Of a DNA stretch of 64,000 nucleotides, positions 1 through 64,000 are shown piece after piece. The notes below the pieces were generated by a model. The model had not been told where the DNA came from and did no database searches. It saw only the letters and a list, made by a program, of their open reading frames with translations. This DNA comes from Candidatus Desulfofervidus auxilii (lineage in GTDB: Bacteria; Desulfobacterota; Desulfofervidia; Desulfofervidales; Desulfofervidaceae). The stretch spans positions 326,632 to 390,631 of the forward strand of contig NZ_CP013015.1 of the NCBI RefSeq assembly GCF_001577525.1, written 5' to 3'. Both the position numbers and the translations under genes were made by a program. Position 1 is the first letter of the stretch. Every line of letters starts with the position of its first letter.

Positions 1-597
1 CTTATATCTCGAAAAATCAGGATACCTTACCAGAAGCCTCAACATCTTCTTGCTGTCTGTATCACCAATCTCTAATATCTCAGGAGATACTTCTAATAGC
101 CTTTTTCGAAGCCTGTTTTGCAACCTTATCTTCTCATCTATCAGGGTTTGTTGATGCCGAGACAGAATCTTTAACTTTTCATTGATTTTTGTTGCCTTCT
201 CTACCGCAATGAATGCCTTTTCATTTTCAGCGTCTAAATAATCTCTTAATTTCAGCATTTTTGCTAACATTTTTGCGTCCCTTTTATCGTTACGCCATTC
301 TGCCCCAAATACATTCCGAAATTGTTTTAATTTTAAATTATCTACATTGTATAAGGTGAATCCGCTCTCTATAAGTATCCGATCAAATGGTGCTCCGTAT
401 CCATTCTTTCCTTCAATTGCAAATGATATTATCCCACCTTCTCTTTTCTCAATCTCTCTAAATTCTCTAACTGCCTTATAAAATTCACTGAATTTGTGTG
501 CTATCTTCTGGTCATACAAAATCTGTTCTTCATCATCCATGATAATTATGTGATGATTATCACTGCCAATATCGATTCCTCCAGATAACCTTTTCAC
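1..597 (-). CDS. IS110-family transposase (DEDD recombinase), N-terminal 199 residues
   Basis: This gene is incomplete and continues past the left edge. Reading from a GTG at 597, the protein begins VKRLSGGIDIGSDNHH, which places the first catalytic Asp of the RuvC-like DEDD fold. An AIEGKNGYGAP segment supplies the Glu, and RNDKRDAKMLAKML supplies the later acidic pair. These are the signatures of the IS110/IS1111 transposase N-terminal domain. A strong ribosome site (AGGAGGGTGA, 601-610) sits just ahead of the GTG and fixes the start. The C-terminal domain with its catalytic serine lies outside the window. No frameshift is visible in the part present, so the copy could be active. Confidence 0.88.
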   Translation of the reverse strand, partial: MKRLSGGIDIGSDNHHIIIMDDEEQILYDQKIAHKFSEFYKAVREFREIEKREGGIISFAIEGKNGYGAPFDRILIESGFTLYNVDNLKLKQFRNVFGAEWRNDKRDAKMLAKMLKLRDYLDAENEKAFIAVEKATKINEKLKILSRHQQTLIDEKIRLQNRLRKRLLEVSPEILEIGDTDSKKMLRLLVRYPDFSRYK

Positions 598-609
598 GCC
601 TCACCCTCC

Positions 610-785
610 TTTATGTTTGATATTTTATGGCTCTGCCAATACCTTTATCCCGTCTATAATAGCCACTTAAAGGCACCTTTCCATTAGACAGGGTATTGGC
701 AGGAGAACATCCGGCAATTCAAACCGAGTCACAATAATTCAACATTATTGACTGACCCCGTTAGCCACAAATGTTCCCCTAGCCA
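610..785 (-). ncRNA. candidate IS110 bridge RNA region
   Basis: About 175 bases lie directly upstream of the recombinase, where IS110 elements are known to encode the bridge RNA that pairs with target and donor DNA. Visible structure: an 11-bp perfect inverted repeat, CTGCCAATACC (633-643) with GGTATTGGCAG (692-702). A second hairpin with arms GTCACAATAA and TTATTGAC lies near 729-753. A near-complementary pair, GGAGAACAT (702-710) with ATGTTCCCC (771-779), would close the second domain. Two domains with internal loops fit the known architecture. The assignment is inferred from position and structure; target and donor loops were not identified. Confidence 0.42.
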
Positions 786-857
786 TTTATCATTTATATC
801 ACATAAAGAAGGCTTCTTAATTTCATTCCCTATTTTTTACTCTCACTTTTAATTATA

Positions 858-970
858 GACCCCAATTCCACTACATTTGGCTATTTCATTCCCTCACTAT
901 TTCACTACTCACTGATTTAATGTTTTGGCATTAAGACATTTGGATTTTGAAATTTGGATTTTTTAGACCA
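858..970. repeat. dispersed repeat, copy 1 of 2
   Basis: The stretch from GACCCCAATTCCACTAC to GGATTTTTTAGACCA recurs at 37840-37970. The second copy carries about 18 extra bases (a TCAATTGGCATTTGGATT duplication) but is otherwise almost identical. It contains heptamer-like text such as CTCACTATTTCACTACTCAC, linking it to the 7-bp families seen in the right half of the window. No ORF runs through it. Confidence 0.85.
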
Positions 971-1161
971 TATTTAAACCTCAGGCTATGTGATAAGTAG
1001 CTTTTTTATCCACTTTGCAAGCAAAATTCCAATTTTGAAACTGTGGATTTTGTCTTAGGAATACAGAGAAACCTTGGTTTCTTCCAGAGCAATCATGAAT
1101 TTTGGGACAATTTTTGCGGAATTCAAATAATGGATGGCCTCGTTTACTTGCACTGATAACT
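971..1161. other. intergenic region downstream of leuD
   Basis: No convincing gene is seen. A 66-codon reading frame on the minus strand (1055-1255) overlaps the leuD end in another frame and has no recognised family. No clear terminator hairpin is visible. A leuB gene, common after leuD in related operons, is absent here. Confidence 0.5.
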
Positions 1162-1656
1162 TCAATATCTTCCCTTTTTGGCCAGATGTGGAATTAATCC
1201 CCCATCTTCTATTAATTCTTTCATGAAACCTGGTAAGGGTTGAATAGGTAAACAAAGGTTTTTGGTTAAATTTGTGACTTCACCCTTTTCCAAATCCAGT
1301 TTTAAAATATTGCCTTCTTTTGTAGCCTCTACTACATTTTCTGCTTCTATCAGGGGCAATCCAATATTAAAGGCATTGCGATAAAAGATACGGGCAAAAC
1401 TCTTGGCAATTATGGCTTTAATACCAGCGGCTTTGATAGCTAAAGGGGCGTGTTCACGAGAAGAACCACAGCCAAAATTGCGCCCAGCTATTATGATATC
1501 ACCATCTTTCACAGACTGAGCGAAATCAGGTCTAATGCCTTCCATACAATGCTTGGCCAATTCCTGAGGGTCAGAGGTATTTAAATATCTTGCAGGAATA
1601 ATAATATCTGTATCAATATTATCTCCAAAACACCAAGCCTTGCCTGTGATAACCAC
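1162..1656 (-). CDS. leuD: 3-isopropylmalate dehydratase small subunit
   Basis: Swivelling-domain subunit of isopropylmalate isomerase. With LeuC it converts 2-isopropylmalate to 3-isopropylmalate in leucine synthesis, in the cytoplasm. The protein is 164 residues, the normal size of the short bacterial/archaeal type. It shows the GDNIDTDIIIPARYL N-terminal signature and the substrate-contacting loop GRNFGCGSSREHAP near residue 58. Translation starts at GTG, preceded by an AAGGAGG ribosome site. It lies 10 bases behind leuC and is the last operon gene before the repeat/IS region. Homoaconitase small subunit is a less likely alternative, because the operon is for branched-chain amino acids. 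Confidence 0.95.
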   Translation of the reverse strand: MVITGKAWCFGDNIDTDIIIPARYLNTSDPQELAKHCMEGIRPDFAQSVKDGDIIIAGRNFGCGSSREHAPLAIKAAGIKAIIAKSFARIFYRNAFNIGLPLIEAENVVEATKEGNILKLDLEKGEVTNLTKNLCLPIQPLPGFMKELIEDGGLIPHLAKKGRY

Positions 1657-1666
1657 AAATTCCTCC

Positions 1667-2923
1667 TTATTCTATTTCTTCAGGACTAATAATCTTACCA
1701 GCAATAGCAGAGGCGGCAGCTACAGCAGGATTGCTCAAATACACCTCGCTCTGTGGATGTCCCATACGGCCAATAAAGTTTCTATTAGTGGTGGAAATAG
1801 CCTTTTCACCTGGAGCCAATACTCCCATATGTCCACCCAAACAAGGACCACAAGTGGGAGTGCTTACTGCTGCACCGGCTTTAATAAATATTTCTATAAT
1901 GCCTTGACGTAAAGCCTCTAAATAGACCATCTGTGTAGCAGGAATAACAATACACCTCACTCCCTTGGCTATTTTATGCCCCCTTAACAAAGAGGCAGCC
2001 ACTTGCAAATCTTCTATCCTTCCATTAGTACAGGAGCCTATAACCACCTGGTCAATTTTAATTTCTCCAATCTCAGAAATACCTCTTACATTTCCTGGAG
2101 AATGAGGTAGAGCAATTTGGGGTTCTAAATTGCTTATATTATATTCTTTCACTGAAACATAATTAGCATCTTCATCATTTTGATAAATATAATATTTCCT
2201 TTGAGCTCGTGACCTAATATAGTTTTCTGTTTTTTCATCGGGAATAAAAATACCATTTTTTGCCCCTGCCTCAATAGCCATATTAGCCATGGTAAACCTG
2301 CTATCCATAGAGAGTTGACTGATGGCTTCACCCCCAAATTCCATGGCCTTATAAAGGGCCCCTTCCACTCCTATATCACCTATGGTATGAAGTATTAAAT
2401 CCTTACCCATCACCCATTTAGGCAGATTGCCCTTATAAATAAGTCTAGTACTAGCTGGGACTTTCAGCCAAATCTCTCCTGTCAACATCACTGCCCCTAA
2501 ATCAGTGCTTCCAACTCCTGTAGAAAAGGCACCTAAAGCACCATAAGTACAAGTATGGCTATCTGCCCCAATCACTAAATCCCCTGGTAAAACTAAACCT
2601 TTTTCAGGTAAGAAGACATGCTCAATCCCTACCTGACCTACATCATAAAAATGGGTAATGTTCTGTTCATAAGCAAATTCTCTTACTTCCTGACATTGAA
2701 TAGCAGAGGGGATATCTTTATTGGGGGTAAAATGGTCTAAGATAAGGGCAATTCTGTCTTTATCAAAAACCTTTTTACCTCCTGCTGCCTTAAAAGCCTT
2801 AATGGCCAGAGGAGCAGTAATATCATTAGCCAAAGCAAAATCTACTTTAGCCTTTATAATTTGTCCTGGCTTAACTACATCTAATCCTGCATGCGCGGCT
2901 AGTATTTTTTCAGTTATGGTCAT
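1667..2923 (-). CDS. leuC: 3-isopropylmalate dehydratase large subunit
   Basis: Aconitase-family large subunit carrying the [4Fe-4S] cluster that activates isopropylmalate. It is 418 residues, the compact type that pairs with a separate LeuD. Cluster ligands are visible in [13 protein letters not shown] (about residue 297) and [13 protein letters not shown] (about residue 357). The histidine/serine-rich [20 protein letters not shown] segment of the family is near residue 142. The ATG overlaps the stop of pssA by four bases (ATGA), so translational coupling is likely. No leuA lies between pssA and leuC, unlike many related operons. Confidence 0.95.
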
Positions 2924-3666
2924 GCCGATTTACTCCTTTCTTCCTGATGCATCTTTAGCTTTCCTCTTCTGGTAAGATAGGCTAGAAAGAAAGCAGGACC
3001 GGAAGCTGCATAAATGAGTGAAAAGCACCATAGAATTAAAAATGGGTGACTCATAACGATTACTAAAATTAGGAGTGCTCCTACTGAAGCCCGGAATGGC
3101 TTATGTTTAACCCATTCCCAATCTTTGAAACTTTGATAATGGAAAGTGCTTACCATTAAAAATGATAGAAGATAAGTGAGACCCAGGAGAAAATATTGGG
3201 TATGTTTAACAAGAAAACCATATTCTGCGGTATTGACAACACTTAAAGCCAACACTCCGGCAGCAGCTGGAATAGGAAGACCAATAAAGTAACGTAAACT
3301 TGCATTTTTTACTTGAGTATTAAAGCGGGCCAAACGCAATGCCCCACATGCCAAATAAAGAAAAGCAGCCAACCATCCCCACCTTCCCAATGGTTTTAAA
3401 GCATAAGTAAATATGAGAATAGAAGGAGCTACGCCAAAGGCCACCAAATCTGCTAAAGAATCATATTCAATTCCAAAACCGCTGACCGTGCCAGTAAGTC
3501 TAGCTATTCTTCCATCTAAGCCATCTAGAAAACCTGCTATTATAATGGCAATAACGGCCATTTTCCAATCACTATTTAGTGAAGCAATTATGGCATAAAA
3601 ACCTGCAAGTAAAGTAGCAGTAGTGAGAATATTTGGTAAAATGTATACTCCTTTTTTTTCTTTCAT
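2920..3666 (-). CDS. pssA: CDP-diacylglycerol--serine O-phosphatidyltransferase
   Basis: Integral membrane enzyme that makes phosphatidylserine from CDP-diacylglycerol and serine. The CDP-alcohol phosphotransferase motif DG-x2-AR-x8-G-x3-D-x3-D is seen as [12 protein letters not shown] followed by [11 protein letters not shown] near residue 50. Several hydrophobic helices follow. I chose the ATG whose A is at 3666 because it overlaps the psd stop as ATGA; an in-frame TTG two codons upstream is possible. It is paired with psd, the next enzyme in phosphatidylethanolamine synthesis. This phospholipid pair inside a branched-chain amino-acid operon recurs in deltaproteobacteria. Confidence 0.93.
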
Positions 3667-4277
3667 GACCAATACCCCAAAATAGTTTCACCTGCCTTTA
3701 CTTTTTTGCCTAAAAGGGGTTTTAAAATGACCCTCTGCGGCAAATATAAATCTACTTTTGAACCAAAACAGATAATCCCAAATCTCTCACCCTTTTTCAC
3801 TGATTGACCCAATTTTAAACCACATAAAATTCGTCGGGCCAATATACCGGCAATTTGGACTACTATAAAAGTTTCTCCTGTAGGTGTAGAAAAAAAAATA
3901 GTGTTGGATTCATTGCAATTGCTGGCTTCTTTTTTATAAGCAGGTAAGAATTTACCCTTTTTATATTCAATTTTTTTAACCTCTCCATCAAAGGGAACAC
4001 GATTAACATGAACATCAAATAAAGACATAAAAATACTTACTTTCTTCATTTTATCTTTGCCAAAAAGAGACGAGTCTAGAAATACCACCTGACCATCTGC
4101 CGGAGAAACTATGGCTTTTTCATTTTCAGTTATATTTCTTTCAGGGTCTCGGAAAAAATATGCCAAGAAAGCAGTTAAGATTCCTCCTCCTATAGCTACT
4201 ATATACCATCGCCATAAAAAAAGAAAAAAAGATACTATTCCTGCACTTATTACTAAAGGCCAGCCTGATTTATGCAT
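3663..4277 (-). CDS. psd: phosphatidylserine decarboxylase proenzyme
   Basis: Converts phosphatidylserine to phosphatidylethanolamine. The 204-residue protein belongs to the short class. It has an N-terminal hydrophobic hairpin (residues 8-42), then FFRDPERN and VSPADGQVV. The self-cleavage site is ICFGSKVDLYLP near residue 168, where the serine becomes the pyruvoyl group that separates the beta and alpha chains. The stop overlaps the pssA start and the gene lies five bases after ilvC, so it is firmly within the operon. Confidence 0.94.
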   Translation of the reverse strand: MHKSGWPLVISAGIVSFFLFLWRWYIVAIGGGILTAFLAYFFRDPERNITENEKAIVSPADGQVVFLDSSLFGKDKMKKVSIFMSLFDVHVNRVPFDGEVKKIEYKKGKFLPAYKKEASNCNESNTIFFSTPTGETFIVVQIAGILARRILCGLKLGQSVKKGERFGIICFGSKVDLYLPQRVILKPLLGKKVKAGETILGYWS

Positions 4278-4281
4278 AAAG

Positions 4282-5277
<996 letters not shown>

Positions 5278-5293
5278 CTATCTCTCCTTTCTC

Positions 5294-5776
5294 TTAGGAT
5301 TTTTTTGCTCTAGGCAAAGCTACTGTCCCTGTGCGCGCAATTTCTTTGATTTTGAAATGGCGCATGAGTTCAATAAAGGCCTCTAGTTTTTTGGCATCAC
5401 CTGTGATCTCTATAGTATAATAAAGCGGACTTACATCTACAATCTTCCCTCGAAAAATTTCCATTATCCTTAGAATTTCGGCTCTATTTTGGGGCTCTGC
5501 TTTTACCTTAATTAAGGCCATCTCTCTTTCTACGGACTCTATTTCTGAAAGGTCTATTACTTTAATTACATTAATAAGCTTGTTTAACTGCTTCTTTATC
5601 TGTTCAATAATCTGTTCATCTCCTGCCGTTACCAAGGTAATTCGTGAGATTTGAGGGTCAAGGGTTTCGGCCACACATAAACTTTCTATATTGAATCCAC
5701 GTCCACTAAATAGCCCTGCTACTCGCGAAAGTACTCCGGGTTGATTCTCCACTAACAAGGAAAGAGTATGTTTCAT
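5294..5776 (-). CDS. ilvN: acetolactate synthase small (regulatory) subunit
   Basis: Regulatory partner of IlvB that gives feedback sensitivity, typically to valine. The 160-residue protein starts with an ACT domain (HTLSLLVENQPGVLSRVAGLF, then GRGFNIESL) and has a second ACT-like half from about residue 80, ending in a basic tail. Size and sequence match IlvH/IlvN of the two-domain type. It is encoded 18 bases after ilvB. Confidence 0.95.
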   Translation of the reverse strand: MKHTLSLLVENQPGVLSRVAGLFSGRGFNIESLCVAETLDPQISRITLVTAGDEQIIEQIKKQLNKLINVIKVIDLSEIESVEREMALIKVKAEPQNRAEILRIMEIFRGKIVDVSPLYYTIEITGDAKKLEAFIELMRHFKIKEIARTGTVALPRAKKS

Positions 5777-5794
5777 TTTTCCCCTCTTTTTAAT

Positions 5795-7507
5795 TTAGAC
5801 TAAAACCGTTCCACCTAAAAGCATTTTTGTAATAGGTGCTCCTGCTGGCACCATGGGATATACATTTTCTTCTGGTTCAATAATAAAATCCATAAATACA
5901 GTTGCATTTGTGTTCAATGCTTTTTTAATTACCTCTTCAACCTCTTGAGGCTTGGTAGCTCTCAAACCAACAGCTCCATAAGCCTCAGCTAGTTTAACAA
6001 AATCAGGAGAATGTTCTAAAGAGGTTTGAGAATATCGCCTTTTATAAAACAATTGTTGCCACTGTCTCACCATTCCTAGATAACCATTATTTAAAATAGC
6101 CACCTTTATTGGAAGATGATTGCCCACTGCTGTAGCTAATTCTTGAATATTCATCTGAATACTTCCATCTCCTGCAATATCCAGAACTAATTTATCAGGA
6201 AAGGCTACCTGAGCACCAATAGCTGCTGGGAAACCATATCCCATAGTGCCCAATCCGCCAGAGGTAAGAAGGGTGCGTGGACGGTTAAATTTAAAATATT
6301 GAGCAGCCCACATCTGGTTTTGTCCTACTTCAGTAGCTACAATTGCTTCTCCTTTAGTAATTTCATAAAGTTTTTCTATCACAAATTGGGGCTTAATAGG
6401 ACCATCAGGAGATTGTTCATAAGCTAAAGCATCCCGCTCTTTCCAAGCATTAATTTGTTCTAGCCAATCTTGATGTTTATTTTGCCACTCTATATCCTGG
6501 TCAATTTGACTAAGAGCCTTAGATAGCTTTTTTAGGGCATCATAACAATCACCAACAATAGGGATGTCCACAGAAACATTTTTGCTAATAGAGGCAGGGT
6601 CTATATCTATATGAATGATTTTGGCTTCAGGGGCAAACTCCTCTAATTTTCCAGTAACTCTATCGTCAAATCTGGCTCCCACAGCTAATATAACATCACA
6701 GGTAGAAATAGCCATATTTGCCCTATATGTGCCATGCATACCCAACATACCTAACCACAAGGGATCTTCTCCTGGAAAACTTCCTAACCCCATAAGTGTA
6801 TTGGTCACAGGTATAAAATAAGCTTTAGCCAATTTTTGCAATTCTTCAGAAGCACCTTCAGAATAGATTACCCCTCCACCTGCATAAATTACTGGTTTTT
6901 TTGCCTTTGCCAGGAGTTGAGCTGCCTTTTTAATTTGTTTAATATTGGCATAATAGGTAGGTTTGTAACCTGCTAAATTTAAATTTCCTGGATATTGGAA
7001 CTCTGTCTTTGCCTGTTGGATATCTTTTGGTAAATCAATCAAAACAGGTCCTGGCCGCCCAGATTTAGCAATATAAAAAGCCTCCTTTACAATCCGAGCA
7101 AGGTCTTTTACATCTTTGACTAAATAATTATGTTTAGTGCAAGGACGAGTAATTCCTACCACATCTGCTTCCTGAAAGGCGTCATTCCCAATCAGCTTGG
7201 TAGGCACTTGTCCTGAAATAACCACAATAGGAATAGAATCCATATAAGCAGTAGCAATGCCAGTAACGGTATTTGTTGCTCCAGGACCAGAAGTTACCAT
7301 GGCCACACCTACTTTACCTGTAGCCCTGGCATAACCATCAGCCATATGCACAGCCCCTTGTTCATGACGAACTAAAATATGGCGAATAGGAGAATCATAA
7401 AGCCTATCATAAACATCTATAATAGCTCCTCCAGGCAAACCAAAAATAACTTCTACTTGTTCCTTAAGTAAACTTTCAATGAGTATTTGTGCTCCTGTTA
7501 GTTTCAT
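5795..7507 (-). CDS. ilvB: acetolactate synthase large (catalytic) subunit
   Basis: Thiamine-diphosphate enzyme that condenses two pyruvates, or pyruvate and 2-oxobutyrate, at the start of branched-chain amino-acid synthesis. The 570-residue protein has the three ThDP-family domains. The catalytic glutamate is in [18 protein letters not shown] (about residue 48). [18 protein letters not shown] follows, and the ThDP motif [15 protein letters not shown] lies near residue 444. Its ATG overlaps the stop of the DUF465 gene (ATGA). Related enzymes such as glyoxylate carboligase are unlikely next to ilvN. Confidence 0.96.
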
Positions 7508-7737
7508 ATCCCCATTTCCCTTTTATATTTTTTTAAAATGGCAAGAATTTTGTCTTTACCAGCTAGTTTAATCTTTTTTAACCTATTTTTTTCCAACTCC
7601 TCTTCTGGTGTTAAATAAACTCTTTTATTATATTCTTCTATTTTTTCCTCTAATTCTAAATGTTCTTCCCACAATTTTTTCAACTCCTGGTCTTTATTTA
7701 TCAACTTGCTGATTAAGTCTATCTCCTTTTGTTCCAT
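7504..7737 (-). CDS. DUF465 (YdcH-like) small coiled-coil protein
   Basis: A 77-residue, highly charged helical protein: [20 protein letters not shown], then a second helix rich in Glu/Lys and a [15 protein letters not shown] segment typical of DUF465. I set the start at the ATG at 7735-7737 because AAGGAGGTCAGG lies directly in front. A longer in-frame extension upstream has no ribosome site. It is translationally coupled to ilvB through an ATGA overlap. No function is established for the family. Confidence 0.8.
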
Positions 7738-7803
7738 CCTGACCTCCTTAAAAGAAGTTTTATATTCATATAATCGGGGTTCTGTCAATATTTGGGAATA
7801 TAT

Positions 7804-9648
7804 TTATCGTTCAATGGGAAGGTCTATTATACAGGTTGTGCCCTTTCCTAATTCGCTTTCTAATTTAAGAGTTCCTCCATGATTCTCTATAATTTCTTTA
7901 GAAATACCAAGACCAAGTCCTGACCCCTTTGGTTTAGTGGTATAAAAAGGGTCAAATATCTTTTCTAAATCCTCTGGTGGAATACCCTTCCCAGTATCTT
8001 TGATAATGATTTCAATATTATCATCTTTTAGTTTTGTGGTTACACTTAATTCACCTTTATCAGGCATGGCTTCAATACTGTTTTTGAGGATATTGATTAA
8101 TACTTGTTTTATTTGTCTGGGGTCTAACAGAGTTTCTGGAATATGTGGGTCTAATGAGTGGATAAATCTTATTTCTTTATCTTTAAGGCTAGGTTCTATT
8201 AAAGAAAAAACCTCTTTTATAATATCATTTATAGAACAGAGACTCAAATGGGGTTTGGCAATTTTAGTAAAATCCCTAATATCCATAAGAAATTGGTTTA
8301 ATCTTTGAATCTCATCTATAACTATTTGTAACTTTTGTTTATTTTTTTCATCTTTGATGGAGCGAAGCACTTGCAATGTAAATCCACCAATTATTATAAG
8401 AGGGTTTTTGATTTCATGGCAAATGTAAGAAACACCTCGTCCAATAGTGGCCAATCTTTCTGAATGGAGTATTTTTCTCTCTAGTTCTTTTCTTTCTGTC
8501 AAATCACGAAATACAGCCACGGTACCTATTTTTTGCCCACTTTCTTCATATAACACAGCTGCTGAAAGCCATACTGCTATTTGTTCCCCTTTTTTATTTT
8601 GAACCACAGTTTCATAATTGGCTAACTTTCCTATTCCGCCAAATTTCCTCTGATACAAGTCTCTTTCTACCTTTTTGGCTATTCCAGGAGGATAAAGTTC
8701 ATTCATTTTCATTTTTCCAATTACTTCTTCTGCAGAATAACCAAACATCAATTCCGCCTTCTCATTAAAAATCACAATGTTTTCTTCTTCATCAGTGCCT
8801 ACAATGGCATCAATGGAATTTTCGATAAGATTTTTTTGAAAATCATACATTCTTCTTAATTTATCTCTAGATGTTTTTAAATCTGAAGTCAGCTTAATCA
8901 GACTGGTCTGCATTTCCCGAAAACTGGAAGTCAACTCTCCTATTTCATCCTTTGACTTAGAAGCTGGAATTTGTTTTTCAAGATTCCCAGCGGCAATGGC
9001 TTTGGCGGCAGTAGTAAGCCTTCGGACTGGGATAATGACCATATAGTGTAAAAGAGCAGTAATCAACCCAATTAATAATATTACTGAAATAAAAAAATTA
9101 ATGATAAGTTCATTACGATGTTTATTAAGCTTTTTTTCAACCGGAGTCCAGACAAATGCCATGGTTAAAGCACCTAATATTCTTTTCTCACTACCATGAC
9201 ATTTATAGCAGGCCTTTTCGTTTAAAATAGGCACAGTATAGCGATATATCTTTTCTCCAAAACGTTTTTCTAATCCTTTGGTTAGAGTATGGGTGCGTAA
9301 GGCCTCTAAGGCACGCTTAGAACTTGTGATCTTACCTATCCTTTCAGGATTTCCACTATATCTAATTACACCATCCGAATTACAAAGACTAATTACACGC
9401 AAATCCTTTAGGGCATTTACTCTTTCTAAAATGGCCTGGACATATTCCATCTCACCATCTAACATGGGGTACTCTATACTCTTCATAACTGTATCAGTGA
9501 CATCACGAGCTTTTTTTCTTGCTTCTTCCAAGAAGAATCTTTCGTGGGTTTTCATATCTCTGTGGCTAAAACTAGCCAAGATAAGAATCAAAACCAAACC
9601 CACACTAGTGATTAATTTGGTTCTTAAGCTGTAAAATAGGCTATCCAT
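7804..9648 (-). CDS. membrane sensor histidine kinase with periplasmic haem-binding motif
   Basis: 614 residues. TM1 is about 10-28 and the periplasmic sensor about 29-180. TM2 is about 182-206, then a HAMP linker (IIPVRRLTTAAKAIAAGNLE), a coiled coil, and a PAS domain (FGYSAEEVIGKMKMNELYPP). The dimerisation/phosphorylation helix carries CHEIKNPLIII, and the ATPase domain carries NILKNSIEAMP, DTGKGIPPEDLE and GSGLGLGISKEII. The periplasmic part holds CYKCH at 147-151, a c-type haem attachment site, as in DUF3365/Tll0287-like sensors. It lies 3 bases from the tetrahaem cytochrome gene, so redox or gas sensing is a fair inference. Its partner regulator is not adjacent. Confidence 0.88.
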   Translation of the reverse strand: MDSLFYSLRTKLITSVGLVLILILASFSHRDMKTHERFFLEEARKKARDVTDTVMKSIEYPMLDGEMEYVQAILERVNALKDLRVISLCNSDGVIRYSGNPERIGKITSSKRALEALRTHTLTKGLEKRFGEKIYRYTVPILNEKACYKCHGSEKRILGALTMAFVWTPVEKKLNKHRNELIINFFISVILLIGLITALLHYMVIIPVRRLTTAAKAIAAGNLEKQIPASKSKDEIGELTSSFREMQTSLIKLTSDLKTSRDKLRRMYDFQKNLIENSIDAIVGTDEEENIVIFNEKAELMFGYSAEEVIGKMKMNELYPPGIAKKVERDLYQRKFGGIGKLANYETVVQNKKGEQIAVWLSAAVLYEESGQKIGTVAVFRDLTERKELERKILHSERLATIGRGVSYICHEIKNPLIIIGGFTLQVLRSIKDEKNKQKLQIVIDEIQRLNQFLMDIRDFTKIAKPHLSLCSINDIIKEVFSLIEPSLKDKEIRFIHSLDPHIPETLLDPRQIKQVLINILKNSIEAMPDKGELSVTTKLKDDNIEIIIKDTGKGIPPEDLEKIFDPFYTTKPKGSGLGLGISKEIIENHGGTLKLESELGKGTTCIIDLPIER

Positions 9649-9651
9649 CTC

Positions 9652-10047
9652 CTAAAATTCTCTATGGCCATGCTGAGTATGGCACTTGGTGCAGATATTG
9701 TGAGGAACCTTTACAGTCTTTCTTTTTTCTTCCAAGGTGGTAGCCTTTAAGTGAAGACTGGCAGGTCCATGGCATGTTTCACACTGCACATTTTTGAGAT
9801 GTGGGGTTTTTTCTACACTCACAAACCCACCAGGTTCGCCATATCCTGTAGTATGACAGGGTAAACATTGTGGGTCGTGTTCTTTTCCCCTCATTTCTAA
9901 GATACGGAAATTCCTAGAACGTTTAAAACCAGAATACTCCTTTACGATCTTCGAGTGGCAAGCCTTACACTTATCCATTCCCACATAAACTGCCTGTTCT
10001 GCTAATACCTCCGAAGCCAAAAACAAAATAATTATTAAAACAATCAT
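9652..10047 (-). CDS. small periplasmic tetrahaem cytochrome c (c554-like)
   Basis: 131 residues with a short signal peptide ending about residue 16 (FLASEVLA). There are four haem-binding motifs: CKACH (27-31), CLPCH (61-65), CETCH (89-93) and CTKCH (119-123). The segment GYGEPGGF resembles the cytochrome c554 family. It probably carries electrons in the periplasm. Close linkage and same strand as the haem-binding kinase (7804-9648) suggest a shared transcript, with the cytochrome encoded first. Whether it passes electrons to the sensor or only shares regulation is not shown by sequence. Confidence 0.88.
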   Translation of the reverse strand: MIVLIIILFLASEVLAEQAVYVGMDKCKACHSKIVKEYSGFKRSRNFRILEMRGKEHDPQCLPCHTTGYGEPGGFVSVEKTPHLKNVQCETCHGPASLHLKATTLEEKRKTVKVPHNICTKCHTQHGHREF

Positions 10048-10138
10048 TATCGTCTCCTCCTTATTGTTAAATATATTATCATTTTAAACTGGAAAGGACA
10101 ACACTTTGGCTGGACCATATAACAACCCATTTTTTATT

Positions 10139-10162
10139 TCTGCCCGCAGACAGGTTTGTGGG
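10139..10162. repeat. GC-rich palindromic intergenic element
   Basis: TCTGC-CC-GCAGA (10139-10150) followed by CAGGTTTGTGGG. It resembles the palindromes at 13517-13538 and 37507-37547, which share GTCTGC/GCAGAC arms. It lies in the divergent intergenic space between the cytochrome and the kinase at 10267. The rest of 10048-10266 is AT-rich with no other feature I can support. Confidence 0.45.
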
Positions 10163-10266
10163 TTTTATTTTAAAATTATTACGGATTTTGGGGGTAAAAT
10201 TTTCCTTGATTTTTTTTCTTAATTGATATAACTTTTAATTATAAAAATAATAAGAAAATTTCTAAA

Positions 10267-11130
10267 GTGAAAAAGAAGAACCTCTTTACCAAGCGAAGAT
10301 TTACAAATAAGACCAAAGAAGAACTTATAAATGAGCTAACAGAGGTATATCGGCGAATTGCTGAGTTAGAAGTATCAGAAGCCAAGTGCCAGGAGGCATT
10401 GAAAAAGACAAATCAGAAATTACATCATTATCAAAAAAGACTGAAATTGGCACAAGAAAAAATCATCCAAGATGAGAAGTTAGCTATGCTTTATAAATTT
10501 GGCTCTTTTATTATCCATGACTTGAAAAACCTAGGAACGTCGTTTTCTTTAGCTGTTCATGCCTTTCAGACCTCTCCGCAGGCGGATTTTTTAAAACCTC
10601 ATATTGATGCTATTATTGCTAAGATTGAAAATATAAAACAAATAGCAGCTAAATTTTCTAGATTGCCGGATGACTTAGAGCTTAGATTTAAGAGGTGTGA
10701 TATTAGCTCTTTGATTAAAGATGTATTAAGTAGATTTAAGGTTCCTCATATCCGGGTCACTGAGCATCTACCTATTCTTCCTCCCGTAAATTGTGATGAT
10801 AGTCTCCAAATGGCATTTTATAACCTAATAGAAAATTCTGTAGAGGCTATGCCTGCCGGTGGGGAATTATTAATTAGTGCTGACCTTACTAAAGGAGGAA
10901 AGTATATTAAAATTTGCATCAGTGATACAGGTTGTGGAATCCCAGAAAAGATCCTTAACAACCTATTTAAGCCCTTTCAAACCACTAAGAAGAAGGGATT
11001 GGGAATTGGTCTTTACCAGTGTAAGGAGATTATTGAAAAGCACAAGGGGAAAATAAGCTTAAAAAATAAATCAACACAGGGAACAGAGTGTTTTGTTCTT
11101 TTACCTGTGGCTAAAGATAACCCTGATTAG
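10267..11130 (+). CDS. soluble PrsK-like histidine kinase
   Basis: 287 residues from GTG. An N-terminal basic segment and coiled coil (about 15-75) are followed by a phosphoacceptor helix FIIHDLKNLGTSF (His84). The ATPase domain shows NLIENSVEAMP, DTGCGIP and GLGIGLYQCKEIIEKHKGKI. That C-terminal motif closely mirrors PrsK in this window (GLGIGLFQCKTIIDAHKGKI), so the two are paralogues. This copy lacks the membrane and GAF parts and has no transmembrane segment. It most likely phosphorylates the regulator encoded at 11310. The input signal is unknown; the coiled coil may dock a separate sensor. Confidence 0.86.
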   Translation: MKKKNLFTKRRFTNKTKEELINELTEVYRRIAELEVSEAKCQEALKKTNQKLHHYQKRLKLAQEKIIQDEKLAMLYKFGSFIIHDLKNLGTSFSLAVHAFQTSPQADFLKPHIDAIIAKIENIKQIAAKFSRLPDDLELRFKRCDISSLIKDVLSRFKVPHIRVTEHLPILPPVNCDDSLQMAFYNLIENSVEAMPAGGELLISADLTKGGKYIKICISDTGCGIPEKILNNLFKPFQTTKKKGLGIGLYQCKEIIEKHKGKISLKNKSTQGTECFVLLPVAKDNPD

Positions 11131-11133
11131 AAA

Positions 11134-11160
11134 TTAAGTGGAACAAAAAGTTCCACTTAA
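11134..11160. promoter_or_regulatory. palindromic operator, distal copy
   Basis: Perfect 11-bp inverted repeat TTAAGTGGAAC-N5-GTTCCACTTAA, about 130 bases upstream of a sigma-54 promoter. There is no T-tract, so an activator site is more likely than a terminator. It is probably bound by the Fis-type helix-turn-helix of the downstream regulator (inference). Confidence 0.72.
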
Positions 11161-11205
11161 GGTTTATCTATATTTTGATTGGTCAAATGGAAAATTATCG
11201 TCATG

Positions 11206-11228
11206 AAGTGAAACAAAATGTTCCACTT
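11206..11228. promoter_or_regulatory. palindromic operator, proximal copy
   Basis: AAGTGAAAC-N5-GTTCCACTT, one mismatch from the distal copy, centre-to-centre spacing 70 bases. Two copies of the same dyad upstream of a -24/-12 element form a typical enhancer arrangement for a sigma-54 activator. Confidence 0.7.
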
Positions 11229-11277
11229 TTCTCCAACGATACTACTTAAAATTTCAAGAAATACCTTACTTTTATTT

Positions 11278-11293
11278 TTGGCATAGATATTGC
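11278..11293 (+). promoter_or_regulatory. sigma-54 (-24/-12) promoter
   Basis: TTGGCATAGATATTGC keeps the invariant GG and GC dinucleotides with exactly ten bases between them. It ends 16 bases before the ATG of the regulator gene, and the ribosome site AAGGAGG follows. Expression therefore likely depends on RpoN and on the activator, which may be the gene product itself. Confidence 0.78.
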
Positions 11294-11309
11294 GATAAGG
11301 AGGTTTATC

Positions 11310-13475
11310 ATGACAACTCCACGTATTTTAATTGTAGAAGACGATAGCTATATGAGAAACCAACTTAAGGAACTCCTTAAAAATGATTATCAAGTGTTTA
11401 CATCAGGAGATAGAGACGAGGCTTTAAGTGTTTTTAAATATACCAAACCAGATTTAGTGCTTCTAGATTTATATCTTCCACCAGATATTTATAGTAGCAA
11501 AATAGGAATGGATATTCTCCAACGCATATTAGAAATAAGGAATAATACCAAGGTCATTGTAATTACAGGCAGCAATGATAATAAAGATGCCCTTAGTGCA
11601 GTAGACATGGGAGTTTATGCTTATATTACCAAACCCTTCAATATTGACGATTTAAAAGTGCTGATAAAAGGATGTTTATATATACAAAAGCTTGAAAGAG
11701 AGAATAAGGCTTTGCATCAAGAATTAGAGAAAAGATGGAATTTCGAAGGTATTATTGGAAACTGTCCTCAGATGTGCCAGGTGTTCTCTATTATAAACAA
11801 AGCAGCCCCAACTGATTATACTATCTTGATTGAGGGAGAAACTGGGGTAGGTAAGGAGCTAATTGCCAGAGCCTTACACTCTCGAAGCCCTAGGAAAGAA
11901 GGTCCATTTATAGTAATAGATTGTACTGTTATCCCTGAAGGGCTTTTAGAAAGCGAACTCTTTGGCTATGAAAAAGGCTCTTTTACAGGTGCATATAGAA
12001 CCAAGAGAGGAAAGATAGAATTAGCTGAAAAAGGCACCCTATTTTTGGATGAAATTGGTGACCTTCCCATTTCCCTTCAGGCAAAGTTCTTAAGATTTTT
12101 AGAAGAATCGAAGATACAGAGGATAGGTGGGGTATCTCCAAAAAAGGTAAATACTAGGGTGATTGCAGCAACTAATAAAGATTTAAAATTAGGTGTGACA
12201 AAGGGTTCCTTTAGAGAAGATCTATATCATCGTCTAAACATGATATCTATTAAAATACCTCCCCTAAGAGAGAGGGGCAGTGATATATTACTTCTGGCAG
12301 ATTATTTCTTAAAAAAATATAGTGAAGGAAAAAGGCTTAGTTCAGAGGCAAAAAATGCTCTATTTCAGCACGATTGGCCAGGTAATGTTAGGGAATTGAA
12401 AAATAGGATTCAAAAGGCCATTGCTATGTCTTCGGATAACCTTATTTCTGCAGGAGATTTGGGATTGGAGACAAAAAATAGTTACCGCAATAAATCTTCG
12501 TTAAGGCATGCCAAGCAAGACGTAGAAAAAGAATACCTAATCACGGCCTTAAGAAACAATAAGGGAAATATAACCCACACAGCTCGGGAGCTAGGTACAC
12601 ATAGAATAGTTATCAGGAGATTGATGAAGAAGTATGGAATAAGTAAAGAGAAGTTTATGCCATCTTATAAAGGCCAATTAGAATTTCCAAGGAGAAATAT
12701 AATGTCTAAATTAAAGATATTGGTGGTAGAAAGTGACAAGGCTCTTAGAATTGAGTTGGTTTGGCACCTTAAAAAACATTATGAAGTGTTTGAAGCAGCA
12801 GATAGACATGATGCTCTTACCTATCTAAAAAAAGAAAAGAGGCCAGATGTCATTTTGCTGGAACTATATTTACCACCTAGAAGAGATACTTTAGAAGATG
12901 GTTTTTATGTATTACAAAAATTCAAAGAAAGGATACCAGAGGCTAAGGTAGTTATTATAACCACTGCTACAGAAAAGGAGGTTATGGATAAGGCTAAGGA
13001 AGAAGGAGCCGATGCCTATTTGCAAAAGCCTTTTGAACTGGAGGAACTAGAAGATACCATTGAAGAGCTCTCTCAGTCTGTTCCCCAGGGTAAGGAGAGA
13101 AGGAAATATTGGAGGGATGATGAGGGAAAGGGTATAGGTGTTGAGAAAAGGAAGCAGTGGCGGGTAAGCTGTGAATTGCCTATTCAATGGGTCTTAGTTG
13201 AGGGCGAATCTCCATTAAAGGGAGAAACAAACACCATTGATATAAGTTATAGTGGAGTATCTTTTCCTGTAGAAACCCCCATTGCTCCTAATAGCGTATT
13301 GGATATGAAGTTATCCTTACCATCCCATTTGCCAAAACTAGTAGTTAAGGCTGTGGGAGTAGTAAGGTGGTTAGTAAAGCTTAAAAATGAGTATACATAT
13401 AGGCTGGGAGTTGAGTTTGTAGAAATGAAATATGCTCATAGGAAGGCTATTGCAGATTATATTTACAAATTGTAG
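11310..13475 (+). CDS. PrsR-like sigma-54 activator fused to degenerate receiver and PilZ domain
   Basis: 721 residues. Receiver 1 has acidic E10-D11-D12 and phosphoacceptor D53 in LLDLYLPP. An AAA+ domain (about 145-385) has Walker A GETGVGKE, GSFTGA in place of the usual GAFTGA, and FLDEIGDLP. A Fis-type helix-turn-helix follows (ITHTARELGTHRIVIRRLMKKY). Then comes a second receiver from Met465 whose acceptor position is Glu518 (LLELYLPP). The C-terminal PilZ domain has RKQWR and DISYSG, matching the c-di-GMP motifs RxxxR and DxSxxG. N-terminal parts resemble PrsR at 24214. It probably controls polysaccharide genes with c-di-GMP input (inference). An internal start may also yield the REC*-PilZ half alone. 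Confidence 0.87.
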   Translation: MTTPRILIVEDDSYMRNQLKELLKNDYQVFTSGDRDEALSVFKYTKPDLVLLDLYLPPDIYSSKIGMDILQRILEIRNNTKVIVITGSNDNKDALSAVDMGVYAYITKPFNIDDLKVLIKGCLYIQKLERENKALHQELEKRWNFEGIIGNCPQMCQVFSIINKAAPTDYTILIEGETGVGKELIARALHSRSPRKEGPFIVIDCTVIPEGLLESELFGYEKGSFTGAYRTKRGKIELAEKGTLFLDEIGDLPISLQAKFLRFLEESKIQRIGGVSPKKVNTRVIAATNKDLKLGVTKGSFREDLYHRLNMISIKIPPLRERGSDILLLADYFLKKYSEGKRLSSEAKNALFQHDWPGNVRELKNRIQKAIAMSSDNLISAGDLGLETKNSYRNKSSLRHAKQDVEKEYLITALRNNKGNITHTARELGTHRIVIRRLMKKYGISKEKFMPSYKGQLEFPRRNIMSKLKILVVESDKALRIELVWHLKKHYEVFEAADRHDALTYLKKEKRPDVILLELYLPPRRDTLEDGFYVLQKFKERIPEAKVVIITTATEKEVMDKAKEEGADAYLQKPFELEELEDTIEELSQSVPQGKERRKYWRDDEGKGIGVEKRKQWRVSCELPIQWVLVEGESPLKGETNTIDISYSGVSFPVETPIAPNSVLDMKLSLPSHLPKLVVKAVGVVRWLVKLKNEYTYRLGVEFVEMKYAHRKAIADYIYKL
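12689..12704 (+). promoter_or_regulatory. internal ribosome site and start codon
   Basis: AAGGAG, seven bases, then ATG (12702-12704), in frame with the surrounding gene (Met465) and placed exactly at the start of the second receiver (MSKLKILVVESDK). Either it is the relic of a separate downstream gene now fused, or it still starts a 257-residue REC*-PilZ protein. Confidence 0.6.
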
Positions 13476-13516
13476 CCACATGTGATTAAGCTGAAAAAAA
13501 ATTTGGAAATTAATAG

Positions 13517-13538
13517 GTCTGCTTGCGGCAAGGCAGAC
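13517..13538. repeat. GC-rich palindromic intergenic element
   Basis: GTCTGCTTGC-G-GCAAGGCAGAC forms a 10-bp stem with one bulged G. It lies in the leader ahead of the NusG-like gene. It resembles elements at 10139 and 37507 and is richer in G+C than the surroundings. No T-run follows. Confidence 0.5.
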
Positions 13539-13576
13539 AAATAAAAATACAAAATGTAACTTACGGAGGCGGAGCT

Positions 13577-14077
13577 ATGTCCTTGCAATGGTATGGAGTA
13601 TATACCTCTTGCCGTCATGAACAAAAGGTGTATGAAAGATTGGTTGAGAAGTCTATTCATGCATTTCTTCCCAAAATGGAGGTGTGGAGTAGACGCAAGG
13701 ATCGAAAAAAGAAGTTACAACGCCCTCTTTTCCCAGGTTATTTGTTTGTAAATATAGATTTAAACCCTTACATACACCTAGAAATTATAAAAACCCCAGG
13801 GGTAGCTTATATTTTGAGTAACAATGGAAAGCCTACTCCTATACCTGAAAATCAGATAGTCTCACTCCAGAAATTACTTAAAAACGATGTATTGATAAGA
13901 CCTTACCCTTATCTTAAAATAGGACAAAAAGTAAGAATAGTTGATGGCCCTCTTGCAGGTTGTGAGGGTATTTTACTAAGAACCAAACCAAATAAACACA
14001 GATTAATTATCTCAATAGACTTGCTTAAACAGTCTGTATCCGCCGAAATACATGAAGCTGATGTAGAACCAATATAG
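13577..14077 (+). CDS. NusG/RfaH-like transcription antiterminator
   Basis: 166 residues. The N-terminal NGN domain begins MSLQWYGVYTSCRHEQKVYE and contains FPGYLFVNI. The C-terminal KOW motif is KIGQKVRIVDGPLAGCEGIL. This is the specialised NusG paralogue type (RfaH, UpxY) that heads polysaccharide operons and lets RNA polymerase read through long transcripts. The ATG at 13577 is chosen because GGAGGCGGAGC is just upstream; an 18-codon extension to 13523 has no such site. It is followed by glmS and the export genes, which fits operon-specific antitermination. An ops-like DNA element was not recognised. Confidence 0.86.
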   Translation: MSLQWYGVYTSCRHEQKVYERLVEKSIHAFLPKMEVWSRRKDRKKKLQRPLFPGYLFVNIDLNPYIHLEIIKTPGVAYILSNNGKPTPIPENQIVSLQKLLKNDVLIRPYPYLKIGQKVRIVDGPLAGCEGILLRTKPNKHRLIISIDLLKQSVSAEIHEADVEPI

Positions 14078-14159
14078 CTTAATTCTGTTATTAGGTCACT
14101 GGGTCAAAATAATAACCTAATTATGATTTACTAAAAATAGAGAAACTCAAGCAAATGCC

Positions 14160-16007
14160 ATGTGTGGAATTATAGGTTACATCGGAAAAAGGCCCGTTCT
14201 TCCTATCTTAATTGAGGGATTGGAGCGACTAGAATATCGTGGATATGATTCAGCGGGTATTGCCCTTATGAACGCTAAAAGAGAAATAAACGTTTTAAAG
14301 GTTAAGGGAAAGATCAAAGATTTGAAGGTAAAAGTAGAAAATGATGGATATTGGTGGTCAAATAATCACAACTTTCATATAGGTCTAGGTCATACCCGCT
14401 GGGCTACCCATGGAAGGCCTTGTGAAAAAAATGCCCATCCCCATCTAGACTGCAAAGGAAAAATAGCTTTGGTACACAATGGGATAATTGAAAATTACAA
14501 GAAACTTAAGGAATTTCTTATATCTAAGGGGCATAGATTTAATTCAGATACAGATACTGAAGTCCTTGCCCATCTTATTGAGGAATTTATGGATGGAAGC
14601 TTGGAAGATGCAGTTAAAAATGCACTAAAGAAAGTAAAGGGTTCCTATGCCATTGGTGTTATCTCAATAGATGATCCAAATAAGATAGTAGCTGCAAGAA
14701 ATGAGAGTCCCCTGATTATAGGAATAGGAAACAATGAATATTTTTTAGCCTCAGATGTGCCTGCCATCTTAAACTATACCAGAGGTGTAATATATATAGA
14801 AGATGGGGAATTGGTAGTTTTAGACAAAAAGGGCTTTAAGATATGTCCTTTAAGAAGAAAGCGAGAAGTTAAAAAAGACATAGTCAAAATCTCCTGGGAT
14901 GTGGCTTCCATAGAAAAGAATGGATATGACCACTTTATGCTAAAGGAAATCTATGAGCAGCCAAAGGCCATAAGGGATACTATAAAAGCCAAGGTTTGTA
15001 ATGGGAAGATATTGTTAGATGAAATAAATTTATCTCCTAAAGAGTTAAGGAAGATAAAAAAAGTATTTATAGTGGCCTGCGGAACCTCTTATCATGCTGC
15101 TTTAATAGGAAAGTATATGCTTGAGAAACTTTGTCTCGTCCCGGTTGAAGTAGATATTGCCTCAGAATTTAGATATAGGTCACCCCTTTTAGATAAAAAT
15201 TCCCTAGTGATAGCTATTAGCCAGTCTGGAGAGACCGCTGATACCCTTGGGGCTATAGCCTATGCAAAAAATAAGGAATCAAAGATAATCTCTATATGCA
15301 ATGTAGTAGGAAGCAGCATCACTAGATGCTCCCAAGGAACAATTTATACCCATGCAGGCCCAGAGATTGGAGTTGCTTCTACCAAGGCCTTTACCACCCA
15401 ACTGGCAGCCTTATATCTCTTTTGCCTTTATTTAGGAAGTATTAAAGGGTTGATTGATCAAAAAACATGTAAAAGATGCCTTAAAGCCCTTGAAAAAATC
15501 CCTGAGGATGCGGATACCATTTTAAAAAGGGCATCTGAATTAGATGAGCTAGCGAATCTATTCTATAAAAAGTCAAACTTTCTTTACCTGGGAAGGGGCA
15601 TTAATTATCCTATTGCCTTAGAAGGTGCCTTAAAGCTAAAAGAAATATCCTATATTCATGCAGAGGGCTACCCTGCAGGAGAGATGAAACACGGTCCTAT
15701 TGCCCTAATTGATAGTTCTCTTCCAGTAGTAATATTGATCCCCAAAAACCAGCTTTATGAAAAGATTATATCTAACATGGAAGAGGTAAAGTCCCGTGGG
15801 GGCATTGTTATAGCAATAGCTATTGAAGGAGATAAAAATATAATAGAAAAGGCCGATCATGTATTTTATGTGCCTAAGGTATTAAATGAACTCACACCTA
15901 TCTTATTTACCATACCTCTGCAGCTTCTGGCTTATTATATAGCAGTGAAAAGGGGATGCGACGTGGATAAACCCAGAAATTTGGCAAAGAGTGTCACAGT
16001 AGAATAA
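14160..16007 (+). CDS. glmS: glutamine--fructose-6-phosphate aminotransferase (isomerising)
   Basis: Makes glucosamine-6-phosphate from fructose-6-phosphate and glutamine, the first step to UDP-GlcNAc for wall and exopolysaccharide. It is 615 residues, full length. The N-terminal glutaminase starts MCGIIGYIG with nucleophile Cys2 and RLEYRGYDSAG; two SIS domains follow (SQSGETADT, EGALKLKEISYIHAEGY). The C-terminus PRNLAKSVTVE is the family end. Its place at the head of the polysaccharide genes suggests precursor supply. A poor ribosome site precedes the ATG. Confidence 0.96.
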   Translation: MCGIIGYIGKRPVLPILIEGLERLEYRGYDSAGIALMNAKREINVLKVKGKIKDLKVKVENDGYWWSNNHNFHIGLGHTRWATHGRPCEKNAHPHLDCKGKIALVHNGIIENYKKLKEFLISKGHRFNSDTDTEVLAHLIEEFMDGSLEDAVKNALKKVKGSYAIGVISIDDPNKIVAARNESPLIIGIGNNEYFLASDVPAILNYTRGVIYIEDGELVVLDKKGFKICPLRRKREVKKDIVKISWDVASIEKNGYDHFMLKEIYEQPKAIRDTIKAKVCNGKILLDEINLSPKELRKIKKVFIVACGTSYHAALIGKYMLEKLCLVPVEVDIASEFRYRSPLLDKNSLVIAISQSGETADTLGAIAYAKNKESKIISICNVVGSSITRCSQGTIYTHAGPEIGVASTKAFTTQLAALYLFCLYLGSIKGLIDQKTCKRCLKALEKIPEDADTILKRASELDELANLFYKKSNFLYLGRGINYPIALEGALKLKEISYIHAEGYPAGEMKHGPIALIDSSLPVVILIPKNQLYEKIISNMEEVKSRGGIVIAIAIEGDKNIIEKADHVFYVPKVLNELTPILFTIPLQLLAYYIAVKRGCDVDKPRNLAKSVTVE

Positions 16008-16080
16008 AAAGAGCGGTAATAGAGCTCAAACATTGTATGATTACACGACCCTTGGAAACCCATAACACAGGAGGTAACAA

Positions 16081-16662
16081 ATGAAGAGGCCCATTTTGCT
16101 TCTCTTATGGGGATTAATATTTGCCTTCCTTGGAGGGTGCGCTGGAACCCTTCCTATAGATAACAAACAAGCAGAACAGATATTGAGGAACTACATTATC
16201 AGTCCTGGGGATATGTTGTTAATCGACATTATGGAAGAAGAAACTATCTCAAGGACAGTGCCTGTTCGTCCAGATGGAAAGATTTCACTCCCTTTGATAA
16301 ACGATATCCAGGCAGCAGGCCTAACCGCAATGGAGTTGAGGAAAAATCTGATTAAAAAACTAAGTAAATTTTATAAGATAGTAGACGTGACAGTAACAGT
16401 TACAGAAGTTAAAGGATACAAGGTTAATATAATTGGAAACGTTAATAGACCTGGGGTGAAAATCCTAACTGCTAAAACCACCTTTTTAGAAGCCATTTCT
16501 TTAGGAGAGGGTTTTAGTGAATGGGCTGATGTAGATGATATTTATATCATAAGGCAAATTAATGGTAAACGGAGGAAAATAAAGGTAGATTATGAGGGAA
16601 TACTTGAAGGCAAAAAGGAAGATATCTGGATTTTACCAGGTGATACAATCGTAGTTCCTTAG
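16081..16662 (+). CDS. Wza-like polysaccharide export lipoprotein, PEP-CTERM associated
   Basis: 193 residues. The signal peptide has lipobox FLGGC (Cys20), so it is outer-membrane or periplasmic lipid-anchored. The poly-export domain contains YIISPGDMLLIDI and VRPDGKISLPLI, followed by an SLBB-type segment VNIIGNVNRPG and a terminal PGDTIVVP. This matches the short export proteins of exosortase-A loci rather than full-length Wza (about 380 residues). A ribosome site GGAGG precedes the ATG. It is followed nine bases later by the chain-length protein. Confidence 0.9.
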   Translation: MKRPILLLLWGLIFAFLGGCAGTLPIDNKQAEQILRNYIISPGDMLLIDIMEEETISRTVPVRPDGKISLPLINDIQAAGLTAMELRKNLIKKLSKFYKIVDVTVTVTEVKGYKVNIIGNVNRPGVKILTAKTTFLEAISLGEGFSEWADVDDIYIIRQINGKRRKIKVDYEGILEGKKEDIWILPGDTIVVP

Positions 16663-16670
16663 GAGAGTAA

Positions 16671-18095
16671 ATGATGGATAAAGAAGAAGTCTTTCCCATA
16701 AGGGAATACCTTGATACAGCGATTCGAAGAAAATGGTTTATTATTATACCTTTTATTCTCTCACTTATCCTTACCACTGGCCTATATTGGAAACTTCCTA
16801 AGATTTATCGTTCTGATACCTTGATTTTAGTGCTTCCTCAGAAAGTTCCACAAGACTATGTAAAACCTACAGTAACTACCCCCATCCAATACCGTCTTAA
16901 GACCATAACCGAAGAGATACTCAGTCGCACCCGCCTAGAGACCATCATAAATGAATTAAATCTTTATCCCGAGCTTAGAAAGACAACACCCATAGAACAA
17001 ATTATAGCCAAAATGCGAAAAGATATTGAAATAAAAGAAAAGGGAGAGAGTTCGTTTAGGATCTATTACCAGGGGAAAGACCCTGAAACTGTAAGAAGGG
17101 TAACTAGCAAACTAGCCTCTTTATTTATTGAAGAGAATCTTAAAACCAGACAACAGCAAGCACAGATAACTACAGACTTCCTTTCTCATGAACTCGCCTT
17201 AGTTGAAAAAAAATTAAAACAGCAGGAGAAGGCTATTACTGCATTTAAATCTAAACACATAGAAAGCCTTCCTGAACAGAGGGAATCCAATTTGGCTATG
17301 CTTAGACAGCTTTGTGAAAGAAGGCAAACAATTATGGAAAGGATAAATATCGCAGAAAATCAAAAGACTTTCTTACAACACCAACTTGCTAGCCTAGACC
17401 GATTTGTATATCCTGATACAGAAAATCAGGTTATAACACCTAATTCCTCTGTTCAATCTCAATTAGTAGCAGCCCAAAATCAACTTTTGGCATTAAAAAA
17501 TATATATACCGACAATCACATAGAAATTAGGAAGCTAAAGGAAAAAATCAATCAACTAAAAAAACAATTAGAATCAAACAACAAAGAAAATCAAGAAATA
17601 CAGCAGGTTCAAATGCTAAATCCAAGAGTATTGGAATTGAAAAGCCAGCTAATGACCATAAATATGGAGGTCAAGCGTCTTAAAGAAGAGGAGGTTAAGT
17701 TAAAGAAACAGATTTCCATTTATGAAAAAAGGCTTGAGCAAACTCCTCACGTAGAACTCCAATTGGCTGATCTGACGCGCGATTACAATAATACCAAAAG
17801 ATTTTATGAAGAGTTACTGCAAAAAAAGATGCATGCAAAACAGGCAGAAAATTTAGAAAGGAGACAACAAGGAGAACAATTCAGGATATTAGACCCACCG
17901 GTATTACCCAAAATACCCTATAAGCCTAATCCTTATAGACTCTTTCCAATAGGTATCTTTTTGGGGTTAGGCTGTGGTTTTGGTCTAGCATTTGTAGTGG
18001 AGATGTTGGATAATTCCTTCAGGAATCCCAAAGAAGTTGAAGAATACTTAGGTATACCAGTTTTAGCTAGTATCCCAGTGATTAAGAAAAAATAA
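16671..18095 (+). CDS. Wzz-like polysaccharide chain-length determinant
   Basis: 474 residues of the GNVR/Wzz class found with exosortase A. TM1 is about residues 23-42. A long periplasmic coiled coil (about 150-390, many KKLKQQEKAI-type heptads) precedes the proline-rich PPVLPKIPYKPNP hinge and TM2 (about 422-442). It probably co-polymerises with the export lipoprotein and the tyrosine kinase at 18256 to control chain length and secretion. The ribosome site is AGGAG; two consecutive ATGs could start it. Confidence 0.92.
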   Translation: MMDKEEVFPIREYLDTAIRRKWFIIIPFILSLILTTGLYWKLPKIYRSDTLILVLPQKVPQDYVKPTVTTPIQYRLKTITEEILSRTRLETIINELNLYPELRKTTPIEQIIAKMRKDIEIKEKGESSFRIYYQGKDPETVRRVTSKLASLFIEENLKTRQQQAQITTDFLSHELALVEKKLKQQEKAITAFKSKHIESLPEQRESNLAMLRQLCERRQTIMERINIAENQKTFLQHQLASLDRFVYPDTENQVITPNSSVQSQLVAAQNQLLALKNIYTDNHIEIRKLKEKINQLKKQLESNNKENQEIQQVQMLNPRVLELKSQLMTINMEVKRLKEEEVKLKKQISIYEKRLEQTPHVELQLADLTRDYNNTKRFYEELLQKKMHAKQAENLERRQQGEQFRILDPPVLPKIPYKPNPYRLFPIGIFLGLGCGFGLAFVVEMLDNSFRNPKEVEEYLGIPVLASIPVIKKK

Positions 18096-18103
18096 ACTTT
18101 TTT

Positions 18104-18220
18104 GGTCATGAGGAACGTGCCTTGATACCGCAAATGCGCAGGGCAGCAATATCGGCGACTGCCAATATGGCAGAGGGCTTTGGCCGGTTCCATTATCAAG
18201 AAAAAAAAGCAACCCAATGA
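18104..18220 (+). pseudogene. fragment of a four-helix-bundle (23S rRNA IVP-type) protein
   Basis: Between the Wzz-like and kinase genes, one frame reads PQMRRAAISATANMAEGFG then RFHYQEK before a stop. This matches the middle of the four-helix-bundle gene at 56867 (SQMRRAAISTTANIAEGYG, RYHYQEN). Both ends are missing: only about 38 codons remain, without start or C-terminal helices. It is visibly richer in G+C than its neighbours, suggesting separate origin. It is a decayed insertion inside the operon. Confidence 0.78.
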
Positions 18221-18255
18221 CAAATGATGTAATAACCTAACCATTTGGAGGGACA

Positions 18256-19077
18256 ATGGGAAAAATCCATGATGCCTTAGAAAAAGCAGAAAGAGAGCGT
18301 TACCTAATTAACAGAAGTTTACCCAAATCGACCCCTAAGAGAGAAAGCGGGGTTGAGAATATAGAAGTTCAGGCTCCAACACTACCAAAGGCCGAGAAGG
18401 ACATTATTAAAAAGAAAAAAGGATATTACAAAGATACTTATGCCTTAGCAACTGAACAATTTAGGATATTAAAGTCCAAAATCTTGTATGTAAAAAATGG
18501 CACTCCACCTAAGACCATCCTTGTTACCAGTAGTGTTCCTTTGGAAGGTAAAACTACAGTTGCAGTCAATTTGGCCATTAGTATCGCTCAGGGGGTTAAG
18601 GAGCATGTCTTGCTGGTAGATTGTGATTTTAGAAAGCCAGAGATTCACAAATTATTTAATCTTTCTCCTCAAAGGGGTTTAAGCGATTATTTGCTAGGCC
18701 AGGTAACCATCCCTGAAATCTTGTTAAAAACAAAAACCCCTAAGCTCTCTGTGCTTCCTAGCGGAAAGCAGGTTTCTAATCCTGCAGACCTTTTGGCCTC
18801 TGAAAGAATGAAAGAACTCATTCAAGAACTAAAGAATAGATATAATGACAGGTATATTATCTTTGACTCTTCCCCACTTCAGCTTACTTCTGAAACTATG
18901 GTGTTATTATCCCAAGTGGAAGGGGTAATACTAGTAGTTAGGGCAGGAAAGACAAACAGGAATTTGGTCTTAAATACTATAAAGGAGATAGAGAAAGAAA
19001 GACTCTTGGGTGTTGTGTTAAATGGCGTAGAGAAATCTCTGACCAATAAATACTATTCCCATTATAAATACTATTAG
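18256..19077 (+). CDS. bacterial tyrosine autokinase, exosortase-A associated
   Basis: 273 residues of the CpsD/BY-kinase family. It is cytoplasmic and activated by the Wzz-like membrane partner. It shows Walker A SSVPLEGKTTVAVNLA (about residue 93), Walker A' LLVDCDFRKPEIHKLF, and Walker B YIIFDSSPL. The C-terminus is a tyrosine cluster (YYSHYKYY), the typical autophosphorylation tail. It likely cycles polysaccharide polymerisation. GGAGGG lies 6 bases before the ATG. Confidence 0.93.
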   Translation: MGKIHDALEKAERERYLINRSLPKSTPKRESGVENIEVQAPTLPKAEKDIIKKKKGYYKDTYALATEQFRILKSKILYVKNGTPPKTILVTSSVPLEGKTTVAVNLAISIAQGVKEHVLLVDCDFRKPEIHKLFNLSPQRGLSDYLLGQVTIPEILLKTKTPKLSVLPSGKQVSNPADLLASERMKELIQELKNRYNDRYIIFDSSPLQLTSETMVLLSQVEGVILVVRAGKTNRNLVLNTIKEIEKERLLGVVLNGVEKSLTNKYYSHYKYY

Positions 19078-19175
19078 TCTCAAACAATAACCAAATAGAC
19101 CATAACGGTGAGAAATAGCTATTTTATAGCTTAGTTGCTATCAATAAGGTAAAAAAGTAATCAAGGCATAGAGCA

Positions 19176-21464
19176 ATGATGAATTTAGGTAGGAAAAATT
19201 TAGCAATCTTAAGTACTTTTCTAATATGTATGGTGCTTATTTCAGTAGCCTGCAGCAGTCCTGCAGAAAAAAGGGCAAGACATCTAGAGAAGGCCCAAAA
19301 GTATTTTTCAGAGGGTAAATATAAGGAAGCCATCATTGAGTATAAAAATGTGCTCAAGTTAGACACCAAAAATGCTAAGGTCTATTATAAATTAGGACTT
19401 TGCTACCTGAATACAGGAAAAGGAAGGGAGGCCTTTAAGTCACTTTCGGCGGCGGTAGAATTAGACCCAAAGAATCTGGATGCCCATCTTAAACTGGGAA
19501 ATCTATTTCTGCTTTCCAGGCTCCCAGAAAAGGCAAGGGAAAAGGCAGACTTGGTCCTTTCTCAGGAGCCAAAAAACCTGGAGGCCCTTATCCTTTCAGG
19601 GAATGTTTATATTCAGAAAAAGGAGATAGATAAGGCCATAGAAATCTTTAAAAAGGTGCTAGAATTAAGACCTAAAAGGCAACAAACCTATTTTATCTTG
19701 GCAACTTTAGTTTCTTTAAAAAGAAAATTTACAGAGGCTGAAAGATATTTAAAGAAAGCTATAGAGATAAATCCCCAGGAAATTAGTGGATATCTGACAT
19801 TAGGAAATTTTTATATGGCCACCAAAAGGCCACTTTTGGCAGAAAAGGCTTATAAGTCAGCCATAGGAATTGAGCCTAAAAATTTCAAGCCTTATGTAGT
19901 GTTAGGAAATTTTTATAGACATCAACGGGAATTCAAAAAGGCGGAAGAACTATATTTAAAGGCTACCGAGATTGACCCCAATGATGTCCGCCCATTTATG
20001 GTACTAGGGGAATTTTATAGGACAAGGGGTGAGAATGAAAAGGCAATCAAGCACTACAATAAGGCCTTGGCATTAAATCCCAAACTTAATTTGGCAAAGA
20101 TAAATCTTGGGCAAATCTACCTCAAGCAAGATAAATTAGATAAGGCCTCAACTGTTATAGAAGAGATATTAAAGGAAAGACCCAAAGACCTGGGGGCAAG
20201 ACTCCTTAAAGGTCAACTGCTTATAAAGCAAAGGAAAATAAGTGAGGCTACAGAACTCCTTCAGACACTTATAAAGGATGAGCCAAAGTTTAGTGAGGCC
20301 CACTATTTTCTAGGGCTGTGCTATATGAATCAAAGAAATATACACCAAGCTAAGGCAGAATTTAATGAGGCAATAAGTTATAATCCTATGCTCTATAAGG
20401 CAAATCTCATTTTAAGTGAAATTCACCTTAGAAGTGGGGCCTTTGATCTGGCCATAGCGCATGCAAAAAGGGTGTTAGAAATAAGACCTCAAGAGATAAA
20501 TGCCCATGTTGTTATAGGAAATGCCTATTTATATCAAGGAAATTTGGATAATGCCTCTTTGGAATTTAAAAAGGTCATCAAAAAAGCACCTGAAAATCCT
20601 GTGGGGTATTACAGATTAGGACTGGTTTTAGAGGCCCAAAAGAGATATGATAAGGCACTCTCTCAATTTGAAAAGGTACTGAAATTAAATCCTAGGTCTG
20701 TAAAGGCCTTAAGCCATATAGCTACCATATACCTTTATAAGAAAAACCCCGATAAGGCTATTTCAAAGTGTAAGGAACATTTAAAAATAGTCCCTGATAA
20801 CCCATTTATCTACAGTCTTATGGGAAATATCTATGCTTCAAAAGGTGATACCAAAAATGCAGAAAAGCAATTTAAAAAGGCACTTTCTATCAATCCCAAT
20901 CTCCTTTCACCTTATATGGGTCTGGCAGGCCTGTATGTGCAAAGTAAAAAGGTTGGTCAAGCCATAGCTCAATGTAAAAAAGCCATTGAAAAGAATCCTA
21001 AGTTTATTCCGGCACGCATGAATTTGGCCCTCCTGTATCAAACCAAGGGAAATGATAAACAGGCCATAGAGGAGTATAAAGAGATTTTAAACATAAATCC
21101 TAAATTTGCACCTGCAGCCAATAATTTGGCCTGGCTGTATGCAGAAGGTGGTGAAAACCTGGATAAGGCCCTAAATTTGGCACAGACTGCCAAGCAGCAG
21201 TTGCCTGATAACCCAGCGGTTTCTGATACCTTGGGATGGGTGTATTATAAAAAGAATATGTCTGATGGGGCTATCTCTCTTTTTCAAGAAGCACTAGAAA
21301 AATTACCCAATCATCCCATTATTAATTACCATTTAGGTATGGCATACTTTAAAAAAAGGGAAAAGGAGCTGGCAAAAAAGTTTCTGACAAAGGCCCTTAA
21401 TATCAACCAAAAATTCCCCCAGGCAGATGAAGCCAAACAAGCCCTCAAACAACTAAAAGAATAA
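19176..21464 (+). CDS. prsT: PEP-CTERM system TPR-repeat lipoprotein PrsT
   Basis: 762 residues. The signal peptide has lipobox ISVAC (Cys26). About twenty tetratricopeptide repeats then run to the C-terminus (repeating pattern A-x3-Y-x2-A-x-L-x-P). This gene is the usual partner of prsK and prsR beside exosortase A, and it lies 35 bases before prsK here. The role of PrsT is unproved; a scaffold in the periplasm for export or protein sorting is the common inference. It is slightly shorter than the roughly 900-residue family members. Confidence 0.92.
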   Translation: MMNLGRKNLAILSTFLICMVLISVACSSPAEKRARHLEKAQKYFSEGKYKEAIIEYKNVLKLDTKNAKVYYKLGLCYLNTGKGREAFKSLSAAVELDPKNLDAHLKLGNLFLLSRLPEKAREKADLVLSQEPKNLEALILSGNVYIQKKEIDKAIEIFKKVLELRPKRQQTYFILATLVSLKRKFTEAERYLKKAIEINPQEISGYLTLGNFYMATKRPLLAEKAYKSAIGIEPKNFKPYVVLGNFYRHQREFKKAEELYLKATEIDPNDVRPFMVLGEFYRTRGENEKAIKHYNKALALNPKLNLAKINLGQIYLKQDKLDKASTVIEEILKERPKDLGARLLKGQLLIKQRKISEATELLQTLIKDEPKFSEAHYFLGLCYMNQRNIHQAKAEFNEAISYNPMLYKANLILSEIHLRSGAFDLAIAHAKRVLEIRPQEINAHVVIGNAYLYQGNLDNASLEFKKVIKKAPENPVGYYRLGLVLEAQKRYDKALSQFEKVLKLNPRSVKALSHIATIYLYKKNPDKAISKCKEHLKIVPDNPFIYSLMGNIYASKGDTKNAEKQFKKALSINPNLLSPYMGLAGLYVQSKKVGQAIAQCKKAIEKNPKFIPARMNLALLYQTKGNDKQAIEEYKEILNINPKFAPAANNLAWLYAEGGENLDKALNLAQTAKQQLPDNPAVSDTLGWVYYKKNMSDGAISLFQEALEKLPNHPIINYHLGMAYFKKREKELAKKFLTKALNINQKFPQADEAKQALKQLKE

Positions 21465-21499
21465 AACACAGAAACTGTGTGAACTCAATAAACTGAATA

Positions 21500-23542
21500 A
21501 TGTCCATTTTCCCACTCATAAATTCTTTAATATGTGCTATTTTGGCCATTTTTGTCCTTTCTAGAAATGCCAGACATCCACTGAACCTCAGCTTTTCATT
21601 GGGGCTGTTTTCTCTTGGTTTTATAGAAATGGCTAATTTTATAGCACTGCGTAGCATCCTTCCCCTGTTCTGGATACGTATGGCCAGGGTAGGCGAATGT
21701 CTCCTTCCAGCAAACTGGATACTCTTTATCTATGCATTTGCCAAAAAAGATAGGCAAATTTTGACCAAGGATAAGCTGGTCATCTCTATTTTCTATGCTA
21801 CATCTCTATTTTTTATGGCCTTTTCTCAAAGGGAATTTTTCATTACGCCCTTAAGCGACTTTCTCTTTAGGATTGAAAGGTTAGGCTATTATTTTTATCT
21901 CTTTCTCTGTTTTTCCATGATATTTATCCTTTCTAAGTTAGAAGGCATCCTTTTTTCTTCAAAAGGGGCAGTAAGGTGGCAAATAAAATATGCCATGCTT
22001 GGCTTGGGCTCTATATTTGCCTCTTTTATCTTTATTACTGGACAGAGGCTGCTTTACAGGACAATTGATTTACACTTTATCCCTATCCATTCAGTAATTA
22101 TCCTCATCTCCCTTTCCCTTATTGTATTTGCCTCAGTAAGACGCCACTTTTTGGATGTAGATGTATTTGTGTCCCGTTATGCAGTGTATACTTCATTGAC
22201 GGTAATATTTGTAGGCATATATTTCCTTTCCTTAGGTCTAATGGGGGAATTGGCAAGAAAACTTGGCATAGATTTAGGATACTTATGGGAAATACCTATC
22301 ATCTTTATTTCTGTCCTTATTTTATCAATCGTTTTGCTCTCTGATACAGTGAAGCGGAAGGTAAGATACTTTATATCCAGACACTTTTATAAGGATAAAT
22401 ATGACTATAGGGCTCAGTGGCTAAATTTTTCAAACAGGTTGAGCAACAAATTTACTGCATCTGAGATATGCAATGCTACATTAGAGCTTCTATCTGAAGC
22501 CATGTATGTAAAGCAGCTATCAATCTGGCTTTATGATGAAGAAAATGAAAGTTTGCAAATAGCCTCTTCCAAAGGGCTTGCCAAAGTCGACTTTAAAGTA
22601 GAACATAAAGATTTCATCTCCTCCTTAAAAAACAGACCTTTTATCCTTAAAGAATCTCTTAAAAAGGAAAATAGCAAAGTTTATGAAGAAAATAGAGAAT
22701 TTTTTGAAAAGGCAAGGGCTTCACTGTGTGTGCCTATGATAGTTGGGGATAATTTCATAGGTATAATTGCTATTGGACCTGAATTTAGTGGCAAGGGATT
22801 TATTCAGGATGACTTTGATTTATTAACATCCATTGCTGCTCAGGCCTCAAATGCCCTACTAAATGTCCGTCTTTCTGATAAGCTGATTCAAATCAAAGAA
22901 CAAGAGACCTTTCATAGACTATCTTCTTTTATAGTGCACGACCTTAAAAACCTGGTTTATACATTATCTTTGAGCCTTCAAAATGCCAGAAAATACTTTG
23001 ATGAGCCTGAATTTAAGAAGGATTTATTAGATACCATCTCTAACAGTGTCTCAAAGATGAAGGTCTTAATGGCAAAGTTATCTTCAGCTCCAAGAGGGCT
23101 TAAAATTAATTTGCAGCAGATAGATTTAAATAACTTAATCAATGAAGTTGTGGATAGCACTAAACTAAATAGCAAGGACATAAATATCAAGAAATATTTT
23201 GGAGATATACCTGTTATAAAAGCCGATAAGGAGCAATTAAAGAAAGTAATTACAAATCTTATGCTAAATGCCTTGGAGGCCAATGGAAATAGAGGAGAAA
23301 TAAAAATCAATACATATTCCAGAAACGGATGGGTAGTCTTTTCTATTTCTGATAATGGACCAGGGATGGATAAAGAATTTAAAGAAAAGTATCTTTTCAA
23401 ACCATTCCACTCTACAAAAAGCAAGGGGTTAGGCATTGGACTCTTTCAATGCAAGACCATCATAGATGCCCATAAAGGAAAAATTGAGGTAGAGAGTGAA
23501 AAATGGAAAGGCTGCACCTTCACGGTTAAACTCCCGGTTTGA
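21500..23542 (+). CDS. prsK: PEP-CTERM system histidine kinase PrsK
   Basis: 680 residues. About eight N-terminal membrane helices run to residue 275. A GAF-like domain follows (about 300-460; SLCVPMIVGDNFIGIIAIG). The phosphoacceptor helix is SSFIVHDLKNLVYTLSLSL. The ATPase domain has NLMLNALEANG, DNGPGM and GLGIGLFQCKTII. PrsK works with PrsR and RpoN to turn on PEP-CTERM protein genes (known from Zoogloea-type systems). The cognate prsR lies downstream, but a Uma2-family gene now separates the pair. Confidence 0.93.
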   Translation: MSIFPLINSLICAILAIFVLSRNARHPLNLSFSLGLFSLGFIEMANFIALRSILPLFWIRMARVGECLLPANWILFIYAFAKKDRQILTKDKLVISIFYATSLFFMAFSQREFFITPLSDFLFRIERLGYYFYLFLCFSMIFILSKLEGILFSSKGAVRWQIKYAMLGLGSIFASFIFITGQRLLYRTIDLHFIPIHSVIILISLSLIVFASVRRHFLDVDVFVSRYAVYTSLTVIFVGIYFLSLGLMGELARKLGIDLGYLWEIPIIFISVLILSIVLLSDTVKRKVRYFISRHFYKDKYDYRAQWLNFSNRLSNKFTASEICNATLELLSEAMYVKQLSIWLYDEENESLQIASSKGLAKVDFKVEHKDFISSLKNRPFILKESLKKENSKVYEENREFFEKARASLCVPMIVGDNFIGIIAIGPEFSGKGFIQDDFDLLTSIAAQASNALLNVRLSDKLIQIKEQETFHRLSSFIVHDLKNLVYTLSLSLQNARKYFDEPEFKKDLLDTISNSVSKMKVLMAKLSSAPRGLKINLQQIDLNNLINEVVDSTKLNSKDINIKKYFGDIPVIKADKEQLKKVITNLMLNALEANGNRGEIKINTYSRNGWVVFSISDNGPGMDKEFKEKYLFKPFHSTKSKGLGIGLFQCKTIIDAHKGKIEVESEKWKGCTFTVKLPV

Positions 23543-23573
23543 CAAATAAGTCCACGGATATTAAAAAACTAAC

Positions 23574-24125
23574 ATGGCTATAGCAATTCCAAAAAAGAAG
23601 AAATATACCTATGAAGATTATGCAAAGCTTCCTGAAGGCGCCCCTTATCAACTTATTGGTGGAGAATTAATTATGACCCCAACTCCCACACCCTATCATC
23701 AAATAGTTTCGCGAAAAATAGTGTCTTTATTAGTTCAGCATGTGGAAAAGAATGATTTAGGAGAAGTTCTTTATAGCCCCATAGATGTTTACCTAACCGA
23801 AGAAGATACCTTTCAACCCGATATTATCTTTATTTCAAAAGAAAGGCTTAATATCATTGGTGAAACTAAAATAGAAAGTGCCCCAGACCTTATAATAGAA
23901 CTCCTCTCTCCTGCTACTGCCTATTACGACCTTGGTAGAAAATATGAAGTCTACGAAAAAAGTGGTGTAAGGGAATACTGGATTGTCCATCCAGAGAGAA
24001 AAAGCATAGAAATTTATCAAAATGAAGGTAGTCAATTTAGACTCATCCAAACAGCAAAAGAAACAGGTGCTATCAATTCTCTGGTTTTAAAAGACCTTGA
24101 AATTAACTTAGAAAAGGTATTCTAA
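23574..24125 (+). CDS. Uma2-family (DUF820) putative endonuclease
   Basis: 183 residues of the PD-(D/E)xK-fold Uma2 family, abundant in cyanobacteria and some other phyla. The motif order is YQLIGGELIMTPTPTPYHQ, FQPDIIFIS, APDLIIELLSPATAYYDL, EVYEKSGVREYWIVHPE. This gives the acidic and lysine residues expected of the nuclease core. It is near-identical in its first 45 residues to the gene at 39533, with a similar AT-rich leader, so one is a duplicate. Its position between prsK and prsR is unusual. The cellular role is unknown. Confidence 0.85.
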   Translation: MAIAIPKKKKYTYEDYAKLPEGAPYQLIGGELIMTPTPTPYHQIVSRKIVSLLVQHVEKNDLGEVLYSPIDVYLTEEDTFQPDIIFISKERLNIIGETKIESAPDLIIELLSPATAYYDLGRKYEVYEKSGVREYWIVHPERKSIEIYQNEGSQFRLIQTAKETGAINSLVLKDLEINLEKVF

Positions 24126-24213
24126 ATCAATGTTTAGTTAAATAGTTAATTCCCTTTGAATAGTTTTATCATTCTGGGATTTTTGCCCTGTTAACCAAAG
24201 CATAGAGAGCGAA

Positions 24214-25596
24214 ATGGACGAAAAGGATAAGATTCTGATTATTGAAGACGATAAAGGCATTGCAAAGCAAATTAAATGGGCCTTATTGAAAGATTACCAC
24301 GTCCTCATTGCCCATGATGTCCCCATTGCCCGTCAGCTTTTAAAAAAAGAGAGACCAAAGGTTATAACCTTGGACTTAGGCCTTCCACCTAAACCTGACA
24401 GCCCTGAAGTAGGTCTTGGGCTTTTAGAAGATATATTAAAATTTAACCCTCATACTAAAGTCATTGTTATAACCGGAAATACAGAAAAGGAGAATGCACT
24501 AAAGGCCATTCAGATGGGTGCCTATGACTTCTATTATAAACCTGTAGATGTAGATGAGCTTAAGGTTATCATAAGGCGTGCCTTCCATATATATCGGCTT
24601 GAACATGAAAACTTAGAATTTCTTCAAAGAAAGGCTGAGGGAGATAAATTTTTGGAAGGTCTAATAGGCCAAAGCCAAAAGATGCAAAAAGTTTTTTCTT
24701 TGGTAAGGAAGGTAGCTCTAACTGACTTTCCAGTATTAATCCAGGGAGAAAGTGGAACAGGAAAGGAATCCATTGCCAAATCCATCCACCTTTTAAGCCA
24801 GAGAAAAAATAATCCTTTTGTGGTAATAAATTGCGGTGCTATACCAGAGACCTTACTAGAAAGTGAACTCTTTGGTTATGAAAAGGGTGCATTTACAGGG
24901 GCACATATTACCCGTGAGGGAAAACTTGAACTTGCCCAAGGAGGAAGTGTCTTTTTGGATGAAGTCTCTGAATTGACACTCCCACTTCAAGTAAAATTAC
25001 TTAGATTCCTTCAGGAACACACTATAGAGAGGATTGGAGGAAGAAGGGTTATAAAATTGGATGTCCGAATTATTGCTGCCACTAATAAGAATCTAAAGCA
25101 GGCAATTGAAAAGGGAGAATTTAGAGAAGACCTTTATTATCGTTTAAACACACTAAATATTGAACTTCCTCCCCTCAGAGATAGGGGTGAAGATATATTA
25201 ATTCTGGCAAAGTATTTCTTGTATCAGTATTGTAAAGATATTGGGAAAAAACCCATAAATTTTTCAAAAGAGGCTATAGATGCCCTCTGTCAGCACAATT
25301 GGCCAGGAAATATAAGGGAGCTTCAAAATAAGATAAAAAGGGCAATCATTACGGCAGAAGGAAATTATATTCTCCCTAAAGATTTAGAATTTGATTCAGA
25401 TTCTATATCCTATGGGATACCTCTAGGTCAGTTGTCTCTGAAAAAGGCAAGGGAAAGATTTGAAAAAGGAATAATAATTAAGGCCTTAAGGAAAAATAAT
25501 TATAATATTACTCACACTGCTACTGAACTTGGTATTAGCCGAGCCAGTGTTTATGAATTGATTAGAAAATATGACATAAAGATAAAAACTTTCTAA
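24214..25596 (+). CDS. prsR: PEP-CTERM-box response regulator PrsR (sigma-54 activator)
   Basis: 460 residues. The receiver has E11-D12-D13 and acceptor D54 (LDLGLPP). The AAA+ domain has Walker [22 protein letters not shown] for sigma-54 contact, and [12 protein letters not shown] Fis-type helix-turn-helix ([22 protein letters not shown]) ends the protein. It is the cognate partner of PrsK. Three copies of the predicted binding box begin one base after its stop codon and lead into a PEP-CTERM gene, a direct regulatory link visible in sequence. Confidence 0.94.
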
Positions 25597-25613
25597 TGTC
25601 AGAAAACTTTACA
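25597..25613. promoter_or_regulatory. PEP-CTERM box, copy 1
   Basis: TGTCAGAAAACTTTACA, an imperfect dyad of form TGTCA-N7-TTACA. It begins one base after the prsR stop codon and about 160 bases upstream of the sigma-54 promoter. Likely PrsR enhancer site. Confidence 0.75.
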
Positions 25614-25620
25614 ATTTAGG

Positions 25621-25637
25621 TGTCACAATACTTTACA
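25621..25637. promoter_or_regulatory. PEP-CTERM box, copy 2
   Basis: TGTCACAATACTTTACA, same dyad as copy 1 with two changes, 24 bases further on. The 24-base step is close to two helical turns, compatible with side-by-side dimers. Confidence 0.72.
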
Positions 25638-25685
25638 GTTAAAATCCTTGCTAGATGCCATTTTTAGCCTGTGAGCCAATTTTGG

Positions 25686-25702
25686 TGTCAGAAAACTTTA
25701 CA
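25686..25702. promoter_or_regulatory. PEP-CTERM box, copy 3
   Basis: TGTCAGAAAACTTTACA, identical to copy 1. It lies about 55 bases upstream of the -24 element, a usual distance for a sigma-54 enhancer. Confidence 0.75.
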
Positions 25703-25756
25703 AAAATGGGTTCAAATCTAAAATCAAAAATCCAGTATTATCAAGGGTTTTCAATC

Positions 25757-25772
25757 TTGGCACAGATATTGA
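25757..25772 (+). promoter_or_regulatory. sigma-54 promoter of the PEP-CTERM gene
   Basis: TTGGCACAGATATTGA has a consensus -24 half (TGGCAC) and correct spacing. The -12 GC is GA here, which predicts a weaker promoter. The ribosome site AAGGAGGGG and ATG follow. The same GATATTG core occurs in the promoter at 11278. Confidence 0.68.
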
Positions 25773-25801
25773 AGTATATGGCTATATAAGGAGGGGAGAC
25801 G

Positions 25802-26635
25802 ATGAAAAAGATTATTCAAATTCTGATTACTGCTGCTTTTGTGCTATTTTTTGGAATTTTTGAGGTTTCTATGGGAGTTCCTATAGGATATGTCATTGAT
25901 GGAGATGTAAGTGACTGGGGTATTGACTTGTTTGCTGCTTCTAGTAAGGGTTACCTCGACAGTCATCTCCCATCTGGTGGTTTGGATATTGATTATATAA
26001 CAGAGGATAATGCTTATAATGAGGGCGGTTGGCAGTATGTGGGACCAGGTTGGACTTATCAGAATTATTTTGATGCAGAAGCCATTTATTTCGATAATGA
26101 CCAGTATTATGCCTATATTGCTATCATACAGGGTTTGCCAGAAGAGGGATATGATCCTCCGGGAAACCCAGTAAATGGTAACTATTCTTATATGTTCAAA
26201 CCAGGCGACATCGCAATAGATGTGGACGGAGACTCCGTTTTTGAATACGGATTAAAGGTAAGGGGCGAAGGTGGATTTCAACAAGGTTATTTATACAGCG
26301 TAAGTGGCTGGAAAAACGTTTATTATTCGCAGCATAATATAGCCAATCCGTGGGTCATCGATGCAGGCACTGAAAAGGGAGCAGTAAGTTTTGTTTATAG
26401 CACAGAACAAAACAGTCATTATGTGTTGGAGGCGGCTATTCCCCTGGATTTATTGGGCTTAGATGCTAATACTGCTCATTCCCTGCAAATCCACTGGACC
26501 CAGGAGTGTGGAAATGATTATCTTACCCTAAAGGCAAATGTAAACCCTGTTCCTGAGCCAGCTACTATGTTATTGTTGGGCATTGGCCTAGCTGGCTTAG
26601 GGCTATTTGGAAGAAGGTTTAGGAAAAAGGTTTAA
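25802..26635 (+). CDS. secreted PEP-CTERM sorting-domain protein
   Basis: 277 residues. Signal peptide about 1-25. A beta-rich exported domain opens GYVIDGDVSDWGIDLF, resembling family-9 carbohydrate-binding/DOMON-like modules (tentative). The C-terminus is a textbook PEP-CTERM tail: VPEPATM, then a 17-residue hydrophobic helix (LLLGIGLAGLGLF) and the basic end GRRFRKK. The exosortase at 30482 should process it at or after the PEP motif. Upstream boxes make it a direct PrsR/RpoN target. It is the only PEP-CTERM substrate I see in the window. Confidence 0.93.
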   Translation: MKKIIQILITAAFVLFFGIFEVSMGVPIGYVIDGDVSDWGIDLFAASSKGYLDSHLPSGGLDIDYITEDNAYNEGGWQYVGPGWTYQNYFDAEAIYFDNDQYYAYIAIIQGLPEEGYDPPGNPVNGNYSYMFKPGDIAIDVDGDSVFEYGLKVRGEGGFQQGYLYSVSGWKNVYYSQHNIANPWVIDAGTEKGAVSFVYSTEQNSHYVLEAAIPLDLLGLDANTAHSLQIHWTQECGNDYLTLKANVNPVPEPATMLLLGIGLAGLGLFGRRFRKKV

Positions 26636-26655
26636 AACATTTTGATAGTATAACT

Positions 26656-26703
26656 CCCCCTTACAGGGGGGCATCCAAGAGACTTTCTCCCTGGAGGGAG
26701 AAA
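26656..26703. terminator. paired hairpins downstream of the PEP-CTERM gene
   Basis: CCCCC-TTACA-GGGGG (26656-26670) and TTTCTCCC-TGGA-GGGAGAAA (26684-26703), the second followed by TTCAATTTTCTTT. It is probably a transcription stop between the PEP-CTERM gene and the flavoprotein gene. The first hairpin could also be a dispersed palindrome. Confidence 0.55.
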
Positions 26704-26767
26704 TTCAATTTTCTTTAATCCCATTTGTTCCAGTTAACTAAGCAAATAATTATCACGGAGAAAAGGT

Positions 26768-27922
26768 ATGCTTTACGACATTATAGTAATTGGAGGAGGC
26801 CCCAGTGGTTTGAATTGTGCCCATAAGCTTTCTCAAGCAGGGCTTAATGTGCTTGTTTTTGACAAATGTTCCAAAATAGGGGAAAACAAAATTTGCACAG
26901 GAATTGTAGGAATTGAAGCCTTCCAAAGGTTTCAGTTATCTAAAGATTCTATCCTTAATGAAATAAGGAATATCAGGATTATATCTCCTTACGGGTCACT
27001 TATTGAATATAAGCACCCTTCCATCCTTGCCTATGTAGTAGATAGAGAAAAATTCGATGCCTACCTGGCTCACTTGGCCCTCTCAAAAGGCGCTCAGATG
27101 AAGTCAAAAAGTGAGGTCATAACTATAGATGTAAGTGAAGAGCAGGTAAAGGTTATTGCGAGGGAACAAGGTGTTCTTAGGGTTTACTGTGCTAAAGTGG
27201 CAGTTTTGGCCACAGGAGTAAATTTTAAGTTTAACAAGATGCTAAAATTAGGATTACCTGAGGATTTCCTGTATGGGGTAAATGCCCATGCCAACATAAA
27301 AGGTATAGATACCACCACCATACACATAGGCAATTCTTTGGCACCAGGGGCATTTACTTGGATTACCCCCATTAAAGACGGCTGGGTAAGAATTGGGTTA
27401 ATGGCCAAAAAGCATCCAAGGTTCTATTTTAAGAAGTTTTGTGAAATGGTCTCAAATAGTAATGGTCCTTTAGATATAGCATCTGTTGGATATAAACCTA
27501 TAGCACAGGGTCTGGTCTCAAAAACCTGCACTGATAGGGTAATTGCAGTAGGAGAGACAGCAGGACAAGTGAAGACCACCACAGGTGGAGGAATATACTA
27601 TGGACTTTTATGCTCCGAGATAGCGGTGCAGGTGATATTGAAAGCATTCAAGAAAAATTCCTTTAATGCTAGTGCTTTTTCAGAGTATGAGGAGCTCTGG
27701 AAAAAGAAAATCGGAAATGAGATAAAAACAGGCTACTATATGCGAAAAATGTACTCCAAGCTTACTGATTGGCAGATTGAACAACTCTTTCATATAGCAA
27801 AAAGTAATGGCCTTTTATCTTTCATAGAAAAAAGAATGGAATTTGACTGGCATAGGAATTTATTGCTTAGCCTCATCCAAACAACCCCCATAGGAAGATT
27901 TTTTTCAAAAATTATCCAATAA
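26768..27922 (+). CDS. FAD-dependent geranylgeranyl-reductase-family oxidoreductase
   Basis: 384 residues. The dinucleotide-binding motif IIVIGGGPSGLNCAHKL opens the protein. CTGIVGIEAF and a later GETAGQVKTTTGGGIYYGL match the geranylgeranyl reductase/electron-transfer flavoprotein dehydrogenase-like family. The substrate is unknown; in this setting it may reduce a polyprenyl carrier lipid or act on a quinone (inference). It starts at an ATG with GGAG upstream. It is 9 bases before the sugar transferase gene and likely co-transcribed with it. Confidence 0.8.
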   Translation: MLYDIIVIGGGPSGLNCAHKLSQAGLNVLVFDKCSKIGENKICTGIVGIEAFQRFQLSKDSILNEIRNIRIISPYGSLIEYKHPSILAYVVDREKFDAYLAHLALSKGAQMKSKSEVITIDVSEEQVKVIAREQGVLRVYCAKVAVLATGVNFKFNKMLKLGLPEDFLYGVNAHANIKGIDTTTIHIGNSLAPGAFTWITPIKDGWVRIGLMAKKHPRFYFKKFCEMVSNSNGPLDIASVGYKPIAQGLVSKTCTDRVIAVGETAGQVKTTTGGGIYYGLLCSEIAVQVILKAFKKNSFNASAFSEYEELWKKKIGNEIKTGYYMRKMYSKLTDWQIEQLFHIAKSNGLLSFIEKRMEFDWHRNLLLSLIQTTPIGRFFSKIIQ

Positions 27923-27931
27923 CAGTTTAAA

Positions 27932-29299
27932 ATGATACGCCTTTTTAAACAGTATTATCCTATTCAAAGTGTAATTCTGTTTATAGGTGAAAGCCTGATA
28001 GTATTAATGGGGCTTTTATTGTTTATACTTCTTTTTTACCCCTTTAATCTCACCTGGGTGATATTTCTTAAAGCTTTCTCAATTATGGCCATATGCCAAC
28101 TATGTCTTTATTACAGTGACTTTTATAAAACTGAGTATAATAATTCTGCCTCAAAGCTTATTCAGTCTTTAATAATAACACTTACTATATTAGCAATCAT
28201 TTGTTATTTTGTTCCCCAAATTACTATAGGCGAAGGCCCTCATTTATTCCTCAATATTTGCTTTATTGGCATCCTTACCTATTTATGGCGAAGCTTAATA
28301 AATACCCTGTTTAATAAAGATAGATTAACTCAAAAGATTCTTTTTATTGGAAGTGGGAATTTGGCCAAAAATGTGGCTAAAGAGATTTTAAGCACAAACC
28401 ATAATAGCTTTAAAATCCTGGGTTTTTTAGACCCTGACCCCAAAAAGAAAGAAAAAAACATTCTAAATTATGAGCTCGCAGGCACTTATGGTGAACTGGA
28501 TAATATCTTAAGACAAAATGGCAATATAAGAATTGTTATTGCCTTAGATGATAAAAGGGGAAAAATCCCCCTAAACAAACTCCTTGAATGTAAGATGAGA
28601 GGAATAATCATAGAAGACCATATAACTTTCCTTGAAAGGCTAAAAGGTAAGCTTATGGTTGAAAGTCTAAATCCAAGCCATGTTATTTTTTCAGATGGTT
28701 TTAAAAGGTCTAAAGTAAAAGCATACTTGAAAAGGATAGAAGATATATTGGGGTCGATTATAGGATTAATTGTATTATCACCTTTTTTAATTTTAACAGC
28801 TATCTTAATCAAAATAGATTCAAAAGGCCCTTTATTTTTCACACAAGAAAGAGTAGGTGAAAATGGAAAGCCCTTTATTCTTTATAAATTCAGGTCTATG
28901 AAAGTGGGTGCAGAAAAAGATAAACCACTTTGGGCCAAGGAAAATGACGATAGAGTGACCAGGGTAGGACGTTATATAAGAAGATTTGGGATAGATGAAG
29001 CCCCTCAGCTCTGGAATGTCCTGAAGGGAGATATGAGCCTTGTAGGACCAAGACCAGAAAGACCCCAGTTTGTCAAAGAATTAACCAACATAATTCCTTA
29101 TTATAGCCTAAGGCATTCAGTTAAACCTGGTATTACCGGTTGGGCACAGATTAGATATCATTATGGTGCCTCAGTAGAAGATGCCCTAGAAAAGCTCAAA
29201 TATGAACTCTACTACATAAAAAACTTGTCCCCAATTTTTGACTTATTCATCCTGTTTGAAACAGTCAAACTCATTATCCAGGCTAAAATTTCCAGGTAA
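27932..29299 (+). CDS. undecaprenyl-phosphate sugar phosphotransferase, PEP-CTERM type
   Basis: 455 residues. Four or five N-terminal membrane helices precede a nucleotide-binding-like domain (ILFIGSGNLAKNVAKEIL). The C-terminal bacterial sugar transferase domain runs from about 265: TQERVGENGKPFILYKFRSM, then WNVLKGDMSLVGPRPERP and PGITGWAQIRYHYGAS. It starts exopolysaccharide assembly by moving a sugar-1-phosphate onto the lipid carrier. The architecture is that of the exosortase-A associated enzymes. Confidence 0.93.
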   Translation: MIRLFKQYYPIQSVILFIGESLIVLMGLLLFILLFYPFNLTWVIFLKAFSIMAICQLCLYYSDFYKTEYNNSASKLIQSLIITLTILAIICYFVPQITIGEGPHLFLNICFIGILTYLWRSLINTLFNKDRLTQKILFIGSGNLAKNVAKEILSTNHNSFKILGFLDPDPKKKEKNILNYELAGTYGELDNILRQNGNIRIVIALDDKRGKIPLNKLLECKMRGIIIEDHITFLERLKGKLMVESLNPSHVIFSDGFKRSKVKAYLKRIEDILGSIIGLIVLSPFLILTAILIKIDSKGPLFFTQERVGENGKPFILYKFRSMKVGAEKDKPLWAKENDDRVTRVGRYIRRFGIDEAPQLWNVLKGDMSLVGPRPERPQFVKELTNIIPYYSLRHSVKPGITGWAQIRYHYGASVEDALEKLKYELYYIKNLSPIFDLFILFETVKLIIQAKISR

Positions 29300-29313
29300 G
29301 ATTTATAAACATA

Positions 29314-29571
29314 CTTCAAACGTGCTAACGTGTAAACGTGTTAACGTTCTAACGTGCCAACGCGCTAACGTGTAAACTTGCAAACTTTCCAACTTGCAAC
29401 TTTGTAATGCCTCAATCAAAAAGAAAACTAGAATTGACTAGGGACTAAGCACTAGGGACTAGGGACTAAGCACTAGGGACTAGGGACTAAGCACTAAGGA
29501 CTAGGGACTAAGCACTAGGGACTAGGGACTAAGCACGTCTCTTCGTTCTAACGTTCTAACGTTCCAACGTC
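29314..29571. repeat. composite micro-repeat block A1 (8-mers, 40-bp core, 7-mers, 8-mers)
   Basis: Degenerate 8-bp units (AACGTGCT, AACGTGTA, AACGTTCT and similar) run from about 29317 to 29400. A 40-bp conserved core (29401-29440) begins TTTGTAATGCCTCAATC and ends CTAGAATTGACTA. Seven-bp units GGGACTA/AGCACTA follow to 29536, then 8-bp units again right up to the ATG of the deacetylase. The same layout recurs at 42010, 48491 and 57342. This is the first such array in the window; none was seen upstream of it. Confidence 0.93.
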
Positions 29572-30495
29572 ATGTTAAATGCCTTAACCATAGATGTAGA
29601 AGACTATTTTCAGGTAGAAGCATTTGCTTCAAGAATAAATTATAATGAGTGGGATAATTATCCTTGTCGGATAAAACAAAACACACAAAAAATTTTAGAT
29701 ATTTTAGATGATTATCAAATAAAAGCCACTTTCTTCTGCTTAGGTTGGATTGCAAAAAGAAGTCCTTCTTTAATAAAAAACATTGCTCAAAGAGGACATG
29801 AAGTTGCCTCTCATGGCTATGCTCATCAGCCAGTTTATAAACAATCTCCAGATATTTTTATGCAGGATATAAGGAAAACAAAACAAATCCTTGAAGACAT
29901 CATAGGACAACCTGTTATTGGTTATCGTGCTCCTACTTATTCCATTACTCAAAAAACACTTTGGGCATTAGAAATTTTAGCTGAAGAAGGCTATAAATAC
30001 GACTCAAGTATTTTTCCCATCAAACACGATTTATATGGTATTCCCAATGCACCTAGATTCCCATTTAACGTTCACACGTTAAAACGTGCTAACGTGTTTA
30101 CGTGTAAACGTTCTAACGTTCTAACGTGCAAACGTGCAAACGTGCAAACGTTTTTTGAATTTCCTTTAACCACCCTACGAATTTTAAATATAAACATCCC
30201 CATTGCTGGTGGTGGTTATTTTAGAGTATTTCCTTACATATTTATTAAAAATGCTTTGAGGCACATAAACTTAAAAGAGAAACAGCCATTTATTTTTTAT
30301 CTTCACCCCTGGGAATTAGACCCTGAACAACCTCGCATAAATCACTTACCTTGGCGTTCTCGCTTCAGACATTACGTAAATTTAAGAAAAACCGAAGGCA
30401 AATTTAGGAAACTTTTATCGGATTTCAGATTTAGCACAGTTTTAAAAGTACTAAAACAACACAATAGTAAATTAGGCACTCATGAAGGCTATTAA
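29572..30495 (+). CDS. polysaccharide deacetylase, exosortase-A locus type
   Basis: 307 residues. Carbohydrate esterase 4 (NodB) fold: the metal/catalytic motif TIDVEDYFQVEAF at the N-terminus, ATFFCLGWIA, HEVASHGYAHQPVY, and YRAPTYSIT. The C-terminal YLHPWELDP is typical of the PEP-CTERM locus subfamily. The core enzyme is interrupted by about 29 residues (166-195) made by an in-frame array of 8-bp repeats, giving an 8-residue protein repeat (NVFTCKRS, NVLTCKRA). The ATG follows the repeat array directly with no ribosome site. Whether the enzyme remains active is open; all main motifs lie outside the insert. Confidence 0.88.
   Translation: MLNALTIDVEDYFQVEAFASRINYNEWDNYPCRIKQNTQKILDILDDYQIKATFFCLGWIAKRSPSLIKNIAQRGHEVASHGYAHQPVYKQSPDIFMQDIRKTKQILEDIIGQPVIGYRAPTYSITQKTLWALEILAEEGYKYDSSIFPIKHDLYGIPNAPRFPFNVHTLKRANVFTCKRSNVLTCKRANVQTFFEFPLTTLRILNINIPIAGGGYFRVFPYIFIKNALRHINLKEKQPFIFYLHPWELDPEQPRINHLPWRSRFRHYVNLRKTEGKFRKLLSDFRFSTVLKVLKQHNSKLGTHEGY
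30067..30154. repeat. 8-bp repeat array inside a coding sequence
   Basis: Eleven consecutive 8-bp units (AACGTTCA, CACGTTAA, AACGTGCT and so on) lie inside the deacetylase gene. Three units make 24 bases, so the protein shows an 8-residue period. At each junction where a final T would create TAA in frame (after units 2, 5 and 8) the unit ends in A, so the frame stays open. Confidence 0.93.
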
Positions 30496-31321
30496 ATCAA
30501 TTCCATTTGTTAAACAAAATTACATATTTTTTGTCTTTTCCTTGATGTTGTTTGTAATCCTTTTTAATCCTGTTTTTGCACAGTTATGTCATCTATGGTT
30601 TTATGATCTGAACAACTCCCATGGTATACTGGCTCCTTTCATCTCTTTATATTTCATTTGGATTAAAAAGGATGAAATTAAACACACTCCACTTCAGATT
30701 TCTCATTTAGGCCTTGGGGTAATGATTTTTGGCCTTTTACTTTATCTCCTGGGTTTAATAGGATTTATGGCCTTCTTACAGAATCTTTCTTTGGTAATTA
30801 CCTTCATTGGCCTCACTTGGTATCATATGGGAACCAGATTTACCCGAAAGATTTCCTTCCCTTTATTTATCCTCTTCTTTATGGTGCCTATTCCTATTTC
30901 AATAACTGAGATGTTTTCTTTTCCATTAAAGCTTTTGGCAACTAGGATGTCTGAATTCGTTTTAGGACTACTTTCTATACCTGTTTTAAGAGAGGGCAAT
31001 TTACTTCATCTTCCTAATGGCACGCTAGAGGTAGCTAAGGCCTGCAGTGGGTTGAGGTCCTTTATCTCTTTTACTATGTTAGGACTTATCTTTGCCTATC
31101 TTTTAAAGAATAAAATAAGGAAGTTGATCATAATTTTGGCTATATTACCTATAACCATTTTTACCAACATTCTCAGGATTACACTGACTGGGAGTTTGGC
31201 TTATTTTGTCACTCCTAAGATGACAGAGAGCTTCCTTCATGAGTTTTTAGGCATCTTTTCCTTTGTGTGCGGTTTTTCTCTTATGTTTTTATGCTATTAC
31301 AAGATTTCACTAGAAAAATGA
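30482..31321 (+). CDS. exosortase
   Basis: 279-residue multi-pass membrane transpeptidase that recognises PEP-CTERM tails. The catalytic triad is visible: Cys188 in VAKACSGLRSF, Arg232 in TNILRITLTG, and His253 in FLHEFLGIF. About eight membrane helices are present. Most exosortase A proteins carry the EpsI domain fused at the C-terminus; here it is a separate next gene overlapping by four bases. The start overlaps the deacetylase end by 14 bases. All partners nearby are of the exosortase-A type. Confidence 0.93.
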   Translation: MKAIKSIPFVKQNYIFFVFSLMLFVILFNPVFAQLCHLWFYDLNNSHGILAPFISLYFIWIKKDEIKHTPLQISHLGLGVMIFGLLLYLLGLIGFMAFLQNLSLVITFIGLTWYHMGTRFTRKISFPLFILFFMVPIPISITEMFSFPLKLLATRMSEFVLGLLSIPVLREGNLLHLPNGTLEVAKACSGLRSFISFTMLGLIFAYLLKNKIRKLIIILAILPITIFTNILRITLTGSLAYFVTPKMTESFLHEFLGIFSFVCGFSLMFLCYYKISLEK

Positions 31322-31968
31322 AAGGACAAAGCCCATATTTAGCTACAATTGTCCTTATTCTCTTTTTGGCTTTAAGGACTTTTATTCCCAAGAACGAAGT
31401 CATAGTAACTCAAAAAAATCTGGACAAATTTCCTCTAAATATCAATGATTATCAGGGGATTGACATTCCCCTCACTGAATCAGTTTATAAGGAACTCAAT
31501 CCAGATATTTATATATATCGCCATTATTTACCAAAATTTAATAACCATCCTTCAATCTTGCTTTATATTGGTTATTATGGCACAGCTAAAGGAGGACGCA
31601 CAGGTCATAATCCTCATGCTTGTTATCCATCAGCAGGATGGGCCATATTAGACCTAAAGAAGGTTATCCTTTTTATTTCAGGAAAGAAAGTAAGCATAAA
31701 TCAAATATTTATCCAAAAGAATGGAGAAAGGCGAGTAGTTCTTTATTGGTATCAGTCTGAGGGGAATAAAATACTTGATACAGGCATCAAACAAAACCTG
31801 CATCGCTTTTTCTGTCGCATTCTAAAAAGACGAGATGATGGGGCCTTTGTGCGTGTTTCTGCATCTATTAATGGTAATTCTAAGGAGATTTTACCCAAGG
31901 TTTATGCATTTACCAAACAGATATTAACCCTGCTTCCACATTATTGGCCCCAAGAAAAAGAAATATGA
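31318..31968 (+). CDS. EpsI-family exosortase partner
   Basis: 216 residues. A single N-terminal membrane anchor (YLATIVLILFLALRTF) precedes an exported domain with GHNPHACYPSAGWAI, the conserved EpsI signature Cys region. Elsewhere this domain is fused to exosortase A. The start chosen is the ATG overlapping the exosortase stop (ATGA); a 17-codon longer frame inside the exosortase gene is less likely. Its own stop overlaps the next start in the same way. Confidence 0.9.
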   Translation: MKGQSPYLATIVLILFLALRTFIPKNEVIVTQKNLDKFPLNINDYQGIDIPLTESVYKELNPDIYIYRHYLPKFNNHPSILLYIGYYGTAKGGRTGHNPHACYPSAGWAILDLKKVILFISGKKVSINQIFIQKNGERRVVLYWYQSEGNKILDTGIKQNLHRFFCRILKRRDDGAFVRVSASINGNSKEILPKVYAFTKQILTLLPHYWPQEKEI

Positions 31969-33164
31969 ATTTCTTCTCTCTACCTCCATCTGGAAATCCT
32001 ATTCCTATCTCCCACATATTTAGGGCAACAAGTGTCTTTTTCCGAAACACTCAAGGAGAAGATGGATTTCAGAAGATTATTAAAACATACTTAAAGGTCA
32101 AACATTGTTTACTTGTTTCCTCTGGCACAGCCGCTTTATGGTTGATTTTAAAAGCAGCAAAAAAAATAGAGCAAAAAAGGAATGAAGTGATTATCCCTGC
32201 CTATACATGCCCTTCAGTGGCTGCGGCCGTTATAAGGGCAGGCCTTAAGCCCATCCTTTGTGATATAAATATGCAAGACTTTGGTTTTGAGCTCGAGGCA
32301 TTAAAAAAGAAGATAAATTTTAAGACCTTAGCCATAATAATAGTGCATCTTTTTGGATTTCCATCAAATATCAAAAAAGTAAAACAAATCTCCCGCTCCT
32401 CTAATATCTTACTTATCGAAGATGCCGCCCAGGCTTTAGGAAATTCTATGATTAATTCTCCCCAAGAGAAACTGGGCAGCCTAGGAGATATAGGTTTTTA
32501 TAGCTTTGGAAGGGGTAAGCCGCTTACCCTTAATCACGGGGGATTGATTGTAACTAATAATTCTCAATTGTTTGAACAAATTTTCCAAATTTATCAAACA
32601 ATTGAGAGACCTTCTCTAACTGAAAATTTTTTGCTTCTAGCCAAGTTATATTTTTATGTTTTTTTCTTTCACCCCTCACTCTACTGGATTCCTCAATCTA
32701 TTCCCTTTCTTAAATTAGGAAAAACCATTTTTGACCTCAATTTTAAGATAAAAAAAACAAGCCCTATTGCCGTAGCTCTTGCCAATAAATCAATTGGGCT
32801 AATTGAAGAAAATAAAAAAGTAAGACAAAAAAATACCACTTTTCTTTTACAAAGGCTAAACTCTTTTAAAAAGATAAATCTGCCAGCTTATCCCTTTCCT
32901 TATTTGCGTTTCCCTCTAATTGTAAGCTCTAATACTCATAGAAACCGTTTACTCGCCCACCTAAGGGCGCAAGGACTAGGAGCCACTATGTTTTATCCCT
33001 GTCCTTTAAATGAACAACCTGGTCTTAAAGAATATTTGCATGATACTAATATTTATCCCAATGCTAAAAAACTTTCTCAAACACTCATTACCTTGCCTTT
33101 ACACCAAGGGGTCTCCCACAAAGACCTTAACACTATGGTAGATATCATTACACATTATCTATGA
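31965..33164 (+). CDS. DegT/DnrJ/EryC1-family PLP-dependent aminotransferase
   Basis: About 399 residues. It makes amino-sugars from keto-sugar nucleotides, cytoplasmic. Visible motifs are LVSSGTAALWLILKAA, IPAYTCPSVAAAV, LIEDAAQALGNS, and the PLP-lysine loop FYSFGRGKPLTLNHGG. The start is the ATG overlapping the EpsI stop. The gene ends four bases into the FemAB gene. The exact sugar substrate cannot be told from sequence. Confidence 0.88.
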   Translation: MNFFSLPPSGNPIPISHIFRATSVFFRNTQGEDGFQKIIKTYLKVKHCLLVSSGTAALWLILKAAKKIEQKRNEVIIPAYTCPSVAAAVIRAGLKPILCDINMQDFGFELEALKKKINFKTLAIIIVHLFGFPSNIKKVKQISRSSNILLIEDAAQALGNSMINSPQEKLGSLGDIGFYSFGRGKPLTLNHGGLIVTNNSQLFEQIFQIYQTIERPSLTENFLLLAKLYFYVFFFHPSLYWIPQSIPFLKLGKTIFDLNFKIKKTSPIAVALANKSIGLIEENKKVRQKNTTFLLQRLNSFKKINLPAYPFPYLRFPLIVSSNTHRNRLLAHLRAQGLGATMFYPCPLNEQPGLKEYLHDTNIYPNAKKLSQTLITLPLHQGVSHKDLNTMVDIITHYL

Positions 33165-34207
33165 ATATAAAGCTTTACTCCTCTTCTGACCAATCTAGAT
33201 GGGATGCATATGTAAAAAATCACCCTTTGGGGACCCATTGCCATCTTGCCTCCTGGGGGCAAGTAATAGAAAATGCCTATCAACATAAGTGTTATTATCT
33301 AATGGCTGAGGATTCAAATAGGGTAGTAGGTATACTTCCTATGGTGCACTTAAATAGCCTTATTTTTGGAAATAGTTTGGTATCCATGCCATTTTTAAAC
33401 TATGGAGGAATGATTGCTGATAATCCAAATATACAAAAGGCATTATGGGAAGAGGCCATAAATGTAGCCAAAAAAATTAAGGCATCTTACCTTGAAATCC
33501 GACATTCCCAACCTCTCTCTTGGATAAAGAAAGGAGATAAGACCATTTTAAAGACCCACAAGGTGTCCATGCTCCTTGATTTGCCTTCTAGTTCTGAACA
33601 GTTGATGAAATCATTTAAATCCAAGCTTCGGAGTCAAATTAAAAGACCTCAAAAAGAAGGAATGACTGCCATTATTGGTGGAAAGGAACTTATTGACAGC
33701 TTTTATAAAGTTTTTACTATAAACATGCGAGATTTGGGAAGTCCTGTTCATTCAAAGAGGCTATTTTGGGAAATTTTTCAAAATTTTTCTGAAAGTGCCC
33801 AAATTGGGGTGGTCTTTTGGAAACATCAACCTGTAGCTTCAGGCATTGTCCTGGGTTTTAAAGATACTATGGAAATTCCATGGGCCTCTTCTTTAAGAAA
33901 ATTTAATCACTTTAGCCCTAACATGCTTCTTTATTGGTCATTTCTGGAATATGCCTCCAATTCAGGATATAAGAAATTTGACTTTGGACGCACTACCCCT
34001 GGTAGCGGGACATACAGATTCAAAAAACAATGGGGGACGAAACCTTCTCAACTTTATTGGTATTATTGGATAAGTGAAGGACTTAAAAGGAAAACATTCC
34101 ATCCTGACCATAGGAGATTTTCTTTAGCTATTTCCTGTTGGAAGAAAATGCCAGTAGCATTTACGCGTTTAATAGGGCCTCAAATTAGAAAATATATTGC
34201 TCTTTAA
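33161..34207 (+). CDS. FemAB-family protein, exosortase-A associated
   Basis: 348 residues with two GNAT-like halves of the FemAB/peptidyltransferase fold: HPLGTHCHLASWGQVI, SFKSKLRSQIKRPQKEG, and the C-terminal GYKKFDFGRTTPGSGTYRFK. This is the subfamily that regularly accompanies exosortase A. It may transfer an aminoacyl or acyl group to a polysaccharide or protein (inference). ATGA overlap with the aminotransferase gene. Confidence 0.88.
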   Translation: MNIKLYSSSDQSRWDAYVKNHPLGTHCHLASWGQVIENAYQHKCYYLMAEDSNRVVGILPMVHLNSLIFGNSLVSMPFLNYGGMIADNPNIQKALWEEAINVAKKIKASYLEIRHSQPLSWIKKGDKTILKTHKVSMLLDLPSSSEQLMKSFKSKLRSQIKRPQKEGMTAIIGGKELIDSFYKVFTINMRDLGSPVHSKRLFWEIFQNFSESAQIGVVFWKHQPVASGIVLGFKDTMEIPWASSLRKFNHFSPNMLLYWSFLEYASNSGYKKFDFGRTTPGSGTYRFKKQWGTKPSQLYWYYWISEGLKRKTFHPDHRRFSLAISCWKKMPVAFTRLIGPQIRKYIAL

Positions 34208-34217
34208 GACTTTCTTA

Positions 34218-35351
34218 ATGATGAAATATATCTTCTGGATATCTCTATTTTTTATCCTTTATACCTATTTTGGTTATCCCCTCTTACTTAAATTTTTGTC
34301 CTTGATTAGAAACAGAAAGGTAAAAAAGCAACCCATTACACCCCCAGTAACCTTCATCATTACTGCCCATAATGAGGTAAAAAACATTGTTCAAAAATTA
34401 GAAGGCACATTGGCCCTAGATTATCCCCCAGAAAAATTGCAAATCATTGTGGCCTCTGACGCCTCTACAGATGGCACTGATGAAGTAGTTAAATCATATG
34501 CTACCAAAGGCATCCAGTTAGTAAGGACTACTGAGCACCGTGGAAAGGAATTTGCCCAGAAGTTAGCTGTATCTGCTGCTCTTGGGGAAATACTTGTCTT
34601 TTCTGATGTAGCTACCATTCTCAAACAAGATGCCTTAAAGAAAATAGTAGCTAACTTTGCTGACCCTTCAGTGGCTTGCGTGAGCAGTGAAGATAAGATT
34701 ATTTCACAAGATGGTCAAATCAGTGGAGAAACTCATTATGTGAAATATGAGATGTGGCTTAGACGACAGGAATCTCAAGTCAATTCTCTTGTTGGCCTGA
34801 GTGGTTCCTATTTTGCTGCCCGGAAGGAAGTTTGTCAGCTATGGCGTGAAGACCTCCCAAGCGATTTTAATACCGTGCTAAACGCCATGCGCCTGGGTAT
34901 GCGAGCAGTAAGCGATTCAGAAGTTATTGGTTACTATCGGGCCGTGGTCTCAGAAAGACAGGAATTTAAGAGAAAGGTAAGAACGGTATTAAGAGGCCTC
35001 CATGTCTTCTTTTCATCCCTTGAGTTTTTAAATCCCTTTCGCTACGGCATCTTTACCCTTGAACTCTTAAGCCATAAACTCTTCCGTTGGTTAGTGCCAT
35101 TTGCCCTTATCTTGGTATTTATTTCAAATTCCCTCTTCATCTCAAAAAACCTATTTTATGCGGGTCTTTTTATTTCACAAATAGCCTTTTATCTTGTGGC
35201 CTTGATAGCTATTTTGAGGCGAGAGTTAGCCAGAAGAATAATCTTTAAGCTCCCTTTGTTTTTTACCCTAGTTAACCTCTCTATCTTGGTAGCTTGGATT
35301 CACTACTTTCAAGGGAGGAAGATAGTAAGTTGGCAACCATCCAAAAGATAA
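34218..35351 (+). CDS. family 2 glycosyltransferase, membrane-bound
   Basis: 377 residues from the ATG at 34218. An N-terminal membrane helix is followed by the GT2 core: TFIITAHNEVKNI, IIVASDASTDGTDEVV, and an LVGLSGSYFAARKEV acceptor region. Three or four C-terminal membrane helices follow. This topology fits a processive or membrane-anchored polysaccharide synthase. The frame extends seven codons upstream to a TTG, but the tandem ATGs are more likely. Confidence 0.86.
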   Translation: MMKYIFWISLFFILYTYFGYPLLLKFLSLIRNRKVKKQPITPPVTFIITAHNEVKNIVQKLEGTLALDYPPEKLQIIVASDASTDGTDEVVKSYATKGIQLVRTTEHRGKEFAQKLAVSAALGEILVFSDVATILKQDALKKIVANFADPSVACVSSEDKIISQDGQISGETHYVKYEMWLRRQESQVNSLVGLSGSYFAARKEVCQLWREDLPSDFNTVLNAMRLGMRAVSDSEVIGYYRAVVSERQEFKRKVRTVLRGLHVFFSSLEFLNPFRYGIFTLELLSHKLFRWLVPFALILVFISNSLFISKNLFYAGLFISQIAFYLVALIAILRRELARRIIFKLPLFFTLVNLSILVAWIHYFQGRKIVSWQPSKR

Positions 35352-36271
35352 AGACCATAATAAGAAAATCAATAGCCTTTCCCATTTATAAAAGCTCTAT
35401 TCCCAGGTTTTTCCATAGGGGTCAAGTGCTTATACTCATGTATCATCGAGTCCTTTCTGACAATGAAACCATTGAGCCTTGGCTCCAGCCAGGTATGTAT
35501 GTAAAAGAAAGTGTATTTAAAATGCATCTAAAATTCCTACTCTCTTATAGCCAAGTAATCTCCTTTTCAGAGTTTCTTAAAAGATGGTCAGAAAACGATT
35601 GGGATAAAAATGGCAGGTATTCTATTATTACTTTTGATGATGGATGGAAAGATAATTATATTTATGCCTTTCCTGTTTTAAAAAGATATAACTTACCTGC
35701 TACTATTTTTCTTACTACCAACTATATTGGGACTAATAAATGGTTTTGGCCAGAAAAAATAGGTTATTTGTTTTGGAAAAAGGAAAATGACATAACCGCT
35801 GAGCAGATTGATAAAATAATTGGAGTAATAAAAAGATTTTCTGAGAAAGAAATTGAAACATTTATTGGAACACTACAAGAGGAATTTGGTATTTCATTGC
35901 CTAAAAAAAGGTTATTGCTCAATTGGGAAGAAATAAAAGAAATGTCTAAATATAATATTTCTTTTGGTTTCCATACTGCGAACCATCGGATTTTAACAAG
36001 GCTTTCTCAAAAAGAGATAATAAATGAAATAAATCCTCCATCTACATTAAAAGAAACCAACTTTGTTCCTGTTTTTAGCTACCCCAATGGAGAATATAAC
36101 CTGGAAGTTGAAAACCTTCTTAAGGAAATGGGCTTTGAAGCGGCAGTGACCACAAAAAAGGGATGGATTAAACCAGGAAAGGACTCCCTCTTCTCTTTAA
36201 AAAGGACAGGCATTCATCAAGACATTTCCTTCACCCCTTCCCTCTTCAACTTTCACATTTCAATAAAATAA
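35330..36271 (+). CDS. polysaccharide deacetylase family protein
   Basis: About 313 residues. A NodB-type core is visible: LILMYHRVLSD, SIITFDDGWKDNYIYAFPVL, ATIFLTTNYIGTNKWFWPEKI and ISFGFHTANHRILTRL, with a final SYPNGEYN. The start is uncertain: the TTG at 35330 follows GGGAGG and overlaps the glycosyltransferase end by 22 bases; the frame is open further upstream. It probably removes acetyl groups from the exported polysaccharide. Similar in layout to the gene at 54891. Confidence 0.85.
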   Translation: MATIQKIKTIIRKSIAFPIYKSSIPRFFHRGQVLILMYHRVLSDNETIEPWLQPGMYVKESVFKMHLKFLLSYSQVISFSEFLKRWSENDWDKNGRYSIITFDDGWKDNYIYAFPVLKRYNLPATIFLTTNYIGTNKWFWPEKIGYLFWKKENDITAEQIDKIIGVIKRFSEKEIETFIGTLQEEFGISLPKKRLLLNWEEIKEMSKYNISFGFHTANHRILTRLSQKEIINEINPPSTLKETNFVPVFSYPNGEYNLEVENLLKEMGFEAAVTTKKGWIKPGKDSLFSLKRTGIHQDISFTPSLFNFHISIK

Positions 36272-36304
36272 CAAACGCAATTGATGCAACAAGGAGGAGT
36301 AAAA

Positions 36305-37426
36305 ATGCAAAGAATTTTCATTCTTACAAGTATTCTTTGTTTAATAACCACTTCTATTGCTTCAGCTAGAGTACCCAATGTATTATGTTATGTTGAATAT
36401 ACATATATAGAGGATGAATATGCCCATAGCCTGGCCGCCATGCAATCATTAGGAGCAATGAATATCACAACCCTATCTCATTTCCAAAATTTAGATTTAA
36501 GTAATATAGACATCTTTTTTATTCCTGACCAAGATAGAGCAGACACAAATACCTTACAAACAATAGGAACAACTTGGTCTACTGCTTTAACGGATTTCTT
36601 AAATGCTGGTGGAGTTATTGTTTCTACAAATGTAGCCCCAACGCAAAATTTCCCCATTTTAAATGCCACAGGACTTATTCATACTACAGGATGTTATTGG
36701 ACAAATAATTCTATACTTTATACCACATCTGCTTCCCACCCTTTATCTGAAGGATTATTCGACACTTATATGGGGGCAAACGTCACAAGCTCAATAGATA
36801 ATGATTTTTCACCCAATGGAACAGTAATAGTTAAAGACCCCTATGAAAGACCTATTGTGGTAGACATCCCTATTGGAAATGGACATATAGTATTAATCGG
36901 TCATGACTATTATGCAAGCAGTCCCAATCAAGACCTTATCCTTGCCAATGCTGTTTGGCGTCTTTTGCCAGAAGGAATGGCATTACCTACTGCACCTACA
37001 AAAATTCAATATGAACCAGTTTTAAGCCCAATCATGCACTATGATCCATGGTGGGCTCGTCCTCTTTCTTTGGACAAGACTGGTGGAGTAATAAAGGTTA
37101 TGATATCCTTACCATTCTTTGTAGAGCCAGTAGATATATATGTGGCTATTGGCTTCGTAGCCTCTGGGAGTGAGGATGAGTATATTTATGTATTAGATAG
37201 TAATAGAGAATTACATCAATTTATAGATATGAGTTCTATCACTCCTTGGCGAGTCAACCAACAGGAGGCATTAAGAGATACCCTATTAATTATTCCTTTG
37301 GCACTTCTACCCTCAGGGAATTATACTGGTTATTTATTGGTAGTGCCAGCAAATACTGATCCACACACCCTTGATCTAGATACCTCCCCTTACTATCTGT
37401 GGTTTTCTACAACTTCCATCCCGTAA
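36305..37426 (+). CDS. secreted protein with glutamine-amidotransferase-like domain
   Basis: About 373 residues from an ATG preceded by ACAAGGAGG. A signal peptide (about 1-22, SIASA) is followed by a Rossmann-like domain: IDIFFIPDQDRADTN, FLNAGGVIVSTNVAP, and GNGHIVLIGHDYYAS. This resembles ThuA/DUF4350-type amidotransferase-like folds without an evident catalytic Cys. The C-terminal part (PVDIYVAIGF to LLPSGNYTGYLLVVP) matches a module often at the end of secreted deltaproteobacterial proteins. The function is unknown. Confidence 0.75.
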   Translation: MQRIFILTSILCLITTSIASARVPNVLCYVEYTYIEDEYAHSLAAMQSLGAMNITTLSHFQNLDLSNIDIFFIPDQDRADTNTLQTIGTTWSTALTDFLNAGGVIVSTNVAPTQNFPILNATGLIHTTGCYWTNNSILYTTSASHPLSEGLFDTYMGANVTSSIDNDFSPNGTVIVKDPYERPIVVDIPIGNGHIVLIGHDYYASSPNQDLILANAVWRLLPEGMALPTAPTKIQYEPVLSPIMHYDPWWARPLSLDKTGGVIKVMISLPFFVEPVDIYVAIGFVASGSEDEYIYVLDSNRELHQFIDMSSITPWRVNQQEALRDTLLIIPLALLPSGNYTGYLLVVPANTDPHTLDLDTSPYYLWFSTTSIP

Positions 37427-37506
37427 TTAATCTATGAAGAATAATCCAAGGCGCTGGGTAGGACTTCGTCAAAGTAGTTTTAACGGAGATCCAAATGATA
37501 AGCGCA

Positions 37507-37547
37507 CCTGTCTGCCCCCGCCTGCCGTCGGGCAGGGAACAGGCAGG
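37507..37547. repeat. GC-rich nested palindrome
   Basis: CCTGCC-GTCG-GGCAGG hairpin (37521-37536) inside CCTGTCTGCC and AACAGGCAGG flanks. It is much more G+C-rich than the region. It shares the GTCTGC/GCAGAC theme with elements at 10139 and 13517. Confidence 0.55.
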
Positions 37548-37601
37548 ATGGCTCAATGCAGAATGCAAATTGAAAAATGCAAAATCGCCTTCTGTTAAAT
37601 T

Positions 37602-37822
37602 GGAACGTTAGCACGTTTACACGTTTGCACGTTAGAACGTTGGCACGTTGGAATTGGGAATTAGGAACTGGGAATTGGGAATTTCTATTTTCTATTTTCT
37701 GTTTCCCGTTTCCCTTTCCTTCTTTTCCTTCTTTATGCACGTTAACACGTTTACACATTGACACGTTTACATGTTAGAATTGGGAACTGGGAATTTCTGT
37801 TTTCCGTTTTCTATTTTCTTAA
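37602..37822 (-). repeat. 8-mer array and F element in reverse orientation, plus a partial second F
   Basis: Eight-bp units read on the minus strand (AACGTGCT type; seen here as AGCACGTT) cover 37602-37650 and 37738-37780. Between them, 37650-37741 is the reverse complement of the F element found at 40625, 41908, 48405 and 55899. A shorter F (37778-37822) follows. All other long arrays to the right are plus-oriented. Confidence 0.88.
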
Positions 37823-37839
37823 CTGTATTTTGTAGGTTT

Positions 37840-37970
37840 GACCCCAATTCCACTACATTTGGCTATTTCATTCCCTCACTATTTCACTACTCACTGATTT
37901 AATGTTTTGGCATTAAGACATTTGGATTTCAATTGGCATTTGGATTTTGAAATTTGGATTTTTTAGACCA
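37840..37970. repeat. dispersed repeat, copy 2 of 2
   Basis: Near-identical to 858-970, with an extra TCAATTGGCATTTGGATT segment that duplicates part of its own sequence. It ends 49 bases before the sulfonucleotide reductase gene. Confidence 0.87.
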
Positions 37971-38019
37971 AATCTTAAAATGACAAAATTAGTAAATAGT
38001 GAGGGAGTAAGGAGGTAAT

Positions 38020-38715
38020 ATGAATCATCCATCTCAAGAAACTACAAAAAATTGGTCATTAGAACAAAGAGAGGCTGAAAGCAGAAAGATTATCAAAGAG
38101 GCAATAGAAAAACATCAAGGTAAAATTGCCACTGCCTGGTCAGGAGGAAAGGATTCAACTACAGTATTACATTTAATTAAACAGGAATTTGGTAAAGTCA
38201 TTATTCCAGTAGTATTTATTGATACTTCCGTAAAGTTTCCTGAAATTTATGCCTTTAGGGATAAACTGGCAAAGGAATGGAATTTAAATTTAATTATTAT
38301 AAAAAATGAAAATGCCTTAAAGGAAATAGAAATTGCTAAGGATAAAAAAGAATGTTGTTATTTATTAAAGACTTTACCCTTGCGTCAAATTATAGAAAAA
38401 AATGGCTGGCAGGCATTAATTACTGCAGTGCGTTGGGATGAACAAGAGGCAAGAAAAAATGAGGTTTATATCTCTCCAAGAGAAAATCCACCACATTTAA
38501 GAATCCATCCCATTTTGCACTTTAGAGAAATAGATATTTGGTCTTATATAAAAAAATATAATGTGCCTTATTGCGAATTATATCACAAAGGCTATCGTTC
38601 ATTAGGTTGTATACCCTGCACCCAGCTGGGTTCTGCTGAAGGCCCTGAAAGAAGTGGTAGAGATCAAAGTAAAGAAGAAATAATGCAACGGTTGAGGGAT
38701 TTAGGGTATTTTTGA
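38020..38715 (+). CDS. adenylyl/phosphoadenylyl-sulfate reductase family protein (CysH-like)
   Basis: 231 residues. The PP-loop TAWSGGKDSTTVLHL is near residue 40, FIDTSVKFPEIY follows, and the C-terminal YHKGYRSLGCIPCTQ has paired cysteines. A second cysteine pair (KECCYLLK) precedes; CC plus CxxC is the [4Fe-4S] pattern of APS-type assimilatory reductases. Activity on APS to release sulfite is therefore likely, although PP-loop relatives of other function exist. It has its own ribosome site (AAGGAGG). It stands alone between repeats with no other sulfur gene nearby. Confidence 0.82.
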   Translation: MNHPSQETTKNWSLEQREAESRKIIKEAIEKHQGKIATAWSGGKDSTTVLHLIKQEFGKVIIPVVFIDTSVKFPEIYAFRDKLAKEWNLNLIIIKNENALKEIEIAKDKKECCYLLKTLPLRQIIEKNGWQALITAVRWDEQEARKNEVYISPRENPPHLRIHPILHFREIDIWSYIKKYNVPYCELYHKGYRSLGCIPCTQLGSAEGPERSGRDQSKEEIMQRLRDLGYF

Positions 38716-38770
38716 TAGTGAATAGTGACTAGTGACTGGTGACTAGTGACTGGTGATTGGTGATTAGTGA
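38716..38770. repeat. 7-bp repeat array, left arm (TAGTGAC type)
   Basis: Units TAGTGAA, TAGTGAC, TGGTGAC, TGGTGAT and TAGTGA begin at the base after the cysH-like stop codon and end six bases before the four-helix-bundle ATG. The complementary units occur at 39187-39254 on the other side of that gene, forming a long inverted pair. Confidence 0.9.
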
Positions 38771-38775
38771 AGAAG

Positions 38776-39147
38776 ATGAAGGGCCATAAAGATTTAGAGG
38801 TATGGAAGAGATCCATAAAATTAGCAAAAGAAATTTATAGATTAACAGAGAGTTTGCCTAAAGAAGAGCTTTATGGGCTATCTGACCAAATGAAGAGGGC
38901 GGTGGTCTCTATTGCCTCTAATATAGCAGAAGGGGCTGCAAGAAATTCTCAGAAGGAATTCATTCAGTTTTTATATATAGCCTTGGGTTCCGCAAGTGAG
39001 TTAGATACTCAAATTGAAATTTGTAAAGAGATAAGGTTTAAAAACTTAAATGAAAAAACCCTTGACAATCTGCAAAATGAATTGGCTATAATCTCTAAGA
39101 TGATTTATGGTTTAATATCCAATCTGAAAACAAAAATCATTGATTAG
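38776..39147 (+). CDS. four-helix-bundle protein (23S rRNA intervening-sequence type)
   Basis: 123 residues: MKGHKDLEVWKRSIKLAKEI, then LSDQMKRAVVSIASNIAEG and FIQFLYIALGSASELDTQIE, the hallmarks of the family first known from 23S rRNA intervening sequences. It is all-helical and probably a pentamer; RNA binding is suspected but unproved. The start is the ATG; a GTG three codons earlier lies in the repeat. The gene is bracketed by inverted 7-bp arrays. Relatives occur at 56867 and as fragments at 18104 and 47083. Confidence 0.88.
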   Translation: MKGHKDLEVWKRSIKLAKEIYRLTESLPKEELYGLSDQMKRAVVSIASNIAEGAARNSQKEFIQFLYIALGSASELDTQIEICKEIRFKNLNEKTLDNLQNELAIISKMIYGLISNLKTKIID

Positions 39148-39186
39148 TGAGTTGGGATTAGTGACTTGTGGTTTGTAATTTGCACC

Positions 39187-39254
39187 TAGTCACTAGTTAC
39201 TAATCACTAATCACTAGTCACTAATTACTAATCACTAGTCACTAGTTACTAGTG
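39187..39254. repeat. 7-bp repeat array, right arm (GTCACTA type)
   Basis: Units GTCACTA, ATCACTA, GTTACTA and ATTACTA run to GTTACTAGTG. They are the reverse complement of the left array (TAGTGAC type) at 38716-38770. A short same-strand run (GATTAGTGA, GGATTAGTGAC) lies at 39141-39165. The array ends abruptly in a truncated gene. Confidence 0.9.
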
Positions 39255-39428
39255 CTTCTTTCAAAACATGGTTTTGATTTAAAGGCCACGGTTCAACGTG
39301 ATGTAGTATTTGGTCGAAGCGGCTTACAAGGCATGCATACTTATGATGATGCCTTTTATTTTTGTGATAAAGGTATTGAGTGTAAAAGTATTTTTGAAAT
39401 AAAAGAAATAATCAGTGTATTAATATAA
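39252..39428 (+). pseudogene. C-terminal fragment of an unidentified gene (AP-superfamily-like)
   Basis: One frame continues from the repeat into ATVQRDVVFGRSGLQGMHTY, DDAFYFCDKG and a stop about 58 codons on. The RSGLQGMHTYDDAF segment looks like the end of an alkaline-phosphatase/phosphodiesterase-superfamily protein, but I am unsure. The frame is closed by TAG just upstream within the 7-mers, so the 5' part has been lost at the array boundary. Confidence 0.5.
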
Positions 39429-39496
39429 CGTTCAAACGTTTTAACGTGCTAACGTGCAAACGCGTCAACGTGTAAACGTGCTAACGTCCTAACATT
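39427..39496. repeat. 8-bp repeat array
   Basis: Units AACGTTCA, AACGTTTT, AACGTGCT, AACGTGCA, AACGCGTC and related, starting at the stop of the gene fragment and ending before the Uma2 leader. Confidence 0.9.
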
Positions 39497-39532
39497 GACT
39501 AATAAATCCATATATGTTATCAAAAAATTAAT

Positions 39533-40084
39533 ATGGCAATAGCAGTTCCAAAAAAGAAAAAATATACTTATGAGGATTATGCTAAGCTCCCTGAAGGTGC
39601 TCCCTATCAGCTCATTGGAGGAGAATTAATTATAACCCCTGCACCAACACCTTATCACCAAAGAATTTCTAGAAAAATTGAGTTCTTACTAATAGAGTAT
39701 GTAGAAAAAAATGAACTAGGTGAAGTATTTGATGCGCCTATTGATGTTTATTTTGAAGAAACAGAAACTTATCAACCAGATATTATTTTTATTTCAAAAG
39801 AAAGACTTAATATTATTGGTGAAACAAAAATAGAAGGCGCACCTGATTTAATAATAGAAATCCTTTCCCCTTCTACTGCTTATTATGACTTAAAGAAAAA
39901 ATTTAAAATTTATGAAAAACACGGTGTTAAAGAATACTGGATTGTAGACCCAGAAGAAAAAAGCATTGAAATTTATCAAAACGAAGGTGGCCAATTTAGA
40001 CTTATCCAAACAGAAAAAGAAACAGGCACAATTAATTCTCTGTTTTTAAAAGGTTTTGAACTTAACCTAGAAAAAATATTTTAG
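39533..40084 (+). CDS. Uma2-family (DUF820) putative endonuclease, second copy
   Basis: 183 residues, same length as the gene at 23574 and nearly identical over the first 45 residues (two to four changes). Core motifs are conserved: YQPDIIFIS, APDLIIEILSPSTAYYDL, YEKHGVKEYWIVDPEEKS. No ribosome site is evident in either copy. This copy is flanked on both sides by 8-bp arrays, whereas the other is not. The middle part differs more (VEKNELGEVFDAPIDVYFEE), so duplication was not very recent. Confidence 0.85.
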   Translation: MAIAVPKKKKYTYEDYAKLPEGAPYQLIGGELIITPAPTPYHQRISRKIEFLLIEYVEKNELGEVFDAPIDVYFEETETYQPDIIFISKERLNIIGETKIEGAPDLIIEILSPSTAYYDLKKKFKIYEKHGVKEYWIVDPEEKSIEIYQNEGGQFRLIQTEKETGTINSLFLKGFELNLEKIF

Positions 40085-40092
40085 CTATAATT

Positions 40093-40140
40093 CTACGTTC
40101 TAACGTGTAAACGTACCAACGTTTTAACGTTCAAACGTTT
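40093..40140. repeat. 8-bp repeat array
   Basis: Six units: AACGTGTA, AACGTACC, AACGTTTT, AACGTTCA, AACGTTTT and a leading ACGTTCT. It separates the Uma2 and VanZ genes. Confidence 0.88.
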
Positions 40141-40175
40141 TATTATCAGAAATCTTACTTAAAAAAATTCTATCA

Positions 40176-40574
40176 ATGTCTAAGCCTCTCCTTATTCCTA
40201 TTTTTTATACGATGTGTATATTTGGATTATCATCTATACCAGGTAATAGCCCAGTTGATTCTATAATTTCTTACCATATTTCTCCTAGTTTACAAAACCT
40301 TTTTCATATCCCTGAATTTGGCATCCTTGCCTTTTTGTGGATGTGGGTATTCTATAAAAATAAAAGCTCTTTCTTAAGAGCAACCCTTTATGTCCTTATT
40401 ATTTGTCTCGCTTGTGGATTTCTAAATGAATTATATCAATTAATCATTCCTGGACGTTATGCATCTTTAAGCGATTCAATACTTGATTTTGTAGGTATTC
40501 TTTTAGGTATTGCTGTTTATAGTTCCTTTACCAGAATTCCCATTCTAACACGTAAACTCAACAAACACAATTAA
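40176..40574 (+). CDS. VanZ-family membrane protein
   Basis: 132 residues with four membrane helices. VanZ signature elements are HIPEFGILAFLWMW (helix 2) and CGFLNELYQLIIPGRYASLSD followed by DFVGILLGIAVY. The family often sits in polysaccharide loci; the function is unknown outside teicoplanin resistance. It starts at an ATG without a strong ribosome site. A truncated, frameshifted copy lies at 47370. 8-bp arrays flank both ends, and its stop codon TAA is formed at the join with the next array (TTAACG). Confidence 0.83.
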   Translation: MSKPLLIPIFYTMCIFGLSSIPGNSPVDSIISYHISPSLQNLFHIPEFGILAFLWMWVFYKNKSSFLRATLYVLIICLACGFLNELYQLIIPGRYASLSDSILDFVGILLGIAVYSSFTRIPILTRKLNKHN

Positions 40575-40813
40575 CGTTCCAACGTTCTAACGTGCTAACG
40601 TGTAAACGTGCAAACTTTCTAACATGCATAAAGAAGGAAAAGAGGAAATGGGAAAAGGAAAATAGAAAATAGAAAATAGGAAACGGAAAACAGAAAATAG
40701 AAATTCCCAATTCCCAGTTCCTAATTCCAACGTGTAAACGTGTTAACGTTTTAACGTTCAAACGTGTAAACGTGCAAACGTTCCAACGTTCTAACGTGCC
40801 AACTTTCTAACGT
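40572..40813. repeat. 8-mers, F element, 8-mers
   Basis: 8-bp units at 40572-40622. F element at 40625-40729: GCATAAAGAAGGAAAAGAGG, purine-rich 7-mers (GAAAATA, GGAAACG, GAAAACA), then TTCCCAATTCCCAGTTCC. 8-bp units again at 40729-40813, reaching to within five bases of the next ATG. Confidence 0.92.
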
Positions 40814-40817
40814 CCAA

Positions 40818-41948
40818 ATGAACATTCTTCACATATTTTCAGGTGACCTTTGGGCAGGTGCAGAAGTGCTTATCTATAATCTTCTTTCTTCACTTAAAGC
40901 ATATCCTGATTTAAATATAATAGCCATCTCTTTAAACGAAGGCACGTTAACTCAAAAACTAAGAGAAAATAATATTGAAACATACGTAATCCCTGAGAAT
41001 AAATATTCATTTCCCAAAATATTCTCTAAAGCATTATATTTTTTAAGACACAGAAAGATTGATATTATCCATGCTCATCGCTACAAAGAAAACTTATTGG
41101 CTTTACTTTTAAACCGCTTTTTTCACTCAAAGGGCTTGATTACCACAATCCATGGTTTACCAGAACCTTCTCATCACAAAAATTTAAAAAGTAATGTAAT
41201 TACTTTAGCTAATTATTATCTATTAAAAAAATTTTTTGACATTATTGTGGCTGTATCTTACGATATCAAACAAGCATTGATTAAAAGGTATAGATTTTTT
41301 GCCAAAAAAATTTTTGTAATTCACAATGGTATAAAAACAAATTGTGAAGCGATAACTACACCAAATATATCCAATAAATTTCACATTGGTGCAGTAGGGC
41401 GCATGGTCCCAATAAAAGATTTTAATCTTTTTCTAGAAGTAGCTGCAGTAATTAAAAAAGAAAATCCTCATATCACATTAAGCATTCTTGGTGATGGTCC
41501 TTTAAAAAAACAACTTCTTAAACGGGCTAAGGAATTGGATGTAGCAGATGTGGTGAAATTTTTAAAACCCAAACCTGATCCATTCCCTTATTATCATTCT
41601 CTCAGTATTTTACTAAATACCTCCAAGCATGAAGGCATCCCATTAACTATTTTAGAAGCCATGGCTTGTGGTAAGCCAGTAATAGCACCTGCTGTAGGTG
41701 GCATACCTGAAATCATTACAGATGGCAAAGATGGCTTTCTCGTTAAAGAAAGAAATCCTGAACAATTTGCCTATTTTTGTTTAAAGCTTGCTAAAGATTT
41801 ATCTCTTTATAAAATGCTGTCTAAAAATGCTTATCAAAAAATTCAAGCAGGATTCCATGCTGATATTATGGCCCAAAAATATTATCAACTTTACAAAACA
41901 ATAACGCGCATAAAGAAGGAAAAGAAGGAAATGGGAAAAGGAAAATAG
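40818..41948 (+). CDS. family 4 glycosyltransferase
   Basis: 376 residues, GT-B fold: ILHIFSGDLWAGAEVLIYNL at the start, VGRMVPIKDFNLFLEVAAVI mid-protein, and the donor-binding EGIPLTILEAMACGKPVIAP with the usual Glu pair. It is cytoplasmic and adds a sugar from a nucleotide donor. The last 12 residues (IKKEKKEMGKGK) are encoded by the F element that begins at 41908, so the original C-terminus was replaced or extended by the repeat. No ribosome site separates the upstream 8-mer array from the ATG. Confidence 0.9.
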   Translation: MNILHIFSGDLWAGAEVLIYNLLSSLKAYPDLNIIAISLNEGTLTQKLRENNIETYVIPENKYSFPKIFSKALYFLRHRKIDIIHAHRYKENLLALLLNRFFHSKGLITTIHGLPEPSHHKNLKSNVITLANYYLLKKFFDIIVAVSYDIKQALIKRYRFFAKKIFVIHNGIKTNCEAITTPNISNKFHIGAVGRMVPIKDFNLFLEVAAVIKKENPHITLSILGDGPLKKQLLKRAKELDVADVVKFLKPKPDPFPYYHSLSILLNTSKHEGIPLTILEAMACGKPVIAPAVGGIPEIITDGKDGFLVKERNPEQFAYFCLKLAKDLSLYKMLSKNAYQKIQAGFHADIMAQKYYQLYKTITRIKKEKKEMGKGK

Positions 41949-42011
41949 AAAATAGGAAACGGAAAACAGAAAATAGAAATTCCCAATTCCCATTTCCCAG
42001 TTCCTAATTCC
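41908..42011. repeat. F element overlapping the end of the glycosyltransferase gene
   Basis: Same element as at 40625, 48405 and 55899. It begins inside the coding sequence and supplies the stop codon (AAATAG). Confidence 0.9.
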
Positions 42012-42300
42012 AACGTGCCAACGTGTAAACTTGCAAACTTTATAATGCCTCAATCAAAAAGAAAACTAGAATTGACTAGAGACTAAGCACCAAGCACTAG
42101 GGACTAAGGACTAAGAACTAGGGACTAAGGACTATGGACTAAGCACCAAGCACTAGGGACTAAGGACTAAGAACTAGGGACTAAGGACTATGGACTAAGC
42201 ACCAAGCACTATGGACTAAGCACGTCTCATCGTTCTAACGTGCAAACGTGTAAACGTTCAAACGTGCCAACGTTCTAACGTTCTAACGTGTAAACGTCAA
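42010..42300. repeat. composite micro-repeat block A2
   Basis: 8-mers 42010-42038, 40-bp core 42039-42078 (one mismatch to block A1), 7-mers 42079-42222, 8-mers 42231-42297. The 7-mer part contains a 56-bp unit of eight heptamers in direct tandem duplicate (42086-42141 and 42142-42197). The array leads into the ATG of the amidotransferase. This and the F element fill 41949-42305, which otherwise holds no gene. Confidence 0.93.
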
Positions 42301-42305
42301 ATAAC

Positions 42306-44300
42306 ATGTGTGGTATTTGTGGCATACTAAATTTTCATTCACTTTATTCCTTTCAAGAAAAACAAAATATTCTTTCACACATGCTTTATCTCTTACAACA
42401 TCGGGGGCCAGATGCCTTTGGAATTTATTTAGACAAAAATATTGGGTTAGGACATACCAGACTAAGCATTATTGATCTAGAAAGAGGAGACCAACCTATT
42501 CACAATGAAGATAAAAGTATCTGGATTGTTTATAACGGAGAAATTTTTAATTATCCTGAATTAAGAAATGATTTAATCAAAAAAGGACACCATTTTTACA
42601 CTCAAACAGATACAGAAGTAATTGTGCATCTTTATGAAGAAAAAGGAGAAAATCTTTTTAGTTATCTTAATGGACAATTTGCTCTTGCTATCTGGGATAA
42701 AAAAAGAAACAAGCTCCTTTTGGCTAGAGACCGTTTAGGAATTCGTCCCCTATTTTATACATTTTTAAATAACACCTTTATCTTTGCTTCAGAAATAAAG
42801 GCAATCTTTGCCTTACAGCGAGTTCCAAGAGAGATTGATTTAGAAGCATTAGCACAAATATTTACTTTCTGGACAACAATAATACCAAAAACAATATTTA
42901 AAGGTATCTTTGAAATCCCTCCTGGATGTTATTTAGTTGTTGATAAAAAAAATCAGCTTAAAATAGAGCGCTATTGGCAATTTTCTTTTCTAGAAATACA
43001 AGAAACTTCTTCTTTAAATGTGAAGACTTTAAAAGAAAAATTGTATAATTTATTATTAGATGCGGTAAAAATAAGACTCAGAGCAGATGTTCCTGTCGGT
43101 GCCTATTTAAGTGGAGGGCTAGACTCCACTATTATTACTTCTTTAATTAAACATTATTTCAACAACAAACTTAAAACATTTTCTATTGGTTTTAGTGACC
43201 AAAGATTTGATGAAACACCATATCAAAAAAAAGCAGTTGAAGCATTAAAAACAGACCATCAGTCTATTTATTGCACTTATGAGGACATTGGCAAGGTATT
43301 TCCTAAAGTCATCTGGCATACAGAAAAGCCAATTCTTCGTACTGCTCCAGCCCCTTTATATTTACTCTCAAGATTGGTAAGAGAAAACCACTTTAAGGTA
43401 GTGCTTACGGGTGAGGGTGCAGATGAGATTTTTGCTGGCTATAATATTTTTAAAGAAGCAAAAATACGCTATTTCTGGTCAAAACAACCTGAGTCAAAGT
43501 TACGTCCACTGTTACTAAAAAAGATTTATCCCTATATTTTCAAAGATAGTGATAAAAATTGGGCATTTTTAGTGGCATTTTTTAAAAAACATCTAAACGA
43601 AACACATTTGCCATATTATTCGCATATCTTACGCTGGGAAAATACTGCTAATTTATGGCATTATTTCTCACCCCAAATTAAATCTATTATAAATGGATAT
43701 AATCCCATAAATGAAGTTTTAAGCACATTACCTCACGAGTTCAATAAATGGCATCATTTATCTAAGGCACAATATCTTGAAATTTCTATCTTTTTATCTA
43801 CATATCTGCTCTCCTCGCAAGGAGACCGCATGGCTATGGCACATTCAGTTGAAGGACGCTTTCCTTTTTTAGACCATAGGGTGGTAGAATTTGCTGCCTA
43901 TTTGCCAACTTTTTTAAAGTTAAATGGATTAAACGAAAAATATATATTAAAAGAAACATTTTCTAATCTTATACCAGAGATAGTAAAAAAAAGACCAAAA
44001 CAGCCTTATCGTGCTCCGATAAGTCAATGTTTTATAAATGAAAGACCACAAGATTATGTAAAAGAACTTTTATCAACAGAAAGTATTGAAAAAAATGGTT
44101 ATTTTAATGCAAAAATTGCTCAAAAACTCATAGAAAAGTATTATAAACAAAATGGTATACTTAGTGAAAGGGAAAATATGGCTTTGGTAGGCATTCTTTC
44201 TACACAATTAGTTGATTATTTATTTATTAAGAACTTTCCAAAGATAAACTTTCCGATAAAGGATAAAAAGACCATGAGGGTGTTTGGCCATGAAGAATAA
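42306..44300 (+). CDS. asparagine-synthase-like amidotransferase, exosortase-A associated
   Basis: 664 residues. The glutaminase domain has nucleophile Cys2 (MCGICGIL) and LLQHRGPDAFG. The synthetase domain has PP-loop GAYLSGGLDSTIIT (about residue 264) and VLTGEGADEIFAGY. Full length for the family. In exosortase-A loci this subfamily is thought to amidate a polysaccharide component or precursor rather than make free asparagine. The ATG follows the repeat array by five bases. Downstream genes for ACP, AMP-ligase and a sugar amidotransferase are tightly packed behind it. Confidence 0.9.
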   Translation: MCGICGILNFHSLYSFQEKQNILSHMLYLLQHRGPDAFGIYLDKNIGLGHTRLSIIDLERGDQPIHNEDKSIWIVYNGEIFNYPELRNDLIKKGHHFYTQTDTEVIVHLYEEKGENLFSYLNGQFALAIWDKKRNKLLLARDRLGIRPLFYTFLNNTFIFASEIKAIFALQRVPREIDLEALAQIFTFWTTIIPKTIFKGIFEIPPGCYLVVDKKNQLKIERYWQFSFLEIQETSSLNVKTLKEKLYNLLLDAVKIRLRADVPVGAYLSGGLDSTIITSLIKHYFNNKLKTFSIGFSDQRFDETPYQKKAVEALKTDHQSIYCTYEDIGKVFPKVIWHTEKPILRTAPAPLYLLSRLVRENHFKVVLTGEGADEIFAGYNIFKEAKIRYFWSKQPESKLRPLLLKKIYPYIFKDSDKNWAFLVAFFKKHLNETHLPYYSHILRWENTANLWHYFSPQIKSIINGYNPINEVLSTLPHEFNKWHHLSKAQYLEISIFLSTYLLSSQGDRMAMAHSVEGRFPFLDHRVVEFAAYLPTFLKLNGLNEKYILKETFSNLIPEIVKKRPKQPYRAPISQCFINERPQDYVKELLSTESIEKNGYFNAKIAQKLIEKYYKQNGILSERENMALVGILSTQLVDYLFIKNFPKINFPIKDKKTMRVFGHEE

Positions 44301-44553
44301 CATTGAGCAAAAAATAAGAGATTTTATTAGGGACAACTTTCTCATGGGCGAAGATGACGGTAATCTCTCTTCTAATGATTCTCTCTTAGAAAAAGGAATT
44401 ATTGACTCCGTAGGTATCCTTGAACTTGTATCCTTTCTAGAAGAAACTTTTGACATTAAAGTACAGGATGAAGAGCTTGTGCCTGAAAATCTAGATTCAA
44501 TCGCATTTATTGTCAATTACATTCAGCATAAGAAACCTGAATTAAGAGGTTAA
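44290..44553 (+). CDS. acyl carrier protein, exosortase-A locus
   Basis: 87 residues. The phosphopantetheine site is IIDSVGILELVSFLE, a canonical DS(V/L) motif, in a four-helix acidic protein. The ATG overlaps the end of the amidotransferase by 11 bases. It is paired four bases upstream of an AMP-ligase, which should load it; together they probably supply an acyl or aminoacyl group for polysaccharide decoration. Confidence 0.9.
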   Translation: MKNNIEQKIRDFIRDNFLMGEDDGNLSSNDSLLEKGIIDSVGILELVSFLEETFDIKVQDEELVPENLDSIAFIVNYIQHKKPELRG

Positions 44554-44557
44554 TTAA

Positions 44558-46090
44558 ATGTTGGTAAATCATTTTCTTGAAAATAGTGCTCAAAGGTTAC
44601 CTGAAAAGGTCTGTTTAGTATTTAAAGACAAGCGTTTTACCTATGCAGAGATAAACAAAACCTCAAACCAGCTTGCTCATACTTTAATAGAGCTAGGCAT
44701 AAAACGTGGTGATAGAGTAGCTATATACATAGAAAACTCACCTGAAGTAGTTATTTCTCTTTTTGGTATTTTAAAGGCTGGTGCAATATTTTCTGTTTTA
44801 AATCCTTTAATTAAGCCAAGAAAATTACAATATATTTTAAACAATTGTCAAGCAAGTTGCCTAGTCACCCACACAACTAAATTGTCTGCACTTTTAGAAA
44901 TAATTAACGCTTTACCACATCTTAAATCTATTATTTTAGCAGGTGATAAAAAAGAAATAGAATTAAAAAACAAAACAATCATTTTCTGGGAAGATATTAC
45001 TTCTTATCCCAAAACACAACCCTCCTCTAAATGTATTGACCAAGACCTTGCTACAATTATTTACACTTCTGGCTCTACTGGTGAGCCTAAAGGTGTGATG
45101 TTTACTCACCACGGCATGGTCTCTGCTGCTACTTCTATTATCCAATACCTAGAAAATGTTGAATCTGACATCATCCTTGATGTTTTGCCTCTTTCTTTTG
45201 ATTATGGTCTTTATCAAGTGCTTATGGCATTTAAAATCGGGGCAAGGGTAGTCCTGGATAGACCATTTTCTTATCCATACCCTGTTATTGAACTTATGTT
45301 AAAAGAAAAAATAACAGGTTTTCCGGGTGTCCCTACTATCTTTGCCTTTTTACTTAGCCTTGAAAATATTCAAAAATATAATTTTGATTTTGTCCGTTAT
45401 GTAACTAACACCGCTGCTGCCCTACCCCCTGCCTTTATCCCAAAGCTTCAAAAACTTTTTCCTAATGCAAAAATTTATTCTATGTATGGTCTAACAGAGT
45501 GTAAAAGGGTATCTTACCTTCCTCCAAAGGACTTAGAAAAAAAGCCAACTTCTGTAGGCATACCTATGCCTAATACCGAAGTCTATATTGTTAATGAAAA
45601 AGGAGAAAAAGTAAGACCAGGAGAAGTAGGAGAGTTGGTAGTAAGAGGCTCAAATCTCATGCGTGGCTATTGGGGAGACCCTGAAGCTACAGAAAAGGTT
45701 TTAAGACCATCCCCATATCCTGGTGAAAAGGTGCTTTATACAGGTGATCTCTTTAAGATAGATGAAGATGGCTATTTATATTTTGTTGGTCGTAAAGACG
45801 ATATGATTAAGAGTCGCGGCGAAAGAATTAGCCCAAAAGAGATAGAAAATGTCCTTTATGAACTTAAAGGTGTAAAAGAAGCAGCGGTTATCGGTGTGCC
45901 TGATCAACTTTTGGGACAAGTAATAAAGGCCTTCATTGTGACAAAAGATAGTATAAAACTTACTGAAAAGGATGTTATAAAACATTGTACCAAGCATTTA
46001 GAATATTTTATGGTTCCCAAATATGTTGAATTTCGTTCTTCTCTTCCTAAGACTTCTACCGGAAAGATTAAAAAAACAGGGTTAGAATAA
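44558..46090 (+). CDS. AMP-forming acyl-CoA/ACP ligase, exosortase-A associated
   Basis: 510 residues of the ANL superfamily. P-loop TIIYTSGSTGEPKGVMFTH (about 166), SMYGLTECKRVSYLP, YTGDLFKIDEDGYLYFVGRKDD, and the C-terminal catalytic lysine in LPKTSTGKIKK. It adenylates a carboxylic acid and transfers it to CoA or the adjacent carrier protein. The substrate is unknown. Its stop shares a base with the next ATG. Confidence 0.93.
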   Translation: MLVNHFLENSAQRLPEKVCLVFKDKRFTYAEINKTSNQLAHTLIELGIKRGDRVAIYIENSPEVVISLFGILKAGAIFSVLNPLIKPRKLQYILNNCQASCLVTHTTKLSALLEIINALPHLKSIILAGDKKEIELKNKTIIFWEDITSYPKTQPSSKCIDQDLATIIYTSGSTGEPKGVMFTHHGMVSAATSIIQYLENVESDIILDVLPLSFDYGLYQVLMAFKIGARVVLDRPFSYPYPVIELMLKEKITGFPGVPTIFAFLLSLENIQKYNFDFVRYVTNTAAALPPAFIPKLQKLFPNAKIYSMYGLTECKRVSYLPPKDLEKKPTSVGIPMPNTEVYIVNEKGEKVRPGEVGELVVRGSNLMRGYWGDPEATEKVLRPSPYPGEKVLYTGDLFKIDEDGYLYFVGRKDDMIKSRGERISPKEIENVLYELKGVKEAAVIGVPDQLLGQVIKAFIVTKDSIKLTEKDVIKHCTKHLEYFMVPKYVEFRSSLPKTSTGKIKKTGLE

Positions 46091-47082
46091 TGAAAATCTG
46101 CAAAAATTGTGTATTACCAGAAACATTTCCAAACATTCGTTTTAATGAAGATGGTATATGCAATTACTGTCTAGAATTTAAATCTAAGAAAAACTGGCAG
46201 GAAGAAAAGCAAAAATATTTAAATCGTTTTAAGACAATTGTAAAAGAACACAAGGGCAAACAACCAATTGATTGCCTTGTTGCATATAGTGGTGGTAAAG
46301 ATAGCACTTATACTCTTTATATTTTAAAAGAGCAATTTAATTTACGACTCTTGGCCCTTACCTTTGACAATGGTTTTATCTCACCAAAGGCATTAAAAAA
46401 TATGAAAAAAGTTACTGAGGTTTTAGACATAGATCATATTATTATTAAGCCCCGTTTTGAACTTTTAAAAAAGATATTTGTTGCTTCAGCCAAAAAAACA
46501 CTTTATTCTAAAAAGGCCTTGGAACGAGCAAGTAGTATTTGCACCTCATGTATTGCTTTTGTTAAATCCCTTTCTTTAAAAACCGCCATTGAAAAACATA
46601 TTCCTTTTGTTGCCTTTGGCTGGTCACCTGGACAAGCACCTTTGCTTTCCTCAGTATTAAAAACAAATCCTTTACTTATAAAGTCCACTCAAAAAGTGAT
46701 TGAAGATGCATTAAGAAAAATAGTTAAAGATGAAATTAAACCTTATTTTTTGGAAAGCCATCACTTTAAAAAACCAGAACTTTTTCCTTATCTAACACAT
46801 CCACTTGCTTTTCTTGAATATAATGAAGAGGCCATTTTGGAAAAAATCAAACAATTTGGTTGGGAAAGGCCTGATGATACTGACCCAAATTCTACTAACT
46901 GTTTGCTTAATGCCTTTGCTAATAAATTGCACAAAGAACAATTTCACTTTCACCCCTATGCCCTTGAAATTGCAGGTCTTGTAAGGACTGGTATAATGAG
47001 CAGAGAAGAAGGTTTAAAACGCCTTAATCAGCCAGAAAACTTAGAAATAATTAAATGGGTAAAAAAAAGACTTGGACTGTAA
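46090..47082 (+). CDS. N-acetyl sugar amidotransferase (WbpG-like)
   Basis: 330 residues. The N-terminal zinc-binding motif CKNCVLPETFPNI to GICNYC and PP-loop LVAYSGGKDSTYTLYIL match the sugar amidotransferases that make acetamidino sugars in O-antigen and exopolysaccharide pathways. A further CTSC is in the middle. It normally needs an amidotransferase partner (HisH-like) for ammonia; none is adjacent, so the glutaminase upstream may serve (speculation). A truncated four-helix-bundle gene is fused directly after its stop. Confidence 0.88.
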   Translation: MKICKNCVLPETFPNIRFNEDGICNYCLEFKSKKNWQEEKQKYLNRFKTIVKEHKGKQPIDCLVAYSGGKDSTYTLYILKEQFNLRLLALTFDNGFISPKALKNMKKVTEVLDIDHIIIKPRFELLKKIFVASAKKTLYSKKALERASSICTSCIAFVKSLSLKTAIEKHIPFVAFGWSPGQAPLLSSVLKTNPLLIKSTQKVIEDALRKIVKDEIKPYFLESHHFKKPELFPYLTHPLAFLEYNEEAILEKIKQFGWERPDDTDPNSTNCLLNAFANKLHKEQFHFHPYALEIAGLVRTGIMSREEGLKRLNQPENLEIIKWVKKRLGL

Positions 47083-47312
47083 ATGCAGTGATTTCCATAC
47101 CTTCAAATATAGCTGAAGGATATATGAGAGGTTCAAGAGAATATATCCAATTTTTAAGAATTGCTTTAGGTTCGGCAGCGGAATTAGAAACTCAACTTTC
47201 TTTAAGTAAAGACTTAGGTTTTTGTAGTTATAATGAATTTGAAAAAATTTGTTATATAAATCAAGAAGTCATAAAACTTCTTAAAACATATATCAACCGG
47301 TTGTCTAAATAG
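47083..47312 (+). pseudogene. 5'-truncated four-helix-bundle gene
   Basis: Immediately after the amidotransferase stop, another frame reads AVISIPSNIAEGYMRGSREY, IQFLRIALGSAAELETQ and on to a normal end (INRLSK). It corresponds to residues about 45-123 of the protein at 38776; the N-terminal helix and start are missing. The break is at the stop codon of the preceding gene, so a deletion or insertion joined the two. Confidence 0.8.
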
Positions 47313-47329
47313 TAAATACATGCAGTAGC

Positions 47330-47357
47330 CGCTAAACGCTATACGCTAAACTCTATA
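47330..47357. repeat. short 7-bp array (CGCTAAA type)
   Basis: Four units: CGCTAAA, CGCTATA, CGCTAAA, CTCTATA. This is a further heptamer sequence family with the same period as the others. Confidence 0.75.
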
Positions 47358-47369
47358 TGATAGACATTT

Positions 47370-47482
47370 TTGAGTTATCTTCTACACATTCCTGAATTTG
47401 GCATCCTTGCCTTGTTGTGGATGCAAATTTTGGGACTTTTATCATTTCCATCGGTTACGGTTTTCTGGATGAATTGCACACG
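47370..47482 (+). pseudogene. VanZ-family remnant
   Basis: LHIPEFGILALLWM matches the VanZ gene at 40176 (LFHIPEFGILAFLWM) and 30 bases of DNA are almost identical. A deletion removes helix 3, and a frameshift puts GYGFLDEL (the CGFLNEL region) in another frame. The fragment ends in an 8-bp array. Confidence 0.75.
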
Positions 47483-47541
47483 TGCTAACGTTCAAACGTT
47501 CCAACGTTCAAACGTGTCAACGTGCAAACATTCAAACTTAC
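47479..47541. repeat. 8-bp repeat array
   Basis: Units AACGTTCA, AACGTTCC, AACGTTCA, AACGTGTC, AACGTGCA, then AACATTCA. It ends about 15 bases before the next ATG, leaving room for a GGAGG ribosome site, unlike most arrays here. Confidence 0.88.
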
Positions 47542-47556
47542 TAATGGAGGTCCAAA

Positions 47557-48384
47557 ATGACAAAATTTTTATTATGTGTGATTGTCTTTTGTATCAGTAT
47601 TATAATCACCTTTGCAAGAATAAATGCAGGGTCTGAAAAAATGGGCTTTTCATCAAAAAATCCACCAGAAACCGCTTGGCAATTACTTTCTCACAAAAAA
47701 ATATATTTTGGCCATCAATCTGTTGGCAACAATATTATTGATGGAATTAAAGACATTATGAAGGAAAATTCAAAAATAAAATTAAATATAGTTAAAACTA
47801 ACGATCCCAAGATGTTTACAACACCGATTTTTGCTCATTCTCCTATCGGAAAAAACATGAATCCCATATCCAAAATTGACGCTTTTGCAAAATTTATGGA
47901 ACAAGGCATAGGGAATAAAGCAGACTTTGCCTTCTTTAAATTTTGTTATGTGGACATTACTAGAAACACAGATATCAATCAAATTTTTACTTACTACAAG
48001 AACACAATGAAACATTTAAAAGAAAAGTATCCCAAAACAACATTTATCCATATAACAGTCCCACTCACAATTGTGCAGACAGGTTTTAAAGTATGGATCA
48101 AAAAAATTATCGGCAGACCAATCGGAGGATATGCTGACAATATTAAAAGAAATCAATTTAATGAAATGTTAAGAAATGAGTATAAAAATAAAGAACCAAT
48201 ATTTGATTTAGCTTTAACTGAATCTACTTTTCCTGATAAAACAAGATGTTTTTTTACAAAGGAAGGGAAGACTTATTACTCTTTAGTTCCAGCTTATACT
48301 CATGACGGTGGACACTTAAATGAATTAGGACGCAAAATAGTAGCTGAACAACTCCTTATTCTTTTAGCCAACTTATCTCAATAA
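47557..48384 (+). CDS. secreted SGNH/GDSL-like protein
   Basis: 275 residues. Signal peptide about 1-22. The domain begins KIYFGHQSVGNNIIDGI, where the GHQSVG serine is probably the nucleophile block, and ends with DGGHLNELGRKIVAEQLL, where Asp and His would complete an SGNH-type catalytic set. Acyl-esterase or acyltransferase action on the polysaccharide is a reasonable inference. It has a clear ribosome site (GGAGG) and stands alone between repeat arrays. Confidence 0.75.
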   Translation: MTKFLLCVIVFCISIIITFARINAGSEKMGFSSKNPPETAWQLLSHKKIYFGHQSVGNNIIDGIKDIMKENSKIKLNIVKTNDPKMFTTPIFAHSPIGKNMNPISKIDAFAKFMEQGIGNKADFAFFKFCYVDITRNTDINQIFTYYKNTMKHLKEKYPKTTFIHITVPLTIVQTGFKVWIKKIIGRPIGGYADNIKRNQFNEMLRNEYKNKEPIFDLALTESTFPDKTRCFFTKEGKTYYSLVPAYTHDGGHLNELGRKIVAEQLLILLANLSQ

Positions 48385-48697
48385 ACGTTCCAACGTGCCA
48401 ATGTGCATAAAGAAGGAAAAGAGGAAAAGGGAAAAGGAAAATAGGAAATGGAAAATAGAAATTCCAAATTCCCATTTCCCAGTTCCCATTTTCAACGTTC
48501 CAACGTGTTAACTTGCAACTTTGTAATGCCTCAATCAAAAAGAAGACTAGAATTGACTAGAAACTAAGCACTAAGCACTAAGCACCAAGCACTATGGACT
48601 AGAGACTAAGGACTAGGGACTAAGGACTAAGCACCACGCACTATGGACTAAGCACGTCTCATCGTTCCAACGTTCAAACGTGTTAACGTTAAATAAC
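48385..48697. repeat. 8-mers, F element and composite block A3
   Basis: 8-mers from 48385; F element 48405-48493; 8-mers 48493-48519; 40-bp core 48520-48559; 7-mers 48560-48653 (AAGCACTA, AGGACTA, GGGACTA, TGGACTA); 8-mers 48663-48694. The last units overlap the reading frame of larC: its only good start codon, GTG at 48680, is inside an AACGTGTT unit. Confidence 0.92.
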
Positions 48698-49882
48698 AAA
48701 TTCTGCTATTTTGACCTTTTTAATGGCATTAGTGGTGATATGGCAATTGCCGCATTTATTGATGCAGGCTTTCCTGTTGATAAAATAAATGAAACCTTAA
48801 GTAAATTAAATTTGAACAATGTAAAACTACATGCTACTAAAGTAGTTGACAAGGGTATTTCAGGAACAAGAATATCTATAGATACAAACTCTCAAAATCA
48901 TTGGCATAATTATAAAGACATTGCTTCTTTAATAAAAAACTCTAAACTAGAGAAAAACATCCAAAATATAGCTTTAAAAATTCTTGAAGTCTTAGCCAAG
49001 GCAGAAGCAAAAATTCATAATTTACCTTTAAACGACGTACATTTTCATGAAGTTGGTGCTATAGACACTATTGTTGATATTATTTCCTTTGCTACAATTA
49101 TTCATGAATGGAATCTCACTAATTTCTTTGTTTCACCTTTACCTTTCTTTAAAGGTACTGTTGAAACCCAACATGGTATACTTCCCCTTCCTGCACCAGC
49201 GGTAGTAGAAATATTAAAAGGTTATAAATGGAAACCTACAAATATTGAAGGAGAGCTTATTACCCCTACCGGAGCTGCTATATTAAAGGCAGTAAATGCT
49301 CAACAAATAGATACTATTTTTCCACATTTTTGTATAGAAAAAATAGGCCATGGCTTTGGAACAAAAAGCTTTAAAAATCGTGCTAATTATCTTAGAGTTT
49401 TTACAGGCATCATTCACGAAAATTCAGCAAGCTACGGCATTGAAGAAGAAATACATGGATTAGAATTCCAACTAGACGATATCACACCAGAAGTAGTTGG
49501 CTATATAAAAGAAAAATTAGAATCCTTTCCCGTTTTGGACTACATGATAATCCCTGTCCAGATGAAAAAAGAAAGACCTGGATTTTATTTTAAAATTTTT
49601 ATAAAAGAAAATTATTATGACCTTTTAAACTTCATCTTCCAACAAACAGGCACCCTTGGTATTAGAATAAGTCCTATTAAGAGAATTATTTTGAAAAGAG
49701 AAATTAAAGAAATTGACACCCCTTATGGAAAAATAAGATGCAAAATAGCTTATTTTAAAAATAAAGCTATCAATATCAAACCAGAATTTGAAGATTGCAA
49801 ACGCATTGCTACAGAAAAAAATATCCCTTTTAAAAAACTACTGCAAGATATATCTAGTTACCTAAAAGTATTTTATGAGTGA
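48680..49882 (+). CDS. larC: nickel pincer cofactor biosynthesis protein LarC
   Basis: About 400 residues; CTP-dependent cyclometallase that inserts nickel into the pyridinium dithiocarboxylate precursor. YFDLFNGISGDMAIAAFIDAG at the start and the HFHEVGAIDTIVDI and ELITPTGAAILKA motifs define the family. It is a single uninterrupted frame, whereas Lactiplantibacillus makes LarC by frameshifting. No ATG precedes the conserved start; GTG at 48680, contributed by the repeat array, is the likely initiator. It overlaps larE by eight bases. Confidence 0.9.
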   Translation: MLTLNNKFCYFDLFNGISGDMAIAAFIDAGFPVDKINETLSKLNLNNVKLHATKVVDKGISGTRISIDTNSQNHWHNYKDIASLIKNSKLEKNIQNIALKILEVLAKAEAKIHNLPLNDVHFHEVGAIDTIVDIISFATIIHEWNLTNFFVSPLPFFKGTVETQHGILPLPAPAVVEILKGYKWKPTNIEGELITPTGAAILKAVNAQQIDTIFPHFCIEKIGHGFGTKSFKNRANYLRVFTGIIHENSASYGIEEEIHGLEFQLDDITPEVVGYIKEKLESFPVLDYMIIPVQMKKERPGFYFKIFIKENYYDLLNFIFQQTGTLGIRISPIKRIILKREIKEIDTPYGKIRCKIAYFKNKAINIKPEFEDCKRIATEKNIPFKKLLQDISSYLKVFYE

Positions 49883-50699
49883 AATAAATTTTAAATACGA
49901 TAATCTTAAAAACCTTCTCAAAGAATATAAAAAAATAGCTATTGCCTTCTCAGGTGGTACAGATAGTTTTTTACTATCCTATATAGCTAAACAGGTATTA
50001 ATTCCAGACAAAATCTTACTTATTTTTATAAACCACGATTTTTTCCCTAGCTATTTAAAAGCAAAAACCATAAAAAGGGCACAATTCCTTAGAATTCCAT
50101 TTCTTTCAATAAACATTTCCTTGCTTCATTTTCCCAATCTTATAGCTAACTCAACAAACCGATGTTATCTTTGTAAAAAGATATGTTTTCAACAGCTTAA
50201 AAAAACTGTATTCAATCCAGGATTTGAAATCATTTGTGATGGAACAAATAAAACTGATTTAATCTTAGACAACCGTCCTGGTATAAAGGCCCTAAATGAG
50301 CTTAATATCAAATCTCCTTTTTGCGAAATAGGTCTTACTAAACAAGACATTTTTCACCTTTATGAAAAATTGGGGATTAAAAAATTCATTCTACCTCCTA
50401 ATTCTTGTCTAGCAACAAGAGTAAAAACAGGTATAAAATTAGATAAATCATTGTTATCAAAAATAGATAAGGCTGAAAACTATCTGATAAAAAAAGGATT
50501 TATGGGTGTAAGAGTAAGGACTGATGGTAATCAGGTAAAGATTCAGGTTTTTCCGTGGCAAATTCCTTATTTAATAAACATAAAAAAAGAAATTGAACTT
50601 GTTTTGAAAAAAATTGGTTTTAAACATATCACTATTGACAAAAATGGTTATAGACCCATTGGTCTAGATTATGAAACAAAAACTCTTACAATTATTTAA
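49875..50699 (+). CDS. larE: LarE, ATP-dependent sulfur insertase for the nickel pincer cofactor
   Basis: 274 residues. PP-loop AIAFSGGTDSFLLSYIA, then NRCYLCKKICF, and the family cysteine in PPNSCLATRVKTG. LarE adds sulfur to the carboxylates of the nicotinic-acid-derived precursor. The extra cysteines (CxxC plus C) may allow the [4Fe-4S] mechanism used by some LarE proteins instead of the sacrificial one (inference). It overlaps larC and larB, so all three are translated together. Confidence 0.93.
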   Translation: MSEINFKYDNLKNLLKEYKKIAIAFSGGTDSFLLSYIAKQVLIPDKILLIFINHDFFPSYLKAKTIKRAQFLRIPFLSINISLLHFPNLIANSTNRCYLCKKICFQQLKKTVFNPGFEIICDGTNKTDLILDNRPGIKALNELNIKSPFCEIGLTKQDIFHLYEKLGIKKFILPPNSCLATRVKTGIKLDKSLLSKIDKAENYLIKKGFMGVRVRTDGNQVKIQVFPWQIPYLINIKKEIELVLKKIGFKHITIDKNGYRPIGLDYETKTLTII

Positions 50700-51414
50700 A
50701 GACCTTGAACAAGGCACCATTTCTATTGAAAAGGCAATAGACCATCTTAAATATCTTCCTTATGAGGACTTTGGACACATAAAATTCGATTTCCATAGAG
50801 AACTTAGGACTGGTATTGGAGAAATTATATATGGCAAAGATAAAACCATTGAAATGCTTATTAAAATAATAAATTCTTTAAAACAAAAAGAAAAAAATAT
50901 TTGCATAACCAAGCTTCCAAAAACAAAGGCCAAAAAACTTTTAAAAATCTTTAATGAAGGTTATTATAACGAATTAGCTAAAGTTTTTCTTCTTTATAAA
51001 AACAAGCCTAAAAGCAATAAGCAGAAAAAAATTCCGATAATCACTGCCGGCAGTAGCGATATATATGTAGCTGAGGAAGCCAAAGAAATTCTAAATTTTT
51101 TAGGAAGTAAGTGTATCTTTATATATGATGTAGGGGTAGCTGGATTACACCGCATTCTTTCCTATAAAAAAATTATTGAAAAAAGCAAAGTCCTTATTGT
51201 AGTAGCAGGCATGGATGGAGTACTTCCAAGCATAATCGGTGGTATATTTGGAAAGCCCATTATTGCCGTCCCAACCAGTGTAGGTTATGGAGCGAATTTT
51301 AAAGGCCTTTCAGCCCTATTAACGATGCTAAATAGCTGTGCCCCAGGCGTTTGTGTAGTAAATATTGACAATGGCTTTGGCGCCGCTTACATCGCCCATA
51401 TGTTAAATAAATAA
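50671..51414 (+). CDS. larB: LarB, nicotinate adenine dinucleotide carboxylase/hydrolase
   Basis: 247 residues with a PurE-like C-terminal domain: ITAGSSDIYVAEEAKEIL, YDVGVAGLHRIL, VVAGMDGVLPSIIGG and PTSVGYGANFKGLSAL. The N-terminal DFHRELRTGIGEIIYGKDKT is also typical. It performs the first step of nickel pincer cofactor synthesis. The start overlaps larE by 29 bases. No larA lies in this operon; a LarA-family gene is about 10 kb downstream at 61269. Confidence 0.93.
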   Translation: MKQKLLQLFKDLEQGTISIEKAIDHLKYLPYEDFGHIKFDFHRELRTGIGEIIYGKDKTIEMLIKIINSLKQKEKNICITKLPKTKAKKLLKIFNEGYYNELAKVFLLYKNKPKSNKQKKIPIITAGSSDIYVAEEAKEILNFLGSKCIFIYDVGVAGLHRILSYKKIIEKSKVLIVVAGMDGVLPSIIGGIFGKPIIAVPTSVGYGANFKGLSALLTMLNSCAPGVCVVNIDNGFGAAYIAHMLNK

Positions 51415-51446
51415 CGTTCTAACGTGTTAACGTTCTAACGTATTAA
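51413..51446. repeat. 8-bp repeat array
   Basis: Four units (AACGTTCT, AACGTGTT, AACGTTCT, AACGTATT) start at the larB stop codon and end 12 bases before the next ATG. Confidence 0.88.
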
Positions 51447-51457
51447 CATAAAATCCC

Positions 51458-52654
51458 ATGAACTTCACCCGTAGACTCTTTCTTAAAATCTTAACATTAG
51501 CAGGAGCAATACTTTATTTTCCTTTTAATAAAAAAAATAAAATATTTGCCTTTCCAGAACTTGATAAATCTATATACAGTGAGATAGACGAAAAATCATA
51601 TGTTATCTGTGTCCATAATCCCAATGCTACATCTTGGGATTATAAAACAGGTTATTATATTGAATACATTAATCAAGAAGAAATTAATAAAATGTTAGAT
51701 AAAGCCCTTCTCGCCCTTACAGGCGAAAAAGAAGTTTATTTGGCTTGGAAAAATGTTATGAGTAAATACAAACCAGGAGACAAAATAGCTTTAAAACCCA
51801 ATTTTAATTGTGCTGATAAACCTTATGCCAGAGTTTGTCAAGAAATTATGACTGCTCCTCAAGTTATAAACACAGTAATTAAAGGTCTTACACAATATAT
51901 AGGTGTTCCAGAAAAAGATATTTATATCTATGACCTTTGTAGGCCTATTCCTTATAACATAATTAGAAAATACATCCCTTACAATGTAAATTTTATTGAA
52001 AAACCAAGTCATTCAATTTTAGATAGAATAAAGATTAAACTAAAAATAGGACTTGCTGCACCGGATATGTCAGGACCTATTGAGATGAGAGAGAAAATAA
52101 CAGATTCAGAAGGAAATTTTATCACTTGTTATATACCTAAACTCCTTACTGAGTGCCAACATTTAATAAACTTACCTATAGTTAAATACCATCAATTTCT
52201 TGTAGTTACAGGCCCTTTAAAGAATCATTTTGGCACTGTAAGATTTAGTAATCTGTCTTTATATCCTGTATATCTTCATGGAAAGGTATTGCATAAATCC
52301 ATCGTAGACCTCAATCGTAATCCTCATATTAAAAATAAGACAAGGCTTGTAGTAGCTGATTTTCTATTTGGCTCTTATGACTATAAAACTGCAGAACATA
52401 AAACAGAAGTAAAGAGGAAATGGAAAACCTTTCCCATGGGTGAGACTCCTAATTGTTTACTAGTTTCCAAAGACCCAGTAGCACTGGAATCTGTAATGTA
52501 TTTTTATCTTATAAAAGAAAGAAAATTTCATGGACTTCCTATTGGCTCAGATCATTATTTATACGATGCTATGAAATTTGGGCTTGGAATCCATGAAAGA
52601 GTAGAATCTGAAGAAGAATTTAAATCTATAAAATTAATTAAAATTTCTATTTAA
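51458..52654 (+). CDS. exported DUF362 protein with Tat-type signal
   Basis: 398 residues. The N-terminus NFTRRLFLKILTLAGAILY has a twin-arginine pattern and hydrophobic stretch, so a folded or cofactor-bearing protein is probably exported by Tat. The body has GDKIALKPNFNC, a long central region with LINLPIVKYHQ, and VSKDPVALESVMYFYL, as in DUF362 proteins. The function is unknown. Position straight after larCEB raises the idea of a metal cofactor, but no direct motif shows it. Confidence 0.72.
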   Translation: MNFTRRLFLKILTLAGAILYFPFNKKNKIFAFPELDKSIYSEIDEKSYVICVHNPNATSWDYKTGYYIEYINQEEINKMLDKALLALTGEKEVYLAWKNVMSKYKPGDKIALKPNFNCADKPYARVCQEIMTAPQVINTVIKGLTQYIGVPEKDIYIYDLCRPIPYNIIRKYIPYNVNFIEKPSHSILDRIKIKLKIGLAAPDMSGPIEMREKITDSEGNFITCYIPKLLTECQHLINLPIVKYHQFLVVTGPLKNHFGTVRFSNLSLYPVYLHGKVLHKSIVDLNRNPHIKNKTRLVVADFLFGSYDYKTAEHKTEVKRKWKTFPMGETPNCLLVSKDPVALESVMYFYLIKERKFHGLPIGSDHYLYDAMKFGLGIHERVESEEEFKSIKLIKISI

Positions 52655-52658
52655 TATC

Positions 52659-53681
52659 ATGTCCTATACAATTGTCAAAGCTGATCTTATAAAAAACAAA
52701 TCTGACTTAATAAATTTATGGAAAAGAAATTATCCACACTTAATTCAACCTGAAAAGCGATTTAACTGGATGTATGAAGAAAATCCTTATGGCCCTCCAA
52801 CTTGTTTTCTTTTAAAACATAATAAATCAAACAATTTTATTGGTGCTGCCTCTCTTATACCAAGACGAATGTTTATCAATGACAAACCAGCAATGGCTGC
52901 CATAGCTGCTGATTTTGTTATAGATAAACCTCACCGCTCTTTAGGCCCTGCTTTAATGCTTCAACGTGCTATAATTTCTGAATGTAATAAAGGAAAGTTT
53001 AAATTTATCTATGGTTTCCCCAATAAACTTGCAGAACCAGTCCATTTAAAAGTGGGTTTTAAAGTATTAGGAAAGACAGTCAGAATGGTAAAACTTATTC
53101 ATACATATGAAAAATTAACCGAGCGTACTCACCCACTTATTGCAAAAATACTTTCTCCATTACTTGACCTTACTATTAACCTTCCTAATGTGTTAAAACC
53201 TACAGATATTTTTTCGGAATTTTTAGAATATTTTGATGAGAGATTTGATCATTTATGGCAAAACATCCCAAAAAATAATCAAATCATTGGCGAAAGAACA
53301 GCTTCTTATTTAAATTGGCGCTATATATCTGATCCATATAAGTCTTATAAAATATTTGTAGTTTGTGATAAAGAAAAAAAACTTCAAGGTTATATTGTTT
53401 ATTCTACAGAGAATAAAACTGTTCATATATTTGACATACTTTCTCAGGATTTTTATGAGACACTTTTAAGATCCTTTACTATTCAAATTAAAAAGAAAAA
53501 GGATATAAATTCTATCTCATTCATGCTATTAGAAGATTGTCCTGTCATTCATTATCTTAAAAAACATTTATTCTTTAAACGCCCTGAAGATTTAAACATT
53601 GTCATTTACTATAAAGAAAACGCTGTTTTACTTAAATCAATATATGATTGGTACCTTGTAGCTGGTGATAAAGATATATGA
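52659..53681 (+). CDS. GNAT-family acetyltransferase-like protein
   Basis: 340 residues. The N-terminal GNAT-like region includes PEKRFNWMYEENPYGPP, FIGAASLIPRRM and AAIAADFVIDKPHRSLGPAL, resembling acyltransferases found in capsule and polysaccharide loci. A second domain follows (ERTASYLNWRYISDPYKSYK). The acyl acceptor is unknown. Its stop overlaps the next gene start by four bases. Confidence 0.72.
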   Translation: MSYTIVKADLIKNKSDLINLWKRNYPHLIQPEKRFNWMYEENPYGPPTCFLLKHNKSNNFIGAASLIPRRMFINDKPAMAAIAADFVIDKPHRSLGPALMLQRAIISECNKGKFKFIYGFPNKLAEPVHLKVGFKVLGKTVRMVKLIHTYEKLTERTHPLIAKILSPLLDLTINLPNVLKPTDIFSEFLEYFDERFDHLWQNIPKNNQIIGERTASYLNWRYISDPYKSYKIFVVCDKEKKLQGYIVYSTENKTVHIFDILSQDFYETLLRSFTIQIKKKKDINSISFMLLEDCPVIHYLKKHLFFKRPEDLNIVIYYKENAVLLKSIYDWYLVAGDKDI

Positions 53682-54901
53682 AATCAAATAAAATAAATGT
53701 TCTCTTTATTGAACCTGGATTTGGTTATGGTGGTTCTACGATGTTTTTGTTATATACACTTAAAGCCTTAAATAAAGAAAAATTTAATCCTCATATCCTG
53801 TTTTATTATCGTGCTTATGGGCCTGATATAAAGAAATTTTTTACTTATGGATTTAAACCTATCTCTCTAAATTATGACGTTACAAAAAGAAGAGACTTTT
53901 GGGGTAGACAAAAAAAACAAAAACATCCTTTAATCTGTAAATTTAATAATTATACATCATTTTTTATAGACTTAACAAAGTACGATATCCCCATGGCTTT
54001 AAGTATCGCTAAATATATAAAAAACAAAGATATTAAAGTCATTGTTTTTAACAATGATATTCATTTCCATATCCCCGGCCTTTTAGCCTCTATTTTTACT
54101 CGTACTCCTTGCATTTGTCGCAAAGCAGGAATTGGTGGAGGAGGAAAGATAAGCAAAATTTTGGCTATATTTGTAGATAAATTTATTGCAAGTTCAAAGG
54201 CTACTATGCGTGATTATCTTTCAAATGGATTACCTCCAAAAAAAATTACCCTTATTTATGAAGGTGTAGATATTGATGCATTTTCTAAAAGTCAAAAAAA
54301 TATTGATGTTATTAAAAAAGAATTAGGTATACCAAAAGAAATCACTGTCCTTACTTCTATTTCCAGAATTTCTCCTGGCAAAGGTCATCTTGAGCTACTT
54401 GAGGCACTTTCTTTAGTTAAAAAAGAAACACCTAACTTTTGCCTTTTAATTGTGGGTGATGATTTTTTAAATAAAACATTTGTTAAAAAAGTAAAAAATA
54501 AAGTAAATGAATTAAATCTGCAAAAAAATGTAATTTTTACTGGTTGGTGCTCAGATATTGCTAAAATCCTAGCTATTACAGACATTTTTATCCATTGTCC
54601 AACAACCTGGAGAGAAGCCATGGGCATCGCAAATCTTGAAGCCATGGCAATGGGAAAACCAACTATAGTTTCAGATAACGAAGGCTTGGTAGAAGCAGTT
54701 GTAAATGAAGTAACGGGAATTATTGTTCCTCCAGGAAATATACAGGCATTAGCACAGGCTATCTTAAAATTAATTAAAGACAAAACCTTAGCAAATACCT
54801 TAGGCAAAAATGCTTATAAAAGAGCTAAGGATATATTTAATATTAAAAAAAATATAAAACCTCTTGAAGAAATTATTCTAACTCTTGCAAATGAAAAATA
54901 A
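53678..54901 (+). CDS. family 4 glycosyltransferase
   Basis: 407 residues, GT-B fold. VLFIEPGFGYGGSTMFLLYT at the N-terminus; LTSISRISPGKGHLELLEAL starts the C-terminal domain, and REAMGIANLEAMAMGKPTIV is the donor-binding loop. Cytoplasmic. ATGA overlap with the acetyltransferase gene and an 11-base overlap with the deacetylase, so one transcript. Confidence 0.9.
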   Translation: MKSNKINVLFIEPGFGYGGSTMFLLYTLKALNKEKFNPHILFYYRAYGPDIKKFFTYGFKPISLNYDVTKRRDFWGRQKKQKHPLICKFNNYTSFFIDLTKYDIPMALSIAKYIKNKDIKVIVFNNDIHFHIPGLLASIFTRTPCICRKAGIGGGGKISKILAIFVDKFIASSKATMRDYLSNGLPPKKITLIYEGVDIDAFSKSQKNIDVIKKELGIPKEITVLTSISRISPGKGHLELLEALSLVKKETPNFCLLIVGDDFLNKTFVKKVKNKVNELNLQKNVIFTGWCSDIAKILAITDIFIHCPTTWREAMGIANLEAMAMGKPTIVSDNEGLVEAVVNEVTGIIVPPGNIQALAQAILKLIKDKTLANTLGKNAYKRAKDIFNIKKNIKPLEEIILTLANEK

Positions 54902-55874
54902 ATTAAAATCTCTAGCCAGAAAAACAATAGTTCCGTTTTTGTTTAAAACAAATTATTATCATCAAATCCTAGAAAAACATGGGAATAATGCAGCTATTAT
55001 TTTATTATATCATAACATAGATTCATCATGGAAAAATGGCTTCAAAAAACAAATGCAATTTATCAAAGAACATATGCAACCTATTTCATTAAATAAATTA
55101 ATAGATTGTTTAATTAAAAAGAAGCCTTTCCCCCCTAAATCCATTGCCATTACTTTTGATGATGGCTATGAAAGCATTTATCATCATGCCTATCCTATTT
55201 TAGATAAATATCAAATTCTGGCTACAATTTTTTTAGTTACAGGATATATTGATACAAGAAAAACCTTTTGGTGGGATGAATTCCGAGAAATTATAAACAA
55301 TTTTTCTAACAAATGGTTTAGAGAAAATTTTAATACATTGACACATTTATTCCCCCAAAAAGTATTCCATCATAAAAATTTTGAAATAGAAACAGAAAAA
55401 TACTTAGCTAGACTTAATAATAGAAAAATTGCTAAAATAATTAAAAAACTTCGCTCTGAATTAAATTATATTAAACTTGAAAAAAATAATTCTATTCTTT
55501 CTTGGTCACAAATAAAAGAAATGGCCAAAAATGGCATAGATTTTGGCTCCCACACCATAAATCATTATAATCTGACTACCCTTTCAGACAAAGAAATAGA
55601 AGAGGAATTAAGAGTCTCAAAACAAAAAATTGAACAGGAATTAAAAAAACCTGTCACAGGATTTTGTTATCCTTTTGGCAAAAAAGAACATTATAACCAA
55701 AAAATAAAAGAACTAGTCATAAAAGCAGGTTATCAATATGCTGTAACCGCCGATTTTGGACATGTAAGCCAAAAATCTGACTTATTTTTACTAAAAAGAG
55801 TCCCTGCGGGCAATGAGCCCCTACCCTATTTTGTCCGAAACCTTGCCCTTGCCCTCACCGAAAACAGCTATTAA
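54891..55874 (+). CDS. polysaccharide deacetylase family protein
   Basis: 327 residues. NodB core: AIILLYHNIDSSW, SIAITFDDGYESIYHHAYPIL, ATIFLVTGYIDTRKTFWWDEF, IDFGSHTINHYNLTTL and CYPFGKKEHYN. Same layout as the gene at 35330, so both belong to one subfamily with an inserted helical segment between the two motif blocks. It starts at the ATG within the end of the glycosyltransferase gene. An 8-mer and F-element block follows the stop directly. Confidence 0.87.
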   Translation: MKNKLKSLARKTIVPFLFKTNYYHQILEKHGNNAAIILLYHNIDSSWKNGFKKQMQFIKEHMQPISLNKLIDCLIKKKPFPPKSIAITFDDGYESIYHHAYPILDKYQILATIFLVTGYIDTRKTFWWDEFREIINNFSNKWFRENFNTLTHLFPQKVFHHKNFEIETEKYLARLNNRKIAKIIKKLRSELNYIKLEKNNSILSWSQIKEMAKNGIDFGSHTINHYNLTTLSDKEIEEELRVSKQKIEQELKKPVTGFCYPFGKKEHYNQKIKELVIKAGYQYAVTADFGHVSQKSDLFLLKRVPAGNEPLPYFVRNLALALTENSY

Positions 55875-55876
55875 AC

Positions 55877-56026
55877 AAACGTCCAAACGTGCTAACGTGC
55901 ATAAAGAAGGAAAAGAGGAAATGGAAAAAGGAAAATAGAAAATAGGAAATGGGAAAAGGAAAACAGAAATTCCCAATTCCCATTTCCCAGTTCCTAATTC
56001 TAACGTTCAAACGTTCTAACGTCCCA
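55877..56026. repeat. 8-mers, F element, 8-mers
   Basis: 8-mers about 55877-55900, F element 55899-56000, 8-mers 56000-56026. It separates the deacetylase from the toxin-antitoxin pair. Confidence 0.9.
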
Positions 56027-56088
56027 ATTGACAAAAACCACTCATGTCTATATAATTAGTCATAAATAATGGCCAATTAGGAGGTCAT

Positions 56089-56355
56089 ATGAAAATCACA
56101 ACTGTTAGTATTGCTGAAGGGAAAAAAAATTTTAGCCGTTTAATGGAAGATGCCTTTGAAAGGAAGAAAGAAATAATTGTGACAAAGAGGGGTAGGCCTG
56201 TAGCAGTAATCATTCCTTATGAGAAATATGAATATTCTAAACGAATAGAGGGCTATAGAAAAATTATGGAAGCAAGGGAAATCTTATTAAAAACAGGCAT
56301 CTTGGCTGATGATATTTTTGAACAATCTAGAAAAGAATTGGAGAAAGAATTTTGA
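56089..56355 (+). CDS. Phd/YefM-type antitoxin
   Basis: 88 residues. VSIAEGKKNFSRLMEDAFER then IIVTKRGRPVAVIIPYEKYE is the DNA-binding fold of the Phd/YefM family; the acidic C-terminus is the toxin-neutralising tail. It has a ribosome site (AGGAGGTC) and an AT-rich leader likely to hold the autoregulated promoter. Its stop overlaps the toxin start (TTGA). Confidence 0.9.
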   Translation: MKITTVSIAEGKKNFSRLMEDAFERKKEIIVTKRGRPVAVIIPYEKYEYSKRIEGYRKIMEAREILLKTGILADDIFEQSRKELEKEF

Positions 56356-56780
56356 AACGATTGGTTATAGATGCAAGTGTTGTCCTCAAATGGTATCTTA
56401 CAGATGAAGAGTATGGCGAAAAGGCGTTAAATTTATTGAGTAAATATATATCAAATGAATTAGATTTTCTTGCTCCATCATTATTAGAGTATGAAGTGGT
56501 TAATGGTCTAATAATCGCTCAAAAAAGAGGAAGAATTAAAGAAGAGAAAATTCTTTTAGCTATAGATGGATTTATGGACTTAAACATTAAATTGAAAGAC
56601 CTCTCACAGCTTTACCCTAGGGTACTATACTACTGTAAAATTTATAATCGCTCTGTATATGACGCTAGCTACTTAGCTGTGGCAGAGAGAGAAGGTATAG
56701 CTATGATTACAGGCGACAAAAGGTTATACAATGCCGTTAAAAAAGACCTCAAGTGGGTAAAATGGCTTGGAGACACTTAA
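56352..56780 (+). CDS. VapC-type PIN-domain toxin ribonuclease
   Basis: 142 residues starting at TTG in the TTGA overlap. PIN-domain acidic residues are visible: LVIDASVVLKWYLTDEE (first Asp), EYEVVNGL (Glu), VYDASYLAVAE (Asp) and MITGDKRLYNAV (Asp). The toxin would cleave RNA when free of its partner. Bracketed by 8-mer/F repeats on both sides, the pair looks like an independent insert and may stabilise the region. Confidence 0.9.
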   Translation: MKRLVIDASVVLKWYLTDEEYGEKALNLLSKYISNELDFLAPSLLEYEVVNGLIIAQKRGRIKEEKILLAIDGFMDLNIKLKDLSQLYPRVLYYCKIYNRSVYDASYLAVAEREGIAMITGDKRLYNAVKKDLKWVKWLGDT

Positions 56781-56815
56781 AAAATTTAAAAGGAAAGCGC
56801 AATTGCTTTTCCATC

Positions 56816-56884
56816 AACGTTCCAACGTTTCAACGTGTTAACGTGCATAAAGAAGGAAAAGAGGAAATGGAAAAAGGAAAATAT
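56816..56884. repeat. 8-mers and left half of an F element
   Basis: Four 8-bp units (AACGTTCC, AACGTTTC, AACGTGTT, AACGTGCA) followed by TAAAGAAGGAAAAGAGGAAA and on to GGAAAAT. The F element is then interrupted by a four-helix-bundle gene and resumes at 57251. The AAGGAAAAGAGGAAATGG stretch acts as ribosome site and start for that gene. Confidence 0.85.
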
Positions 56885-57286
56885 GGCCAGATCAAACATT
56901 TTACTGATATAGAAGCGTGGAAGCTAGGACGAGAGATAAGGAAAAGTATTTATACATTAGTTAAAACCTTACCAAATGAAGAAAAGTATAATCTTAATTC
57001 TCAAATGAGAAGAGCGGCAATCTCTACCACAGCTAATATTGCTGAAGGATATGGAAGATATCATTATCAAGAGAATATTCAATTCTGCCGGCAAAGCAGA
57101 GGGTCTATGTATGAAATGCAAGATCATTTAATTACGTGCCTAGATGAAGGTTATATTACCAAAGAGGATTATGATAGAATGTATTCTTTGACAAAAAATG
57201 CTATCAGAGCAATTAATGGATATATTAAGCTACTTCAAAGACAACAACAGGCGGAGAGGGAAAGGGAAACAGAAAATAGAAAATAG
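56867..57286 (+). CDS. four-helix-bundle protein lodged in an F element
   Basis: 139 residues: MEKGKYGQIKHFTDIEAWKL, then NSQMRRAAISTTANIAEGYG, RYHYQENIQFCRQSRGSMYE and a helical end. The first five and last ten or so residues (EMEKGK; RERETENRK) are encoded by the two halves of the F repeat. The conserved middle defines the 23S-rRNA-IVP-type family. The ATG at 56867 is preferred; the frame is open upstream to 56753 inside the toxin gene but that part is repeat translation. Same family as 38776; closest match of the fragment at 18104. Confidence 0.85.
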   Translation: MEKGKYGQIKHFTDIEAWKLGREIRKSIYTLVKTLPNEEKYNLNSQMRRAAISTTANIAEGYGRYHYQENIQFCRQSRGSMYEMQDHLITCLDEGYITKEDYDRMYSLTKNAIRAINGYIKLLQRQQQAERERETENRK

Positions 57287-57341
57287 GAAACGGAAAACAG
57301 AAAATAGAAATTCCCAATTCCCATTTCCCAGTTCCATTTCC
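57251..57341. repeat. right half of the interrupted F element
   Basis: Starts GGAGAGGGAAAGGGAAACAG inside the coding sequence, continues with GAAAATA/GGAAACG 7-mers, and ends with TTCCCAATTCCCATTTCCC. The stop codon of the four-helix-bundle gene (AAATAG) lies in it. Confidence 0.88.
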
Positions 57342-57560
57342 AACGTTCCAACGTTTTAACGTGCCAACGTGTAAACGTGTGAACGTGTAAATGTGTAAAC
57401 GTGTGAATGTGTTAACGTGTTAACGTTCTAACGTGTTAACTTGCAAACTTTTTAACTCGCAACTTTGTAATGCCTCAATCAAAAAGAAGACTAGAATTGA
57501 CTAGAGACTAAGGACTAGGGACTAAGGACTAAGCACTAAGCACCAAGGACCAGGCACTAT
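57342..57560. repeat. composite micro-repeat block A4
   Basis: Fifteen 8-bp units in perfect register (57342-57461), 40-bp core 57464-57503, 7-mers 57504-57560 ending AGCACCA AGGACCA GGCACTA TGGACCA. Unlike the other three blocks it lacks the closing 8-mers. Its last 7-mer contains the ATG of the next reading frame. Confidence 0.93.
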
Positions 57561-57942
57561 GGACCACGTACCAATCTTAATCCTCGACGCCAACCAACGC
57601 TCTGCCTTAGCTGCCACAAGATCACTAGGCAAAAAAGGCATCCCTGTCATTGTAGCTGATGAAAAAAAAGAAACTCTTTCTTCTGTTTCTAAATATTGCA
57701 AAGAATCTTTTGTTTATCCTTCTCCGTACAATTCACCTGATGTTTTCATTGAAACTATTGCAAAAGAAGTCACTAAACGCAAAATACATATTATTTTCCC
57801 TATGACCGATATAACCACTTATCTTCTTTTAAAATACAAACACAAATTCAACGCTATTATTCCCTTTGGCAGTCTTGATGCTTTTAATACCCTTTCTAAT
57901 AAATGGATATCTTTTAAAAATACATTGAAAAAGGAAATTTAA
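57559..57942 (+). pseudogene. N-terminal fragment of an ATP-grasp protein
   Basis: 127 codons: VPILILDANQRSALAATRSL, GKKGIPVIVADEKK, IIFPMTDITTYLLLKYK. This is the pre-ATP-grasp domain as at 60052, but the frame stops where the ATP-binding domain should begin. The start codon comes from the 7-mer array. It could be expressed as an orphan domain, but loss of the catalytic part suggests decay. Confidence 0.7.
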
Positions 57943-57946
57943 AAAT

Positions 57947-58975
57947 ATGGCAGGAAAAGTAAGTGTTATAATCCCAGCATATAATGCAGAAAAATTTATT
58001 GGAGAAGCTATAGAAAGTGTATTAAATCAAACATATAAAAATATAGAAATTATCGTAGTTGATGATGGCTCAAAAGATAATACTTATCAAGTGGTAAAAC
58101 AAAATTTTGGAAATCAAGTAAAATTAATAAGAAAAAAAAATGGTGGCGTTTCATCTGCTAGGAATATGGGAGTTAAAAATGCAGAAGGAGAATTTATAGC
58201 ATATTTGGATGCTGACGATTATTGGTTACCTCAAAAATTAGAAATTCAATTGAGATGTTTTGAAAAATTTCCAGAATGTGGATTATGCTATACAGATGCA
58301 TACATAAATGGGAAAAAAACAAGAGGAGTAAACTATCCAATATTTAAAGATCATTCATGGTCTTATAAAGATATATTTGAAAGCTCAACTACAATGGATT
58401 TTACAATAAATAATTCTTTAAAAGAAATCAAAGTATATTATGGTTATATATTTGACTATTTAATCTATAATGGCATGATATTACCTTCAACAGCAGTGGT
58501 TAAAAAATCAATCATCAACAAGTGGCAAATAAGTTGGGATGAAAATAATAATTTGGCAGAAGATTCAGATTATTTCTTACGTCTTTCAAAAATCACCAAT
58601 GTGATTTATATAGATTATCCATTAGCTTACTACCGAGATATCAATTTATTAAATCGACTAGCTTCAAACAAAAATATCCCAAAAAGAATTAAATTATTTA
58701 AAGAGGTTATAATAAAACATGTTATTTCTGACCAAGAGTATTATCAAAAAAAGAAAAATTGGGTAGATTATTGTATTGCAAGATTACTTAAAAGGTTAGG
58801 TTATTACTATATTTCTGAAATTGAACCTAGGACAGCAATTCAGCCATTAATTGAGTCTTTAAAATTTTACAAAAAAGATCCATCTGTTTATTTCCTTCTT
58901 TTTTGTTGTTTTTTACCCAAGCCATTGTTAAGTCTACTAGGGAAAATCAAGCGAAAGCTTACAAAATATGATTAG
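57947..58975 (+). CDS. family 2 glycosyltransferase
   Basis: 342 residues, GT-A fold: KVSVIIPAYNAEKFIGEAIE, IIVVDDGSKDNT, GGVSSARNMGVKNAEGEFIA, and the metal-binding YLDADDYWLP. Cytoplasmic or membrane-associated. There is no membrane helix cluster, unlike 34218. Its stop overlaps the next gene by eight bases. Confidence 0.9.
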   Translation: MAGKVSVIIPAYNAEKFIGEAIESVLNQTYKNIEIIVVDDGSKDNTYQVVKQNFGNQVKLIRKKNGGVSSARNMGVKNAEGEFIAYLDADDYWLPQKLEIQLRCFEKFPECGLCYTDAYINGKKTRGVNYPIFKDHSWSYKDIFESSTTMDFTINNSLKEIKVYYGYIFDYLIYNGMILPSTAVVKKSIINKWQISWDENNNLAEDSDYFLRLSKITNVIYIDYPLAYYRDINLLNRLASNKNIPKRIKLFKEVIIKHVISDQEYYQKKKNWVDYCIARLLKRLGYYYISEIEPRTAIQPLIESLKFYKKDPSVYFLLFCCFLPKPLLSLLGKIKRKLTKYD

Positions 58976-60083
58976 AGTGTTACATACAATCGAGACGCAC
59001 GGGCCTGGTGGGGCAGAATCTGTGATTCTTACAATTGCCTCAAAACTTGACCATTACAATTTTGAATCATTTGGTTTTTTTATAAAAAATGGGTGGATAG
59101 TAGATAATTTTAAAAGAAAAAACATACAGGTAAGAGTTTCCCAAAATAAATATTATCTAGATGTTCCCCTGCTAAAAGATTTAATAATGTATATCATAAA
59201 ACATAAAATAAATATAATACATTCTCATGAATTTACAATGAGCTTTTACTCTACATTAGTAGCTAAAATAACTAATATAAAATGTGTAACAACAATACAT
59301 GGAAATAAAGATTATATCATGGAAAAGATGACAAGGAAATTAATAATGAAATTTATTGCATACAATTCTTACATAGTTACCGTTTCTAATGAACTTAAAA
59401 ATTGGCTTCATAAAACTATTAAGATACCTGAGAATAAGATAAAGTTAATATTCAATGGAGTAGATACAAAAAAATTTAATAATGATGAGTCTAAAAAACT
59501 GTTATACAAAAAATCTCTTTGTGATGAATTAAAGATCACTGATAAAAGCATTATTATCAGTAACGTTGCACGTTTATATGAGGTAAAAGGTCATAAATAT
59601 TTAATTGATGCAGCTTCCTTGGTGTTAAAAAAGTATCCAGACGTTCATTTTATGATAGCAGGAGATGGACCGGAAAAACATAAAATTCAAAAAATGATTA
59701 AAGAAAGAAAAATATCCAAAAATTTTCACCTATTAGGAGAAAGAAGTGATATTCCTAAAATTTTATCAGCTTCCGATATTTACGTCTTATCTTCACTATC
59801 AGAGGGATTATCTCTTTCAATACTGGAAGCAATGGCCTGTGGGCTTCCAATTATAGCTACTGATGTAGGCGAAAACTCAAAACTTATCTTTAAAAATGAA
59901 AATGGCTACTTAGTTCCACCTCAAAATCCGATAGCTTTAGCAAATAAAATTAAATATCTTATAAAAAATAAAGAAAAAAGAAAAAATTTTGGAATAAAAA
60001 GTAGAACAATTGTGGAAAAAAAATTTAATCAAGATATCATGGTTAATAAATATGCAGAATTGTATAAAAAACTTAGCTATTAA
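58968..60083 (+). CDS. family 4 glycosyltransferase
   Basis: 371 residues. MIRVLHTIETHGPGGAESVI at the N-terminus, ISNVARLYEVKGHKYLIDAA mid-protein and SLSEGLSLSILEAMACGLPI as the donor loop. GT-B fold. It overlaps both neighbours, so it is part of a tight glycosyltransferase/ATP-grasp/LarA-like operon. Confidence 0.9.
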   Translation: MIRVLHTIETHGPGGAESVILTIASKLDHYNFESFGFFIKNGWIVDNFKRKNIQVRVSQNKYYLDVPLLKDLIMYIIKHKINIIHSHEFTMSFYSTLVAKITNIKCVTTIHGNKDYIMEKMTRKLIMKFIAYNSYIVTVSNELKNWLHKTIKIPENKIKLIFNGVDTKKFNNDESKKLLYKKSLCDELKITDKSIIISNVARLYEVKGHKYLIDAASLVLKKYPDVHFMIAGDGPEKHKIQKMIKERKISKNFHLLGERSDIPKILSASDIYVLSSLSEGLSLSILEAMACGLPIIATDVGENSKLIFKNENGYLVPPQNPIALANKIKYLIKNKEKRKNFGIKSRTIVEKKFNQDIMVNKYAELYKKLSY

Positions 60084-61272
60084 TAGAAATCCAGCCATTG
60101 TTTTAGGTCTAGACGTAAATGGGCTTGGACATGTCAGAAGTCTAGCCCTTACGGGCATAAAAGTTATAGGAATTTATACTGATTATAAAGAGGTAGGTCG
60201 ATTTTCAAAATTATGCATATCTATTAAATTTCCTAATATTAAAGAAGATAGAGAAAAATTTAAGAAAAAATTAATAACATTAGGAAAGTCATTATCTCAC
60301 AAAGCTGTTTTATTTGCCACAAATGATCTTTATGCTGAATTTATCTCAGAATTTAAGGAAGAGCTTCAATCATTTTTTCTGTTTACTATTCCTGATAAGG
60401 AATTGCTTGATAAAATAATAAATAAAAATACAATGAAAGAGTTGGCAGAAAGGGCTGGGTTAACAGTCCCTAAAACCTTTTCTTTATTATCTTATGAGTC
60501 TATAACTAAAATAGCTGAAACATTAACTTATCCATGTTTAATAAAACCTTTAGATTCATTTTCAATAAATTTCCCAGGGAAAAATATACTTATTAACAAT
60601 AAACAAGAGTTTATAGAATTTTACCACAACAATCCACATTTTGTGGGTAAAACAATAATTCAAGAGTTAATAACTGGTGGTGATCAAAATATTTTTCAAT
60701 GTACAACCTATTTTAATAAAAATAGCATTCCGCTATGTGTTTTTACTATGCAAAAGATACGGCAATATCCTCCTTGTTTCGGTATTACTTCCTTTGGTGT
60801 AAGTAAAACAATACCTGAACTAATAGAGCAAACCTTTATTTTCTTAAAAAATATCAATCATAAAGGATTTGCATCTGTAGAATTTAAATGGGATGAAAAA
60901 AGGCAAAAATACTTTTTCTTCGAAGTTAATCCAAGATTACCTTGGTATAATTCACTATTTACTGCAAGTGGGGTTAATTTCCCTTATATTGCTTATTTGG
61001 ACCATACATCTTCATGCATCTTAAAAAACAAGATGCCTAAACAAATTGATGGAGTGTATTGGCTTAATTTCAGAGTAGATATCAGTTCATTTTGGAGAAG
61101 ACGAAAACTAGGTGATAAAATTTCTTTGTCGCAATGGCTTCAATCCATTTTTTGTGCTCGGTCCTTTGCTTATTGGCATAAAAAAGACCCCCTTCCGTTT
61201 TGTTGGGCAAGTTTAGATTTTTTAAGTTTTTTGGGAAGTAAATTTGTAGAAAATTTAACGAAATATTTATGA
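60052..61272 (+). CDS. ATP-grasp family protein
   Basis: 406 residues from the ATG at 60052. A pre-ATP-grasp domain (NPAIVLGLDVNGLGHVRSLA) is followed by NKNTMKELAERAGLTVPKTF, the ATP-binding YPCLIKPLDSFSINFPGK, and the metal-site FASVEFKWDEKRQKYFFFEVNPR. Such proteins in polysaccharide loci join carboxylates to amines, for example amino acids to sugars. It overlaps the glycosyltransferase by 32 bases and the LarA-like gene by four. The substrate is not predictable. Confidence 0.85.
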   Translation: MQNCIKNLAINRNPAIVLGLDVNGLGHVRSLALTGIKVIGIYTDYKEVGRFSKLCISIKFPNIKEDREKFKKKLITLGKSLSHKAVLFATNDLYAEFISEFKEELQSFFLFTIPDKELLDKIINKNTMKELAERAGLTVPKTFSLLSYESITKIAETLTYPCLIKPLDSFSINFPGKNILINNKQEFIEFYHNNPHFVGKTIIQELITGGDQNIFQCTTYFNKNSIPLCVFTMQKIRQYPPCFGITSFGVSKTIPELIEQTFIFLKNINHKGFASVEFKWDEKRQKYFFFEVNPRLPWYNSLFTASGVNFPYIAYLDHTSSCILKNKMPKQIDGVYWLNFRVDISSFWRRRKLGDKISLSQWLQSIFCARSFAYWHKKDPLPFCWASLDFLSFLGSKFVENLTKYL

Positions 61273-62567
61273 AAAACGAATATAAAAATATCACCTTACC
61301 ATCAGGGTCATGGTGTGGAGACCGTGAAATTAATATTTATTTTCCAAAAAACTGGGAAATCAACGTTTTTGGGCCTAAATCATTTAAAAAATTAACTGAT
61401 GAGGATATTATTACTCGTTTAAATAACCCTATAAAATGCCCTTCCCTTTTTGAAATACTTTCAAATCAAAAAAAAATAGCAATTATAGTAGATGACATAA
61501 CAAGACCAACGCCAGTATCAAAAATTCTTTCTATTTTATTAACAATAATTAAAAATCAAGGAATCAATAATTCTAATATTAAAATTATAATTGCAACAGG
61601 TACACATAAGATAGCTAAAAATTCTACATTCTTTAATAAACTAGATAAAAAAATTCTTAACGAAATAAAAGTTATAATACATCATTGCAAAAAAGATTTA
61701 AAATTCATTGGTTATTCGAAAAATAAAATTCCTATATATATTAATAAATACGCTGCAGAAGCTGATGTAAAAATAAGTATTGGAGGGGTTTACCCTCATG
61801 ATGACGTAGGTTTTAGTGGAGGAGCAAAAATATTAATTGGCGTACTTGGACTTAAATCTATAAGTTTATTACATAGAAATTTTCCTGAGGTGGAACGAGG
61901 GAGAATGGTAGAACTGCCATTTAGACATGAATTAGAAAGTATCGCAAGCAAAGTTGGTCTTGATTTTAGTATAAATGTAGTTATCGGTGCCAAAAAAGAA
62001 ATCATAGAACTCTTTACTGGTCACTATTACTATGCATTTAGAAAAGCGGCACAATTTGTTAAAAATAATTTTGGAACTGAAATAGTGCCTAAAGCTGATA
62101 TAGTAATTTCTAATGCTTATCCTTTAGATACTTCAGGTATTGTTATTGGAAAAAGTTTATGGCCATTTCGTTATTATAAAAATTCAAATGTTAAAATCAT
62201 TATAGCAGCACTTTGTGAAGGATTTGGTACGCGTTACTTTGCTTGTATATCCACAAAGGAAAAATTTCTCTATTATCTTAAAAAAATAACAATGGCATCT
62301 TATCTTAGGAATAAATGGAAAGAATACAAAACTTTACAAAAAATTATTTCTAATCCTGATTTTAAATGGAAATTAAATTATGTTATTTTTGTGCCTTTCA
62401 TTCAAAATAAAGTAAAATTAAAAAAAGTATGGAATAATAAATTCATATTTTATTCCTGGGATAACCTATTAAAAGAACTTAAATCTAAATTTTCACAAAA
62501 ACAAGTTGTTAAAGTAGTAGTTTATCCATGTTCTCCCTTACAATTCCCTCTTTTCTCAAACTTCTAA
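61269..62567 (+). CDS. LarA-family nickel-pincer racemase/epimerase homologue
   Basis: 432 residues, close to LarA (424). Key positions match those known for lactate racemase: Arg79 in VDDITRPTP, His113 in ATGTHK, His177 in YPHDDVGFSGGAK, the cofactor-anchoring Lys187 in that loop, and His202 fifteen residues further as a nickel ligand candidate. The family uses the pincer cofactor made by LarBCE, encoded at 48680-51414. Its operon holds glycosyltransferases and an ATP-grasp enzyme, so the substrate is more likely a sugar acid or hydroxy acid of the polysaccharide than lactate (inference). ATGA overlap with the ATP-grasp gene. Confidence 0.85.
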   Translation: MKNEYKNITLPSGSWCGDREINIYFPKNWEINVFGPKSFKKLTDEDIITRLNNPIKCPSLFEILSNQKKIAIIVDDITRPTPVSKILSILLTIIKNQGINNSNIKIIIATGTHKIAKNSTFFNKLDKKILNEIKVIIHHCKKDLKFIGYSKNKIPIYINKYAAEADVKISIGGVYPHDDVGFSGGAKILIGVLGLKSISLLHRNFPEVERGRMVELPFRHELESIASKVGLDFSINVVIGAKKEIIELFTGHYYYAFRKAAQFVKNNFGTEIVPKADIVISNAYPLDTSGIVIGKSLWPFRYYKNSNVKIIIAALCEGFGTRYFACISTKEKFLYYLKKITMASYLRNKWKEYKTLQKIISNPDFKWKLNYVIFVPFIQNKVKLKKVWNNKFIFYSWDNLLKELKSKFSQKQVVKVVVYPCSPLQFPLFSNF

Positions 62568-62581
62568 ATGAAACATTTTGA

Positions 62582-62863
62582 ATAAAAATATTCCTAATTG
62601 AAGCCATGGCTAGCAAAGTGCCTGTTGTTTGTACTAATGTAGGAGGTATTCCTGAAGTAATTGAGGATGGTATAAATGGTTTCCTTGTTCCTGTTGCTAA
62701 CTCAAGTACATTAGCTGAAAAAATAATATATCTTTTAAAAAACAAAACACTATCAAACAACTTTACCCTTTATGGCTACCACAAAATTAAACAGCGATTT
62801 AGTTTACAATCCATGCTTGATAAATATGCAGAAATTTACTCAGACTTAATGACCATGAACTAA
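62582..62863 (+). pseudogene. C-terminal fragment of a family 4 glycosyltransferase
   Basis: Frame reads FLIEAMASKVPVVCTNVGG, IPEVIEDGINGFLVPV and a helical end, the last third of a GT-B enzyme. The N-terminal domain is missing and a stop lies just before. The terminal TAA occurs in heptamer-like text (GAACTAA, GGACTAA). Probably a recombination remnant. Confidence 0.78.
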
Positions 62864-62910
62864 GTACAAAGGACTAAGCCCAACGCAATCAACTCAACAA
62901 ACACAACAAA

Positions 62911-62965
62911 CATGTTAACGTGTCAACGTACTTACGTTCCAACGTTCTAACGTGTAAACGCGCAA
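62911..62965. repeat. 8-bp repeat array
   Basis: Units AACGTGTC, AACGTACT, TACGTTCC, AACGTTCT, AACGTGTA, AACGCGCA, ending two or three bases before the wecB ATG. No ribosome site fits between. Confidence 0.9.
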
Positions 62966-62967
62966 AA

Positions 62968-64000
62968 ATGAAAATAGTTAGCGTTGTAGGTGCAAGGCCA
63001 AATTTCATGAAGGTAGCTCCAATTATCAGAGCCATTGAAAAGTATAATGAATCTTATTACCAGTCACCAATCACTAATCACTATTCACTAAACCCTATTC
63101 ACCACATCCTTGCCCACACAGGCCAGCACTATGATAACCACATGTCCGATGCCTTCTTTAAAGACCTAGGGCTTCCAAAGCCTGATATTTATTTAGGTAT
63201 AGGCTCAGCTTCTCACGCAGTTCAAACGGCCGAAATTATGAAACGATTTGAACAAATTTTATTAAAAGAAAAGCCAAATATAGTGATTGTAGTAGGTGAT
63301 GTAAACTCTACCCTTGCCTGTGCCCTCGTTGCCTCCAAAATCGAATATCCAACTTCTAACTTGCAACTTGTAACTTGCAACTTAAAGCAGCGGAAGCCGC
63401 TGATTGCCCACGTAGAAGCCGGCCTCCGTTCCTTTGACCGTTCTATGCCTGAAGAGATTAATCGCATATTAACCGACCATATTTCCGATTTTCTTTTTGT
63501 CACAGAACCTAGTGGAATAGAAAACCTTAAAAATGAAGGCTTTAAAAACTTTCTTGATTGCCAATCACTAACTACTAATCACCAATCACCAATTACCAAT
63601 TACCAACTGCCACTTGTAGCATATGTCGGCAACACCATGATAGATACTCTTCTCAAGCATCGCCAAAAAGCCCAAAAATCAGATATTCTTTATCGTCTCG
63701 GCCTAATAAAGGATTTTTCAACTGACAACGGTCAACCGACTACTGACTACTGTGTGTTAACGCTTCACCGCCCTTCAAATGTTGATAATAAAGAAACCTT
63801 CTTAAATATAATTGAAGCCCTAAAAGAAATTTCAAAACATATCCCTATCATATTTCCAGCCCATCCCCGCACTCAAACCCGTATCAAACAATTCAGACTT
63901 GAACAATATTTTAAAAGATTTTCAACTTCAAACTTGCAACTTGCAACTTGCAACTCTGGTATTTACTGCATAGAACCTCTCGGTTATCTTGACTTTCTTT
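62968..64000 (+). CDS. wecB: UDP-N-acetylglucosamine 2-epimerase with five in-frame micro-repeat inserts (partial at 3')
   Basis: 344 codons, open to the right edge. Converts UDP-GlcNAc to UDP-ManNAc for surface polysaccharide. Family motifs are intact and in order: VVGARPNFMKVAPIIRAIE, LAHTGQHYDNHMSDAFF, GDVNSTLACAL, AHVEAGLRSFDRSMPEEINR, YVGNTMIDTLL, LTLHRPSNVDNKE, FPAHPRTQTRI and EPLGYLDFL. Between them sit five stretches that do not belong to the family (about residues 31-42, 128-140, 197-216, 251-262, 318-330), each made of 7-bp repeats and each leaving the frame open. All fall where loops are expected. The enzyme may still work; the C-terminus is outside the window. Confidence 0.9.
   Translation, partial: MKIVSVVGARPNFMKVAPIIRAIEKYNESYYQSPITNHYSLNPIHHILAHTGQHYDNHMSDAFFKDLGLPKPDIYLGIGSASHAVQTAEIMKRFEQILLKEKPNIVIVVGDVNSTLACALVASKIEYPTSNLQLVTCNLKQRKPLIAHVEAGLRSFDRSMPEEINRILTDHISDFLFVTEPSGIENLKNEGFKNFLDCQSLTTNHQSPITNYQLPLVAYVGNTMIDTLLKHRQKAQKSDILYRLGLIKDFSTDNGQPTTDYCVLTLHRPSNVDNKETFLNIIEALKEISKHIPIIFPAHPRTQTRIKQFRLEQYFKRFSTSNLQLATCNSGIYCIEPLGYLDFL
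63060..63092. repeat. wecB insert 1 (7-bp units, ATCACTA type)
   Basis: CAGTCACCAATCACTAATCA and on to CTATTCACTAAAC. Units AATCACT/ATTCACT; same family as 39187-39254. Encodes about twelve residues between AIEKYNE and HHILAHTGQ. Confidence 0.88.
63348..63386. repeat. wecB insert 2 (7-bp units, CAACTTG type)
   Basis: Five units CAACTTC, TAACTTG, CAACTTG, TAACTTG, CAACTTA. Lies between the GDVNSTLACALVASK and AHVEAGLRSF motifs. Confidence 0.88.
63556..63613. repeat. wecB insert 3 (7-bp units, CAATCAC type)
   Basis: Units CAATCAC, TAACTAC, TAATCAC, CAATCAC, CAATTAC, CAATTAC, CAACTGC. Longest of the five; encodes about 19 residues before YVGNTMIDTLL. Confidence 0.88.
63717..63751. repeat. wecB insert 4 (7-bp units, AACTGAC type)
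   Basis: Units AACTGAC, AACGGTC, AACCGAC, TACTGAC, TACTG. Lies just before LTLHRPSNVDN. Confidence 0.82.
63919..63957. repeat. wecB insert 5 (7-bp units, CTTGCAA type)
   Basis: TTCAACTTCAAACTTGCAAC then CTTGCAA units to CAACTCT. Lies before YCIEPLGYLDFL; same unit as insert 2. Confidence 0.85.

Follow-up and report, generated by a model that had tools for sequence, protein, structure and literature searches.

The arrangement at this locus raised the question of whether the short interval behind prsR is the control region through which PrsR acts on a sorted PEP-CTERM protein, and whether its motif leads to other genes under the same control. The original prediction held that TGTCA-N7-TTACA occurs three times between the prsR stop codon and a PEP-CTERM gene and is followed by TTGGCACAGATATTGA, and this was read directly in the sequence of the window, the whole 64-kb stretch of DNA that was analyzed (Table 1). 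The last base of the prsR stop codon, TAA, is 25596, and box 1 begins at the very next base. The boxes follow one another at start-to-start steps of 24 and 65 bp, and 55 bases lie between the end of box 3 and the TGG of the sigma-54 element, within the 32 to 92 nt taken for this spacer when counted to the TGG (the left edge of the published motif 2 may differ). The element has GG at -24 and TTGA rather than TTGC at -12. The exact box pattern had three matches in the window, all of them at 25597, 25621 and 25686. With one mismatch allowed, there were nine matches against 4.68 expected, so that just the exact sites stand out. We consider it very likely that 25597-25772 serves the PEP-CTERM gene at 25802 as its PrsR-driven enhancer and promoter, and that the block was copied to two further loci, where it would have recruited two cohesin-like genes.

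Table 1. Features of the prsR locus, the cassette copies and the upstream region of the second PrsR-like gene. Positions are those of the window except where prefixed G000:C1, which are positions in the genome.
Feature	Position	Strand	Basis or remark
Palindromes AAGTGGAAC-N5-GTTCCACTT	11136-11158, 11206-11228		Upstream of second PrsR-like gene
Sigma-54-like site of second PrsR-like gene	11278-11293		TTGGCATAGATATTGC
prsT, TPR lipoprotein	19176..21464	+	TIGR02917 482.3 bits, cut-off 312.2
prsK, histidine kinase	21500..23542	+	TIGR02916 439.5 bits, cut-off 300
prsR, NtrC-type response regulator, 460 aa	24214..25596	+	TIGR02915 598.7 bits, cut-off 502.6
Cassette (prsR tail, boxes and promoter)	25480..25800	+	Two further copies in genome, 93% identical
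PrsR box 1 (predicted)	25597..25613	+	TGTCAGAAAACTTTACA; sequence; 20.96 bits, matrix from other genomes
PrsR box 2 (predicted)	25621..25637	+	TGTCACAATACTTTACA; sequence; 17.71 bits, same matrix; 24-bp step also in G009 locus L162
PrsR box 3 (predicted)	25686..25702	+	TGTCAGAAAACTTTACA; sequence; 20.96 bits, same matrix
Sigma-54 -24/-12-like promoter	25757..25772	+	TTGGCACAGATATTGA; sole departure from TGGCAC-N5-TTGC consensus is the -12 C
PEP-CTERM protein gene, 277 aa	25802..26635 (ATG at 25802)	+	End NPVPEPATMLLLGIGLAGLGLFGRRFRKKV; TIGR02595 25.3 bits, cut-off 16; PF07589 33.1 bits
Exosortase, probable sorting enzyme for PEP-CTERM product	30482..31321	+	TIGR02602 176.4 bits, cut-off 105.55
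Cassette copy 2	G000:C1:2106315-2106569	-	93% identical to window cassette
Cassette copy 3	G000:C1:2433446-2433773	-	93% identical to window cassette

The regulator, the putative enhancer array and the target thus lie side by side at one locus. PrsR, PrsK and PrsT scored over their family cut-offs in one cluster, RpoN is encoded in a single copy in the genome, the array stands before a PEP-CTERM gene, and its boxes match those found before PEP-CTERM genes elsewhere. At the level of sequence, this supports the predicted DNA-level link from PrsR to a sorted protein, a link already made in 2006 in a published account of PEP-CTERM upstream motifs (PMC1569441). In the mechanism we propose, PrsK would phosphorylate PrsR, the product of the gene just upstream of the array, and phosphorylated PrsR would bind the three boxes as 17-bp imperfect inverted repeats. 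It would then touch RNA polymerase-sigma-54 at 25757-25772 through looping of the DNA and drive expression of the PEP-CTERM gene, whose product would then be exported, with the gene at 30482 supplying the exosortase that sorts it. This exosortase fell below the cut-off for XrtA (exosortase A), scoring 185.3 against 208 with TIGR03109. A single-sequence structural model of the window PEP-CTERM protein had a mean pLDDT of 37.2 and was set aside.

The core of boxes and promoter is known; what is new is that the cassette was copied together with a prsR tail and that two cohesin/dockerin-like operons follow the copies. Haft et al. (2006), in their description of the motifs, assigned to PrsR a PEP-CTERM upstream motif 1 combined with a sigma-54 motif 2; motif 1 is there a 17-nt sequence with a TTTACA end, sometimes repeated and about 63 nt before the sigma-54 site, in genomes with PrsK/PrsR/PrsT (PMC1569441). 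The window likewise has a 17-nt TTTACA-ending motif, a sigma-54 site, a PEP-CTERM gene and PrsK/PrsR/PrsT. It differs from the motifs as described there in having three TGTCA-form boxes, GA at -12, an array directly behind prsR, and a block copied together with the prsR tail. The Desulfovibrio vulgaris protein DVUA0057 is, like PrsR here, a PrsR-type regulator adjoining exopolysaccharide genes, but it is encoded on a plasmid; it is reported to have bound five predicted PEP-CTERM targets in vitro, with enrichment in DAP-chip, which supports the published link (PMC3333781). The published account of pepA from Aquincola tertiaricarbonis, a different gene in a different genus, describes an RpoN-dependent PEP-CTERM gene that shares with the window gene a TGGCAC -24 element and a predicted enhancer upstream (PMC9850573).

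The boxes were scored with a matrix derived from other genomes, which was meant to avoid circularity. Its source was the upstream regions of 42 PEP-CTERM-like ORFs at other loci, searched for TTTACA; a few of these ORFs are doubtful, and one (L122), which belongs to this genome, yielded no site. Eighteen of the 25 TTTACA 17-mers start like TGT(C/T)(G/A), two A-initial ones counted in, and these made up the matrix, the other seven being dropped by eye for a start unlike (T/A)GT(C/T)(G/A). Of the 42 ORFs, 16 had at least one kept box upstream. The 18-site matrix ranked the three window boxes first, second and third, with the next best place in the 64 kb at 11.5 bits, and the chance expectation at 17.71 bits or more was 0.083 matches per 64 kb (60 simulated first-order Markov windows). 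A matrix from all 25 17-mers, unselected, still gave the three boxes the first three ranks. All three are 17-nt motifs with a TTTACA 3' end as judged by the other-genome matrix rather than by the published logo. The motif common to the genomes is TGTC(G/A)-N6-TTTACA, of which the TGTCA form of the original prediction is, by this comparison, a local variant.

A related array was found in genome G009, whose PrsR is 72% identical: three boxes at steps of 24 and 78 bp are followed by the sigma-54-like TTGGCATGGTTATTGA, which also has TTGA at -12. The window and G009 arrays aligned with a score of 60 against a maximum of 44 in 500 shuffles, the boxes themselves supplying much of the score. The G009 array precedes the start of an ORF that scores over the cut-off for choice-of-anchor N; the C-terminus of this ORF, and with it any sorting signal, would lie past the end of the contig, and a family search of G009 for the PEP-CTERM domain found none at E <= 0.05. 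At another locus (L075), prsR, two boxes, a sigma-54 site and a PEP-CTERM gene follow one another in that order. Seven of the 21 PrsR loci scanned had no nearby box at 12 bits or more. Box pairs exactly 24 bp apart, as in the window, were observed at L135 (about 715-755) and L162 (562-602), and such pairs may reflect a set spacing at which two PrsR dimers bind.

The matrix was applied to selected stretches of this genome, and the genome-wide counts rest on the exact TGTCA-N7-TTACA pattern. In the genome, which is a single contig of 2,540,211 bases, there were 14 exact boxes, compared with 4 matches to the reversed control pattern. Nine of the 14 form three clusters of three with identical 24- and 65-bp steps, one in the window and the others at 2106408-2106513 and 2433548-2433653, and each cluster precedes one of the eight PEP-CTERM genes over the family cut-off. 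Box hits were thus not random with respect to PEP-CTERM genes, all nine clustered boxes preceding such a gene. The five single boxes are at background level (four matches for the reversed control); four of them fall within ORFs, and the fifth, which is intergenic, has no PEP-CTERM gene. The high single match at 722099 (16.34 bits) was rejected; it falls within an ORF, and the stretch around it contains no sigma-54-like TGGCAC. With one mismatch allowed, the genome gave 211 matches against 168 for the reversed control, and nothing beyond the exact sites emerged among the matches listed (100 forward-strand places). The joint pattern of TTACA, gap and sigma-54 site gave 12 matches against 5 for its reversed control; three of these were the cassettes, and eight of the other nine were in ORFs. 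As a key to the rest of the regulon, the exact motif found three promoters, all copies of one another, and no broad independent regulon appeared.

The remaining five of the eight PEP-CTERM genes over the cut-off were without a box, the best matrix score in their regions being 7.5, and they sit in two clusters at about 591-594 kb and 1909-1912 kb. Far from the window, at G000:C1:1642580-1644136, the genome encodes another exosortase, which is longer (518 aa) and to which the boxless VPIP-type PEP-CTERM genes may belong.

On sequence grounds, the three box clusters are to be counted as one cassette copied and not as three independent cases, because they lie in 93%-identical copies that include the last prsR codons. 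A search of 58 other genomes gave no match to the cassette at 25480-25800. In both copies the end of prsR precedes the boxes. The tail in copy 3 is in frame and matches the last 53 PrsR residues at 69% (gaps counted), and that in copy 2 consists of about the last 17-20 prsR codons, preceded by a stop. All three copies of the cassette have GA in place of GC at -12. In copy 2 the GG at -24 is changed to GA (TTGACACGGATATTGA), and this promoter may be weak or dead. Downstream of its promoter, copy 3 has 37 bases that match the end of the PEP-CTERM gene in the window (81%, E 3e-4). The variable columns across the three copies numbered 2 of 51 in the boxes (one ambiguous gap placement), 4 of 56 in the prsR tail and 4 of 54 in the spacer, which is too little divergence to compare constraint. 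We infer that the block was copied out of the prsR locus and that deletions and fusion to new genes followed, in this order.

The PEP-CTERM proteins behind copies 2 and 3 are 77% identical to each other over full-length frames and are unlike the window protein except at the PEP-CTERM end. With the Cohesin family (PF00963), their genes scored 19.3 and 22.5, just below the gathering threshold of 24.1, and a PDB sequence search with the cohesin-like protein of copy 3 returned no cohesin, its one match being weak and unrelated. Each cohesin-like gene is followed by a gene for a large protein with a dockerin-like end. The ends of these proteins (926 and 941 aa) scored 19.2 and 18.4 with Dockerin type I (PF00404), below the gathering threshold of 22.9. 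For the 941-aa protein, from copy 3, the C-terminal 79 aa gave weak PDB matches, the best of which included 5lxv_B (E 4.8e-4) and 2y3n_B (E 0.0047), chains that we take to be dockerins, among many calmodulins. A scrap before the prsR tail of copy 3 (G000:C1:2433886-2433954) codes for VITVLDARKLVLLCTRPRCATE, identical to the end of the dockerin-like protein of copy 2, which suggests a former tandem unit. Literature searches for PEP-CTERM together with cohesin and dockerin, and for Desulfofervidus with PEP-CTERM, found no papers in the library searched.

It could be argued that the copies are relics of a former second prsR locus with a decaying promoter, a view that rivals just the copying part of our explanation. 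The prsR tail would then be all that remains of that locus, as would fit the damaged -24 of copy 2 and its tail, of which roughly the final 20 codons remain behind a stop. We think this unlikely, since copy 3 retains all its boxes, GG at -24 and an undamaged gene for a cohesin-like PEP-CTERM protein, and since the two downstream proteins are 77% identical over full-length frames. In the preferred reading, the block including the 3' end of prsR would have been copied to two loci and would now stand before the two cohesin-like PEP-CTERM genes, which would belong to the PrsR regulon if the copied promoters are active. It is quite possible, and we propose it tentatively, that the regulon of this two-component system gained members when the end of the regulator gene was copied along with the enhancer-promoter that follows it, the prsR tail remaining as a fossil tag, and that two operons, each pairing a cohesin-like protein sorted by exosortase with a large protein whose end is dockerin-like, thereby came under PrsR, giving a regulated surface assembly.

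The recognition helix of PrsR is SRASVYEL, which fits the SRxxxY(D/E)L seen in most other PrsR proteins compared; at most other PrsR loci compared the helix reads (S/A)RPTLYD(L/I). A regulator encoded beside an exosortase on a related N. vulgaris plasmid, presumably corresponding to DVUA0057, has SRPTFYDLL, and the matrix gave no match at 14 or more on a 31-kb stretch of that plasmid. Another sigma-54 activator of the same genome might instead read the boxes. One candidate is encoded at 11310-13475, a second PrsR-like protein with a PilZ domain appended. This protein passes TIGR02915 (506.8 against 502.6), and seven proteins of the genome match the PrsR model at E <= 1e-120, so that another activator could share the boxes. 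We nevertheless regard this as very improbable: the recognition helix of the second protein is THRIVIRRL, not SRASVYEL, and it has a candidate operator of its own, AAGTGGAAC-N5-GTTCCACTT, which occurs as two copies ahead of a sigma-54-like site in front of the gene for this protein. This arrangement suggests self-activation, and a genome search that allowed up to 3 mismatches located the palindrome at no other place. That a second PrsR-like regulator in the same cluster has a different candidate operator is a caution against deducing the operator from the family model alone.

It is hardly credible that the repeats belong to a repetitive or mobile element, dispersed and without regulatory function, whose spread left three copies (about 250-330 bp, 93% identity) in this genome and no copy in the 58 others, given that all three copies are correctly oriented before PEP-CTERM genes with a sigma-54-like site, that box and promoter match unrelated genomes without the cassette, and that the prsR tail explains the origin. 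With PrsR as the probable reader of a copied cassette, the three promoters and their genes can be named as candidates for a direct binding study, and the cassette with its prsR tail would illustrate one concrete way for a sigma-54 regulon to gain members.

Uma2-like genes were also observed at these loci. Two are in the window, at 23574-24125 (between prsK and prsR) and 39533-40084, and are 79% identical to each other; two others follow the dockerin-like genes, one at each copied locus (G000:C1:2101941-2102495 and 2429091-2429642), and are 84% identical to each other.

Follow-up and report, generated by a model that had tools for sequence, protein, structure and literature searches.

A wecB-type UDP-GlcNAc 2-epimerase gene carries tandem arrays of imperfect 7-bp units in five of its internal loops. 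Heptameric simple-repeat arrays of this kind probably enter or arise in genes by copying and slippage, with selection for frame and fold retaining those that fall in tolerant loops. The gene begins near the end of the window (the whole stretch of DNA analysed, 64,000 nucleotides) and runs beyond it; positions preceded by C1 are genome coordinates. The gene and its arrays are as follows.

62968..64000, plus strand, continuing to genome position C1:390924: wecB-type UDP-GlcNAc 2-epimerase gene, assigned by TIGR00236, PF02350, motifs, and fold
63052..63102, plus strand: array 1, CAATCAC/TAATCAC family, in the loop between helix 10-32 and strand 45-50
63347..63390, plus strand: array 2, CAACTTG family, in the loop between helix 113-124 and strand 145-151
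63560..63620, plus strand: array 3, CAATCAC/TAATCAC family, in the loop between helix 181-189 and strand 216-219
63716..63758, plus strand: array 4, CAACTGA/CTACTGA family, the most degenerate, in the loop between helix 240-243 and strand 262-265
63918..63962, plus strand: array 5, CAACTTG family, in the loop between helix 300-308 and strand 332-335

The wecB frame opens with the ATG at 62968 and is stop-free up to the end of the window. In the 2.54-Mb single-contig genome, it reaches C1:390924 and encodes 441 amino acids (aa) with a complete C-terminal half (DSGGIQEE, NTERP, GTN, and LWDG). Thus, wecB has no downstream frameshift, which had been named beforehand as the sign of a dead gene, and the 441-codon frame bearing all motifs rules out a pseudogene. 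Against TIGR00236 (cut-off, 210), the full-length product scored 287 bits and the part encoded in the window 181 bits; the PF02350 score of the full-length product was 321 bits. In a 54-sequence WecB alignment, R10, K15, D111, E150, E163, H267, DSGG, and NTERP were conserved and mostly invariant. This bears out the claim of intact epimerase motifs. The solved fold closest to the structure model was 4nes, a UDP-GlcNAc 2-epimerase (TM 0.92, normalised by target); by sequence, UDP-2,3-diacetamido-glucuronate epimerases are about equally close. The end branch of the WecB core in the tree was 0.31 against a median of 0.66, suggesting that the core is constrained and not decaying. The product is most likely a functional WecB in which five loops are long and flexible, its activity being predicted from the sequence. 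Two further observations concern the neighborhood. A lactate racemase N-terminal domain protein (PF09861) is encoded at 61269-62567 within the polysaccharide gene cluster. Directly upstream of wecB, at 62606-62863, lies an 85-aa remnant of a family 4 glycosyltransferase comprising the C-terminal end only, a sign of past rearrangement beside the arrays.

Lag-7 self-similarity exceeded the threshold in 94 test windows across wecB and in none across 300 codon-shuffled genes. Each of the five segments had a lag-7 score unmatched in 1500 shuffles; lags 6, 8, and 9 reached no significance for these segments in the shuffle test. With the frame open, the original prediction of five in-frame 7-bp repeat segments therefore stands. 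The period is 7 nt in the DNA, which rules out a protein-level repeat under selection. Without a corresponding protein period, it marks former repeat DNA within a coding loop. Five repeat families had been predicted, but only three were found: CAATCAC/TAATCAC (sites 1 and 3), CAACTTG (sites 2 and 5), and CAACTGA/CTACTGA (site 4), since CTTGCAA is a rotation of CAACTTG, and ATCACTA and CAATCAC form a single family. Moreover, arrays 2 and 5 align at 31 of 33 positions and have in common both an odd first unit, CAACTTC, and the reading register (TSNLQL[V/A]TCN). With three families and two arrays that are copies of one another, the idea of five independent insertions by different units found no support. 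The region 62900-64000 contains no inverted repeat pairs of at least 12 bp, ruling out a palindromic element or MITE, Rickettsia palindromic elements included.

Filtering for function had also been proposed, and the reading frame backs it. Arrays 1 and 3 are open in just one of six frames, the one actually used. All four in-phase YAATCAC units are stop-free, whereas among the 25 units that are intergenic or out of phase, 17 start with a stop triplet (Fisher P = 0.02 for stop avoidance).

An AlphaFold2 model built on the 54-sequence alignment (mean pLDDT 90, pTM 0.91) confirmed the expected placement in loops. All five arrays lie between a helix and the next strand; with about 52 of the 359 core residues located in such alpha-to-beta junctions, the chance of this result is about 6e-5. 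Ten-residue blocks over the arrays had mean pLDDT values of 69, 53, 62, 72, and 64 (arrays 1 to 5); the sole other block with a comparably low value was the C-terminal end. Since the catalytic residues of Rossmann-like domains sit on beta-to-alpha loops, the arrays should occupy the face opposite the active site in the model.

Loop length at sites 1, 2, 4, and 5 is variable among WecB relatives, some of which also have long loops there. The site 3 loop has 11 residues in nearly all relatives, 31 here, and 34 in the WecB of a same-family genome (L016, G001). The description of the segments as foreign to the family therefore goes too far for sites 1, 2, 4, and 5. The site 5 loop is equally long in the paralog from the same genome, showing that array 5 constitutes the loop and adds no length. 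This variation in relatives indicates that the array sites are tolerant; here, they are nonetheless filled with repeat DNA. The long loops tested in four relatives (L019, L020, L032, and L035) had no period of 7. The 34-residue site 3 loop of G001 has a weak period of 7 (P = 0.02) and, judged by sequence, is perhaps a decayed array.

These observations bear on the alternative that the arrays are ordinary variable alpha-to-beta loops of WecB, in which repeats formed by slippage in weakly constrained sequence and without dispersal. The length variation at four sites agrees with this view, and slippage alone can yield heptamers, the most frequent class of long simple repeat in the majority of bacterial genomes (Mrazek 2007 as reported in PMC4679880). 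We nevertheless consider it unlikely. It is at odds with the nearly constant length of site 3 in relatives and with their long loops lacking the period. Separate slippage events would not be expected to give arrays 2 and 5 the same order of variant units, nor adjacent genes of a second genome (G223, see below) one family in common.

Outside the gene, the genome was sampled in 20 evenly spaced 20-kb pieces (16% of the genome), most of which had few or zero arrays. Both 7-mer and 8-mer (AACGTGYN) arrays are concentrated in a polysaccharide region at C1:355-422 kb, and smaller clusters occur in other places. Nearly all arrays in this genome are intergenic, and this distribution, spread and mainly between genes, is that of heptameric simple-sequence repeats. 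The following arrays are relevant to wecB.

30067..30157, plus strand: in-frame 8-mer array (NVHTLKRANVFTCKRSNVLTCKRANVQTFF) within an XrtA-type polysaccharide deacetylase gene (29572-30495)
38707..38775, minus strand: intergenic array, family of arrays 1 and 3
39182..39260, plus strand: intergenic array, family of arrays 1 and 3
62909..62966, plus strand: 8-mer array of the AACGTGYN type, adjoining the wecB start codon
C1:390916-390996, outside the window: 8-mer array of similar type, spanning the wecB stop codon

The two intergenic YAATCAC-family arrays lie about 25 kb upstream of wecB. The array in the deacetylase gene, which belongs to this polysaccharide region, is the other clear coding array in the sampled sequence, and its product still scored 417 bits against its own family model despite the 8-mers. 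The array 3' of wecB contains the sequence of arrays 2 and 5 with single-base insertions. In three-unit form, CAACTTG was found nowhere in this genome outside wecB. As a separate observation, many intergenic arrays at 29313-57574 and in C1:355-422 kb are composite, with AACGTGYN 8-mers followed by GAAAATA/CCCAATT 7-mers and then by GACTAAG 7-mers. This order recurs similarly in several gaps of the polysaccharide region, and the AACGTGYN 8-mers of the listed genome stretch all have the same orientation.

The gene could have been acquired, arrays included, from a repeat-rich bacterium, in which case the arrays would be uninformative on processes in this genome. CAACTTG arrays, missing elsewhere in this genome, are present in 11 of 394 other genomes of the phylum; the tree neighbor of WecB is an Acidobacteriota sequence, with the own-genome paralog placed elsewhere; and the glycosyltransferase gene directly upstream is truncated. 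Despite these points, acquisition seems improbable to us, given that intergenic arrays in the region around wecB match arrays 1 and 3 and that the 8-mer arrays on either side of the gene are of the kind usual in this genome. The best identity found was only 63%, to the own-genome paralog, which leaves no evident donor, and acquisition would merely move the same question to the donor.

In-frame arrays were also detected in other genomes. The WecB of G223, from a different family of the same phylum, has four 7/8-mer arrays at sites 1, 4, and 5, with units unrelated to ours. These arrays and the array-bearing genes near them are listed here.

G223 WecB, site 1: CAAGGTT x4 and TCACCCC x5
G223 WecB, site 4: 8-mer array
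G223 WecB, site 5: ACCTTTY x5
L240, 9864-10937: DegT-like aminotransferase gene near G223 WecB, with in-frame arrays
L240, 16120-18381: gene for a 754-aa oxidoreductase near G223 WecB, with in-frame arrays

The G223 WecB arrays are absent from five relatives of its family (56-67% identity). At sites 4 and 5, they replace the loop and do not lengthen it. The TCACCCC family is nearly private to G223 WecB, and CAAGGTT is common to WecB and the oxidoreductase. The aminotransferase and oxidoreductase genes contain heptamer and octamer arrays, and the array residues are mostly missing from the homologues of both genes at other loci. Arrays in these neighbors are followed by TALIPVHL and VLMVGFNRR, which we take to be the expected beta-strands; at least two arrays precede such a strand. 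Single arrays were found at site 2 of WecB in two Desulfobacterales (L062 and L077) and at site 4 in a Cytophagaceae MAG (L046), and an AAATCTC stretch in another WecB (L059) was discounted because it is short and in or near a helix. We also noted a BioC-like methyltransferase (L135, G021) with an in-frame CAACTTG array, read as QLATCNLQLAT, directly before the first motif strand (glycine-rich motif). WecB genes had 8 arrays in 104 kb, compared to at most 5 in 523 kb for other open reading frames. WecB was not accepted as a special array target, since this excess is confounded by gene-cluster context: the neighbors of G223 WecB carry arrays too.

Heptameric long simple-sequence repeats include the cyanobacterial STRR, GGGGA(T/C)T of Nostoc, and GGGNATC of Xanthomonas (PMC4692102), and TAACTGA repeats are described for Beggiatoaceae (PMC4679880). 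The wecB arrays resemble them in having tandem 7-bp units, mixed families, a mostly intergenic distribution, and a position near start and stop codons, but the unit sequences differ. Of the known heptamers, neither TAACTGA nor GGGGA(T/C)T was found as a tandem unit: the 64-kb window has no TAACTGA dimer, and the only GGGGAYT-like match in wecB is GGTGATTGGTGATT, a CAATCAC-family sequence. Reported coding heptamer arrays affect either the termini of proteins or hypothetical proteins of small size (PMC4679880), whereas those of wecB occupy five internal loops of a conserved enzyme. A precedent for in-frame repeat DNA in conserved genes is provided by the Rickettsia palindromic elements, which are about 150 bp long, encode a conserved peptide, and are tolerated by the protein (PMC10969869). 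Unlike them, the wecB arrays have no inverted repeats and no fixed sequence. The RNase P RNA gene of heterocyst-forming cyanobacteria is also said to contain STRR (reportedly Vioque 1997); there, as in wecB, heptamer arrays lie within a functional conserved gene, but an RNA gene has no frame to preserve. Bacterial surface genes are a familiar setting for contingency loci driven by slippage, and wecB likewise combines slippage-prone repeats with a role in surface polysaccharide. A phase-variable switch, in which gain or loss of a 7-bp unit (7 is not a multiple of 3) would shift the frame and toggle WecB and the polysaccharide of its cluster, is very improbable, because the units are few and imperfect and several independent arrays in one gene make a poor switch; no single-unit variant was seen in this one genome. 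Our literature search, conducted largely outside the subscription journals, revealed no account of multiple internal enzyme loops filled by heptamer arrays. Heptamer arrays are of a known kind; their presence in several internal loops of one conserved enzyme appears to be a variant that has not been described before.

The process favored here, copying plus slippage, is our inference, as is the view that the protein tolerates the loops without benefiting from them. The source would be heptameric simple-sequence arrays like those filling intergenic gaps of the polysaccharide region. Array DNA would enter or arise in a gene via local copying, with either a nearby array or a different loop of that gene as the source, and slippage would then extend it 7 bp at a time. 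A proposed cause of heptamer abundance is polymerase slippage, and the repeats expected in coding DNA are those with unit lengths divisible by three (Mrazek 2007 as reported in PMC4679880), so heptamers in coding loops run against expectation. Most array events would destroy the host gene, because the unit length does not preserve the frame and many units contain stops. Survivors would be those with a frame-keeping length, no in-frame stops, and a position in an alpha-to-beta loop that is well separated from the catalytic ones. The unit order of arrays 2 and 5 and the family common to the G223 genes point to local copying followed by slippage. In turn, the near-private families (CAACTTG here and TCACCCC in G223) are explained more readily by an origin in situ than by copies drawn from a pool spread over the genome. 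We favor a combination of the two, with reading frame and fold acting as a strict filter. Lengthening is not the only outcome, as the replaced loops (site 5 here, sites 4 and 5 in G223) illustrate.

Because a second genome independently has in-frame arrays in WecB loops, repeat DNA seems to be a source from which polysaccharide genes have repeatedly gained new protein loops. More tentatively, heptamer arrays may be a general and recurrent means of loop seeding in enzymes of polysaccharide clusters; they would be copied between neighboring sites, would be screened by frame and fold so that mainly those in alpha-to-beta loops persist, and would then decay into long loops that look ordinary, like those of relatives. 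We regard this generalization as possible rather than probable. Insertions are rarely observed while they are entering conserved enzymes, because the signature of the inserted DNA soon fades. The two independent multi-loop cases constitute a natural map of foreign-sequence acceptance by a Rossmann-type enzyme, and with them the birth of loops from simple repeats becomes directly testable.
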